NCBI GenBank assembly: GCA_034620365.1
Contig: JAQGEQ010000305.1
Coordinates: forward strand, 62,001-126,000
Length of the DNA: 64,000 bases
DNA from: Pegea sp. RAD2-039
Taxonomy: Eukaryota; Chordata; Thaliacea; Salpida; Salpidae
Reading direction: 5' to 3'
Position numbers and translations under genes: made by a program. Below are positions 1 through 64,000 of the stretch, piece by piece. The number at the start of each line of letters is the position of its first letter. Position 1 is the first letter of the stretch. The notes below the pieces were generated by a model. The model made no database searches and had not been told where the DNA came from. It worked only from the letters and a program-made list of their open reading frames with translations.

Positions 1-540
1 ATTTCCGTTACGGTTTTTCACATTTTCTTCTTAATGGTTTCTCAACTTTCTAAAAGTGTATAGCAATTGCTAAAAAGTAAAACATTTGTTTGTATCTAAT
101 AAAAACTTTCCTGAGTTTTATGTCTAAAAATGGATTTTTCAGCTTTAATATTGCCCAATTTTTTGCAAAAAACAAAAAAAACATTTTTATACATTTTTTA
201 AAAATTTAATTATTAATTAATTATTAATTAAAATTAAAAAAAAAAAAAACATTTTTATACAAGAAGAATTATCCAAATAAATGTATAAGATACTTTTTAA
301 AACAAATGAATTACCCATAGATTTATGAAAAGGTTTGAAAGTTATTACAAAGAGTAATTGAATTTGATAAATGGAAAAAATTAGAATTTTGTGAAATTTT
401 AAACTAGAACTCAAAACCGTTTGACATTAGCACCGAAAAAGTAAGATTTTTTAAAACTTGTTTTCATATATTCGATTTTAGATGCAAAAGTTTAATTAAG
501 AGAATCTATCAAACTTAAATGTTCTCAAAACAAGTTTACA
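1..540. other. AT-rich DNA without a recognisable gene
   Basis: This stretch holds poly-A/T runs and a TTAATTA-rich patch near 205-232. Open frames here are short and low-complexity, and I see no conserved protein motif or splice-bounded exon. Confidence 0.6.
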
Positions 541-716
541 GTTCAGAGGCTTATTTGACTTGCTCAAACGTACTTTAGGTGAAATGAATTCATTTTTACA
601 CAACATGGAAAAGTTTAAAAAAATTTTACTGTAACTGCAACCACAGTTTCTGATCTTTATCACTAGAAGTTTTAGATGTGCAATCAGATGTTAGGTTGAA
701 ATAACTGTTGATTATC
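541..716 (+). repeat. Third copy of the inverted-repeat arm sequence
   Basis: This segment is nearly identical, in the same orientation, to 4713-4888: both start GTTCAGAGGCTTATTTGACT and run to AACTGTTGA. A diverged reverse-complement copy lies at about 889-1060. It sits just outside the left arm of the long inverted-repeat element, so this part of the arm has been copied an additional time. The near identity to the right-arm copy suggests this copying is younger than the two arms. Confidence 0.85.
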
Positions 717-759
717 AAACCTAGCTTACATTTATAAAATGATCGTTTTTTTAACGATC

Positions 760-1850
760 CAAATATTTGAACAGTTATATCAAACAACAAAAAGTTGCTA
801 ATTAATTGATAGATACGACTTTGTAATAAACTAAAATGTACATTTATAAACTATCTCAGTTTGATTTCAAATTTTAACAGATATTTTTATATTTCAACAT
901 TTATTTCATCTGATTGTACATCTGAAACTTCTATTGATAAAGATCAGAAACTGTGATTGCATTTACTGTAATAAAATCTATAAACAACTCCTTTTAAAGT
1001 AAAAGAGAATCCATTTCGCCTACTAGTCCTGCAACTCAAACAAATTACTAATGAGTCTTTGAATTGCTTAAAATATCTGCCTTTTTTTTACAAAGATTGA
1101 TAAGTTTTTTTTAATTATTTGAACATTTTCTTACCACAAATGTTGAAATTTTTATTGTATCATTTAACAAATAATGTTCTAATTAAGTTAAACGAAATTA
1201 TGCTAGCTACATTTACAGTTTAGCCCTGTCAAAGCTGTCATTTAGATTTCAGAGTTGATTAATCTACATCAACTTATAATACTTTTGCCACAATCAAATT
1301 TGTGATTGTTCAGTTCATTTGTAAGTAAAAAAACTAAACATTGATTATAATATAACAAAATTGTTTATATATTTGTTTGGCTAATTGTCATACAAAATGA
1401 TCGGATATCTAAAAGATGCACTTTTAAGAGTAACATTGGCTTAATTATTTAAGAAATTCAATCAAAAGGATTAATGAAATAAAAATAAAAAAAAAATGAA
1501 TTAGAAATTCAAAAGTATGGCAAAAATTTGGAATTTCATGTGAGTTGGGACAATTTATTAATTACGAAATAATTTTCAAATACTTTTAGCTTAGTCCAAC
1601 AAGATTACATATGGTAGGTTATTTATTTTGCTCTTAAATAGAAATTATCAAGAAATAGTGAAACGGAGACTGTATTATTATCAGACGGTTTCACAAGATT
1701 TTTGAAAATTTAGAAATACAGACAATGTTCCAACATTTATGCATTTGTGAAAGTTTGTTTAAAAAATGCAGGTAACTTTTTAAGGCTTTAAAACATTAAA
1801 TATTACAATTTGTATTCTTAATGATCATTAAAGTAATTACAAAATTCTAA
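760..1850 (+). repeat. Left arm of a long inverted-repeat element
   Basis: The arm pairs in reverse complement with about 3890-5010. The best-preserved part is 1190-1330 against 4490-4640, roughly 90% identical by eye, sharing the string TCAACTTATAATACTTTTGC. Weaker pairing continues outward (around 815-900 against 4880-4960) and inward (1550-1780 against 3940-4150). Edges are approximate because similarity fades gradually. Arms this long with a unique centre resemble a foldback-type or long-TIR DNA transposon, but no transposase is visible. A segmental inverted duplication is the alternative. Confidence 0.7.
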
Positions 1851-2154
1851 AAATAGTTTTTAAGAAACTTTATTGTATTAACTACCACTTAAATTTTATG
1901 ATATGAAATATAATATGAAATGAATCAGTCTTTAAAATTTAATGAGAGTATAGTGTTTATGAGTTTAATAAAATTTTACGAAAGTAATAAATAAAAGAAG
2001 TATATTTCTAAACATTGCAAGGTGGTCATTTAAGCACATTTTTATGTTTGTAAATATCTTTATAGTTTTGCAAACTGTATAAATTCTAATAAATACTAAT
2101 ATGTTTACGATCTTTATCTGCTAAATTAACTGACAATACACAAATTTGGAACAA

Positions 2155-2870
2155 AGCTATCTTTACTTTTATTCAAAAAAGAGGTCCCAGAAATACTGCA
2201 CTTTACTATACACCAGTTTCATTGACCTCAGTTATCTGTAGAACTTAAGAACATCTCATTCACAATCATTTGACCAGTCTCTTGTTGGAGGACCACTTGA
2301 AATGGGATACCCAGCATTGCAATGTGAAACAGAGTTCGTCCATAAGTCAACATCTCTTTTTTCTTAATAAAGTTCTACCCCGTTATAAAAGTAATACTCC
2401 TTGTGACATTATATATCTCGGTTTTACTAAAGCTGTCCAACACAACAAACTAATTCTTGTTTGAAAAGATTTAAAAATAAACCTTCTATAGAAATAAACA
2501 AATTTATCTTTAAGTGTATTGAAGATTAATTGTGAGGTAAAACCAGCGGACGCATGAAGAAAGATCTTTATCTACACCCAGTCAAGTCACCAGTAGTGCT
2601 CCTCAGGGTTCCGTTCTGGATCCCCTTTTGGTTTTGCTTCTTATTGAAGATCTTATCAAAGAACGTTTGTAGTAGATGATGATAGTATTTTAGTGTATGC
2701 AGATGATAGTTAGCTACTGTCTTGCAATCCTTTGCAACTTCAACCAGCTATACACGTTGTAGAAGTCTGGTTTATGAACTGGTAGCTCAGAATTCAGCCC
2801 ACAAAGTCTGAACTTATATCTTTCTCTTGTCAACCAGCTGAACATTCACACATATGCAGCAAATTCTGAA
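2155..2870 (+). mobile_element. Decayed non-LTR (CR1/L2/jockey-like) reverse transcriptase fragment
   Basis: Translated pieces in shifting frames follow the order of a LINE reverse transcriptase. YTPVSLTSVIC lies at about 2208-2240. A stretch reading DIIYLGFTKAVQHNKLI, like the usual DxxFLDFSKAFDxVxHxxLI block, lies at about 2404-2455. APQGSVLDPLL, like GVPQGSVLGPLLF, lies at about 2597-2632. VYADDS, the YADD polymerase box, lies near 2694-2712. In-frame stops and frameshifts separate these blocks, so the copy is dead. No endonuclease domain or intact 3' tail is recognisable. It lies inside the long inverted-repeat element. Confidence 0.8.
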
Positions 2871-3889
2871 TTGACTGACTTTGTGATAAGGCAAACTAAA
2901 ACTAGTAACAGCTAGTACTAAATAAGTCTAGTAAAGTATTACTTTATATTTGGTGTACTTAAAAAAGTTACTTTTAAAACTACTTTTACAGGAACAACAT
3001 TTATAGAAAGAAAGGTTGGAAAAAGTTATTAACAGTAAACTGCATGTATGAGAATGAACCAACTTAAACTATATCTTAAAGCAAAACTTTTATCACAAAC
3101 ATTACTGTTGAAAGGTTTTATGCTAGCTTGTGTCTATAGCATGTTAAAAACATTTTAAAATCTAACTATTGCCCTAACTACCACTACCACCTTAACAGGC
3201 TCTTGTAATTAATATTAAAAATATTAATGCAATTTTCAATTATATAAAACAGATTTTTATTTGTTTGATTATAAATAGTCTAACATAAAATAATTAGCTT
3301 ATAAAATGTTTTTAGAGAACAATAAGATTATCATTTTCAGATACTTTGCTCTGCAACAGTATATCTTTTTATAATATTTTTTCTAACAGTTATTGTTTTA
3401 TTTGATACTTTTACATCTAATCAAAATCAAATTGATCTTCATAATACTGACGAATTTATTAATTTTAGGTTGTAACTTATATTTTTTTGAATTTGCAATT
3501 TCGAACGGCAATGCTTTTTTGATTAATAATATATATATTACTCTCTAAAGTGTTTTTGACCTTTCTATATTAATTCTACATTGTGATAGTTAAGACCTTT
3601 TCATTATCTGTTCGATCATAATATTTGGTTTTTGATCGCTATAAGAACGTTGAATCTGAGTTGCAGCCATTTATTGAATATGTAAATAAATAAGTGATTT
3701 AACTGTTAAATATTCTTACATACAAAAGTAGAGTTCCTGATTTAACATTTTTATAATTCTTATTAAACTCATAAATAGCATGGTGTCAAAAAATGTTAAA
3801 ACCTATTTCATTCGATGTAATCTATAATTGCTAATAAATAATATGAAATTTGTCAAAAATTGCTTTTATAACTTTGCAAGTATGTTAAT

Positions 3890-5010
3890 GCCTTAATGAT
3901 TTTACAAATTATATACTGTAATGTGACTACTTTAAAGCCTTAAAAGGTCGTCTACTTTTTGAGACAAACCTCCGCAAACTTTTTAATGTTGAAACAGTTT
4001 GTATGTATTTCTAAATTTTCAAGAAGTTTGTAATTAAGAAACACGTCTGGTAATCTTATAGTCTTCATCTTATTATTTCTTGATAAGTATTTTGTAAGTA
4101 CAAATAAGTAACGTAATCTTAGCGGAATAAAACTGTTTACAAAAATATTTTGTAATTAATAAATTATCCATACACATTTGTAATGTTTGCTCAACTATGT
4201 TTTCTGTTTCTTATCAATTGACAAACCAATAAAAAGTTTAAAAATTACATTTAGTTTTAAGCAAGAGATTGAGAAATTTGAAAATGATTTGCAAAAGGAT
4301 TTCGAATTGTTTTTATCTTCAATCGTTAAAACATACTTCCGGGTGGAAAAATGGTCGTAAAAAGAAAAACTTCTTAAGTTATTAATCAAGTCTTACTCTA
4401 GATAGGACTCCTTTAAATATCTGATGATATTGTGCAAAAATCCATCAAATATATAAACAATTTTGTTTTTATTAAAATCAATGTTAAGCTTTTCTACCTA
4501 CAAATAAACTGAACAATCACAAATTTGATTGAGGCAAAAGTATTATAAGTTGATGTAGATTAACCAAATCTGAAATCTAAATGACAGCTTTGAGAGGGCT
4601 AAATAGTAAATGTAGTTAGCATAATTTTGTTTAAATTAATTAGAATATTATTTGTTAAATGATACAATAAAAAATTCAACATTTGTAAAAAAATGACAGA
4701 TTTTGTGCAGCAGTTCAGAGGCTTATTTGACTTGCTCAAACGTACTTTAGGTGAAATGAATTCATTTTTACACAACATGGAAAAGTTTAAAAAAATTTTA
4801 CTGTAACTGCAACCACAGTTTCTGATCTTTATCACTAGAAGTTTTAGATGTGCAATCAGATGTTAGGTTGAAATAACTGTTGAAATATAAAAATAGTTGT
4901 TAAAATTTAAAAACCAAAATAAAGTATATTTTAGTTTATTGCAAAATATCATCCTTAAATTTTTAAGCAACTATTTTTTAGCTGATGTATTTGTTAAAAC
5001 ATTTGAATCA
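3890..5010 (-). repeat. Right arm of a long inverted-repeat element
   Basis: This is the reverse-complement partner of about 760-1850. The section 4713-4888 is also repeated directly at 541-716. Open frames inside the arm (for example 4195-4389 and 4599-4835 on the minus strand) are AT-rich and lack any family motif, so they are not annotated as genes. The two arms plus centre span about 4.25 kb. Confidence 0.7.
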
Positions 5011-6523
5011 AAAAAAGTGGTAAGTTACATTAACGATGTAAGTTTGGTTTGCGAATAAAAATCAGTTTCAAAATGGAAATCATTGTGTACTTTTTTTACG
5101 ATATAAAGGAGCGTCGAAACTGTGAAAATCATGTTACGACCTTGCCTAGAGTAAATGGTTTAAAGTAATGTCTAAAAAACATTACTTTGAAACCATAGAT
5201 CTTTAAGTACAAAATTCCACTGTAAAGACTAAAGCTTATTTCTCAAAGGTTTTTGATGATTTTTTGTTTAGCATGAATGGTTGAGCAGTTTCAAGTTCAA
5301 AAAATTCAAAAAAAGAGATAATAAAATATGAGTTTATTTAAAGGAAGTACTTATTTTTTCAATATTGAGTTTATCGTTAGTACAGAAGTTATCATGAACA
5401 CGTTCTACTACCATAAAACATTACTGCTAATATTATTATTATTATTACTGTCATAATACTGATATTTATTTAATTAATTATTTGTATCACCAATATTACT
5501 ACTAAATACCGATAATTATTCTATTCCTGTAAATAGCATCATTCGGTTGTTAAGTGGGACAAGCAATTATTAAATTATTAGATGGCATCACTGTTTCAAA
5601 TTGAATTTCGACTGCTTTTTTATTGAATGAATGCTGGCGCCTTTGCGAAACCAAAACTATGCTCAATAAATTTTCTATAGAAAGTAATAAGTATGTATAT
5701 ATTGCATGAATAGGTGAAATTGTTTTACGTCAACTCAAAACTGTGTAATTCGTTAAATATTCATTTAATGGATATTTATATGAAAGTTACAGAAAGTTTA
5801 ACAAAGCAAGTACTTTCGTAATTGTTGTAATGTTTTCTTTAATACCGTAATTCAATTTTCTAAATTTCAATTTCTATTAGGAAATTAGATTTAAGGCTCA
5901 AATATTTCCTCTTCAATCTTTTAAGATCATTAACAGATAATCTTTTTAGATTTCTCCAAGTAGAATATAAGTGATTAAAAAATTGAGTAGAAAATCTAAA
6001 CGACTATTTGTAGTTTATCAGCTGGTAACTTTTATTATTTAAAGTAAAATCTTATTTAACCTTTTACAGCATTATCTTTACAGTATTTAACCCGAAGAAA
6101 AGTAGAATAAAGCTTATATTGCCTTTTTACTGGTTGAAATAGATCTAACAATAACTTAGTTAAAGTTTAAACTAAGTTAACATTTATGTACTTTGCCGGT
6201 CAAAAAGCAAAACTTTCTGCAAATAACATCAAAACATCTTTATGTTAGCTGACCTTTCATGGAAGAAGAAAAACGAAAATTAAGATTCTAGCTTGAAAAC
6301 TCTTTTAATGACTCTGTTTACTAACATGTAGACAAATTTATAAGTTGTTTCTTTAAGATTTTTCTTTTCAAAACTTTTATTAAGTCAAAAGGATTTTGTA
6401 TGTTTTCGTTACTTGATGGCTTGTGTAATTATTTATAACAATTTCTAATTTTTGATTTGCAGAAATTTCAAAAAGCTTTTAACTTGAATAAAATAATATT
6501 TTGTTTGATAACTATCAGCTGCA
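5011..6523. other. Intergenic region upstream of the ADAMTS-like gene
   Basis: I see no coding exon with family resemblance. A short TTATTATTATTATTA run lies near 5430-5450. Just before the downstream start codon there are two acceptor-like sites, TTTGATTTGCAG ending at 6462 and AACTATCAG ending at 6519. These could end a 5'-UTR intron or receive a spliced leader. Confidence 0.5.
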
Positions 6524-9500
6524 ATGGACGTTGGAGGAAAATTTGTCGGAGTTTTTTGTTTATTACTCTTAGTACAAGTCAGTTCAAATTACGACTAGTT
6601 TTAGTAACAAACAATTCAGTAAATATTTTTTTTCAAAACTGTTTTTTATAGATTGCTGAACTTACCACTCCCTTTAAGGTATCAGGACTTAGTAAGTGTT
6701 TTCATTTTAAAAGCAAGTCATGAAAACAAACTTTTATTATATTTTTAAAACAGATTCTGGACCAAAATTCATGGGTTCATATCACATCAACGTGGTTGAT
6801 TCTAACATGAATTTAATTTCTGATAATGTTGTTGGTGCTCTAGTAAAGAGCGTTAATCATCAATACAACTTTGGATATTCAGATACAGCATTACCAGTTT
6901 ATGATCGTGTCTTGACTCAGCATCCTCAATTAGCTTCCAGTCCCCAAAAAGTTTACCTAAAGCTCTTCAGAAATGTGAGAAGTGTACAGCCATATTATAT
7001 GGAGCTCGAAACAAATGTTTTATCAAATTATACTTGTATGCTAACGGGACATTTGCTGAATTCAGAAGCACATTTACCAAGTGAAAAAGTTCCCATTAGT
7101 AAGACACTTGTAAATTACAACGTTTGCCAAAAAGTTAGTACAACTATTTGACAATATAAGCATCAGTTCTTTTAATTTATTTAACTTTTAGTTTGGTTTT
7201 TTCATCATTAATGGAGAATATCGATACTTTTTGGTGCGAAGGAATCCGGCCGAAGTTGTAATGTACAAATACAAAAAATACCTAAAAAATATTCACCACT
7301 CTCGTAAGTAATCAACATTAAAAGTTATATTTAAAGAAACTATTTTCAATTTTGTTATCTTATTAAAGTATCTTTAAAATATTTATAATTTGAAAGTTTG
7401 AAAGATTTGTATCTAAAATGTAACTTGTTTCTCCTTTCGTTACTTTGTTGAAATATTAACAAGTGTATATCTCTCGTTAATTGATGAAAATATTCATAAG
7501 ATGTTTTGTTTAAATACTATTAGAGTAGTTAACAAGTAAATAGACAAGAAAATACTTTCAGCTTAATTGGTTGTTTCTAGCTTTTTTTCAAATATTAATT
7601 TTTAATAGTTTCTTTACTACCAACATTTGATGATAACTTTCCAACTGATTCAACTGATTGGACGCCAGGTAGTGATACTTTGACGCTAACTCCAGAGGTT
7701 TGGGTTGACCCAGAACTTTGTAAGTAGCCATTGTTTGATTCTATTTTATTGAAAAATGATTCATTAAAAACAACTTCTTCAGGGTTAACCTTCTCAAATG
7801 AAAGAAAAAACAACCTTCTTGGTAAGTTTTCTTTTTAATTAAAATGCTTACAATCAAAAGTATTCATTAAAAGTATTCAGTGAATTATTTAAGATAATCA
7901 AAATAAATAAATTTAATAGCTAACTTATCCTACCATCACATATTTGCTTTACTTATTATATTTAACTAAGTTATATGCAAGAAATAATTTTGACTGTTTA
8001 TTGTAGGCTTGGATTATGTAATGAACAAAGAAGCAGGCCGGCATAAATTTCTATTCGACAAGACAATTAGTTAGTTAAGAAGTTGTTTGTAAAATGGTTT
8101 TTGTGGTTTCTTTTAAAAATTACTTCTAATAAAATCTTTATGAAACTTTATTTTAACTAACTCAAGTAAGTAAAAGAATTAATCTAACTGACCAAAACTG
8201 TGTCAGTTTATTTTTTGCTTGAATATAAACGTATTTTAAACATTATTTTTCAAGATGAATAAACTTGATAAACAATTTAAATATTTTTAGTTACTAAAAT
8301 GTTTGAGGATAGTGTCGCTCCGAATAAGTTCAATGCTACTATTCAACGTATTCAACGAGTATTTAATTATCCACAAAAGTACTCATACACAGTTAAGATT
8401 GGAGTTGTTGTGTCTGCAGAAGTTATAAGAAAACATTCAACCATAGGTATTGATAGCTGGATCAACTACTTGGTTTACGAGGTATATTAATTTTCTAATG
8501 ATTTGATTTTACTAAGTAATAATTATAAGTTAGTATAAAAGTAATAATTTTTTACAAAATTCTTATTGATAAAATATTTTCAAGACAAATAGACTGTTTC
8601 AACACATTCAACTTAAACGAAAGGGGTTAGACATAAAGATTAGTTTGGAAAAGATTATGAAGCTAGATCTTGCTCAGGTATTAAAAGTTCTTTAATTTTT
8701 ACTTTAATCCAAACACTATCACTTGCTGATTTTGTGCAAACACGGTTGCAAGTTACAAACGATTTCACTTTTCGAACAGAGTAAAAACGTTCATCGAGTT
8801 GCAGTTAATTCTGGTTTAGAGGCTGTGATGTCACATCTTCAATTAGAAGCACAAGCTGAAATAGATGAGTTAGATATCGTAATTCTACTCGCAAACGAAA
8901 ACTACGTAATGAAAAGTAAATATCTAATTTGATTGGTTCAATTACCATTACTTTTGTATGCATTTTTTAGAAATGAATTTTAAAAGATTTGTTTGCGAAG
9001 AAGAAACTCCAATTTATAGCATACAAGATTCAGGCTCATCTACAATACTCAGACTGACACAAAGCATTGCATTTGCGTATGTTTAACTTTGGTTTATAGA
9101 TTATAATTATAGATAATGGATTTTATTTTTATTTTTTCTGTAGGCTTCACGTTGTCCCAGTTGAATTTACAACTTGTAAATTTCGGCAACACGACTTTGT
9201 CACCTCTATTTTGAAACTACCACGACTTAACTCTTTGCAATGGTCAAAATGTTCTATTGCTTCTCTTGAAAAAAGCTCGTAAGTTAATTGCTTTTAAATC
9301 AATGTGTCAAATAGAATATTGTTTTATTAATAACTTATATACTTGATAAAAAAACATATTTTTGATACAATTTTCAGACGTCTTACATGCTTAGTTAATA
9401 AGCAAGTCAAGCCTCTGGGCCAATTTGAAGCTTATCCAGGAAAATTCTTTTCACATAATGCACAATGTTTTAGACTGTGGGGTAATGGTGCAGTTATTGC

Positions 9501-11275
9501 TCCTCAGGTAAATATCTAGGTTCTTAACTGAGAAAATAACAGATTTTCTTAAATTCGATAAAAGCTAATGAATTGTTTTGTTCTTACACTGATATAAGAA
9601 ACTTATACAGAAATATAAATTTCGTTAAGGCTCAGTTGTAAAACTATCTAAAAATAGATTTCTTTTAGATGCTTACAAACATCTGTGGTAAACTTTGGTG
9701 TATGAAGCCGATTACTTTTATTTCGCAAGAAGCTGTGTTCTCTGAAGGTAGTGTTGTTCTAAGTGGAACTAAATGCGGACCAAATAGTGTAAGTACACAC
9801 TTTTAACTTTCTATGATGTATTCTACAGTTTCTGAAACAACTTTCACAACTTCTTGCTTTACAGTTTTGTATAAGAGGGCGTTGTTTAGCTGGCATACAA
9901 AACTTTTTGCAACAAAACAAAGTTAATGGAAATTGGGGTAGCTGGAGTACTTTGTCTGACTGCTCATCAAAATGTGGTCCTGGAGTTCAGTCTAGATTTA
10001 GAAAATGTGATTCACCTTCGTAAGTCTGAAGGAATTCTACTAAATTTGTATAATAGACAACAATAGCAATCAAATCTTTATTATGATCTTATAGGCCTTT
10101 AGATGGAGGTAGTGACTGCAAAGGTAATTCGTCAGAAGTTACACCTTGTTTTGTTAAGTGTGATGGCAGCTCTGAAAATACCGTAACACCTTATTATCGT
10201 AAACAAAGGTGTACTGAATTAGGCTTGCAACCAGCCTACCAAACAAATGGTTTGTAGATTCTAAAAACTTTTGAAAAATTATTTTTAAACAAATCATATG
10301 TCATTTTTTTCTTAAGAAAATAAGGCTTGCTTGATGTTTTGTAAAACATCTCAATGTGATGATCCTTTTCTGCTTCCTGAATTTGTGGAAGATGGCCAAC
10401 CTTGTTTTATTGGTCAAACATCTGGTACTTGTTATCAAGGAAAATGCTATGTAAGTTAAGCTTCTAAAATCTTTAGTTTTAGCTTTTCTAACAACAAGAA
10501 GTAACAGAACTTAATTTAATATAAAGAATAAAGTTTATGAACAAAAATTTCTTAATTTAAGTACTTGACTTAAAAATCAAATTTTCTTTTTGACAGCACA
10601 CTGTTTGTTCTCATGGTGATCAATTTGTAAAAAAGGATGTCTGTGGAGTTTGCGGAGGAGATGGAAGTAGCTGTACTTTCCATTCTGAAGTTTATCAACT
10701 TGATATCCCTAATGATAGTAAATCTCTTATTTCTTATTAAATCAAAAATAATTCTTTCTAATTAGGAGTACTGCTCAGAAGAAATTTTGAAATTCCTGAA
10801 GGTGCAAAAGGACTAGTTATCACTGAATTACCAAATTCTACTCCAAAAGCCATTCACTTAAGTAAATCAAATACCAACTTTAATAATTAAGCTGGTTTAA
10901 CAAACTATTTTAATTATTAAAAAAATTATCAAATTTAATAACATTTTAATTATCACAAGCAAACTGTTCAATAGCTTTCTGTTTTCAGCAATTGAGAGTG
11001 TTGGTGTAAACGAGAATCTCGAAACTAATACTTGTCAGAAGACTGGCTATGTGACAGTAGAGTATGATGGAGTAGTTTATGAAATAAAAGGGAAAGCCCA
11101 CAAAACTATTTCAGTTAAAGGGCCTCTTCCTAATGGAGTGATAATTTCTGTAAGTAAAGTTTAACAAGATACAATTTTTCAGGTAATAATTTAAAAATTA
11201 AATTTTCAATTTGTTTTTCAGGCTTCTCAGAAAGCAATAGGAACTTGCTTTTTACAAATAAGTTACTATGATTAG
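6524..11275 (+). CDS. ADAMTS-type secreted protein with a destroyed metalloprotease active site (pseudo-protease)
   Basis: I reconstruct 21 exons, 861 aa: 6524-6577, 6652-6691, 6754-7133, 7192-7303, 7609-7719, 7783-7821, 8007-8069, 8291-8481, 8585-8677, 8780-8915, 8971-9076, 9144-9278, 9378-9507, 9669-9788, 9865-10019, 10095-10249, 10317-10450, 10597-10717, 10766-10861, 10989-11149, 11222-11275. All phases agree. Domain order is signal peptide (1-20), M12B-type propeptide (about 30-190, with CQKFGFFIINGEYRYFLVRR), protease-like domain (about 300-490), disintegrin-like domain, thrombospondin type 1 repeat (W594GSW, CSSKCG at 603-608, a usual O-fucose site), Cys-rich domain with CGVCGGDGSSC (734-744), and spacer. 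It then stops, so there are no C-terminal TSP repeats, as in ADAMTS4-like proteins. Where active members have HExxHxxGxxHD, this protein reads AFALHVVPVEF (440-450), so the catalytic Glu and most zinc ligands are absent. RIQR (about 291-294) could be a furin site. The exon 10 start is the least certain (8754 is an alternative). Expected role is extracellular-matrix binding rather than proteolysis; that is inference. Confidence 0.88.
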
Positions 11276-14027
11276 CAATTGCTAAAGTTAATCAGTTTCT
11301 GATTTCACTTTGTAAATTACAACTTGAATGTTGTAATCCAATGCGCTTGTTCTAATTTCAATTTATTTTTACCTGTTTCTGTTTGGTGTTTCTTTCTTGT
11401 TAAAAAACTTTTGTATAACCTTTTTGTTTCTACCTTGTTAACTGTTGTTTAAGATGATTTAACCTTAAGCACAGAATCGATTGGTACAAATATCGGTGCC
11501 ATGGAATTTTTACTTTGGCATGAATAAAGAGTACATCTTTTAAACTTGCTTTTAATTTTGTACAGCTAAATCAAATATCATTTGTTAAGAACAAGCTTTG
11601 TAAACTTTTACTTTCGACAACAATAAATAAGTAAAACACTTTAATATTATCTTTTAATCAAATAAAAACTGAAAAAAATCAATTAAGAGATTAAACTATT
11701 TTTGAATCACCTCTTAAAAAGTTGTAAATTATATCTTTTAATTTAACTTACCCATAAAACCTCAAACTCATTAGGTTATCGATATTTCTCGACAAACTAA
11801 TTTTATATAAAAAGTTTTCTATTTAATGTTGCTTTAAAGATTGAACTGCTTAAAAGAAATTAGCAGATAAAATAAAAAACTAATTGAATGAAATTGTTTC
11901 ATACAAGATAAAATAATTTTTTAAAAGTAATTGGCATTTTTAGGAAAAATAAGTATTTTATTTAAGATTATTTATTAAACAAAAAAATCAATGACCACTA
12001 GAAACAGTTAAACAGGAAGGGAAACTTTGAAAGTTATTTGTTTGAACAGAAAAAGAGGAAGAAGGAAATTGTAATTGAGCATGATATACATTTTTCAAAA
12101 ATAAGTTTATATTAGTAGCATAAGAAAGAGAAAAATAAATGCAAGCAAAATAAAGAAATCATTTTGTTTAAAAAAATTCAAAAAAAGTATTAAATACATT
12201 AAACAAGTTTCAAACATATATTTTTATATTTCATTGTCAAAAAATATAATAAACAATATTGATAAAAGTATCCTTTTTTTCGGTTCGCTGAAAATTATTT
12301 TTTTTCTCTGACGAGTCTTCAAAATCTTTCAGAAAGCCTCTGTAATTTATTTAGTGAGTTACCTCCGATAAAAATAAAAGATACATCCAGATAGCTTTGA
12401 GCTGATCGTTCCTTATTACTTCTGCAATCATTTTTAACATCCTAAATCTTTATTTACCTTAATGAACCTTATCTAAAAACTTACAAGACTATCTATCGCT
12501 CTGCACGATGACATGTACAAAATCTTTAGTATGGAGAACTCTTAAAGGGTAAAGATAACATCGGCCACCTTTGTTTTTGTTCTAAGTGTTCATGCAAGCG
12601 CGATATGAAATCGATAACAGTTAATAGGACTATATTTTCAAATGGCGCTTTCTACTCTACAAACAACTAAAGAACAGAAAAAGTAACATCAAAGATCAAG
12701 AAGAAACTCTAACAAGTTTTCTAGTTTGGTTGCACTCAACCGTGTTTTATTTTTGACTTTATTTTTATAGCACACCCAAAATGGCCGAATTAATACTCGG
12801 CCAAAATAGGTCATTGTAATTATTAAATAGTACTCTTTTTAGTTTGCTATTAAATTGAAAGTTGTAATCTTAAGCAATACAGTTTTTGATTATTTTCTCA
12901 GAAAAAACATTAATTAAAAGTTGATATACGTTTAACCTGAAAAGGTGATAACATTTTTATTAAATAAATATACCCAAAAGTTTGTTGATGAACCATTTTT
13001 AAAAATAAATTTTAGCATTTCTCATAAAATTCATAGTAAAGAAGCATAAAGTTTAATATAAGTTTCTTATCTAACTTTTGGTTTTACACTTTTATGTAAT
13101 TAGTTAATGATATAGTCCTGTTGAAAAAGTATTAAGACATAAACATTATAAATAAAATTTTCTAGCCCACTTAGTTTGATGCATGAAGTGAGCAAAGCAT
13201 TTTGCTTTATAATAATAATAATCTATTCATTTACTGAGAATATGTTTGTTTTCACGAGAATATACATTAACAAATAACTGTTACTGTATATCATAAAAAT
13301 CCTAAAACTTTGCTGCTTCATTACCACATATTTGTGTATATTCATGCAAATATTTTTACAAAAACTTATAAAACTAGATCATTTTATTTTCTAATAAATT
13401 TAATCATCACAGATTCTAAACGAAAAAATAATCTAACTTTCTCAGAAAACTCTAAAATGGTTTTTTTACAAAAATGACTTTCTAGACTAAGTACAATCTA
13501 GTTTCCTTCAGTAAATGGCTTTCCGATACATTTGAATATTAATTAGACACTACTATTACTTATATTTTTTTATTTCTGTTAAAAGTTTTTAAATCATATT
13601 TTTTAATTGTTGTTTTAAAACATAAGTTTACTCTGAATCAATTTATTCGAATTCTGTTTTTAAAAACTGTTTTTTATAGAAATTTGACTAATTCTATGTT
13701 TATAAAATTTTAATTAATTAATTTAATTTTTTTTAATTAAATTATACTAATCATATTTAATATTAAACTAATTATTTTTAACAAAAAAAATTATATCTTT
13801 ATAGTGTTTAAAAAATTCATCTATTTGATATATATAAATTTATTATTATTTAGTAATATTCAATCAAGTTCTCTTTTCATACTTTTCAAAAACTTCAATT
13901 TTATAAACAATACTTTAAGAATGTTTTTTAAACTCAAGATTTGTCATTTAAATTTTATTATGATTTTTCTATTATTTTATTAGAATTTTCTGTACATTGT
14001 AGTCTTATAACATTTATAGCTTCTATA
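11276..14027. other. Intergenic region between the ADAMTS-like and dsRBD-DZF genes
   Basis: The first 250 bases are the probable 3' UTR of the upstream gene. The rest is AT-rich with no recognisable exon. A patch around 12300-12780 is less AT-biased but yields no open frame with a family motif. Immediately before the next start codon there are acceptor-like TTGTAG (to 14002) and TTATAG (to 14019) sites. Confidence 0.5.
11523..11528 (+). terminator. Candidate polyadenylation signal of the ADAMTS-like gene
   Basis: AATAAA lies 248 nt after the stop codon. It is the first exact signal after the coding end. In such AT-rich DNA a chance match is possible. Confidence 0.45.
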
Positions 14028-17000
14028 ATGAGTTATTATGGTAGACATGGTAAGTGAAAACTAAAATAAAGGTTTTGTATTTATAAACTTGAGATATTTA
14101 TATCTTTGGTAAAACATATAATAAATTAAAATAATATTATTTAATATAATATTGACTTGTTTTCTTACTTGAAAAAATAACAATCAATGATTTAAAGGTG
14201 ATAGCAGGGATTTCCATAGAGACATCAATGAAGTTCAATGTGTAAATTGAAATATTTGGTTTATTAGAATTAAGCTTAATAATTAAAGTGTTTTATATTT
14301 AATTGATAGTGGGTAATATAAAATGTTGTAAAATCTTATAACTGTTAGAAATAGCTGTTTCATTTATATAAATATTTTTATTACTCAGCCTCAAGCTTAT
14401 AAACCCATTAAAGTAAAAGAGATCAAAAGTTTTCTTTATGCTTGGTGTGGTCAGAGAGGTTATAAACCTCATTATGAATGCTCTGGAAAAGGGTCTTCAC
14501 ATGATATGCAGTTTACTTGCAGTGTAAGCTACAATTCTTTCATAATTTTCTAATTAATAAAATCTTGTTCAAAGCTTTCAGTAAGTGGCTTTGACAATTC
14601 AGAATGTGCTAAGGGTAAATCCAAAAAAGAAGCTCAAAGCAGAGCTGCATGGAAGTTCGTCAACTATCTTGTTCTAAATGATTTAATGTCACCTTTTGAA
14701 GCACCAGAACGACCAGTAAGTGTCTGTTTGATTTACATCCTCTGATTTGTCTCATTTAGGAACAAGACTTGAATGTTGATGATTCTTCAACTATATCCAA
14801 TTTTGTTTCAAAATTTCACAAAGAAAGTGCTGAAAAAGTGAATTGCATAGAAGTCATATGAGAAAATATTTAGTAGTTATTTTTAGGTGTACAATAATGG
14901 TGGATGGGTTTTGAGTAATTGTGTGACGAGACTCACTGAATTTCTCCAACTAAATCATTCGTCCGCACCAACTTACCTATTTAGCAAAATTGGAACAGAT
15001 CAAGATTTTGAATTTACCTGTAAGATGAAGTTCATACTTTTTATTAAACAGAAAGGTTTGTTGCACTTACTTCTTTAGCTACTATTCTAGGTGTTGTTTA
15101 TTATAGGAGAATAAAATAAAGAGAATTTAGTTATATTTCCAGCTGGATTTTTTGATATAATTTTAACTATATATAAATTTTGAAAATATAGGAATCAAGT
15201 ATTCTATTATATAATATTTAATTTGAAATGTATATATTTAAATACAATTAGTTTTAGTTATAGGTCCATTAATTAATTTCATAAATTGTCATAATCTAAT
15301 AAAAAGCAAAGAAATTCCAATAGATTGAAAAACGACTAATTTATGAGATGAATTGGTTTGAAACATGGCAATAGATAATGATAAATAAACTCGTTTTATA
15401 ACCTTTTGGAATTTCTTTGCTTTTTGAAAACTTACTAGACTCTACAAGTTAGTAAGCTGTGATTTGATTAAACAATTAATGATTTAGATTTGATAATAGA
15501 AAGTTGCTCTATCACATGCTTCCAAAATACAGCCTTTAACGTAAGCTTACAAAACATTCAAATTGTTATATTTTTTCTTTAGCCAAAATGTCTTCAAGTT
15601 TATCTATAAGACTCATTAACTTAAAAAACATATTTTTATCGCATTAAAACCTCTTTTATAAGTTTCATAGCGGTTTTTATCTTACCTGCTTAGTCGCCCG
15701 TAAAATGTTTATTTTGAAGTTTAAATGATCGCTACTTAATACAACAATCTCTTAAGGCTACAAAATCTTTACAACAAATTTATTTGTTGTTTCTGGTAGA
15801 ATATAGTTCATCCGGACGAGGAAAAACTAAGAAGCAGGCTTCTTCAATCTGTGCTTGTATAATAGTTCGACAACTGTTTCATGAGGGGCTTATTGAAAGA
15901 GCCAATGGCCGTCATTTGCCTAAGGATCTCAAGTACTCTGCAGAAGACCAACAAGATGAAACGTTTTCATCTAACTCCAAACCTGAGGTAATCAAAAATC
16001 CGGATGTCTTAAGGTTGATCCGAGTAAAAGATACAATTGAGAAGATTAGCTAGAGATGAACTGATGTAAATTATCTCAAATTTTGCTGTTTAGGTGGGTC
16101 GGAATGTTCGTAAATTTGAAAGCTTGAAATTAGAGGAAAGCAAACCAAAAAGCTCAGTAAGTTATTAAAGTGGTTTTTTGAGTTACTTTTAACTTGATGT
16201 TTTAGGAATTAGAATTTCAGAGTCCATCTTCTGATCAGGTTTGATTGATGTAAGATTTGATTTAATCTCTGAGTAATCTGTGTGTAACAGAAGAAAAAAA
16301 AAGAGGACCCGTTTTTTATAATACGGCATTTCATCTATTCCAAACATTCTGAAGTTTATCCCAGTGATGGAGAATGTGACTCGCTGACGGAAGTGATTAA
16401 AAGAACAAAACATGCTTTGAAGAAAACAGTTGAAGAAATGGAAGATCCAAGCAAAGAAATTGATCAAGAGTCAGTTGATTTATTTTTGTTGTAAATTGAA
16501 TCCCAAATCAATTTTTCTTCAGTTTAGATTTTAAAATGTTTTGTAATCGATTATTTTGCTCTTATTTCAATTTTTAACTTTAAATGTTTCTTTGATAAGA
16601 TGTTGTTATTCATCATTTTTAAACTGACAAATAACATAACTTTTACAATATTTATTTTTTAGCAATTTTATTTGGCGGATCAAGGTAATGGGAGCCATTG
16701 CCAATCAAACCGTGTTGAAAAACGACCTCCAAGTTGAATATGCTCTTCTGAGCAGCTCTTTTGCAACTAAATCATTGTTATCACAAATTTACGAGCTTTT
16801 ACCTAAATACTTACCGGTAAGCAGTCCCTAACTACCTCATCCTCATCTGACCATAATATTTCAGGGTAATAATTATCAACTATCGATTGATAAAAATTCA
16901 ATCAAACTTGTTTTCGACACATCAGAGCTTGATAAAACTTTTCCCGATGCAGAACCAATCTGTCATCCAGTTGTTGTCAAAATGCACTTAACTTCTCAAA

Positions 17001-17824
17001 TCATGCGATTATTGCAAAATGGTATGTAATCAATACTTAAACAAGTATTAAGCTTTTGTTTTTTCTAGATGTTAGCAAAGTCAGACCAGATATAAGTGCT
17101 AAAATACCTTCTGATATGTTGGATATAAAAGATTGCTTACAAACGCTGGCCCAATTACGACGCTGTATGTGGTTTGAGGTATCAACTGATGTCACATTAT
17201 TTTCAATAAAAAGCTCAAAATATTTGATATCAGAATAAAATGATTTAATTACTCTGCTAATCTTATCCAATTTATCAATAATTAAATCTGTTTACTAGCA
17301 ATATGCAAGTTCACATCCCTACTACAGGCTTACAATTCGATTGCTTCACTATCTTCGTAAGACTTCTGAAACATGGGCTTTACTGAGTGAATGGGTAAGT
17401 AAAGTTTTCTCTACTGATGCTGTTGAAGTGGAAACTTTTATCTGCAGGCAGTTGAATTGTTAACAGCAAATATCGAGACGTTTCATACAAACGTCGGTGG
17501 TGATATGTCTGTTGTAGAGTTTTTTGAAGCTATTCGTGAAGGGCTTTTGTTGCCAGGTTGATATTTAACTGGCTTTTAGACTTGGTTTTTATCGTTTTTC
17601 TAATGATGACAGGGGGCCCCAAAGTTATAGATCCTTGTGAGCAATCAAAAGTAGATGTCATCGGCTATTTGACTCCTCAAGTTCGCAAGAATTTGACATC
17701 AGCTGCTAAAGTGAGTTAGAAATCATCACTAGATGTCGTCGTGACGATTTGTGTTTGTTTGTAGTTGGTACTGGAACAATTTGCTCATAGCTTTGGTAAC
17801 CTGGAAAGCCTGAAAAGAGCTTGA
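14028..17824 (+). CDS. Double-stranded-RNA-binding protein with two DHX9/MLE-like dsRBDs and a C-terminal DZF domain
   Basis: I reconstruct 17 exons, 611 aa: 14028-14049, 14198-14241, 14389-14523, 14575-14715, 14760-14837, 14887-15055, 15800-15987, 16094-16156, 16206-16238, 16291-16469, 16663-16816, 16865-17021, 17069-17178, 17299-17394, 17448-17556, 17613-17710, 17765-17824. All phases agree. dsRBD1 (about 32-103) begins IKSFLYAWCGQRGYKPHYEC and ends KKEAQSRAAWKFVNYL, the style of the first dsRBD of DHX9/MLE. dsRBD2 (about 143-222) begins NGGWVLSNCVTRLTEFL and ends CACIIVRQLFHEGLIE, again like DHX9. Residues 295-605 follow the DZF (NF45/NF90/ZFR) domain: KHSEVYPSDGE, then VMGAIANQTVLKNDLQVE, LAQLRRCMWF and IDPCEQSKVDVIGYLTPQVR. 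No helicase motif is present. NF90 has the opposite order (DZF first), and its dsRBDs are of a different type. DZF domains dimerise through a nucleotidyltransferase-like fold without catalysis, so an RNA-binding partner role is inferred. Confidence 0.9.
15301..15425. repeat. 125-bp hairpin (MITE-like) inside an intron of the dsRBD-DZF gene
   Basis: The ends are perfect 20-bp inverted repeats: AAAAAGCAAAGAAATTCCAA at 15301-15320 and its reverse complement at 15406-15425. Weaker pairing continues inward for about 25 bases. It lies in the 744-nt intron 15056-15799, the largest in the gene. Terminal inverted repeats around a short core fit a miniature inverted-repeat element. I see no clear target-site duplication. 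In the pre-mRNA it would fold into a hairpin. Confidence 0.8.
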
Positions 17825-18000
17825 ATGGTATTTTGAATATTCAAATCAAACATATCGATGTTATATTCTTTTCAAATTTGTTTTCATTAAAAAAAGTTGG
17901 GTGATCATTTTCTTGAAGTTATTTTTTGATAATATTTTCATTATGCCATAAACATTATCATGTTTAAGTTCTCTATATTTTATAAAATGGTGTTTAAGTT

Positions 18001-18006
18001 AATAAA
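18001..18006 (+). terminator. Candidate polyadenylation signal of the dsRBD-DZF gene
   Basis: AATAAA lies 177 nt after the stop codon, a plausible distance for a short 3' UTR. Confidence 0.45.
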
Positions 18007-19194
18007 ATATAATAATGACAAACTGGTAGTTATCTCTTACATTACTGACAATTGATTTGAAGTGTTTACAAGTTTACATCATACAGTCTAAAAGTTGCTT
18101 ATGATGTTTGTTAGTCAATTGGTTACGATGTCTAATTTTTATTCTAATTATTTTACCTAAAAGATACGAAAACAACATTTTAAGTATTTACTATTTGGGT
18201 ATTTTCAGTAGGAAATCAATTCCAAAAGTACAACAGAGTTTACATTTAAGCTCCTGTTTCAGCCTAAGTTATGTTTGTATCCTAGAAATTGTAACTGAAT
18301 CAGATCATAAACTGCAAAGGCTTCCACTGTCATAATATTTACAAACAGCTTAGCTAATGGCACAAAAGAACCTTTTCGATGTTTCTTCTCGTTTACATAG
18401 TTGCTAATAATTCTCTCTACGCATACAGTCTCTTAGTATAAACAGATACCTCACCAAATAACTTTTGGTATTTTTACAACTTACTCTATCTTGTCAGGAG
18501 TTATTGAAAGATGCATAGTAATATCAACCGCAGATCAGCAAGCCTTTTTCAGTTATCAACCTAAGAGATATCTTCCTTTCCTCCGACAAGTGATTTATTT
18601 TAGAGAGTACGATCACAAAATCAGTCAAGACAGTTAGTACAGTGTAACCATCATACTTTTGTAAACATTGTTCAGTTTCCATATTCGGCATCAACAGCAT
18701 TTAGAAAAGAACACAAATGATTGTAGTGGGTTGTGTTTGAGTATCCTGGTTCTATAGTTTCATATACATTTATAAATGCTATTAAAGAAGACTCATCACT
18801 ACAGGTTCTGCTTATATCTAACAATCAATTTAATTGATCTTTTTGTGGTCTTAGTTTATAGTTCGGGTGATGATTCACATATTTGAAACATAAATAAAAG
18901 TATCAAAAATTGAAGATTTTAATCCTTTAGTTGACGACAAAATAAGCAAAACAAAAAGTACATCAGAAGTTGAGACAAAATTGTAGTTTCATAGCAGAAT
19001 TCAACGAGATCAGATAAAAAAGGGAAATTTAGAATGAAATTTAGACGTGACTTCAAATCTATTTACTGTATCACTGGCTAACTGTCTAATGATTATCAGA
19101 TATTTAAATACCTTTAATAACTTATTTTAAATAGATTCATAAATTACAACAAATATACTTTGTAAACAACTTCTCAAAACAATATTTTAGATAG

Positions 19195-19539
19195 AAAAAT
19201 TTCTGATTGATTGACATGAAACAATTAAAATCAATAAAAGACTTGAATTTGGTATCAAATATTTAATATTTGCATCAATAAGGAAATCAAAATTTTAATT
19301 TTCACAGTTGACTGCTGTTAACGAAGAATATCAGAAAGTTTAGAAAGCAGTGTAATTAAGCGGAACACTCGAGTTGTTCCAACATCTACAATTACATTTC
19401 CTAACTTTGGATAAAAACTTTTATCTATTTTTTCCTTAACTAGCTTCGCTATGAACAGTTCAATTAAAATCTATTGAAGAACTTGACAGTTTTCAACTTT
19501 TGAAACTAATCTGCAGAATTCTAATAACTTTTCCAAATC
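19195..19539 (+). repeat. 345-bp dispersed repeat, copy 1
   Basis: This is nearly identical (only a handful of differences by eye) to 21938-22282, same orientation and same length. Both start AAAAATTTCTGATTGATTG and end near AATAACTTTTNNAAATC. The ends are not TG...CA and show no obvious terminal inverted repeats, so an LTR origin is not supported. It contains a less AT-rich core around GCGGAACACTCGAGTTGTTC. Confidence 0.9.
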
Positions 19540-21937
19540 GTGTTAATAATCGTTTTTAGTTTTTAATAATTGTTTTAGGCAAACTTGTTTTACTTAGTCT
19601 ATAATTGAAAGAAAAAAGCTGTTAAAACTCGTCTATAATCAGAGAAAATAATCATTAAAAAAAAACTTTTCAAACAAGCCCTTTCGGGAAGATTTAAGGT
19701 ACTGGATGTTGTATTAATAAAGTAAATTAGTTTACCGCTGAGGTAAATGTGTTAAACATCATTTTGGAATAAACTGTGTTGAGGGTAGCCCATATTGTTA
19801 GTTAGTATACTTATCGTTGTCGTTATCCGCCTTATTAGTTGGAAGAAAGCTTTATATAAAGAGTCATTGTCATAACACTAAAGACTACCAAGTCCATCTT
19901 CGCTTGGATAAATAGTTTTTATTAAATTAATTTTGTTCAAGAGTATTTCCAACTCAAACTGGTGAATTGACACAACTAGAGCTCTAGTTTTTTGTTTATT
20001 GTCAAAACTGAGTAAGTGTTCTTACTGTTTCAAAAAATTTACATTTCCAAACAATAGTTTTGAAAACCATTGGTATATTAGGGCACTAAACACAAAAATA
20101 ACGGTCACTTTAATATAAAAACTCGTTTTGTGTGCTATAAAACTATTAAAAACTGAATTGGAACATTACATATCAGAAGAAACTTTAATACCAGATTTAA
20201 AAACCAAACTATTATTGTAAGATTTAGTTTTTTTATTAAACAAATTTAAGAGAAAATAATTAAAGTATATTTCAGAGATTTAAAGTATATTCACAAACAT
20301 ATAAGACAAAAGCAGAAATTTCAAATGCTATTAAATATTTATATAAACACAGATTTTATAAGAATTTTTGAAAATGGAAATAGTTGTCACCAAAGAAGCC
20401 ACTTTTACACTAAAAATATTTTTATGGACTTCAAATTTAATTCAAATAGATCTTCTGTGGCAATTCACCTGGGACAGGAAAATATGAAATGAAACCCACT
20501 ATCCACAAACCTTGAGGTCACTGTCCCAGGTCACAAAATCCTAATTGTTCATAAGATGTTTGGTGTGCCTTAAAACAGAATCGCTTCTCTAAAATTGTGT
20601 TGATATACCAGCTGTTATAGTAGCAAAGAAGGAAACATTAAAATCTAGTTTCATTTAGATGATAAATTTCATCAAAGATTACTTGATATTAACAAATAAG
20701 TTGTTTATTTTGAGTTATATTCTTTCTTTTTGTCCATTATAGTCTTGTGAAAATATGTAGCAAGTCAAATCTTTGTCATTACAGATCATGAACATTAAAT
20801 TAAGATCTTTATCAGCCTCAAATTCTTCTATATTGATCTCTATAACTTCTTCTATAAGTATTGCGTTAGATTGATAAACCGCATTAGTGAAATTAACTCG
20901 AAAGAAATATTAACTATTTTTTATTCATTTCATCATTTTAACAACGAAGCAGATACATATTAAATATATAAAACAATATTTCAAGTTATTTAGTTAAAAA
21001 TTACTTACAAAACTAAACATAATTAAGTTTGCATACTACAAAAAGGTTAATAATAGCTTAGAGTTTAAATTAAGAAACTTAATTAGTTTTGAAAAATATA
21101 TATACAAAAAATTATAAATATATCACTCAAAATTATTGTAAGTTTTGAACTAAAATCAGATTTGATAAACTAATAGCTAAATATTTACAATAAAATATTT
21201 CAAAAAGTCTTAGTCAGATTAATTAGTCTTAGATACACTGAAAGTAAATAAATATACAACCGATGATGAAATTCAAAGTAAATGGTTGATATGCAAAATG
21301 GCCTAGGCTTTTTCAATCAGATTGTTCAACAAATTTATGTGTTTACTTAACATAAACAGATAGTTGCTTTCTAAATGATATTTTTTAGCAAAATATACTT
21401 TCCAAGGCCTTTAGTCGTTTGTTTACTGATTTACAGCCTTTGCCAGCAACAACTACTCGTTTTGAAATTGTTTTGCCGAAGGAGTTTACATATGAAACAA
21501 GCTCAAGGTATTAAGTTTTTAAAAAAAGTATTTTTTGAGTTTAATGAAATTTTCTATAACATTAATTTACAACAATTAAAGGAGTATTTAGCGAGAAAAG
21601 AATTTACAGTTAAATCTTGCAACTCTTAAATTAAGCACTTATTAAAATAGAATGAAAACTAAATATTTATGTAATGAAAAAATTGATACTTTTTTTAATT
21701 TGACTGAAGCTTATAGTATTGAAAATCTAGTTTACTTTTTGTTGTTTTTTAAGTTTTCTGTAAACTTTCATAGTTTAGTTCCACAAAGATTTACAGTTAG
21801 TTGTGGACAATTGTTGTTGGAATAAAAACGAAGGTTGAGTTAAAAATCACTCTGATAGCAAAATTGTATTAATAGAAAATTCGTTAGATTAACTTATATG
21901 TCTTGAAAGTACTAAAATCAAAAAAAAAAATGTAATC

Positions 21938-22282
21938 AAAAATTTCTGATTGATTGACATGAAACAATTAAAATCAATAAAAGACTTGAATTTGGCATCA
22001 AATATTTAATATTTGCATCATTAAGGAAATCAAAATTTTAATCTTCACAGTTGACTGCTGTTAACGAAGAATATCAGAAAGTTTAGAAAGCAGTGTAATT
22101 AAGCGGAACACTCGAGTTGTTCCAACATCTACAATTACATTTCCTAACTTTGGATAAAAACTTTTATCTATTTTTTCCTTAACTAGCTTCGCTATGAACA
22201 GCTCAATTAAAGTCTATTGAAGAACTTGACAGTTTTCAACTTTTGAAACTAATCGGCAGAATTCCAATAACTTTTATAAATC
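21938..22282 (+). repeat. 345-bp dispersed repeat, copy 2
   Basis: This is the direct copy of 19195-19539, 2743 bp downstream. The sharp borders and near identity amid unrelated flanks point to a recent insertion or duplication of a short element. The family is unknown. Confidence 0.9.
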
Positions 22283-24149
22283 AAATTTTTGTCCAAGATT
22301 TTTACCACTTTTCTTTAATTACTGTATGATTTGGCCTTGTTAATGATTTGGAATAAGAAATTTACTAAGAAAAACCTAAAAAAAAACATTCAGCCAATAT
22401 TTAAATAAAAGCTTACAAAATTGTTGTTTAATCCGTCTGATTAGTAACGCCAAGCTACTAAAATATATTAAATAAACCTATCAAACTGTGATTGAGTTTA
22501 TCAATTAAATTTGAAGAAACTAAGTGTTCAAAATAATAATAACAGAATTATAAATATACTCGTCCATGAAGTTGAATACATCTAAAAGTTTGAAAATTTT
22601 GATTGATAACATCACTAATTGATTAACACATAAAATATGAAAGTATCAGCATTTTTTGATTAGTTAATAAATATATTTTGGTTGAGCTTCGTAGACCAAA
22701 GTAGTAGATGGAGGGAATTTAACAGCCATACTTCTGTGTCGTATGGTCACCACTTTTATTCTGATCGTATGAAACGCTGGTTGTCAAAACTGTGTAATAT
22801 GAATACAGCTTGATATAACGAGTCATTATCATTACATAATACTAAAACGGTTTCTTTTTTGTCGCCTTTTTGATTAAACATTTTTATACAAACTTTTCAC
22901 CAAAAACGTTCAATTTTTTGTTAAATTTAAACCATTTTCTGAAAGTTTATAAATTGTTTGATAATCTTTGGATGGTGAGCTAAAGACATCACAAGGGCCT
23001 GAATTAAATAGCAATAAACTTTATGAAAGAAAGTTTTGCACATTACCAACGATTCTATGAAAATAAAAGCTTGCACTTCAGTTGAGCTAAATTCATTGGC
23101 AAATATTATAAAAATAAGAACAATCAGTTAGTTCCTTTAGTCAGACTCTTACGTCTTTGATTTAGTTTTAATGACTTATTTTAAGAAAACACTTTTGAAC
23201 ATTATAACAAATATATAAGTAAATATGTAATAAATTTAATACTTTAGTTTTTATTAAAAAGTTAAAACAACTTCATTTTCATCATAAAATTCAACTATTT
23301 TATGTACATAATCAATGAAAATAATTGTTTACATAAAACAGATGTTTGTTTAAATTACCAAATACATTATTTTTAATTCAATTTTCAAAAATGAAAATCG
23401 TTTTTGTGGCAATTTCTTTTATACAAATTCATAAATATATTATTTATATAAATATTACAAACAACAGATAAAAGATGTTTGTTGATTACCTATACTTTAA
23501 ATGCTTACCAATATATGTAAAATCAATTGCCAGGAAGCATAGTCATAGGCAAGACAGTAACTTATGGTTTTTTAAAGTTCAACTAAATAACATGGCCGTT
23601 CTTTTAATAATGAGATTGTTTTTTTCAAATTGTTGTGAATAATTTATTATTACAAATTCCGTAAATAAATAAACATTTGAAGATTTTTATTTGTTTAGTC
23701 TTGAAAAAACTGTAAATATTTTATATTTATATGAGAGCTTTATCTGTTGTTTGTGAAAGAGAATAAAATTGTTGAAACGGATTGTAATTTGAAAAGTTGC
23801 TTAAATAAAAAGCTGTATAATAAAATTAGAAGATGATAATTATTTTTATTGATTTTTTTCTGATGTTAATGTTGCATGCTTATCTGGTAAAGTGCTAAAA
23901 ACTTTCATTTGTTAACACTAGCAACAAAACTTCGAATAACAAATCGAGCACAAAAGATTTTTCTTTGTTTTAAATAATCTGAAGTTTATCTAATTCTTTT
24001 ATCTCCCTTTTTTACTTAAGATTAACACAAAAGTTTAATAACTAAATAAAGTAGCAACTTTGTAGCTTTTAACTCTCGTCTAGTTGCAATGTAAACCTAC
24101 TTACTAGGTTATCTTCTTTTCTACAGATTTCTTTTAATTTAGTTGGAAG

Positions 24150-24920
24150 ATGAGACCAGCAAAGCAACTGATTTTTAATGATCGTGCTTACGATGTTTTA
24201 CAGTGGACCAACTTTTTTCAGCAAATCAACATCCCTTCACAAGCTGCTAATGAATATGCAGTCGACTTCTACCAGCATCAAATCCGCAATGAACATATTC
24301 CCTTTCTTACATCTGATGATCTTGAAAATCTAAGAATACATCAGTCACCTCATCGTCTTGCCATTCTAGCAGCTGGAAACCAAATATCAATTCCAGTTGA
24401 CATTTGGAATCCTTTTTTGCAAACTGGTAGCTTTGTTAAAACAAGATGTAAAGGTCCTTCACCCAAACAAGACTGGTTGAAGGTGCTAACTGGAGTGAAA
24501 ATTCCATTCGAAGCTGCTGATGTTTATGCTTCTCAACTGGTCATGAAAGGAGCTTCAATAAGAGACATAGTTGAAATTAAAGATAACAATGTAGGAGAAG
24601 AGTTTGGGGTGCTAGGTCATCAGCTAGGACTGAGATGTTTAGTAGGAGCTCTAAATGATTGTGGTAAACCACATTTGAGTAATACACGTGTTGGTTTATA
24701 TAATAACTACAATAGTTTTGTTCAAAAGTATTCAGAAAGTACAAAATATTTAAAGGTTCTTGAACATGGTGATAGAGTTAGTCGAAAAATGGAGAGATAT
24801 TTGCAAGAAAAAAAGAAGAGATTAAAAAAGGTGAATTATCAAACAGAGAAGAAAAGTTCCAAAGATTTCAAGAAGATGGACGTTAAAGATCTTGATGATC
24901 CTTTTGGTTGGATGAATTAG
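24150..24920 (+). CDS. Protein with two SAM-like domains (C19orf47-type)
   Basis: This is a single coding exon of 256 aa. Residues about 15-73 (WTNFFQQINIPSQAANEYAV and onward) resemble the SAM-like domain of the vertebrate C19orf47 family (pattern WxxFFxxxxIPxxxAxxYAVxF). Residues about 104-166 repeat the same pattern in diverged form (DWLKVLTGVKIPFEAADVYA), so the domain appears twice. A linker follows, then a Lys-rich stretch (about 217-240) and the short tail DLDDPFGWMN. SAM-like folds usually mediate protein-protein contact. The basic tail could be a nuclear signal; that is inference. A splice acceptor (TTTCTACAG, ending 24126) lies 23 nt before the ATG, so a 5'-UTR intron or trans-splicing is likely. 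The C19orf47 link rests on remembered motif pattern. Confidence 0.82.
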   Translation: MRPAKQLIFNDRAYDVLQWTNFFQQINIPSQAANEYAVDFYQHQIRNEHIPFLTSDDLENLRIHQSPHRLAILAAGNQISIPVDIWNPFLQTGSFVKTRCKGPSPKQDWLKVLTGVKIPFEAADVYASQLVMKGASIRDIVEIKDNNVGEEFGVLGHQLGLRCLVGALNDCGKPHLSNTRVGLYNNYNSFVQKYSESTKYLKVLEHGDRVSRKMERYLQEKKKRLKKVNYQTEKKSSKDFKKMDVKDLDDPFGWMN

Positions 24921-24993
24921 TAATGTTTATAGGTTTCAATTTGATGTTCTTATTATGATTGCTTGTTGATATATTTATAATCTGTAGTTTTTC

Positions 24994-24999
24994 AATAAA
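24994..24999 (+). terminator. Candidate polyadenylation signal of the SAM-like gene
   Basis: AATAAA lies 74 nt after the stop codon of the intronless gene. Confidence 0.5.
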
Positions 25000-26465
25000 A
25001 ATTCTACTTTTTGCGAACATTGATGTAATTTGTAGAAATCAGCTACTATCATTAAATCAAATGTTAAATTTATATCCTTAATTTAAAAATACAAAAGCTG
25101 CAGAAGAATAATTAATCAAAAAAAACAATTTCCTTTTATACAGAATTTTAAATTTCTGCCTCAATCAGAATTAATAAGCAACTTATATTGAAAATTCATT
25201 TAAAATTCATTTAAAATTGTCTAGCAAGTTTAGTGTTATATCAACATAACAAAAGTGTTTGTTTAATTTTGTATTCCTCACTAGGTATCTGAAAAATTAG
25301 TGTTTTAAATGATGAGATAATCAACCATTTTTTGATGAACTGGGTAATTGCATTGAAAATGATTACAAATACTAAACTATGAAACAAAATTTGGTTGAGG
25401 AGCTTCTATATTAGATACCTAGTACATTTCTTTGGATTGCATTCTTGAAAACTAGTTTCAAACTAATGGTTTTCTTTGAAAAAAAAATTATCGAATATTA
25501 AGGATGTTACAATTGTTTACAAAAATAGTTTGGTTATATCTCTAGTCTCAATATAACTGTCAAAAAAATAGTTTATCGATTGTGGCATACTTGAACTATA
25601 TAACAGAAGATTATTTTACCGTATATGTCAAATGCAGGCATGCGAGCGTTTACTTGTTTATATATTTTTTGTCAAATTTGGATTATTGAAAGTTGTTTAC
25701 CATTGTTGTGCATTTTACAACGGAGTAAAGCTCGTAAAATGTTGTTATCAATAAGATATAGAAAGTAACAATCATGAAGTATTTAAACGATGAAAAATTA
25801 TGAACAACTTCTTTTCTCTTTTATGATTGGAATTTATTGTGGTCTTGAAGCGTCTTTAGCATGTGTTAAAAAATTAACTTACTTTGATCAATAAATAAAA
25901 TAATAAATTTTATATTCAATTGTTGTGAGACTACTAAACAGGTGAGTCCTCAACAACCGTGATCATCATCCACCAAACTTGCCTATCACCATTTTTTGCT
26001 GAACAAACTGTTTTAGGTCAGTTTGCTAGATATATCTAAAAAGTTTTTTTTTCATATTTTTTGTCTTACTTGAAATTTAAATTAGATTTACAGTTTGAAA
26101 AATCAAGTTGATTAGAAACTCTGGGTTCCCATCTTTAAATTGTTTTATGAATGGCGCTAAAGAGTAATTTTTACCGCTTAAAATAGTTTCGAAAGTGCAA
26201 GGCAATTCGTTTAGTAATTCAACTTCTTTTGTCTAATTTAATGATTTTTAAAGACTTTTATTTGGTTTCAGTAGTTTTTGGTATTATTTTAGAATATTTT
26301 GTATACAACATCCTTTGTATGCTACTTATTATTTTCCATGACAATTTTGAAGTATTTTATGTTTAAAGATTTTCTATCGCTTTGAAAACTTGTTAGTAGT
26401 GTTTCAAGATGGTTTCAAAAATCGTTTGTTTTCTGACATCTATTGAAGAGTAGTCACCACTACTA

Positions 26466-26775
26466 TCTATTACGCGATTCATCGAGCGCAGTAAATATAT
26501 TCTCCAAACTTTGGTAAATAGTCCAACTAGCTTGTAGTAATCAGTCTTATGGTCATGATGTGGTACTACTAAGACTAATACAACTTTTAAGAGACAAGAC
26601 AGATAGCGGTTAAGTCGGTTGGCTACCAATCTATTTTGCGAGTTCCAACTCTACCCCGTCGTCGAAAATATGGAATATCGTACTCTATTACGCCACCTAC
26701 CGAGCGCAGAAGGTATCTTCTCCAACTATTGTGGATAGTGTCTTGTGGTAATCGGTGTCATGATGACATCCAAAA
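26466..26775. repeat. Diverged tandem duplicate in a GC-richer island
   Basis: Two units of about 100 bp resemble each other: from TCTATTACGCGATTCATCGA (about 26464-26570) and from TCTATTACGCCACCTACCGA (about 26680-26775). Both continue GAGCGCAG, then CTCCAA, then GTAATC, then TCATGATG. The surrounding 450 bp is noticeably less AT-rich than its neighbours. It may be a fossil mobile element; no protein family could be assigned on either strand. Confidence 0.6.
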
Positions 26776-27638
26776 GATGACATATAAGCGCCACAGTCAC
26801 GATTTTGCTTAGAAGCGGTCTTTTTAAGGGGTCTTTACCCTGACGTAGTAAAACAGCAGCACCGGGCAGTAAAAATATAGCTAATAGATTTTAATCATAG
26901 TTGTAACATTAGTGGCAAAAACTTTCATGGAATCACTTCTAGAACAGATCCTATCAGATAACAAGTAATTTACTTTAATACAACATTTAATCTTTTAAAT
27001 ATTAAAGTAATAGAACCAATATTAAAACTTTTTAGCATTTACTTTTTTAGCATATTTAGCACATATTTGTATTTAATTTGCGCAAATTCTACTTTAGTCG
27101 TGTTGTTTGCATTCTAATGAAGCATATTGCTTTTATCTTATAATTTTAAATCATTTGTTTCAATGTCTAAAAAACTGACTCATTTATAAACAATTTAACA
27201 GATGAAGAGAATTTTCAAAATATTACTTTAATCAGAAAATATAAATCACAAATAAATAGGTGAGAAATTCCTAAGCACTCAGGAAAGTTTCTTTCAAGTT
27301 AGATATCAAAACTACAAATTAAGATTTATTGGAATATACATAATTTCATTCAAGTGATAATATTGTTTAAATATTAAAATAATTATTTGATATTTCAATC
27401 AATTAGTACTAAAGAGTTGTCGGCAAAAGTAATAGTTTTGTTTACAGCCACAAAACTACCAATCTAATATTTGTAAATAAATACAAATATATCTTTAAAG
27501 TTTTGTGGAATCATATGGCAAGATATAAAGAAAATGATTTCATTTATACAAAGCTTAAATCAATTTGGAAACAAAAAATATTAAGTCACATTGATTAGAG
27601 ATAGTTTTCGAATTTACATGTAGAAAATTACAAAAGAA

Positions 27639-30600
27639 TCACCAAGGCATGCAAGGATTCGGACAGGATCTTTCAAACGTCAACAAGATGCCTTCATTCA
27701 CTTGCATCAATGTTGTGTATGTTGTTAGCTGCAAAAAAAAAGTTTCATCATTATGAGATTTGATGATCTAAAAAATTGAAATTAGTAAAAAGAACTTGAA
27801 AAAAATGAAATAAGTTGAAGCTACCAAATTCATCACAGGCTTTGTAGAAAGTACATCATAAACTGTTCCAAATGAAATTCTCTATAAAAAAACATATTTG
27901 ATCACAAGTTTGTATTTATTGCTGTAATAAATCAAAAACCGTTTATTACAAGTCCCTGTAGCAGAATTATTCATCATAAAGATGATTACAAAGATGAAAA
28001 TAAGAAACACAAACCTCTGTAGTGGTCTCAGACATACATTTTAATCCAGTTGTTCTTCTATCATCGAAAAAAGGTGGATTTTTCCAGTTATCATAATTAG
28101 TTTGCAGGACATACCATCCTTCTGAAAATAAACAAATTGAACACTAGAGAAGAATTTTATCGAAGAACAAACACTAACATGAAACTAGGGCTGCTAAAAG
28201 ATCCGTAAAAGAAGTTTAGCTCTCAACTACCAAGACAAGTTTGATTTGTAAAATAACTTTTTATAAACTGGATGAGAGAATTTATAGATCAATCTGCTAA
28301 CTTCAAGCTTAATTAAACTTCTATTGATTCTTAGGAGCTTTAACAGAATGGGACATAAAATAACTTTTCTTAATTAAGTCAAGAGTAATCTAACTTTAGT
28401 TATAGATGACTAATCTAAGAATATATCCTCAAAACTTTTGAAAATCTTACCACTTAGGGCACGTACCTGCTTGTCTTCTAATTATCTTTGACCAGTCATA
28501 TTTAGACAAGATTTTAGATTATACTCTATTTGAATATTGCCTCTAAGTATTTAAGTATCAATTTTTTTGATTATATAATTTTTTTCTTTTGACATGAATC
28601 CATGAAAGAAAGATGCCAATACAATGGCTGCCAGCAGGAGTTTAAGCTTAGATGGCATCAATAATAAGAAATTTGTATAAAGATTTTTAAATGATTAATA
28701 ATCCAATTCCAAGTATTTCCGTTTTTCTAAGCAACAAGATTTATACTAAGATTAAAAACCTAATCAAAAAGAGATTCAAAGAGCTTATTAAAAGAGATAA
28801 AGAATCAATATAATGATCTCTAAAGTAATAAACTTCTGAAACTCCGAAACCTCGGCATCAATTGCCCTGACCAAGCCAATCTACCAAGCCTAGATTTACC
28901 ATCATCAACTAATCTATTCTAAAACTTCAGTCTTTTTTCAACACTTGACTTCTTTTGGGATGATACTATCAACCAACCTACCTGCCTTACATAAGTTTCA
29001 ATTACTTTGACTCCTAATCAAGTCAACCTATTGTTCTTAACCGAGCCCTGGCTATCTGATAGGCACAAATGATAAACAAATTGACAAAACTAACCTTTAG
29101 TTGAGTTGATTGTAAGAAGATCAGTAAGAGAAGTTCGATCTCTTGTGATGATTGATCCTTCAAAAGGTCTTAAACCTCCTACGATGAAATAAACTGGTGC
29201 GAGTGTTTGGGTTTTTGAAAGAAGATTGACAGCTTCTTCATATCTAGAAGAGAAACAAGAACTTAGTGAACTTAGAAGACGCTGTGACACATTAAGCAGT
29301 GTTTAAGATGATTCTTTTTATAAAATAAATTCTAGTTAAAGTTGAAAAACTGAACATTAAACTTAAACAAAAACCTGCAAATCAAATTTGTTTAAATTCA
29401 AAACACTATTGTAAAAAATGTTTCAAAAAAATGTATAAACTAAAATTTATAAATTAAATAGTTCAGTTCTACTTTTGAACTTAATAACAACAGCTTCAAT
29501 TTTGTTGAAAACTTCCTTCAGTGAAAGTATTCGAAAGATGTTTGTTGTAAAACTTACGAATTTGCTTTTTCAAGCACGTCTCTCATCAAGAAAGTTGTCC
29601 AAGATCCAGTTCTAAGTCCTAGAATCCATTCTAAAAGTCCGATGTATCCTCCATCAATATTAAATCTTTCATTTAAACTTAGAGTGAAAGCATTCTAAAA
29701 TGTAAATCAAATAAACTTACAAATGTAAGGAAAGAAACAAAGTCAACAAACCGGTTTCATTCCTGTAATAACTCCAACATACCCAGCAAAATGAACTGAT
29801 TTATAAACTGTTTGATTTTGACGAGTAAAATCAACGTTAACAACTAAAGGTCTTAGAGCTTCTGTTAGTAGCCAAGTATTGTTTACTTGATCCCACCTAA
29901 AGAAGATTTGAAATCAATTTGAATTATTACAATTACTTCATCAATTAGTCACCCCATAAATAAGCCAAAGTCCAAGTTCCTAGCGTGGATATTGAAACCT
30001 GTAAATAAATCTCAATTAGTAAACCGGCTACAAGAATTTGAAAATAAGATTATTCATAGCAAGCTGAAACACAGCAGTTCTTCTGAAAGTCATTTTAACA
30101 ACAATTATGGGTTTTTATCAAAAGTACTTTTTCAGCAAAGTATTTAACCATTCAGTCATCAAATCATCAACTGCACGTTTGTTTTGAGTTTGTTTTTTGC
30201 TGATTATTTATTTTCTTCAATTTTTGCATCTTTACATTTTTGTTTTATTAGCAATTAATTTTAAAACTTCTATTTATTTCTAAATATTTATTTGATGGTA
30301 TTTGCCACAGTCACAAGAAGTTAGATCAATATTTGAAATCAAAAAAACTGTAAACTTGAAATGCTGCTTTACTATACAATTAAAAAAATATATTTTATTC
30401 AACTTTTGACGGAATTAGTTTCAAAGGAAACCTCAGATATTTTTTTACAAATAAGAAAAACCTGAAGAGTTAGTCGCCACAATTGAAGTACAAGCTGTAA
30501 AGACCTCATAGAAGATATTGAAGAGAAGAATTTCACCATATGGAATCTGTGTGGTGGTGGCAATTCCTTTCAATTCTTCATTATAAGGTTCAGGGAGTTT

Positions 30601-32056
30601 ATTGACCAAAATTGGCTGCAAAAATCAGCAATTAGTAAAAATATAAAAAAATGTGTCACAAAAAAAGAAGAAATAAAAGATTACAATTTTCATTTAATTA
30701 CTGCTATTAAATAACATTTTTGATTAAATTTTAGTACATATATAATTTAGTTGTATAAAATAATAGCTTCCAATTTATTATTCCAATCAAGCCATTTTAC
30801 AAGGTTTAGACAAAAAGAGGTTCCAATAATTTAGTTATTATTTTGATTAAATTCAAAAATACTTCAGCCATTCAAAGTATAATAAAATGATATATTGAAA
30901 ATGTGTCATAAAAAATGAGTGTCACAAAAAATAAAAAAAAAATATGAACTTTATACAAACAAAACATATCACTCTAGCTTAATGTTTTTATTTATTGACA
31001 TATTGAGTATTTGCAAAATTAAAAACTTAAACAAATAGCACCTGATGTAGTACCTGAAAAATTGTTTACTAAACGAGTAAGTAAAAAAACAATTTTGTGA
31101 ATAAATATGATCACAACATTTGGTCAATTAACAAGTAAATGACTCAGAAAACTTTTGATTAAACTTAATAGTTATGTGAAAAACTCAAACAATCAGTTTA
31201 AAATAAACAATTTATCATTGAAAATTGTTTCAAGAACAAACAACATTTGTATTATGTAGCAATTATTGCATTAACTTATTTAACAAAAATTAATTTTTAT
31301 ATTTATAGTTATTTCAAGTTTAAAAAGAAAAAGAATTTTAAAAGATCAGTTTAAAATTACCAAACAGTAATTGATGGTAGTAATTTCTAAATTAAAAAAT
31401 AATGATTTAAATCTAAAAGATATAGTTTAGGTAAAAGAGTATATATATAAATCATAACTATGCATACAATACTATATAAAATATTACAAAAGCATTTAAT
31501 ACTAATCAATTGTTTTTATTTTGAAACTCATCAACTTTAAAGTATAAATACTAAAACAAGATTTAGTAATCTTTAAAAATGATTTGTTTAAATTTTTACA
31601 AGATACTTACTAAATATTTATTAATTGCCTGAACGATTTTAGGGGAAAAATCAGCCATCAATTTTTCAACAATTCCAATTGCTTTATGAATCTAAAAAAC
31701 ACTTTTTCTAAATCTTATATTACAAATGATTTCAACAAAAATTTTATATGAACTACTTTATGAACTATTATTGAAACCTAGCATCTAAAGCATAAACCCA
31801 CCTACCTCTTTAATTTTATGATTCACAACATGATTCCATCTTGTTCTTGGACTTTCATCTAAACTGACTTGATAAGTTGATGGTATACCAACAGTTCGTT
31901 CAAGATTTTTATACATGCCATGTTGACAGTCTTCAGTGTACTAACAGAACAACAAAAATTAAATAAAGTCAAAATATTATTATAAAAACTAACTGGTGGG
32001 ACATTTTGAGCATTTCCACATATTGTAAATATAAAAATATAAATATATAACTTCAT
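27639..32056 (-). CDS. ASAH1: Acid ceramidase (N-acylsphingosine amidohydrolase)
   Basis: I reconstruct 11 exons on the minus strand, 387 aa, all phases agreeing: 32056-31994, 31940-31806, 31691-31611, 30615-30462, 29998-29953, 29896-29752, 29694-29558, 29243-29095, 28121-28015, 27881-27825, 27728-27639. A signal peptide (MKLYIYIFIFTICGNA) precedes the mature chain. The nucleophile is Cys135 in FTACTSIVA, which in this N-terminal-nucleophile family also becomes the new N-terminus after self-cleavage. Arg151 and Asp154 in HARNLDFG keep the spacing seen in human ASAH1 (+16 and +19 from the Cys). Also conserved are SLNERFNIDGGYIGLLEWIL, LAPVYFIVGG, ITRDR and TNYDNW, and the Cys pair near the C-terminus (CPNPCMPW). 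Length is close to the human enzyme (395 aa). It should hydrolyse ceramide to sphingosine and fatty acid in lysosomes. NAAA is the sister family, but the C-terminal motifs favour acid ceramidase. Confidence 0.95.
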
Positions 32057-35000
32057 CGAAATTGTTTATAATATAATATAATAATAATGTTTATTAGATA
32101 AATTTCTGAAAAAAAATTATTTGAATTTAAACTTTAAAATTAAACCATTAAAAACTTTAAAAATCTAAGAGGGACTATTCTAAAAAATAAAAATAAATTA
32201 TGAAAATAAATAAGTTCTGAATTTATTTAAAGAAATCTTAAAAATGTATAATTGCGTAAGGTTAGTTCTGTTAGAAGTTATCAACCAAAGAGAGCTTTTG
32301 AATAATGTTGTAAACAAGCAAAATTTATAAGAATAGTAGTAACCAAAATGGGTTTAAAATAAAAAAGTTTATCGCCAAAAGTGGTACACAAGTCTCATTA
32401 AAAGTAAAAATATATATACTAAAATATAACAATTACTGATTTTATCTTATGATCACAAATATTACAACTATTACGGATAGTAATTACGTAAACATATAAA
32501 AACGGTAAAGTTTTCATGGAGCAAGCTTATTTTTGTTGTAAGAACCATCATCAAAAAGAACCTAGTTAAAGACTTTTTCAAATATATGTTTTAAATAATA
32601 GACACCCTCTTTCGCGTTTATTAAAATAAAAAAGTAAAATAAGATTACCAAAATTAGCTAAAACTTTTATCTGTGCTTCAGCTATTTAAATAATTAGAAA
32701 TTATAGATTATAAGTACATCTTTTTGCTACAAACAAAAAAACATTTTTTTAAGTCCAGTTCAGCAACAAAAGTCGAAAATAATTCAACAAATTTAATATC
32801 AAGAACAATTCAAGTAATAAATAAGAATAATAGAATACAAATAGCTTTAAACTGCTCAGTAGAAGATAGACTTTCAGCATCACCAACCACCAAAACAAGA
32901 GTGGTTTAGCTTAGAAGTTTTATATTTTAACTTACTGGGCACCAAGAAGTTTGGAATCTACAAACAAAAAAAAATTACAAATTTTACATACATCAATTAT
33001 GCATGCCAAAAAAGCCAAACTCTAAGTTTTTGGTGTGAATATTGTAATCTATAAATAAATTTGTAAAGTAAATTAATAAATAGTTTACAAAGAGTTTTGA
33101 TCATAGATATAAATTTTAATTCTTTACTGAAAATGATTGTTGGCAATTTTCTTCAAGAACTTTTTTCTGGAAGTTTTTTTTATAGTTGCTTAAATTTCAA
33201 TATTTTAATTATATATATTTTTGATACACTGGAAACTGATTAATCACCTTCTTGCAATAGAGATGTCAGTGATTGTTATACAAACCCAAGTGGTGCTAAA
33301 GTATCTTACAGACCATCGTTTAGTAAGATCTTTGGACATCAATTTTGAAAAGGAAGTATTTCATGGCAAGCAAAAATAAAACAAGATCAGTGAAAATATA
33401 ATAAAAAAGTCTTAGTTATCACAGTTTGGTATAATTAATATAAAAAGAATAGATTAACATAAACAATAAATAAAGCTTAAAGTAAATAGTATAGAAAAAA
33501 ATATTGCAAAGGTATAAGTAAAATATAAATTATGAATTATCAATCGAAAATTCAAAATAACAGAATAAGTGAAGAAAATGAAATAACTGGAAGTATTATA
33601 GATTACATTATATGGGTATTGTTGAAATCGTGTTTATTAAACAAAATTTTAAAAGATATTTGAATGATCAATCTCTGAGGACGTATAAAAGACAATCATT
33701 AAAAAATCATTAGAGTAAAGATGACACAAACCATTAATAAATTTTAGTTATAGCATAAAATCTGAGAAAGGCCATTAAGTGTTGCAGACATTTAATATCA
33801 AGCTTATATAAGAGACGATCTTTGTATGTTAGATCTAAGAAATGATTTAGTTATAAACGATCTTTAAAAGTGATCTTTTTCACTTTAAACCCTCTTTTTC
33901 AAGGTGAGGAGTTGAAACCTCATTTGGGATGGATAATATCTGGCGAAAAGCTCAATAGTGTTCAAATATTTTTGGTCATGCAAGATTTGAGAACTAATGA
34001 AAACCGGATAAAATGTTATTATTGTTTAAATAAATGTTGGGTCATAATTTAAGGTTTTTTTATTGGCAGCTTGAAGCATTTGTCGGTAGCTAGATTGAGT
34101 TGTCTAGATTAAAGCCATAAACTAGTAGACTTCAGAGAAGATTGAAGAGTAAATGATTTAGTACAAAAAGTTTGGCAAAGAGCATTAAATTTCCAGAACT
34201 AATCAGTTTCTTAAAAACAGTCTATGATCATTAAGTTTAAAATTTAAAAGAAGGGAAGAGGGCCAAAAATGATGCTTCGTTGATTACTTCAGCTTTATAA
34301 TACTTAAACTAAACTTGTAGTTTGCTTTGTACAAATTTTTGACATCGAATTTTTTGTATAATAGTTGTTTTTCGTTTAATGAGTGTGTAATGTTCGATAT
34401 GATTTTATTACAATTGGGGTGGGAGTGAGGTAAAAGAAACATTTAGATAAAATTATGATGAAAGAACTGTGATAAGGTTTCAATAAGTATTCATTTCCAG
34501 TTAGAGAAGGATATATAGAATATAATATACGTTAATCTTTCTGAAGTTAACTCTATATTAATTAGGATAGACTGCAGCTTTTTACTGATCCTTGATTAGT
34601 TTCTACATACATAAGTATGTGAGAAGACCGGAAGACCGATGGCTTCTTTTTGGCAGTATTTACAATTCCAATGAAACCATTTACAATGACAAAATATATA
34701 AGACGTCTTTTGTCATTGAACATTTGAAACAGATTTATCATCTTAGTACATTCACATTACTCCTGATAATTTCTTATCAATGTTACCATCTAAGCTTGCA
34801 CCACTAGTAGACAGTACATCTTTATTTAAAAGGTCTATGTCATTAGATAAAATATATATAACTACAAAAATTAATATTTAAGCACTTATAAGATTTATTT
34901 TGAAAAATATAACATAAGACCTTGTTCAAATGTATGATTGAAATGGAAATCTACGGCTGGAAAGCATATAAGCCTAAAAGAAAAAAAAAACAAGAAAGTA

Positions 35001-35411
35001 TGAAAAATAATTTTATAGTTAAGGTAGAAGTGGTAAAATAGTACCAGGTGCTTAATATTTGATAAAAAAAAGAACAAAAAAAAATACCGTAAATTTCAAG
35101 TATAAAAAACATGACAGTCTTGAAAAGTTTTATTTCAAATTTAAGTTTAAAGTTTAAACTGAAAATATGTAATCACTTAGAGTTTCTATAGAATTTTTGA
35201 CCAGAGACTTCAACTCTATTACAAGGATTAGACTGTATTTATTTAATCAGTTAAGTTTTATCAGAAAAAAATTATCCAACGGGTTTAATTTGTATTTTAG
35301 TTATTTTTTTAATTACATACTTTTTATTACTAATTTGTCATTATTATTGGTTGCCTGTACTAATTAAGCCAATTTTGTCAGGTAATGTAAATTTGTAGGT
35401 CACGACTTGTA
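32057..35411. other. Intergenic region
   Basis: This is divergent spacing between the acid ceramidase (-) and the KH-domain gene (+). Open frames at 32724-32909, 33870-34052 and 34592-34807 are short, AT-driven and without motifs. I see no repeat or RNA gene that I can support. Confidence 0.5.
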
Positions 35412-35942
35412 ATGTCAGTTCTTTTTAGTCCGATGGAGCCTGTATATTGCACCGATTTATTAAATGTTAATAATGATTGTTTACGCTTCATAATAGGCAG
35501 ACATGGAAACCAAATAAACTCAATTAAATCAGAAACAGATTGTCATATATATAATGAAGCTGGTTCAAGTACTTTTACAATCATAGGTACGCGTGAAAAT
35601 GTTTGGGCCGCTAAAAAGAGAATGATAATTGTTGCGATATCCGGCTACAGAAATTTTATAGCAAAACGAAGATTAGAAACGCCTGGCTATATCAGAAGTA
35701 GCTCTTTTCAGAACATTCAACCATGGGTAATATCTATGGAGAGTATGCTTACTACTGGTGAGCTAGATAAAATAAGTTTTTTTCTAAAACTTCCTTTTGG
35801 AAGCATAAAGGAAGACCACCAAGTTCTATTGGATCCCGGTAAATTCAATTCAATTTTAAATCCTGTTCTTTCAAAACCTAATAATCACATATTTTGGAGA
35901 TATGTTTCTCTATATCTTAGAATTATTGAGTCTAACTTATAA
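35412..35942 (+). CDS. Small single-KH-domain RNA-binding protein
   Basis: The open frame is 176 aa. Residues about 17-80 form one KH domain: a leading LNVNNDCLRFIIGRHGNQIN with the RNA-gripping GXXG loop G29RHG32, the variable loop, then FTIIGTRENVWAAKKRMI as beta-strand and final helix. It most resembles the MEX-3 style of KH domain, less so Bicaudal-C, but no second KH or RING follows. The C-terminal 95 residues (LSKPNNHIFWRYVSLYL near the end) are not recognised. An acceptor-like TTTGTAG (to 35398) lies 13 nt before the ATG. The frame stays open between that acceptor and the ATG, so the exon could instead be the last coding exon of a longer gene. Confidence 0.7.
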   Translation: MSVLFSPMEPVYCTDLLNVNNDCLRFIIGRHGNQINSIKSETDCHIYNEAGSSTFTIIGTRENVWAAKKRMIIVAISGYRNFIAKRRLETPGYIRSSSFQNIQPWVISMESMLTTGELDKISFFLKLPFGSIKEDHQVLLDPGKFNSILNPVLSKPNNHIFWRYVSLYLRIIESNL

Positions 35943-38900
35943 AATGGTGGTTATTCTCAGATAATTTGTTCAAAGTTTTCTTTCTTACATGTATTTTTTC
36001 GTGTGATAATTTCTGCTGTAACATATTTGTTAATTTATAGATCTTACTATTAGATAGAAAATTAATAATTGTTTAAATTTCTAGTTTTAATTTTGTTGAA
36101 AACTCTAATAAGTTTTTTAACTTGTTAGAATATTTCTGAATGATTAGTAATGGTTTTATTTAATTTTAATTTATTTAGTTGATTTAAAATTTTGCACATT
36201 TATTTCTAAGTTCTTACACTGTTGACAGTAAATGAATTAAAATTGATTTTTGTTATCACTTCTAAGTAACTTTCTTTTCTATGATTATTACCATTTCTAT
36301 TGTTTAGCGTTTAAAATTTGTTAAAATGAATAAAAAGTCTTTTGGTTTCAATATTTGTTTTTATACAGCATCAATTCATAGACTTTGTATAAAATTTATG
36401 TCAACAAAATATTAGTATTATTTATATAATAGTGATAATATGTTAAATAAAAAGAAGTATTTTTTAATTTATATAATATAGTTTGGTCAAAAGTGTTAAA
36501 TTTTATTTTTCCATATATCTTAAACATGATACTTTCAAAAATATTTAAATGGTTGACTTTCTTGTAATAAATAGTAACTACAATATCAAAATAACATTGA
36601 TACTATTTTTTGATATGCTTTGATTTGTTTTAGAAGGAATGAACAACAGCAATACTTAGATTGTTTGAGATTAAATCCAAAAGCTTATAAAATTTCTCTG
36701 TCATTTTAGTGTTTCTATAAAAATTATATCTTAAAGTTGCTCAAAATAATCATTTTCTCTTTTTTCAATTCACTTTTTAATTAAATTAATAAAATATAAT
36801 AAAGAGTAATTACAATAAAGAAGTGTTTAGTTTTATCAGCTTCTAATAAAATCATATATTGTTAGCTTGTATTTCGTTCAAAGTCAGCAGCAGCAGCTGC
36901 TTAATTCTGTAAGATTTTTGATTTATTATAAATTGTTATGATCATTTTTATTATTAATCATAATGAAGTTGGGTATTTTAAGATGATAAATCTAAACTAG
37001 CAAGTATTGTTGATAATAATGTTATATTAAAAATTTGATATGACTTTTGATTTTCGACAAAAGTTTCTTTTAATAAAATTGTATAATTGATTGATATATA
37101 ATAAAAGTAATTGGAAGCTTACAGCTTGACCTTGAAAATATTTTTCTGAAGTTTTAAAGGTTATAATAATAATCTTTAACAACTTGAAAATTTGATAAAT
37201 ATAGTTTAAATCTTTAGATACATTTATTCCAGCCTTAAAATGTTTTTTGATAGAAAAAATTTTAAAATGTAAATTAAACAGTAAAATTGTGTAAAAACTT
37301 TCATTTATTGATATACATAAAAAACCGGATAATCCTTAACGCCTTCTTAACCACTTAACTTCCTTAGCTATCCCTAACCTTCTGGTAATCTTGTTACAAT
37401 CTTTAAGTTTGCAGCTTTATTCACTTTAATGCCCATCTTTCTGCTCTCTGGATTATATCATTAGAACACTACTTCGACATTACGTAATAAAGTGGTATGG
37501 AATAGTCCTGCTACTTAAAATTGTTTTTCTTAATAAGTAATCCTTTACTTGCAGAGACTTGAATACCAACCCACTTGTTAAATAGAAAGAGCTACAAATT
37601 TAAAACCATATAACTAAACGAAAATCAGAAGAGGAAAGCAACTCCTTTAAACACTTTTTAACGTCTTCGGGTTATCTTAGCACACATAAAACAGAAAAAG
37701 AACCAATGAAAACAGATCAACAATAAAAATTTCATTCTTTGTCTCAATTGTAATAGAGCCCTTAAATTCAACGGTTAATTTTCCAGGGGCCGTGTAGTTT
37801 TGATCAGAATGTTTTAAGCCTTGGGGAAAACTCTGAATATATACGAATCATGGCAAAACAAAGTTTAGCGAAGCATTTTCATGATTGAACCTGTCTTTGA
37901 TTGGACTCCAAAATAGATTCTCAATAATTTGTACAATCCTACATTTTTATAACCTGGTCTATATTGCTTGCTATATTGAAAACTTTTCATTTTGAGTGAT
38001 TGTTTTGTTTCCAATGAACTTTATAACTTCCTTAGAATGCATCTGTAATTCATCTAATGAGTTTCCTACAACAATAACATTGTCAAATTACTCCATTGTT
38101 TTCTCAAGCTTTTTACTGTTTCCGTCAATATATGATTTTTCATTTTAGCTCCAAACATTTGAAACATTTTTACCTTTAACTCATTTGAAATTGATAATTT
38201 GGATTAATTTCAACGCTTTTAGTATTTTTTTACATTTTTAAGATCAATTTGCCAAAAAATCATGCCATTCTGCTCAAATTACTTCAGAATAAAAGAAATA
38301 AGCTTAAATAAAAGAGAGATAACGACATAAACTCAATTGTTTAAAAAAAAGTAAACTTTGTTTGCTTGATTACTATTAAAGTTTACTATTGACTAAATGT
38401 TGTAATAGTTTTCAGTTTATACTAAAGGTTTTAGGAAAAAGTAAAAACATTACAGTTATGTAACTTACAATTTTGATTGTTAATTCTCAAATAACGACTA
38501 AATTATGGAGAAGTTCGTATTACTTCCTTGTATGACCAACCTTTAGATTTGTTGAACTTTTCTTAATGATTAACAATAAAAGCTTAGTAACTGCTCAAAC
38601 GAGAATTATAAGAAACATTATTTAATTTCAAGTCCTATAGTCATTATGTTTAATCAGACATAATATTATTAATCAATCACAATACTACTTCGATTAAAGA
38701 AGTTTTTCTTATACTTCGTTTTTGTATAAAACAGTTGTTCTCTACCTTTTTCATAAACAGACATATTTTCAACCTAATATAAGGTTTGCAGACTAGATCT
38801 ATTTATTAAGAAACAATTTTAAACTTAAACTTGTACGAAGCGACTGGTAGAAAAGTAGCTAGGTTATGTAATCATAAAATCAAACCCGACATAAAATAAT

Positions 38901-40947
38901 GCAACTTAATTTTTAATTTCGATATTTCATCTAATCAAAACATTAAAGTATTTTATTATTGCAAAAAATTACTAAGACTTTATCATACAAAATCTTTAAA
39001 GATACTTAATTTGATTCGAATATGATTTTTACCGTGATAGTAAAAAATTAAATGGTATAAAAAACAAGTTAAAAAGTTAATCATAAAATTATTGTAATAC
39101 TTTGAAATAAATCGTTTTAAGAGGAAAATAAACTGATTAGTTGTAATCACTATTCAAGTAGAAAATGTTTCAATTCAATGATTAATCTTAAGTTAGTTAT
39201 AAAGTATAAAGAATTTTAATTATTATATATGCCTTAGAAAATTTTCTGAAGTAATCACAACCTCAATAATAGTCATAAAAATAGCTTGTTTCATCTATAT
39301 TTTTTATAAAACAATTGGGTAATCTTTATTTACGAAAGTTTACCAGTTAATCAAATTTTTTATTTTAAAACTATAGATTAAGAAGAATAGATTCCACTTT
39401 AAGTTCTGCATATCATTTTTACATAGATCTTGTATGACGTTTTCGATTGAGCTTATTCCAAACACAATGGGCTCCGCCTTGTTGTATATAATAATTATAT
39501 ATTATGACTTAACTGATAAACCATTTTTCAATATCACAAATTTTAATTTTATACATACAGAATTTTAATTGTTTATAGAATCATTTTATGAATGTAAGCA
39601 TAACTATTTTTATAGGATGAATGAACTTTATTTTCTTTAGAATCTATTTGAATTATTTAGGCTAAACTAATCATAAGATGTTTCTAAAAGTCTAGTAAAA
39701 ATCACTAAAATAACTTTCTTGTTTTTCAAGATTTCGAAAAATATTATTCTTATGTAATTAATTTAAAGTAGTAACTATAATAAACATAAATTTCTATTAA
39801 TTCTTTCTAATTTCTTAAATTTGAGATTTTATTGAAATGAATAAAGAACTGAGAATTACACACCAATGTTACAAATAGTAAATTTCCAATAGTTATATTT
39901 ATGTTAATTTTAACTAACCAGATGTTAGTAAGGTTTGGTTGATATTAATAACTAAGTTTATAATAATTATGTGTTATTAAAAACTTATGTAGATAGATAA
40001 CAACAAATATCATAATTAACTATCGTTTTATAACTTACTTTTGCTGTTTAAACATAATACTTGATAATTTTTTTAATTTGTTTCATTTTACATCAATAAT
40101 TTTAAGATCTTTAACGAAATAAAATTTAAAACGAAGCTGCTCATATAATTTCAATTTATTGTTTGTATTAGCTAAAAATGTTTACAAAATTTTTTTTGTT
40201 TTTTATATATTTTAAGTATTTTTCATTTTATAAACAACTTTATAAACTGTAAATAGATTACTCTATTTTTAAGTAAAGTTTTAAGAACAATTTTTCGAAT
40301 AATTACTTGATATGAGACTTCTTTAAATATCTTTAATTTGTAAAAGTTTTTCCAGATTATTATTTTAAGTTTTGTTTTAATTGTACATTAATCTTACAGT
40401 TTTCTTTTTCACATAAACTGTAGGTAATTTCGTAATTCTTTTATTTAGAAAAATCGGGCAAAACTACTTTTTTCGATGATATTAATTTCAGAAAAGTTAT
40501 ATTTATTGATTTTTATATAAGCACAATAAACAATTGATAGATTTACTGTGATTTACTCATAAACTTATAGCACTGTATAAAAGAGAATCCCTTTTTATTT
40601 ATATATTTGAGTTTATTTAATTGATTTTGTATCTTTTCTTTAGATTTAATTATTTTTTCATCTATCACAATTTTTGTAAGTTTCAAAGTGATAAATAATA
40701 TTAAACAAATTTCAGTCCAATTTTTTTTAGTCTTAGATAATTTTACAAAACTTTTGAAGATTTTGCTCTTCAAAACCTAAAAAATCTTTAAAAAAATCTT
40801 CTAAAAAATTTTTTGCAGCTTACTTAGCATACCTTAGAGCAAACAGTTTTGTCATTATAGAAATCGTTTTGAAATCTTATTTTTGGAATTTTTTTTGAGC
40901 TTATTAAATTTATTTATTATTTTTATTAAGATTCAGATCTAGCAATC
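35943..40947. other. Intergenic region
   Basis: The 3' side of the KH gene (candidate AATAAA at 36329-36334) is followed by AT-rich DNA. It includes a short CAG run (about 36886-36898) and a possible retroelement fossil near 37.7-38.3 kb. The minus-strand frame 40543-40773 is Lys/Ile/Phe-rich noise. Acceptor-like TTTTATTAAG (to 40930) precedes the next gene. Confidence 0.5.
37730..38290 (-). mobile_element. Possible decayed reverse transcriptase (DIRS- or Ty3-like)
   Basis: On the minus strand, about 38270-38240 reads WQIDLKN, like the (M/S)IDLKDA block that opens many LTR- and DIRS-type polymerases. Then, after a run of stops, TVKSLRKQW and FDNVIVVGNSLDELQMHSKE (about 38092-38030) resemble the LRxxG...YxDDxxxxxxSxEEhxxH block. 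The aspartate pair is degraded (DN instead of DD), and stops and frameshifts are frequent, so any element is dead. Family assignment is tentative. Confidence 0.35.
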
Positions 40948-41229
40948 ATGTCTAAACATTCTATTGAAGGTCTAATAGAATCAGTTGTTGGTTTTAAGCC
41001 AAGTGATCTTTTGAATTTTGATTACACAAAATCTGCTTTACATCAGATATTTCTTGTGGCTTTTATTATATTTGCCGGACTCATAATATTTCTTATAGTA
41101 TATGCCTTCACATATAGCTGTTGTTGTCCATCTCCAGAAGCAATTGAAAAAAAGAAAAGAAGCTCTTATAAACCTGAAGAAGTTACTGCTGATTCGATAG
41201 AAATGGAAAAAAGAGATAAGCATGATTAG
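40948..41229 (+). CDS. Small single-pass membrane protein of unknown function
   Basis: The protein is 93 aa from one exon. Residues 1-33 are mildly polar, 34-56 form a strong hydrophobic helix (IFLVAFIIFAGLIIFLIVYA), then CCC at 58-60 follows directly and is a likely palmitoylation site at the membrane boundary. The tail 66-93 is rich in Lys, Glu and Arg and presumably cytosolic. There is no signal peptide apart from the membrane helix itself, so type III topology (N-terminus outside) is inferred. I do not recognise the family. Support comes from its composition, unlike the AT-noise frames nearby, a clean ATG context, and an acceptor-like TTATTAAG 17 nt upstream. Confidence 0.7.
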   Translation: MSKHSIEGLIESVVGFKPSDLLNFDYTKSALHQIFLVAFIIFAGLIIFLIVYAFTYSCCCPSPEAIEKKKRSSYKPEEVTADSIEMEKRDKHD

Positions 41230-43204
41230 ATGTTTTCATTAGTTTTGGTAATTACATCCAATTAAAATAATTATTAAAACAAATCCATGTTTGATTTTTT
41301 TAACAGTAAATGAGGTATTTTTTGTAATTATAGTATTCTTTTATTATTTAAAATTTTCTTTTTTGATCTAAGAACTTATAAGTAAAAATTATATAAGTAG
41401 TTGAAAACTTCAGATTTAAATAAATAAAAGTTTTTAAAAACAATTTGAAGATATTTTTTTGAAATTTATATTTATCAATTATTTATTATTTTATAAACAA
41501 TTTTTTGAAGTTTTATTTTTAAACATTAAAAGTTAATTTTTTTATCCTTTAAATATTATGAATTTACAAAATAATCACAAGTTTTTTTTATAGTTTATAA
41601 ATGATTATTACCTGGAAAAACAAAATATTAATTTTTTTCACAGTAGTTTTTTAGCTTCTAGTTTTTGAATCTTTTAATAGAAGAAACATTTAAATCATTT
41701 TATTGCTCAAATGTTAATATTTAACACCAAATAAAATTGATATCTTGAAATGTTTGAGAAACGCGTTGCTTGAAACAACTTTAAAATGATCCCTGAAAGG
41801 TAATGAGCTAAACCTGAATTAGACCTTAGTTTTCAGAATATTTTCTGATATATTTGAAAAACATTTCCTTATATTTGTAGCATTAGGATTTCAATTAGTT
41901 CATAAAATAATTGTTTTGATGTTTGTTTAGATTCATCTTTAAAAACTTAAAAGATATCTAAAGTAGATCTAAGGTTTTACAACTATAGACAATTACTAAT
42001 TTTATAATTACTCTGAGACATTTCTCAAAAGTTTTTGATTGTTGTTTTTATAAATTAATTACTTTAGATTGTTTCCTTAATTATGTGAATACAGACATTT
42101 AATTCTTTAAGCTAAAATATTTTTTCAATAAAATTTGATTAAAGGTTTGTTTTGTCGTATCCAAATTTTATTTTTAGGATGTGATATGAATAAGCATAGC
42201 TGTGAGAATTGACAAAACATCAGTTCTAAAATTAGTTTCCTAAAAATATTACTCTACAAATTAGTGGCTTACAAAAGTAATACCTTTTCTTTAAATATTC
42301 TGTTGAGTAAAGCTTTGTTCTATTTTTGACTCGAAAGACTTTAGATTAAAAGCTAATTTTGATTTAATTTCAAACTTATTTGCTTACAAATGTTGCATGT
42401 GTTTTACTTTTAATATAAACAGAACTTCAAAAAATCTTTATTTCCAATATCAACCATGAAGTTTAAATTTTAAGTCACCAAATTGTTTTATCCTAACCAA
42501 ACATGAAATCAACTTTCTTTTAAGCATTAGAGATTTAAAACATCGAGTTAGCTTAAAATTCAAACTACTCATCATCTTCTATATAAGATGAGAAAACAAA
42601 TTTTGTTGATGTTAAGATGAAACTAAAGCTTGACGAGCAGATAGTTTATTTTATAAGACTCGAATCGAAGCAAGTAGAAATGAAAGTGATTACAAGGAAA
42701 ATTTCTTAAATCTACTTTATACAGCATTTGCTGGTGGCAAAACAACTTTATCATAAGATTAAGTTGATGGTCCACTTATCAGCTGAATATATTTAGTCAT
42801 GGCGTGTAATATATAATCCTAGCATAAAATGGACTGAGAAACACAACACGACACCAAAATATAAACACTTTAACAAACCCACTAAAGCCAATTTACATCT
42901 GATTTTATTTGAACAAAACAGACTATAAACTAAGAAAATTGGAGCGAGTTATAATAATATCCCAAATATCAAGAGAACAGTTGCATGTGGAGCTAACACA
43001 AACATGCAAATATACATTAACCTGTTGGAAGTTGTAGACAAAGAAGCGAAAAAGTTGTGAATATTTCAATAAACCAATTAGATTATATGTTAACGAGAAG
43101 TGATATAAGAACATAACAGAAAGCTCCTTGTATATGCCGAAGTCTGTATAACTTCATCCTTTACATGGGGTCGCAAAGAAGCTGGAAAGTGAGCGGGTGT
43201 CGCT
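41230..43204. other. Intergenic region between convergent genes
   Basis: AT-rich DNA containing the 3' UTRs of the small membrane protein (+) and the thymosin-repeat gene (-). TTTATT at 42904-42909 (minus-strand AATAAA) is a candidate poly(A) signal 296 nt after the thymosin stop. The minus-strand frame 42923-43114 has no motif and is not called. Confidence 0.5.
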
Positions 43205-45027
43205 TTAGTTCTCACTTTTCTCATTTTGAATATCTATAAATAAGTACAAATGTTAAGTTGATTTGATAATATAATAAAGAAAGTTGAATAGAAGATGATT
43301 TGGTAGATAGAGGATTAAAGATGAGAAGATTTGATGTGAAGTTAATAGGAAGAGAGATTTGAGACTAGCTGATGGTTGGAAGATGTAAAAGAAACAGTTT
43401 CATGCAAATGATTAGAAGTCGGTTGAAAGTGATGCAAGGCATGCAGCAAATTAGCCGACTAGCTAGCTAGGAAATGCTGGTAGCAATTAATTCGAAGCAA
43501 TTGTGCGCGGAAGCAGGGGGTGATGGTGGATGTGATGATTGCTGGTATTAGCAACCAACCTTGTGCGGTTGGTAGTTGGTCTTTTACTTCAGTATTAACA
43601 TGATGAAGTTGTTCTTGGTCAAAACTTGCCACATCAGATGGCAAACGTTCACGGTTTAAGTCTACCGTATGATGTGGTAGATAAAGACGGAATGATCAAC
43701 ATCAAATGTTCTTACCTTCACTGGTTGGTAACGAGTTCTTTACTTCAGTTGAAGTCTTCTTCAAAGAGTCTCTTTTAAAGAGATTCACTTCATGAATAGT
43801 ACGTTCTTGAGCAAGATCTGTAATTCATAAATCTAAGTTCATATACTGGTGAGAAAACAAACAACATTTGATGAGATTATTTAAATATAAAAAACAAATA
43901 ATGGTTGAGACAAACAGCGACATCTCGTGACAACATCAAATAACAATTCTATTTGTGATGTTGAACACAAAACACAATCTTACCATCAATAGTCATTTGA
44001 TTGGCTAATAAATGCAAAAAAGAACCAATTGTCATTAACTATTCATTATAGGCTAGCATATATAAGTAAAAAATGAAATTAGAATGAAGTTGGACCTTGT
44101 ACAGAGGGCAGAGTTGTTTTCTCCTCAGTTTCAACATGCTTCAGCTTGTTGTGGTCAAAGCTGGCAGCTTCAGCTGGTGTCTTCTCAACAGCAATATCTG
44201 AAAAAGTAATTTTCTGGTATTTATTTGAGAAATATTTGAAGATTGAATCAATATCAGATAAAAATGAGTCATTATGTCAATAAATATTCATAAAAGTTCT
44301 TTGCTTATCTCTTATTGTAACTTTATTTCAATTTCAGCTTATCAGTAGTGTGGAAATCTTTACAAAACCTCCCTACAATCACTCATATAGTTTATTTATA
44401 AGAAAACTTTCCACTTCAACAGTTTGCTTCAATTTTCTACCAAGCAAAATCAACTTTGTCGATTTCTGTTGACTTTTTGTCATCATATCATGTGATGTTT
44501 AACAACAAGCTTCTATTTGGATGGGAGAGGGTTTATTTGATAATATCATCAAAAGTTAAACAAGTTAGCTGAGGTTTTTTTGGGCGTTGCAGAAATTGTT
44601 GTTGACAAATTCCAGTAAATATTTGACATTCAGTCTGAAAATCAATTTCGAACATGTTTCTTGTGCTCAAAACTGGGAAGTGAGTGACGTCACATTACCG
44701 GATGCAAAAATAGCAAAAAATAAACGGAAGTGATGACATCATTCAGTTGCATACCTGACTGAGTGGGCAGGGCAACCTTTTCGGAAGTTTCAACATGTTT
44801 CAATGAGTTCAGATCAACATTAGCAGCTTCTAGCACAACTTTCTCACGTGCAATATCTACATGCAAAAATACATATCAAACATGCTGCTAAAAAATGAAC
44901 AAAACCACAAATAAGATGAGATCCTACCTCCCGAGGTGGGAAGAGCTGACTTCTCATTCACTTCTTGCTTCTTCAATTTGGTTTTATCAAAATTCAAAAC
45001 TTCGGATACATCTGGTTTATCACCCAT
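43205..45027 (-). CDS. Five-repeat beta-thymosin (WH2-type actin-binding) protein or 3' part of a larger gene
   Basis: There are six exons on the minus strand, 178 aa: 45027-44928, 44856-44755, 44197-44096, 43817-43716, 43661-43560, 43233-43205. Each of the first five carries one beta-thymosin repeat. Repeat 1 has [13 protein letters not shown] then [10 protein letters not shown]; repeat 3 has [20 protein letters not shown]; repeat 5 has [20 protein letters not shown]. Exons 2-5 are each exactly 102 nt, all in phase 1. The last exon adds only the tail DIQNEKSEN. Beta-thymosin repeats bind G-actin; multi-repeat forms are typical of invertebrates (Drosophila ciboulot, C. elegans tetraThymosin). 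Repeats 2 and 4 are the most diverged ([24 protein letters not shown]), so they may bind actin poorly. A strong acceptor (AACTTTTACAG) ends one base before the ATG at 45027, so the ATG may be internal to a longer message joined to the exon ending at 45359. Confidence 0.93.
44685..44692. promoter_or_regulatory. CRE palindrome next to ETS-like sites in a thymosin intron
   Basis: TGACGTCA, the full CREB/ATF palindrome, lies in the intron 44198-44754. Within 70 bp are two ETS-like cores (ACCGGATG at 44697-44704 and CGGAAGTG at 44725-44732) and TGATGACATCA (44731-44741). The cluster stands out against AT-rich surroundings and may be an enhancer or internal promoter. This is motif evidence only. 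Confidence 0.3.
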
Positions 45028-45358
45028 CTGTAAAAGTTAAAAAAAAAAATAATTTTGATTCAAATAATAAAAAAGTTGGAGATTTAATCTGAAGTAAGAA
45101 ACACCAAAAGTAAAGTCTAGTGAAATGTGGATGAAACAATTACTTCAAATCAATTAACAAATGAATCATTAAGAAGCTGTTTTGATAAAACTCGCCTTAT
45201 AACCCATTTTAACTTTTGACTTTACAGGAAAACTTCTGACAACAAAATGAAATGAAGAAAACTTAAAGTGTTGACATTTTACATTGAAAACTTGTATATG
45301 AAGGGTTGAAGAGGAAACGGAAATAAAACAGTCATTGATGATTGAAGGTGTATCTTAC

Positions 45359-48300
45359 CTCGTTTTGATCTTGCTGTTCGTTTTCCGGTGAGATTTCTTG
45401 GGCTTGTTGGCTTTCAACTTGTTCACTTTCAAGCTTTAATGAACTTTCACTTTCTGTTGGAGTTTCCTGTTTAGATTCTTCCACAATTTCAGGAACTACT
45501 TCAACTTGTGGAGCTGGTTCAGGTACGGTTTCAACTTCCGGTACTGGTTCAGGTACGGTTTCAACTTCCGGTACTGGTTCAGGTACGGTCTCGACTTCTG
45601 GAACTGGTTCAGGTACGGTCTCGACTTCTGGTACTGGTTCAGGTACGGTCTCGACTTCTGGTACTGGTTCAGGTACGGTCTCGACTTCTGGAACTGGTTC
45701 AGGTACGGTCTCGACTTGTGGTACTGGTTCAGATACGGTCTCGACTTGTGGAGCTGGTTCAGGTACGGTCTCGACTTGTGGAGCTGATTCAGGTACGGTC
45801 TCGACTTCTGGAACTGGTTCAGGTACGGTCTCGACTTGTGGTACTGGTTCAGGTACGGTCTCGACTTGTGGTACTGGTTCAGGTACGGTCTCGACTTGTG
45901 GAGTTGGTTGCGGAGTTGTTGGAGCTTCAGATGAAGGTTCTGAAACTATTTGAACAGATTCTTTTTCAACTGATTTAGTAGCTTCAACTTGAACTGATTC
46001 TTCAGCTTGAGCAGTTTCTACGACTTGTTTATCAACCTCTGATGTCTTATCTACACTTCCAACTGTTTCAACTTTCTCACTTTCTTGACTTTTATTATAA
46101 CTCTCTCCCTGAGACTGATGTTTATTTTTATCTGCAAAAAAAAACAAAATTAAAAGACATTTTTATCAAACATCTACGACATCGAATTTAATCATATTTG
46201 AACGAAATAATTCAGATAATTTAGATACATATCACTCTGTGAATAAAACTACATTTATCAACAGCTTTGTAACGCTCTAATAATTAACATTTTGAGATTG
46301 CATTAGATTGAGCTTCACTTTGCTACAGCATCTTCAATTGATGCAAATACGGGCGTAACCCAAACTATTTATCGCTTCGAGTTTACGCTTTCTTCGCATC
46401 ACTACATCCACTAGGCGGCTGCGAATTTCAGGTTTAGAGCAAAAACTACTTCGAATGATTCATGTCATAAACACGCCATCAGAAATATTCAAGGATTAGA
46501 TTTTAAAGTGAAAAAGTAGAAATGAAAACAAATGACAATTTCGTTTAGATCTAACCATTAAATAGCCTAAAAGTAAGAATAAAAAGTTTGTTGAAAACTT
46601 ATCCATCCAAAAACGTTAATATTAAAAAATTGTAACAATTAAATGTTTAAAAGTTGAAAAACTTGATTTGAATAATCTTTAGAGTTTACATTTTTAGATT
46701 AAGTAATCTATCATACTTTTTAACAAGTTACAAAAGTTAAAGACAGACGACATTTCCTTATAAGGAGGTTGCTTAGTTCATATTTCATGTTGATTATAAA
46801 ATGAACGAAAAAGTTTAAAAAAAGAGAATTTAGTGATAATGTAAAAGTCATTGAAGCATAAAAAAGCTATGTCGAGCGATCTCCATATTTGATAAAAAAA
46901 CCATGTTAAATGAGAAAAGAAATGATTTATTAGATAACAAATGCTAATGTTATTAGATTTATGAAGTTCTACATTTAACTTGAATTTGTTCACCTAAAAT
47001 GGAATTGTAAGAAACCAAATCAATCTAGCTAAATGGCAAAGATGAAGATTGCTTTATATAAACAACACGTTATTATATACAGATGTGTAATCTTAGGTTT
47101 AATAAAAAATGAAAACAGTAAAAAACTTAATTAAAATTTAAAAAAAAATATATTAGAAATTAAATCTAATTGAAACTGTAAACAAATTTTTAAAAAGTTA
47201 TTCGGGATAAAGTGAGATTACACAGTCATCACATATTTAATCACTTTTTTAGCAAATGAAATTAAAAGTATTGAAATGTTGTCAGATATAAACTTTGATG
47301 TAAATTGCTTGAGCTGCTAGAAAATTACAACACAAACAATCTAATTAGAACTTAGTACTTTTAGAGAACCAAAATTATGCAGAAAAGTAAAGAAAATTGA
47401 TGAACTTAGTGAAATTTGTTTCATTATTATCACTGACATCTAGCGATTGATAAAACAAACAATTTATAAGCTAGGTGTCGTTGTATATCTAGTAGAAAAT
47501 CACAGCAAACACTTTAAACTAACCTTTTAAGGTATGGAAGATTTGATAGAAGCAAGTTTGTTTTCAAAATAAATATATGTAATTTAGCATAATATAAAAC
47601 TAAAAGGTTTCAGACCACAAGTAAGTTGATAAAATATAAGTTTGAAAAAGATGAAATTATTGAATAACAAGGTCTCAGCAGCAAAACTAGTAAAAGCATA
47701 ACCAGATAATTGCTTCAGAGGTTTTAATAAAAATGCCAACTTAAGATAAACATGTTATATTTAAACACAACAAAAAATATATGTAAAGAAAAATCTGGTG
47801 GTTAATTCATGACTAGGATAACAAAATATTACATCAATGAACAAGAATAAATACTTTATACCAAAACCCATAATTTTCAATAAGACAAACAATGAGACCA
47901 TTTCATATTGTAAACTGATAATTATAATATTGATTACATTATAAGCTTTAAAAAGTCACAAGTTTAATAATCTTCTAATAGTTTTCAAAAAGAATTTAAA
48001 TGAACAAAGCAATTGAAAATTTAGTTATATCATTAACAGAAAATCTATAATTACATGGCATAGAGGGTGACTTCAGCAAGTTTAATGGAAGTATTGATCA
48101 TATGAAACTTGTAGTTAGTGATGGAATTGAAATAGAAGCTTATAAATTATTTATAATAAAAGTTCAACTGATGTAAGACTAAAATTATATTATAGACTAG
48201 ATATTTTATATATTACTGATGATTTAAGTATTTAATTTGAAGTATTTAATTGTCCAATCAAATTAATTTAATGATAGTAATATTGCTACTAGTAGCATAT

Positions 48301-48549
48301 GTTAAAAAGTTAGTTTTTAAAGCTTTAAGTTAAAAATTAGATAATAAACATTAAAATTTCAAAGATATAAACCAAAAAGTTATTTCAAATAGATATTTAA
48401 CATTTGAAAATTTGAACATGAAAAATAGCAGACTTTTCTAAAATAACATTTGATAGTTTAAATTCACAAATTATATCAACTAAAAATTCAATTAACTCAC
48501 CAGAACCATCAGGTTTGAACTTCTTATCCCTTGAGAACAATTGTCCCAT
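45359..48549 (-). CDS. N-myristoylation-signal protein with fourteen acidic 10-aa repeats
   Basis: Exon 1 (48549-48501) encodes MGQLFSRDKKFKPDGS. G2 with S6 fits the N-myristoylation consensus, and basic residues follow. A 2369-nt intron leads in phase 1 to exon 2 (46131-45359), which begins DKNKHQSQGES and runs through Glu/Val/Thr-rich sequence into fourteen copies of a PEPVPEVETV unit (DNA repeat 45494-45913), then ESKQETPTESESS and QQDQNE. At 45358 a GTAAGA donor follows in phase 0. If it is not used, translation continues for nine residues to a stop at 45332. If it is used, the next acceptor on this strand is at 45028, immediately before the ATG of the thymosin exons, giving a 452-aa fusion in frame. 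The repeat region is acidic, Pro-rich and surely disordered. Membrane tethering plus actin-binding repeats would make a membrane-actin linker; that is inference. The repeat family is not recognised. Confidence 0.75.
45494..45913 (-). repeat. 30-bp coding minisatellite (14 units)
   Basis: Fourteen consecutive 30-bp units, 420 bp in all, encode variants of PEPVPEVETV on the minus strand: Q or E at position 6, A or V at position 4, S for P in two units. Several neighbouring units are identical at the DNA level, indicating recent unit turnover, whereas the two end units are diverged. No unit breaks the reading frame. Confidence 0.95.
46132..48500 (-). other. Large intron of the acidic-repeat gene
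   Basis: This 2369-nt interval lies between the myristoylation exon and the repeat exon. It is AT-rich except for a less AT-biased patch at about 46330-46440. The minus-strand frame 46778-46993 inside it has no motif. An alternative promoter could sit near the GC-richer patch, but no firm signal is visible. Confidence 0.5.
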
Positions 48550-51500
48550 AATTGCAAGTTTGAGCAAACAAAAAATTGAAATTATTATCTACAGTGAAAA
48601 AAAATCAATAAAAAAATTTGCTTAAAACTAATTTAAAATTTTAGTGAAAAAATAGTCAATTTGTAAAAATAATTCTAAAATTGAATCCCTAGTTTTATAC
48701 AAAATGATTGATTTTAAAGTAAACAGATATTGTAAAATAATCTGTTAATACATTACTTGAATACATTTAAGATATAAAACTCAAAAAATGAAGATTAAAA
48801 TTTATAAAGAAAATAATAATTTGAATATTAGGTTTAAACATAAATGTTTCCAATCTCTGGCAGCTTAATGTATAATAAAGTAAAACATTTAAAGTATAAA
48901 CAAATGAAAATTTTATGAAAGTTTGTTTAAACTCAAAAAAGAAATAAAATGATTAGTTTAATGGTTATAGAAGAAATATAATTTTTTATAATTGTCTATA
49001 AGAGATTTCAGAAATAAAAAGTAGACATTTTTTATAACAACAATTAAAAAACAATTCAATAAAATGACAACAACATTTTCTATAAAAACCTTGTATGGAA
49101 AAATCAATATAAAAAAGCAAATCTTAAAAAGCTGGAGATTTTTCAATACTTCAAATTCTTTTACAGAAATATTTTGAATTTAAGAAACTTCTTAATAAAA
49201 AAGTAAAAAATAGAATTTTTTAATATGATAGTTTGATTTTAGGTGACATTTTTAATTAAATCACAAAAATTTTAAAAACCATAAGATGAAAAAACATTTT
49301 TAATGTTTTATGCTGCTATCAAATTCAAGGAAATACAACAAATCAAGTACATGTGTTTACATTAAAAGTCTTAATACACAGTTTTTAACACACAACTTGG
49401 CAGAAAATATCAGGAAGAGTCTTTTTTGATACAGACACAGTAAAACAAAAGTAGAAAAGAATTTAATCAATTAGCAAACAACGCACATAATACAATGACA
49501 AACCGTTTTTAAATAAGCGCGAAATGTTTAGAATATGACCATTATGTCTCTTGCTTGAAAAAGTAGTATTGTAAGCTTAATTAAAAAGCAAGACAATTAG
49601 TGAATCATGTTTATAAGACCTTTAGAATTATCTAATTTCAATAAAGTAAACTGACACTGCAAGCTATCCTGAAATATGTTATACAAAGTATATATTTGTA
49701 TATCATATACAAAGTCTTTACTTAACTTAGACATATCTTCATGTTAAGCTAAATATTCATTTAATCTAACTGTTCCTAAAGACTAAATATTCTCCCTAAG
49801 GGTCTAAATTTGTTGTGTTATATAAAACAATAGAAAAATGAGATTACAACACTTTATTAGTATATATACGTAGACACATTGAAAATATATTTTCTAAAAA
49901 TTTGACCGCATACAAAACTAACCTTGCACTAATATAAAGTTTATGAATCTTTAAACATTGCTAAAGAATGGGAAATAATTGAATAAAGATATAGATTATA
50001 AATATAATATCTATGATGATTACATTCGTTTTACTATTTACAAAATTAAAAACTTTGTTCGATTGCTAATAGCTTAAAAACAGATTTATATACTTTTATG
50101 CTTTTATGAGCAACTACTTATAATAAAAAATGCTAAACTATAAAGTTTGATATTAAACTTTAAGTTATTTTGCATAAATATAAAAATGCAAACTTAAGTT
50201 AATAATATGTTAAAAATAGATAATCTGACAAGACAAGCAATCAACTAAAGTAAATGATTACCCAAAACTGATTTAATGTATCTTATTACTAAGTTTTGAA
50301 AAGATTTTCCGCCAAAAACATAGATATCAAAAAAATATTAAATAAAAAAATAAACAAAAAATTAGAATAAATTTTTTGTCTATATTAGTGGATAAAAACA
50401 TGTATTTAAGAATAAAAACTGTCAAGTTATTTTTTTAACTTCAACTTTGTGATTACTTAATCTAACTTTTAATTGTAGACAATAGCAAATTAATAAATTA
50501 TAAAGTTGCTGGAACAAATGCATTGAATTTAAAAAAGTTTGTTACACAACAATTTTTGCAAACTTTCTTCTCATATAACAAATGATAGCATCTTAAGTAC
50601 TTCGCATTTCGTTTCTCTTTTACTTTAAGCTTATTTTTTGCGGAAATCGAACTATGTAGGCTGTACAAACACTAATACCATGTCTGTTATGCTCGACTGC
50701 ACATACATGTGTCATAATGTTAGAGAATTATGAAATCAGAACGATTAAGAATTTGTTATATTTTTTTTACCCGACCATTTCATTTTGGATCTGTTAGTGA
50801 CGTTACTGAACTTGATAATTTGAACTGATAAAAGATTATTACATCATGTTAAGTAGAGAAAAAATATGGGTTTGGAAGTTGTTTGCAGATGTGGTTTCAA
50901 ACAAACTGATAAAAAAAGAATTTTAGAACTTCAACTGATTTCTGAGAATATATCTACTGATTTTGATTTTACTTTTCACCTAAAAAAGTTAATAATTAAG
51001 AAAAAGCAAAGTAGATGTAAACAAGGAAAGATTAAGAAAATGTAATTCTGAAACAAATTTTACAATCTTTAAACAAATAAGAAATAAATCCTTATATTCT
51101 TGCAAACATTACAGTTTTTCAAAAAAAAAAAATGTTTTTTAACTTTTATAAACTTTCTGTGTCAGATATCAAAAAAACTTAAGAAAAAATAGTCAACGAA
51201 AGTTAAACATTTAGATTAGAGTTTTGATAAAAAATATTTAATTAACTTTAAAAATATGTAAAAAAATCCCCTTATCATTAATACAGAAAATATGTAAAAA
51301 AATAAATACGTGTAAAATAAAAGAAAACTTTTCTGCTAAAATATTTGTTGTGCATTTTATTGTTTCTTGTAAAATAATTTTTAGCTAAAAAAAGACCAAG
51401 AAAATTGGGCAAAAATCTAACATCAAAATCGATTTAATCAATTTTCTACTTTTTTTTTCAAATTGAAAATTCATCGCATCAATAAAAACTAATTACTCAT

Positions 51501-51729
51501 CTCAAAGTAGTCCCAAACAAAGCCTCATATATCAATCTTTCTGCAGCTTAAAAACTGATAACATAAACAAAATTACTAAAAAGAGTTAAGAAGATATTTT
51601 TTTCAGAATACATCGACTCAAAAGAATACAGCAAGTACCGAAGAGGACAACTTGAACAAATGCAATGAAGAGCAAAAAAAGAAGAAAGCTCTTCTCATTT
51701 GTTAGCTCACATGAGCAACGGTTTGAAGA

Positions 51730-51810
51730 AAAGAGACTTTACATTACCTCATTGGTGCGCGCAGCACACTCAAGCAGCAAACAGTTGATATGCTTGACGT
51801 CTAAAAAAGC
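51730..51810 (-). other. Possible non-coding 5' leader exon of the acidic-repeat gene
   Basis: Within the AT-rich desert this patch is GC-richer (GTGCGCGCAGCACACTC at about 51757-51773). On the minus strand it ends in ...CCAATGAG followed by GTAATG, a usable donor, at about 51748. On the same strand an acceptor-like CACTGTAG ends at about 48590, some 40 nt before the MGQLFS start codon. The two could define a 3.2-kb leader intron. This is only an inference from composition and splice signals. Confidence 0.25.
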
Positions 51811-53414
51811 CTTTTGATGGCAGCCAGTAAATAGAAATTATCTTTTTTTTTTGTCTTAAAAAAACATCGGAGTTTGACTCAACTAATTTTATCAGAATCG
51901 TTAACAACTTAATAACAAATCAATCAAATTCTTTGATTTATCTAGTAAACTTGACCCAAAGATATTTTTTCTGTTTGAAAAGATTTTGGTTTAATTACTT
52001 ACTAACAGACGACTGTTCCCGCTTCTTTTACTTTGAATGAACATCAATTGCTGTAATCTGACCACTAACTGATTATGATAAGTTAATTTTAAATCTACTA
52101 AAATTACTCTCAAGTACAATCAAATAAATATACTCAAATAATAATCAAGTTTTTATAAATTTTCAGATTTCTAAAAAAAGTCGTTTTAAGTTATTAACTA
52201 ATTTCGAAATTTATTAGCAATTTAGTTAAATTATTAATGAATATTTTGGAGATTAAAATTTTATGCAGCTTTTACATATCTTTTTATAGTTTGAAAAACT
52301 AAATATATTCCAAAACTACTGTTTAGAAAAGTGAATTTTCGAAATCGAGTTTTAGATTAATATTAAAACTTAAAAAAGTAAATAAAAAAGTAACAATAAA
52401 GAAAAACTAGTTGTGCAATTGTACTGTGTAATGAAAGATAAAAGTGGCAATAAATTTAAACTTGTGAAGTATATTTGAATAATTAATATAAGGGTAGTTT
52501 AAAAAGCTTATATAGAAAACTTTTAAACGGTTTTGACTTCAGTAAAACTTTATTTTAAACTTTAAACAACCTTCTCAACAGTAATTTCAATGATAATTGA
52601 ATCTAGTTAACTAAAAAACAGCTACATAAGAAAACATTTATTGAAAATTCTTTTTACAAAAATAAATAAGTTTGAAAAAAGTTAGTTTTTGTTCCAAGAC
52701 TTATATTAACATTAATAAACAAAGCTTGAGGTGAAAAAATAGTTAATAGTGTAGAAAATATTTTAAAATAATTTTATATAACCCAATTTGTAATAAATGA
52801 TTTATTAAATTTAAAAAATCGGAATATTACAAGCAGTTTTGCAATTACAGCAAGTTGAAGAGCTTAGAAGGGTGGGTTTGGTGGACGATTTAATTCAAAC
52901 ACTACAAAAGCACTTGAAGAACACGTCATTGCCTATTTTATTTTGAGATTAGAAAAAGAGTTTTTGTGATAAATCTTGATAGTTTTGCAGTTATTGTTGT
53001 AATCAACTAAAATTGTGCAAGTATTTGCTGAGCCGAGTAATTAAATTAGCAATCGTACAAACAAACCATCAATAATTTAAGAAGGCTATTGACTAATTAC
53101 AGCTTTTTACAAAATGACTTTGAAAAAGTGTTTTTCAGTTTTAGAAAAAATGAATCAAATGGTTTTTAATCAAAGAAAAGAATTTAAAAAGTATTTTGAA
53201 AGAATCATAAAATAGTTCACATTAATACAGAATTTGTATGATTGTTTTAAAACTATCAGTCTTCAAAAATTTTGTAAAACTTTTAAAATTAATTTAAAAA
53301 GATTAAATAATATCTTATAAGTAGTATCTTTTTAATTTTAAAACTATTTTGTTTTTGATCCATAATTTTTGTAAGGTGCTTGTCATAATCTTCTTCATAG
53401 ATATACTAATAGCA

Positions 53415-53483
53415 TGACGTCATTAAGGAAATGCATTTGTAAGAGGAAGCACATGAAATATGAAGAACATAAATTGTGACGTA
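53415..53483. promoter_or_regulatory. Paired CRE-like sites in the desert
   Basis: TGACGTCA at 53415-53422 is followed about 60 bp later by TGACGTAA at about 53476-53483. This may be an enhancer for the minus-strand gene starting at 48.5 kb, or chance. Motif evidence only. Confidence 0.2.
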
Positions 53484-56400
53484 AATCCAAAGAAGATATC
53501 GATTTCAACAAGACTTTATAAAGTGATGCCAATTCCATGTTATGTATGCTCAAAAAATTAAGTTGTTTTTAACAGATTTTATTTACCTATAAAATTCAAC
53601 AAGCTATACTGTTTTATTCAACTTTCTGATTACAGCTGAATTTTGAAAGAGCAATTAATCAAATTTTCTAGATTTTTAAACCTTAAGGTCAGTTCTCAGG
53701 TTGTTTCTCTCTTAACCTTAAGTTTGCAAACAAACAATTTAAAAGTCAGATTTTGCAGACATTTGCAAATTAAACATTTTACAGATTCTGCTCAGCTAAT
53801 CAAAAGATTGAAAACAACATTAATTTTTCTAAAACTGTTTGAACTAAAAAACAAGAAAATATTATCTTTTTCACAATAAATTTCATAAGTTTCAAAAAAG
53901 TCTACCATCTTTTATCTTTTCTACTTATCTCTATAAATTTTTTATAAAAGAAAAAGCATGATGTAACTAGCAACAACTTTTCCTGTTTTAAATTGAATCT
54001 CAATTTTTCAAATTCAAACAATCATTTTTAATTTCATAAAAGAAGTTGCAATTTGCAGAAAATTAATTAAAATAAAATCTATCATAGAATTTTCAACGGT
54101 TCTACTTAAATGAGATGTTGTATGTGCGAATAAAAAATGAAATAACTTAAAAAATGTTTTTAGCTTTCCTTACAAAAACAACTAAGCTTTTACCGATGAC
54201 TTCTTCATCAATTATTCAGTAACTTTTCTTCTTAGGCTCTTTGTTGAAAAAATTTCACCTAAAACGATATGATCTAACGATATTTGTCAAGTACAAATTC
54301 TATACACAATTTACAAACTATATTTTTATAAATAGCAAGATAAATAATTATTTTATCTTTTAGTAACTTAACCAATTAATTTTATAAATTTGTTGGCAAT
54401 GTTTTTCAGCTATTTTTACTAATTTTTTTCCCTCAAAAGTTTAAGATATTTATTTACTTTCTAGGATATCTAATAAATAATGTTTATTATTAAGCATTTT
54501 TATATATAAATTAAGTCAATTAATTAGTTAGATAAAAACAATTGATCAATTCAAAGAAGATTAAATTATATATTAGATTAAGATTATAGAAAATCTTACT
54601 GAAAAACATCTTAATCTGTTTTAAGTTTCAAACTTTCCTTTTGTTTCAAGTACTACAAAGTAGTTTGAGATTTGATATTTTACTAAATGTCAAAAATTTT
54701 TGTGACAAAACTTAAAGAATCAAATGTATTTTTTTATCTACAAAATTATTTCAAGTAGGTCTTTGGAAAAATGTTTTATTAAAGATATTTTGATAAATTG
54801 TGTATCTAAACGTTTATTGTAAATATATAGATGGTGATAAAAGGGAAACAATTGATTACAAGTTAAATTTGGCTTTTAATATATTTTCCCCAAATTGAAC
54901 TAGACATAAATCACTAGTAGTAACAAGTTTACAGAAATGACTTTTTTGGTAATTAGACTTTATTCTAATTGAAACCCAGCTTGAAAACTTTTTCTTTAGC
55001 AAAGAGACGAATCACAGATTAAATTCGACAACAAAAATATTAAAATTGATCTATTAAATAATTCTGCAAAATATAAAAAAAAACAGTTGTAGTTAAAAGA
55101 ACGTTCATCATCTTATGAGCTCGATATATTAAAATCTAAAATAAAAATCGGGACATATTTGCTGAACCGTTTTCATGCTATAAATTTCAAATAAAATGAT
55201 TGTGAAGAAACAAGAATATCAGTGACCTTGATAAATCAAATGTCTTCAGAGAAAGAAAATTGAAAGAATTGATTTATAAACTAAATAGTTTTGATGAAAA
55301 AATCAATTGCTTGTCTAACATGTAAAAAACAACTTTAAACAAGAATAGCAACAACAGGTGTTACAGTGAGACTAATTATCTAGTGACATATTCATAATCA
55401 AAATTTACTAAAATAACATTTTAAAAATTCCTTAAATTATGAAAAGTAATTTTTGATGCTGAGTAATTAGCCTTTTCAAATTACAAAAAAAAAACTATAT
55501 TTAAATCTTAAAATTTCAAACTGCTTATTTTTTTAAAGTTGTTCTAATTTTTCAAACGAAATTAATGAAGAATAATGTTTTAAAGCAGGAGATATTATCA
55601 AATATTTTTCACATCAAATTTTCAAGCTTATAAGTTAGTTTAGTTTTTATTTTCTAAAATAAAAGATAATTGTGAAAAATATGTTCAAACAGAGAGTGTC
55701 ATGACTTTTTTCAATATTAGCGAAAATGACTTAGAAAATGTTTAGACTGAGTAGAATGATCAATTTAAAATGCTCATTCAAGCGTGACCAAAGTGAAAAT
55801 TTCTAAAATAACTTTATCATAAGTCAAAAGGCAGACGTTAAAACATTTTTTCTTATCAATTTTTGTTGTAATTTTGTTAAATAATTTTTCATACTTTACT
55901 AATTTTGCTTGTAACACAGTTTACAGCCACGCCACCACGATATTGCTTGGTTCACGCTTTTGTATGTCTTAAAGCAAAATAATTTGTTTCACAAGCTTGT
56001 AGTTCAATAATATAGAAAATATGATAAGTTTTGTTCTATAAACCTTAAGTTTTGTTTTTTAAGTTATTCATCAATAGCAACAAACTTTGTATAGCTATTA
56101 CCTGTTTGTTTTGTACGAATAACAACAACTTTATTTTTGTTATTGATTTAAAAAAATTAAGATGCTAAAACCATTTCGCCCTAAAAACTTAAAAGTTGAT
56201 CTAAAAACTTGACATTAATTCAAAATAGATTTTATGGCAAAAACAAAATTTAAACGTCTATGACTCATACTTCTATAATATTTAATTTATTATTTTAGTA
56301 TTTAGATTATTTTCAGTATAAGTCGAATTTTTATCGTAATTTTAAAATATTTTTTAAATTAAAAGAGTTAAAACGTAGCTTGATTAATACCTACGGTAAA

Positions 56401-59400
56401 AATTTCATAATAGTTTTGTTATGATTAATTTTAACTAAACAAAAACAGTTTAAATTTAGTGTTAGAGTTAAAAAGACAAAATAAATAAAAACGCAACCAT
56501 ACTATTTCTGCATAGGGAACTTTTTCAGTATATTAAGATATACTATATAGTTATATTAACTTATCTTTAATATTTTACTTTTTTATTAGAGTAATTTTAT
56601 GTTTAAAAAAATTTGCAAATTTTAGTTGTTCAATTATGTGAAAAAGTACATTGATTATAATTCTCTGGAATTTTCTGATAATTGTGATGTCCTCTTAAAT
56701 TGATACAATTAAATTTATGATTAGGTAACATTCGGATTTTTAAACCTTGTTTTATCATTTTTTGATAGAATCACATTATAATTATCATTTGTAGAAATAT
56801 CTAATGGTTGAAAACCAATTAAATCTTATTTCAACACAAAACTCAAAAATTCTAACATGAAAAAAATACTTTTGTAAACAATTTTCAAAAACTACAAACG
56901 AATAAACAATTAATTTGTTTTTATAGCTCCGAATTTTTACAAAATTCAAGAAATCACAAAAATTGATTTTTAGAGCTCTAATTGATCACATAATTTTTTA
57001 AAATCCAGAATCTAAGATACTTGATTACAAATTTTGACTAAAAGAAATTTTTTAATAAAATTAGCGTGATTATCTAGAAATCAGCTACAGTATTTTAAAA
57101 TGCATTAAAAAGTGATTACTGTTGATGACTTTTGCAATATAAATAACATTTTTATTTTTTCTATTAGTTGAATAAACCTTAAAAACTAAACTTATCAACT
57201 AAAAATTTTTAACTGCATTTTATAACTTGAGACTTTATTGAAAAATCATCTTATCTAAAATAGAAATTATTAAAGGCGACTGTAAGATTCAAATAACTTG
57301 ATATTTTTACAAAAACTCGATTAATAATCACTTAATTATTTTACTGATTAAACGGACAGGTTTTTTTGTTTGAAAAAGAAAGCTCTAAATAAATTATTAA
57401 ATTATCACTTTAAGCTAAATATTATAAAACTCCAATCACTGAAGGCTACTACTTATCTTAATTTCATACATCTTTTAATTAGTAATATTTTGATATACTT
57501 TTTAAAATTACTATTAACTTTGATAACTACTTTGCGCTTGAATAAAAATTTTTTAAAGTTATTTTATGAGTTCAACGCTCAAATAAAATGAAATGAGCTG
57601 GAATAATTATATTTACAGATAATTATTTCTAAGTTAATAGTTGTGGATAGTTAAAACGAAGGCAATAACTCATATTTTAGCAGTTTTAAGAATAGCTTTT
57701 TACTTTATTCAACACAAAAACCAGTAAATCAAAAACTAGAATCAAAAGTAAGTAACTAGTTGATATCATCAAATTGCAATTGATTCAAATAATAGAATAA
57801 ACTAATATGATTAAAAACTGACAAAACTTTTAATTTGAGATTAAAACATTCAAACTTGATCTTAATTTTGTTATATATATATATTTCGTATACTTTATTG
57901 ATTTTAGTTTCTTCTCTATTACAGATAATATTATTATGAAATATATGTTTATAAAATATTGTTATTAAAGATTTATAAGGGAAAAACAGTTAGTACTAAT
58001 AAAAATAACATTTAGCCCATCAAAGTAAAATTATAAAGATTAAATTGTTAACTGAGATGTTTGTTATTAATTTTTACGATGTATTTTAACTGGATATCAA
58101 ACAGAACGGGCTCTGTTCGGTAATTTTAAGCTGTGTATACCTGAATACAAAACTAAATAGAAGTTGATGAATTTGTTTAAAATCACAAATCAAGCTGTCT
58201 TTCATTCTATTGTTATATTTAATCAAATTATCTTATTACTTCAGAATTATCATGAAAACTACTTTATACATTTTTTAGTGATGATGAACTTTTATAAATG
58301 GAGATTGTAAGATATAATTAGAATTTAGAGGTGAACAATTTTAAACAAATGCATATTTATTCGAATGCATACTTTTTTAACTTACTATTCAGTTTTCATT
58401 TTATTAGTTTATTATTTTCTTAATTTAAACTTATGCATGGATAGCAAAATATTAGCTTTAAGTAGCTATTTTGATAAAACTTAAGATAAAAGTATATTTG
58501 ATTTATTATTTCGACCCCTTTAACTGTTTTGATGAATAATTTTAAAATTATGAATAAATATCAAATAAAATTGTTAGTAGATATTCTAAGGACAGATTTG
58601 CTTATAAAATTATATTTGTTGATTGAGCATAGTGAAGTTAATAGTAATTCATATTAAGTTTAGTTTAACAATTAACGCAGAAGTTTTATATAATTAGAAA
58701 TGCTAAAAAATCGATATTTGTAATTTGAAGATCTTTTTCAATATTATTTTAGTTAAAAATCTAATTAATGATTTGAAATTGAGGTTAATGCTTAAAAATT
58801 TAGTCGAGTAAAAGGCTTACTTCGAAATACTAGAGCAATATTTTACGTAGAATTTTAGAATTTGGGTACTGTCAACAAACTTTAAGATAATCTAATGGTA
58901 TTTTAGAATCAAAAAGTTGTATCAAGTAAAAAAAGTTTTGGTAATTTCAATTATTAGATCTTTCATTCACGATTACTAACAAAGATGTAAACTTTCTTTG
59001 AGTAATTTTTTGTAATATTTATTGATAAGGGTAGAATACATTAAGTGATAATGGTATAGTGGCTTTTCTCTCAGCAGAAGATTTGTAATTTAGGTATTTT
59101 TCTTTTGATGATGGTTATTTATAAAAAAACGCCATTTTAGTATTGTTAAAATTATTTTTAGTTTTTCGCGCTTCTGTGCGATTCTACTTTTTCATTATAA
59201 TCCATGCAATTTATTTTAATATCGTGTAGTTATTCTCTGTATTTATGCCTTTTCTCTTTGCTTCATTTCCATTTTTAATGTTTTAACATGTTTATTGGGT
59301 AGGGTCAGAATTAATATCCATTTTTGCCTATTATTTTTCATTATAAGATCTATCAGTTTTAAAAAATTTATTTTACGAATACCATTATTTTTTTGAATTA

Positions 59401-61158
59401 TTTTTAATTGATTTGGTAAAAAAATAATAATTGAAAAACTTTCAAACAATTATTTTATTTTCCTTTGAATTAGAATTTAGTTTAGCAAGCTCAACTTTGG
59501 AAGATTATTTTTGAGAAGTTTAATTCTATATTAATAATTAATATAAATTATTTTTTTTATAATTAAGGTCAACTTATTTGTTTCTCTGATATGTCATCAA
59601 CTAGGTAATCAGTAAATGAATTAGATTTTTATCAAAAGTTTTAGCTTGGTATTATGTTAAAGGTTGGATTTATATCTATCAGAATTTTTTGAAACCAGAA
59701 TATATTATTTAATAAATATTAAAATGATTTTTTTCCAGTATTTTTTACTGATTGAGTTTTTTATTCCATTTATTTGTTCATATATAGTTATTCTTTTATC
59801 TCTAAAAATTTATATTTCTTTAAATAAAATTACTTTTATATCATTATTTTTATGGAAACTTTATTTTTATGAATTTGAATTACAAGTTCATCATAGATAA
59901 TGGATTTTGAAATTAAGAATATTAAAGTTTTAAGAAGAATATATAGTCAATATATATATAGTCAATTACAAATAATATAGAAAAAGTTTAACTAAAACTA
60001 AATAGTTATGTTCTCCTTTTTCTATTTCTTATTTTGTTTAGTATTTTTTCCATGTTTTGTTTACTACTTTCTACAGGTTGTGTTTAGTATTCTTTTATAT
60101 GCTATTATACAAATGATTTATTGTTTTACAACTAGTTAAATTAATATTATGGTCATTTATAAGATCTACTTATCAATTTAGAGGTTCAAAGCAGTTTTAT
60201 GAAATATATTTTTTATCTTATATTTTATTTTTCAATTCTTACCTAAATGTTTCATTTTGCTAATTATTTAGTTATTTTATTCTTTTTAATTTATCTTATA
60301 AGCTCATAAGACAATTTTAATGAGATTTTAAAATTGTTAAATTTTAATTTTTAAGTGATTCATTAATGTATGGTTTGTTAAATTAAAATTTTTTTGTCTC
60401 ACTTTCATATACATCTATCTATATACTATTTTTTTATAGTAATAATTCATTTACTTCAGATAATAAACCTATACTATAAACTTTGTACTTATATGTATAG
60501 TTTATATCTTTATAAGTTTGTTTTGATTAATTATCATTTTATTTCTTACTAGTTAAATTATTGTTGTTTATTTCTTTGAAAATGTTATTTCAAAATGTTT
60601 TTCCTTTTATAACTACATGTTAGGTAGTATCTATTTCTTATGTTGTTTTATTATTTATTATTTCATTTGCTTTTATATGAAGTTGTCTTTAAATATAAAT
60701 TCTTTCTTTTTATACTTTGTAATTTATTTGATATTATTGATTTTTATTATAATAACTTAGTTTTTATAATTATATTTCTATAAATCTTTTAAATTTAAAA
60801 CATTGAATTTCATGGCTTACTCATAATTAATTACTCATAATGTATAGCTATTTAAATAATGAAACTAAAAAGTAATTTATTATTTTTATTAAGTTGATTG
60901 TACATTGAATATTTTGTCAAAATTTATATTAATTTAAATTGTAGCTCAAGTTCTCACAGTATACAAATATATAAAGCATGTATAAATATATATATTATAA
61001 TTTTTTATATATATTTGACACATTATTTATGGGTTTTATTATTTACATAAAATTATCTTTAATTTAATGCCCATTTTTTAATAATTTTAATTATAAGATC
61101 TTACTTTTTATACTAAATTTTGTGTTTTTAACAGACATTTTATAAAAAGCAAATCAAT

Positions 61159-64000
61159 ATGTCTGATGCAGAAAGTATTCAAGAAGAACCAACTGCTTCT
61201 GTAAGTTCCACTTTTTATTAGACTTTGTTTTATGCAAATTTTTATATAGGGTGGAGAAGAAGAAGAAAATGAAAATGGTGTTATGATATCAGAAAAAACG
61301 AATGAACCTCCAGTAAATAAGCAATTAAGTTGTTTGTAAAAAGTGTTTATTTTAAAAACTCTACATCTAGGAACAAGTAAAGCGCTTCGAGTTCCTTCTC
61401 AAACAAACGGAGATTTTTGCTCATTTCATGAACCCTAGCGTGAAAGGAAAAACTCCTTCGAGTCCTTTGAAGATGAGAGGAAGACCTCGTAAGGTGGATG
61501 CAGGTGAAACAAGCAAAGATTCATCTCTAAAAGAGTAAGTGAAGAAGAGAACAGTCATAAAGATCATCAACTGATTCTTGTTTTAGTCTTCGTCATCGAC
61601 GGACTGAACAAGAAGAAGATGAAGAATTGATGTCAGATGCAAGAAAGACACAAGGAGCAATCACAAGATTCGAGAAGTCGCCCAATTACATCAAGAACGG
61701 AGAAATGAGAGATTATCAAGTTGGTGTTTTTGGAAAATGATGTGACTACTTCATGAAAATATCTTCTTTAGATTCGAGGATTGAACTGGATGATCTCTCT
61801 CTATGAAAATGGGATCAGTGGAATCCTTGCCGATGAGATGGTCTGATGCTCATCTTTAAAATATCATTCTTTTCAATCTTCTCTTTTTCAAAAGGGTCTC
61901 GGTAAAACTCTTCAAACCATCTCGTTGTTGGGATTTTTGAAACATTTTCGTAACAAGCCCGGACCACATATGGTGATTGTGCCCAAATCAACCATCTCTA
62001 ATTGGAGGATGGAGTTTGAACGTTGGTGCCCTTCTATTAGGACAGTTTGTTTGATTGGAACTAAAGACCAAAGAGTTAGTTTCATTTAAACAGTTCTCAT
62101 GATTTAATTTCAACTTTGCTTCAAATCTTATTTTGACAAAAAACATTTGATAAAAGCCACTTAAGTTGATTTGAACTTCTTAAATTGTAGCATTTCCACG
62201 GACAATATTAAGACCAAAGTTTTTTTAAGATACAGAATTTGCGCTTGGTGCCCAAAAGTGCTGGGGAATCCCTTGCCTAGGTCTCTTACTCGGATAGTTT
62301 TTTGGTTTTTCCTAAAATATTTCAAAAATTAATTGTTTAGTTCCAAGTTCATAGTAAGATGCAATCTTGAGTGCCCTCTAGTGTCCAAACTCATCTTTTG
62401 ATGGGGTTCTGAACTAAAGAAGCTCTCGAACTTAATGTTTGATTCTCATTTTAAACTCCTAAATTTCAACACACGATATTAAAGACTCCAAGTATATTTA
62501 CAAAAACTTTGTCTTCTGTTTTCAGTCAGACATCATCTCAAACACAATGATGCCAGGAGATTGGGATGTATGCATCACTTCGTTTGAGGTGGTTATCATC
62601 GAGAAAGCCACCTTCAAAAAGTTCGATTGGAAATTTGTTGTTATTGATGAAGCTCATCGAATCAAGAATGAAAAATCTCGGGTAGATCATCTCATTTGTG
62701 TCCTAAATCACTTCTCACATCTTTTCTGTTTTCAGTTATCGATGATTGTGAGACAATTTAGATCCACAAATCGGCTTTTACTGACAGGGACCCCTCTTCA
62801 AAACAATCTTCATGAGTTGTGGGCTCTACTCAATTTTCTACTACCGGATGTCTTCAACTCTTCCGACGTAAGACACTTTTAGTTTTTCTTTATTCTTCTG
62901 ACAATCTCCTTGGTTAAAAACCTTAAACCTTATAAACTCCTCGGCTACTAGCGCCAAGCAAATCTTGTGCTTGGTGGTTGAAGGTGCTGAAGACTCAATT
63001 GCTTCTAGCACCTTAACTTGTAAAAACTCCTCGACCACCAACACCAAGTCAATAATAACTTGTCTTACAAACAAATCTTGTGTTTGGTGGTTGAAGGTGC
63101 TGAAGACTCACTTGCTTCTAGCACCTTAACTTGTAAAAACTCCTCGACCACCAACACCAAGTCAATAATAACTTATCTTACAAGCAAATCTTGTGTTTGG
63201 TGATTGAAGGTGCTGATGACTTAATTGCTTCTAGCACCTTGACTTGTAAAAACTCCTCGACCACCAACACCAAGTCAATAATAACTTGTCTTACAAACAA
63301 ATCTTGTGCTTGGTGGTTGAAGATGCTGAAGACTCACTTGCTTCTAGCACCTACTTCATTGGTATGGTGTGTGTCCCCAACAATAATTTTTTAATCATTA
63401 TTTATAGTTTTTTTCTTCAAATTTAGTTAGCTGGCATCAGTTAGTAATCAGCGGTTTTCTGCTTGTTTTAATTTTTTTTTTATTCTTAGGATTTTGATTC
63501 TTGGTTTAATGCTAACAACCTTGAAGACAAAGAACTAGTTCACCGTTTGCACAGCGTAAGCTCACTTACTCACAAATCTTTCAATTATATCAAATTCATT
63601 TCAACTTTTTTAGGTTTTACGTCCTTTTTTACTTAGAAGATTGAAAAATGATGTAGAAAAATCATTACTACCAAAAAAAGAAACAAAAATCTACACAGGA
63701 TTAAGCAAGATGCAAAGAGAATGGTGAAGACTTTCCAAGATCAAATCTTTCTCTCATCCCATTTCTCTTCAGGTACACGAAGATCCTGGTTAAAGACATC
63801 GACATTATTAATGCAGCTGGTAAAACTGATCGAGTCCGTCTCCTTAACATCATTATGCAGCTTCGCAAATGTTGCAACCATCCGTACCTCTTTGATGGTG
63901 CAGAACCTGGTCCACCTTACACCACCAGCGAACATTTGATTGTCAATTCCGGCAAACTAACTGTCCTCGACAAGCTTTTACCCAAATTTCAAAAGCAAGG
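61159..64000 (+). CDS. SMARCA5: ISWI-family chromatin-remodelling ATPase (SMARCA5/SNF2H-like), N-terminal part
   Basis: Eleven exons lie within the window, all phases agreeing: 61159-61200, 61250-61312, 61371-61534, 61587-61719, 61772-61840, 61895-62074, 62526-62681, 62736-62867, 63490-63555, 63614-63723, 63773-64000 (continues past the edge). They encode the first 447 residues. The acidic N-terminus is followed by [17 protein letters not shown] (AT-hook-like GRPRK) and the autoregulatory [14 protein letters not shown]. The SNF2 ATPase lobe 1 then shows [19 protein letters not shown], Walker A ADEMGLGKT (154-162, split by an intron), DEAH at 258-261, and [20 protein letters not shown]. Lobe linker motifs [32 protein letters not shown] and [14 protein letters not shown] follow. 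Lobe 2 and HAND-SANT-SLIDE lie outside the window. The protein slides nucleosomes in the nucleus. Acceptor TTTAACAG (to 61132) is 26 nt before the ATG. The donor after exon 5 (ATG|GTCTGA) is unusual. Confidence 0.97.
62935..63353. repeat. 113-bp tandem satellite inside an ISWI intron
   Basis: About 3.7 units of 113 bp fill most of the 622-nt intron 62868-63489; the anchor AATCTTGTG recurs at 62961, 63074, 63187 and 63300. Each unit contains AAGGTGCT and, 20-odd bases on, AGCACCTT, an inverted pair able to form a hairpin. CTTGGTGGTTG and CACCAACACCAAG form an outer, weaker pair. The units are much less AT-rich than surrounding intron sequence and differ from one another by only a few bases. 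Confidence 0.92.

Follow-up and report, generated by a model that had tools for sequence, protein, structure and literature searches.

DHX9/MLE-type dsRBDs in front of a DZF domain in a predicted salp gene and in further DZF genes of its genome

A sixteen-exon gene and the domains of its product

The window analysed here is a stretch of 64,000 nucleotides from the salp Pegea sp. RAD2-039 on contig C12 of an assembly of 105.7 Mb in 387 contigs. An exon-by-exon reading of the window gave 16 exons with GT-AG borders and consistent phase on the forward strand, which join into one open product encoded between position 14038 (or 14028) and position 17824 (Table 1). Depending on the start, this product comprises 593 or 594 residues and not the 611 of the original prediction, while the three exons named there (exons 6, 7 and 9) are all present in the model, together with a further exon of 33 nt (exon 8). 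Introns are roughly 50 nt long. Translation probably starts at ATG 14038, with exon 2 entered at 14389 via a CAG acceptor in phase 0; we prefer this start because the dsRBD1 exon of a paralogue, L009 (see below), has an identical starting phase and can be aligned residue by residue there. With the alternative start at ATG 14028 and an AAG acceptor (exon 2 from 14396), the reading frame is open too. The stop codon directly follows the DZF domain, and the product contains nothing further C-terminal.

Table 1. Positions of the predicted exons and of the duplicated stretch in the window
Feature	Position	Strand	Basis or remark
Duplicated stretch	12644..19643		Inverted copy on C31, 99.3% identical
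Probable first coding exon (MVDM)	14038..14049	+	Alternative 14028-14049; phase of exon 2 agrees with L009
Exon 2: dsRBD1, first half (DHX9 dsRBD1 type)	14389..14523	+	Pfam, PDB search
Exon 3: dsRBD1, second half	14575..14715	+	PDB search
Exon 4: linker between dsRBD1 and dsRBD2	14760..14837	+	Exon model
Exon 5: dsRBD2, first half (DHX9 dsRBD2 type)	14887..15055	+	PDB search, tree
Exon 6: dsRBD2, second half, and linker	15800..15987	+	PDB search, tree
Exon 7 (63 nt): probable relic of a third dsRBD, first half	16094..16156	+	Short alignment by eye
Exon 8 (33 nt): probable relic of a third dsRBD, second half	16206..16238	+	Short alignment by eye
Exon 9: start of the DZF domain	16291..16469	+	Pfam, PDB search
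Exons 10-12: DZF_N part	16663-16816, 16865-17021, 17069-17178	+	Pfam, PDB search
Exons 13-16: DZF_C part and stop codon	17299-17394, 17448-17556, 17613-17710, 17765-17824	+	Pfam, PDB search

A Pfam search of the product (E ≤ 0.1) matched four families. The dsrm family was found in two stretches (71.2 bits, cut-off 23), DSRM_2 stayed below its cut-off (15.7 bits, cut-off 27), and both DZF_N (41.6 bits, cut-off 27.1) and DZF_C (33.6 bits, cut-off 24.3) exceeded theirs. No helicase-like or zinc-finger-like domain was matched in the product at this threshold, in agreement with the original description of a full DZF domain without a helicase.

The two dsRBDs had been described as DHX9/MLE-style, and both PDB matches and phylogeny bear this out. 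DHX9 or MLE chains were the best 12 of the 26 PDB matches of the dsRBD part at E ≤ 1, with E values down to 1.8e-15, followed by Loqs at about 1e-4; none of the 26 was an NF90 chain, and the library searched contained 5dv7, a 700-residue ILF3 chain. In a tree of 17 dsRBD rows, the dsRBD1 rows of the window gene, L009 and two further DZF loci (C35 and C246) all fell within the DHX9/MLE dsRBD1 group at 100/98, and dsRBD2 of the window gene and of L009 grouped with DHX9/MLE dsRBD2 with moderate support (85/84). The dsRBDs of NF90, PKR and TARBP were placed elsewhere; C246 formed a long branch in this tree, from which the third dsRBD of L009 was left out. Grouping of both dsRBDs with NF90, the outcome that had been named as speaking against the prediction, did not occur, and we rejected an assignment of the dsRBDs to the NF90 type on the strength of the PDB matches and the tree. 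A basic KK pair before helix 2, which has a role in dsRBDs, is present in both window dsRBDs.

The DZF part matched ILF3 in the PDB at 6.6e-28 and the best ILF2 chain at 5.2e-9. In a tree of eight DZF rows, the NF45 of this genome and human ILF2 formed a separate group (100/100), the DZFs of the window gene and L009 joined each other at 100/100 and the ZFR-like C35 at 87/95, and ILF3, ZFR and C246 were left unresolved. In pairwise comparison, the window DZF scored 122 bits with ZFR vs 114 with ILF3. The human ILF3, ILF2, ZFR, DHX9 dsRBD2, PKR and TARBP2 rows of the trees are provisional reference sequences, of which those of ILF3, ILF2 and DHX9 closely match the PDB alignments. Judged by these sequence comparisons, the window DZF is on the NF90/ZFR side and not with NF45, so that the first half of the original label of an NF45/NF90-type DZF fails.

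A paralogue and other DZF genes of the assembly

L009 (C12:949.7-952.6k) is a diverged paralogue 870 kb from the window gene, with the architecture dsRBD1-dsRBD2-dsRBD2'-DZF in a 15-exon model that lacks the first exon and the stop. The phases of its 14 introns are, in order, those of window introns 2-15 (14 of the 14 comparable). L009 and, judging by eye, C246 share the position and phase of the window intron that splits dsRBD1 (exon 2 to exon 3); the join of dsRBD and DZF would therefore predate the split of these genes. Two of the three dsRBD stretches of L009 and both DZF halves pass the Pfam cut-offs, and a Dicer_dimer match over its cut-off covers the same stretch as a dsRBD. The third dsRBD matches DHX9 dsRBD2 in the PDB at 4.6e-14, and DHX9 or MLE account for 10 of its 11 matches at E ≤ 10. 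In an alignment that is short and made by eye, the 63-nt and 33-nt exons of the window gene fall on the exon pair that encodes this third dsRBD (VGRNVRKFESLKLEES with IDVDEYGNWTLENS, and ELEFQ with SLDFN); exons 7 and 8 are probably remains of the third dsRBD kept in L009. Across 581 aligned codons, the window gene and L009 share 257 identical residues, with a dN of 0.47 and a dS of 1.19 that is near saturation, a ratio that indicates long-term constraint at the sequence level.

Exon-wise scans for the DZF family listed C8, C35, C246 and the L009 locus and missed the window gene itself; such scans therefore overlook diverged genes, and further DZF genes may exist. C8 (L014) is the NF45 gene, 54% identical to human ILF2. 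C35 (L010) is a ZFR-like gene with a DHX9-type dsRBD in one exon, one C2H2 finger and a DZF, and its N-terminal exon (MANFFGYT...) is presumably ZFR-like. Its dsRBD matches DHX9 in the PDB at 4.3e-13 and scores 20.8 bits for dsrm in the gene model and 23.6 in the genome scan (cut-off 23); its zinc finger lies below the zf-met cut-off (18.2 bits, cut-off 21.2) in a ZFR-like context. In C246 (L015), a degenerate dsRBD precedes the DZF (dsrm 14.9 bits, below the cut-off); MLE/DHX9 chains make up all seven PDB matches of this dsRBD at E ≤ 10 (best 0.0034). The gene models of C35 and C246 are rough and were assembled by hand.

All three DZF gene types found besides NF45 thus carry a DHX9-type dsRBD in front, C246 being the weakest case; the number of dsRBDs before the DZF varies between one, two and three across the paralogues. 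The order dsRBD-then-DZF on one strand recurs on C31, C260, C12:950k, C35 and C246. None of the DZF loci that these non-exhaustive scans detected has the NF90 layout, with dsRBDs after the DZF. By sequence comparison, the placing of DHX9-type dsRBDs before a DZF appears as a recurrent design of this genome and not as a one-off join.

With a provisional N-terminal part of DHX9, 14 places were found in the genome at E ≤ 10, 13 of them in DZF genes and the fourteenth, on C71, at noise level (E 6.4); a genome scan with dsrm gave 15 places, six in DZF genes. In these searches of the genome, no DHX9-type dsRBD turned up outside the DZF genes. A provisional helicase core of human DHX9 gave 28 matches from 31 candidates, in 11 clusters, ten of which align with the core at 30-41% identity over 427-497 residues; the eleventh consists of scattered pieces of 71 residues only. 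None of these clusters appears to be DHX9, and the dsRBD match nearest to any of them lies 17 kb off on C32, inside a kinase gene. The best cluster, C293, we take to be close to YTHDC2, C83 to TDRD9, C67 to DHX34 and the rest to other DEAH proteins. A DHX9 helicase was not found in this one assembly by exon-wise searches, which can miss diverged exons, and DHX9 may have been lost, be too diverged or be absent from the assembly. Among viral contigs, five stretches matched a pattern, none was confirmed, and no relative of the window protein was seen.

Young copies of the window gene

The inverted copy of the window gene lies at C31:202.4-206k, where at least 7 kb match with 99.3% identity. The tail of C31 is the head of the window's own contig, C31:204801-207500 and C12:1-2700 being identical, which puts the C31 copy about 75 kb away from the one in the window. 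C260 carries a second copy, which spans window positions from about 12288 to 21026 at 80-94% identity (gene 94-96%, flanks about 88% and 80%), its similarity ending near 21026 in a comparison that extended 6 kb beyond. This copy has lost the exon-1 splice donor and ATG 14028 and has kept ATG 14038.

Nine nucleotide differences in 1782 separate the window gene from the C31 copy, and they lead to eight amino acid changes. Compared with C260, 65 substitutions occur in 1760 positions of exons 2-16 (3.7%), with no exon indel or stop, while the introns differ at 41 of 1657 positions (2.5%) and contain 15 gap positions. The near 3' flank differs at 28 of 667 positions, and the far flanks by 11-20%. 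That the gene body differs less than the far flanks between the window and C260 suggests gene conversion, which may for this reason distort dN/dS among the young copies: the ratio is about 0.8 between window and C260 (dN 0.035, dS 0.045) and about 0.8 or higher among the young copies in general. When the window/C260 replacements were polarised by L009, ten fell on the window side and eight on the C260 side, with 28 lacking assignment. As far as these comparisons reach, the window copy belongs to a group of young, weakly constrained duplicates; L009 is the better subject for a functional test.

Origin and possible function

We consider it fairly probable that the window gene encodes a DZF adaptor of the ZFR/NF90 branch with an acquired N-terminal dsRNA-binding arm of DHX9/MLE, acting in an NF90-like mode. 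In the simplest history, a ZFR-type gene would have captured DHX9 dsRBD exons once and then have been duplicated; the branch leading to the window gene and L009 would have lost the zinc finger, and a third dsRBD would have been gained and later lost in the window branch. Such a capture with later duplication explains the data better than a join of DHX9 and NF90, since no NF90 layout was seen among the DZF loci detected and since both the ZFR-like gene and another DZF gene carry a DHX9-type dsRBD1.

DHX9 and NF90/NF45 interact physically in animals, and the original prediction had seen in the window gene a Rosetta-stone-like fusion of the two modules. Such a reading is possible; the gene is probably not a simple join of DHX9 and NF90. 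The order and type of both dsRBDs and the good score of the DZF with ILF3 would suit an NF90 gene to which a DHX9 front end had been fused directly, but a zinc-finger DZF gene (C35) already carries a DHX9-type dsRBD, the DZF scores slightly better with ZFR than with ILF3, and the exon-wise scans, which missed the window DZF as well, gave no DZF-then-dsRBD locus; we regard this fusion as quite unlikely. An erroneous join of two neighbouring genes, one small and with dsRBDs, the other with a DZF, is highly improbable and was rejected, since phases are consistent across the three introns between dsRBD2 and the DZF, L009 repeats order and phases, and C35 and C246 repeat the order; as originally proposed, dsRBDs and DZF most likely form one gene.

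That the architecture is ancient and common in certain groups of animals, for example as an ancestral form of ZFR, is a rather unlikely but serious alternative, the best-known DZF proteins being those of vertebrates and flies. The presence of a DHX9-type dsRBD1 in three separate DZF gene types, and the shared dsRBD1 intron with the early join that it implies, would be expected of it. Against it, human ZFR (in the part used), ILF3 and ILF2 lack such a dsRBD, and the DZF domains described in the available parts of two publications (PMC11952958, PMC8304401) stand with zinc fingers, alone or before dsRBDs. It is less likely still, if far from negligible, that the window copy is a loosely constrained duplicate heading to decay, with L009 as the working gene. 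The recent duplication (99.3% identity to C31 and about 94% to C260), the high share of replacements among the coding differences to C31, the lost splice donor and ATG of C260, and a window DZF that has diverged further than the L009 one (122 vs 173 bits to ZFR) all suit decay; yet two copies keep the whole set of 16 exons open, the gaps relative to C260 are confined to introns, the polarised replacements are evenly spread, and the KK pair is intact in both dsRBDs.

Compared with known systems, the preferred ZFR/NF90-branch adaptor would resemble NF90/NF110 (ILF3) and SPNR (STRBP), in which a single chain likewise combines an NF90/ZFR-side DZF with two dsRBDs. In those proteins, however, the DZF comes before the dsRBDs, an order reversed in the window gene, whose dsRBDs are of the DHX9 and not the NF90 type. 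ZFR/Zn72D similarly place nucleic-acid-binding modules before the DZF, with zinc fingers where the window gene has dsRBDs; human ZFR is the best match from outside the genome in the eight-row DZF comparison, and the ZFR-like C35 shares the dsRBD1 type of the window gene. DHX9/MLE have the same N-terminal order and sequence type of dsRBD1 and dsRBD2, but continue into a DEAH helicase core in place of which the window product has a DZF. NF45 (ILF2) belongs to the same DZF fold family and is the presumed partner of the window protein; it is encoded by a separate gene (C8), and the window DZF is not of its type and comes with dsRBDs. NF90/NF110 also have a low-complexity C-terminal region (PMC11952958), whereas the window product ends after the DZF.

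In vertebrates, the two dsRBDs of NF90 drive dsRNA binding, heterodimerisation via the DZF raises affinity more than tenfold, and the catalytic residues of the NF45/NF90 NTase fold are lost (PMC11952958); NF90 proteins and ZFR modulate ADAR editing there (PMC8304401). By analogy, the window DZF would probably pair with the genome's own NF45 as a heterodimer, the two dsRBDs gripping dsRNA such as long hairpins or inverted-repeat transcripts in tandem. The complex would then coat or shield dsRNA in the nucleus and could thereby modulate splicing, RNA stability and ADAR editing in the manner of vertebrate NF45-NF90, with a separately evolved and reversed architecture. More tentatively, and with rather less confidence than in the adaptor itself, we suggest that DHX9 was taken apart in this lineage, its helicase lost and its dsRNA-binding arm surviving only on DZF proteins. 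The resulting single chain would stand in for the DHX9/NF90-NF45 partnership and would have arisen independently of vertebrate NF90.

A dsRBD-first DZF protein did not appear in the literature searched by title and abstract, with partial coverage. If true, a separately built protein with DHX9-type dsRBDs and a DZF in reverse order, in an animal that has NF45 and ADAR-type genes, would be a natural replicate of the dsRBD-DZF innovation and would open the way to asking what purpose dsRBDs, DZF and NF45 serve in combination. DHX9 and DZF proteins would also be linked through gene structure, beyond their physical interaction. ADAR-type deaminase domains are encoded at C29 and C46, the latter with dsRBD matches alongside.

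Repeats and coding frames in the window

Two direct repeats of 345 bp, 97.4% identical to each other, lie close to the edge of the duplicated stretch and possibly either form part of the moved unit or mediated the duplication. Elsewhere in the window, a 276-aa frame carries a tandem coding repeat of 30 bp with PQVETVPEP units, and the frames adjoining it resemble beta-thymosin repeats as judged by eye. The SNF2-type ATPase exons are presumably ISWI-like, as judged by eye.

Coordinates of the features
Feature	Sequence	Position (strand)
345-bp direct repeats	window	19195-19539; 21938-22282
Frames adjoining PQVETVPEP frame	window	43.4-44.9k
PQVETVPEP tandem repeat	window	45488-45909 (-)
SNF2-type ATPase exons	window	61847-63998 (+)
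dsRBD-kinase locus (L019)	C32	1185000-1194900
dsrm match	C32	1189037
Deaminase locus (L020)	C46	89.7-92.7k
Second deaminase gene	C29	870k
Minisatellite	L010 (C35 locus)	~6960-7860 (-)

dsRBD genes on other contigs

A profile search of the genome gave an above-cut-off match to dsrm, the Pfam dsRBD family, within L019, where dsRBD-bearing frames are followed by an apparent protein kinase domain (kinase judged by eye); this order looks, by eye, like a PKR-like layout, in an animal that is apparently an invertebrate. Exons of an ADAR-type deaminase with adjoining dsRBD matches occupy L020, and the genome holds a second deaminase gene. In L010, the exon that encodes the dsRBD of the ZFR-like protein is immediately preceded by a minisatellite of TCTTGATCTTCATCA-like units.
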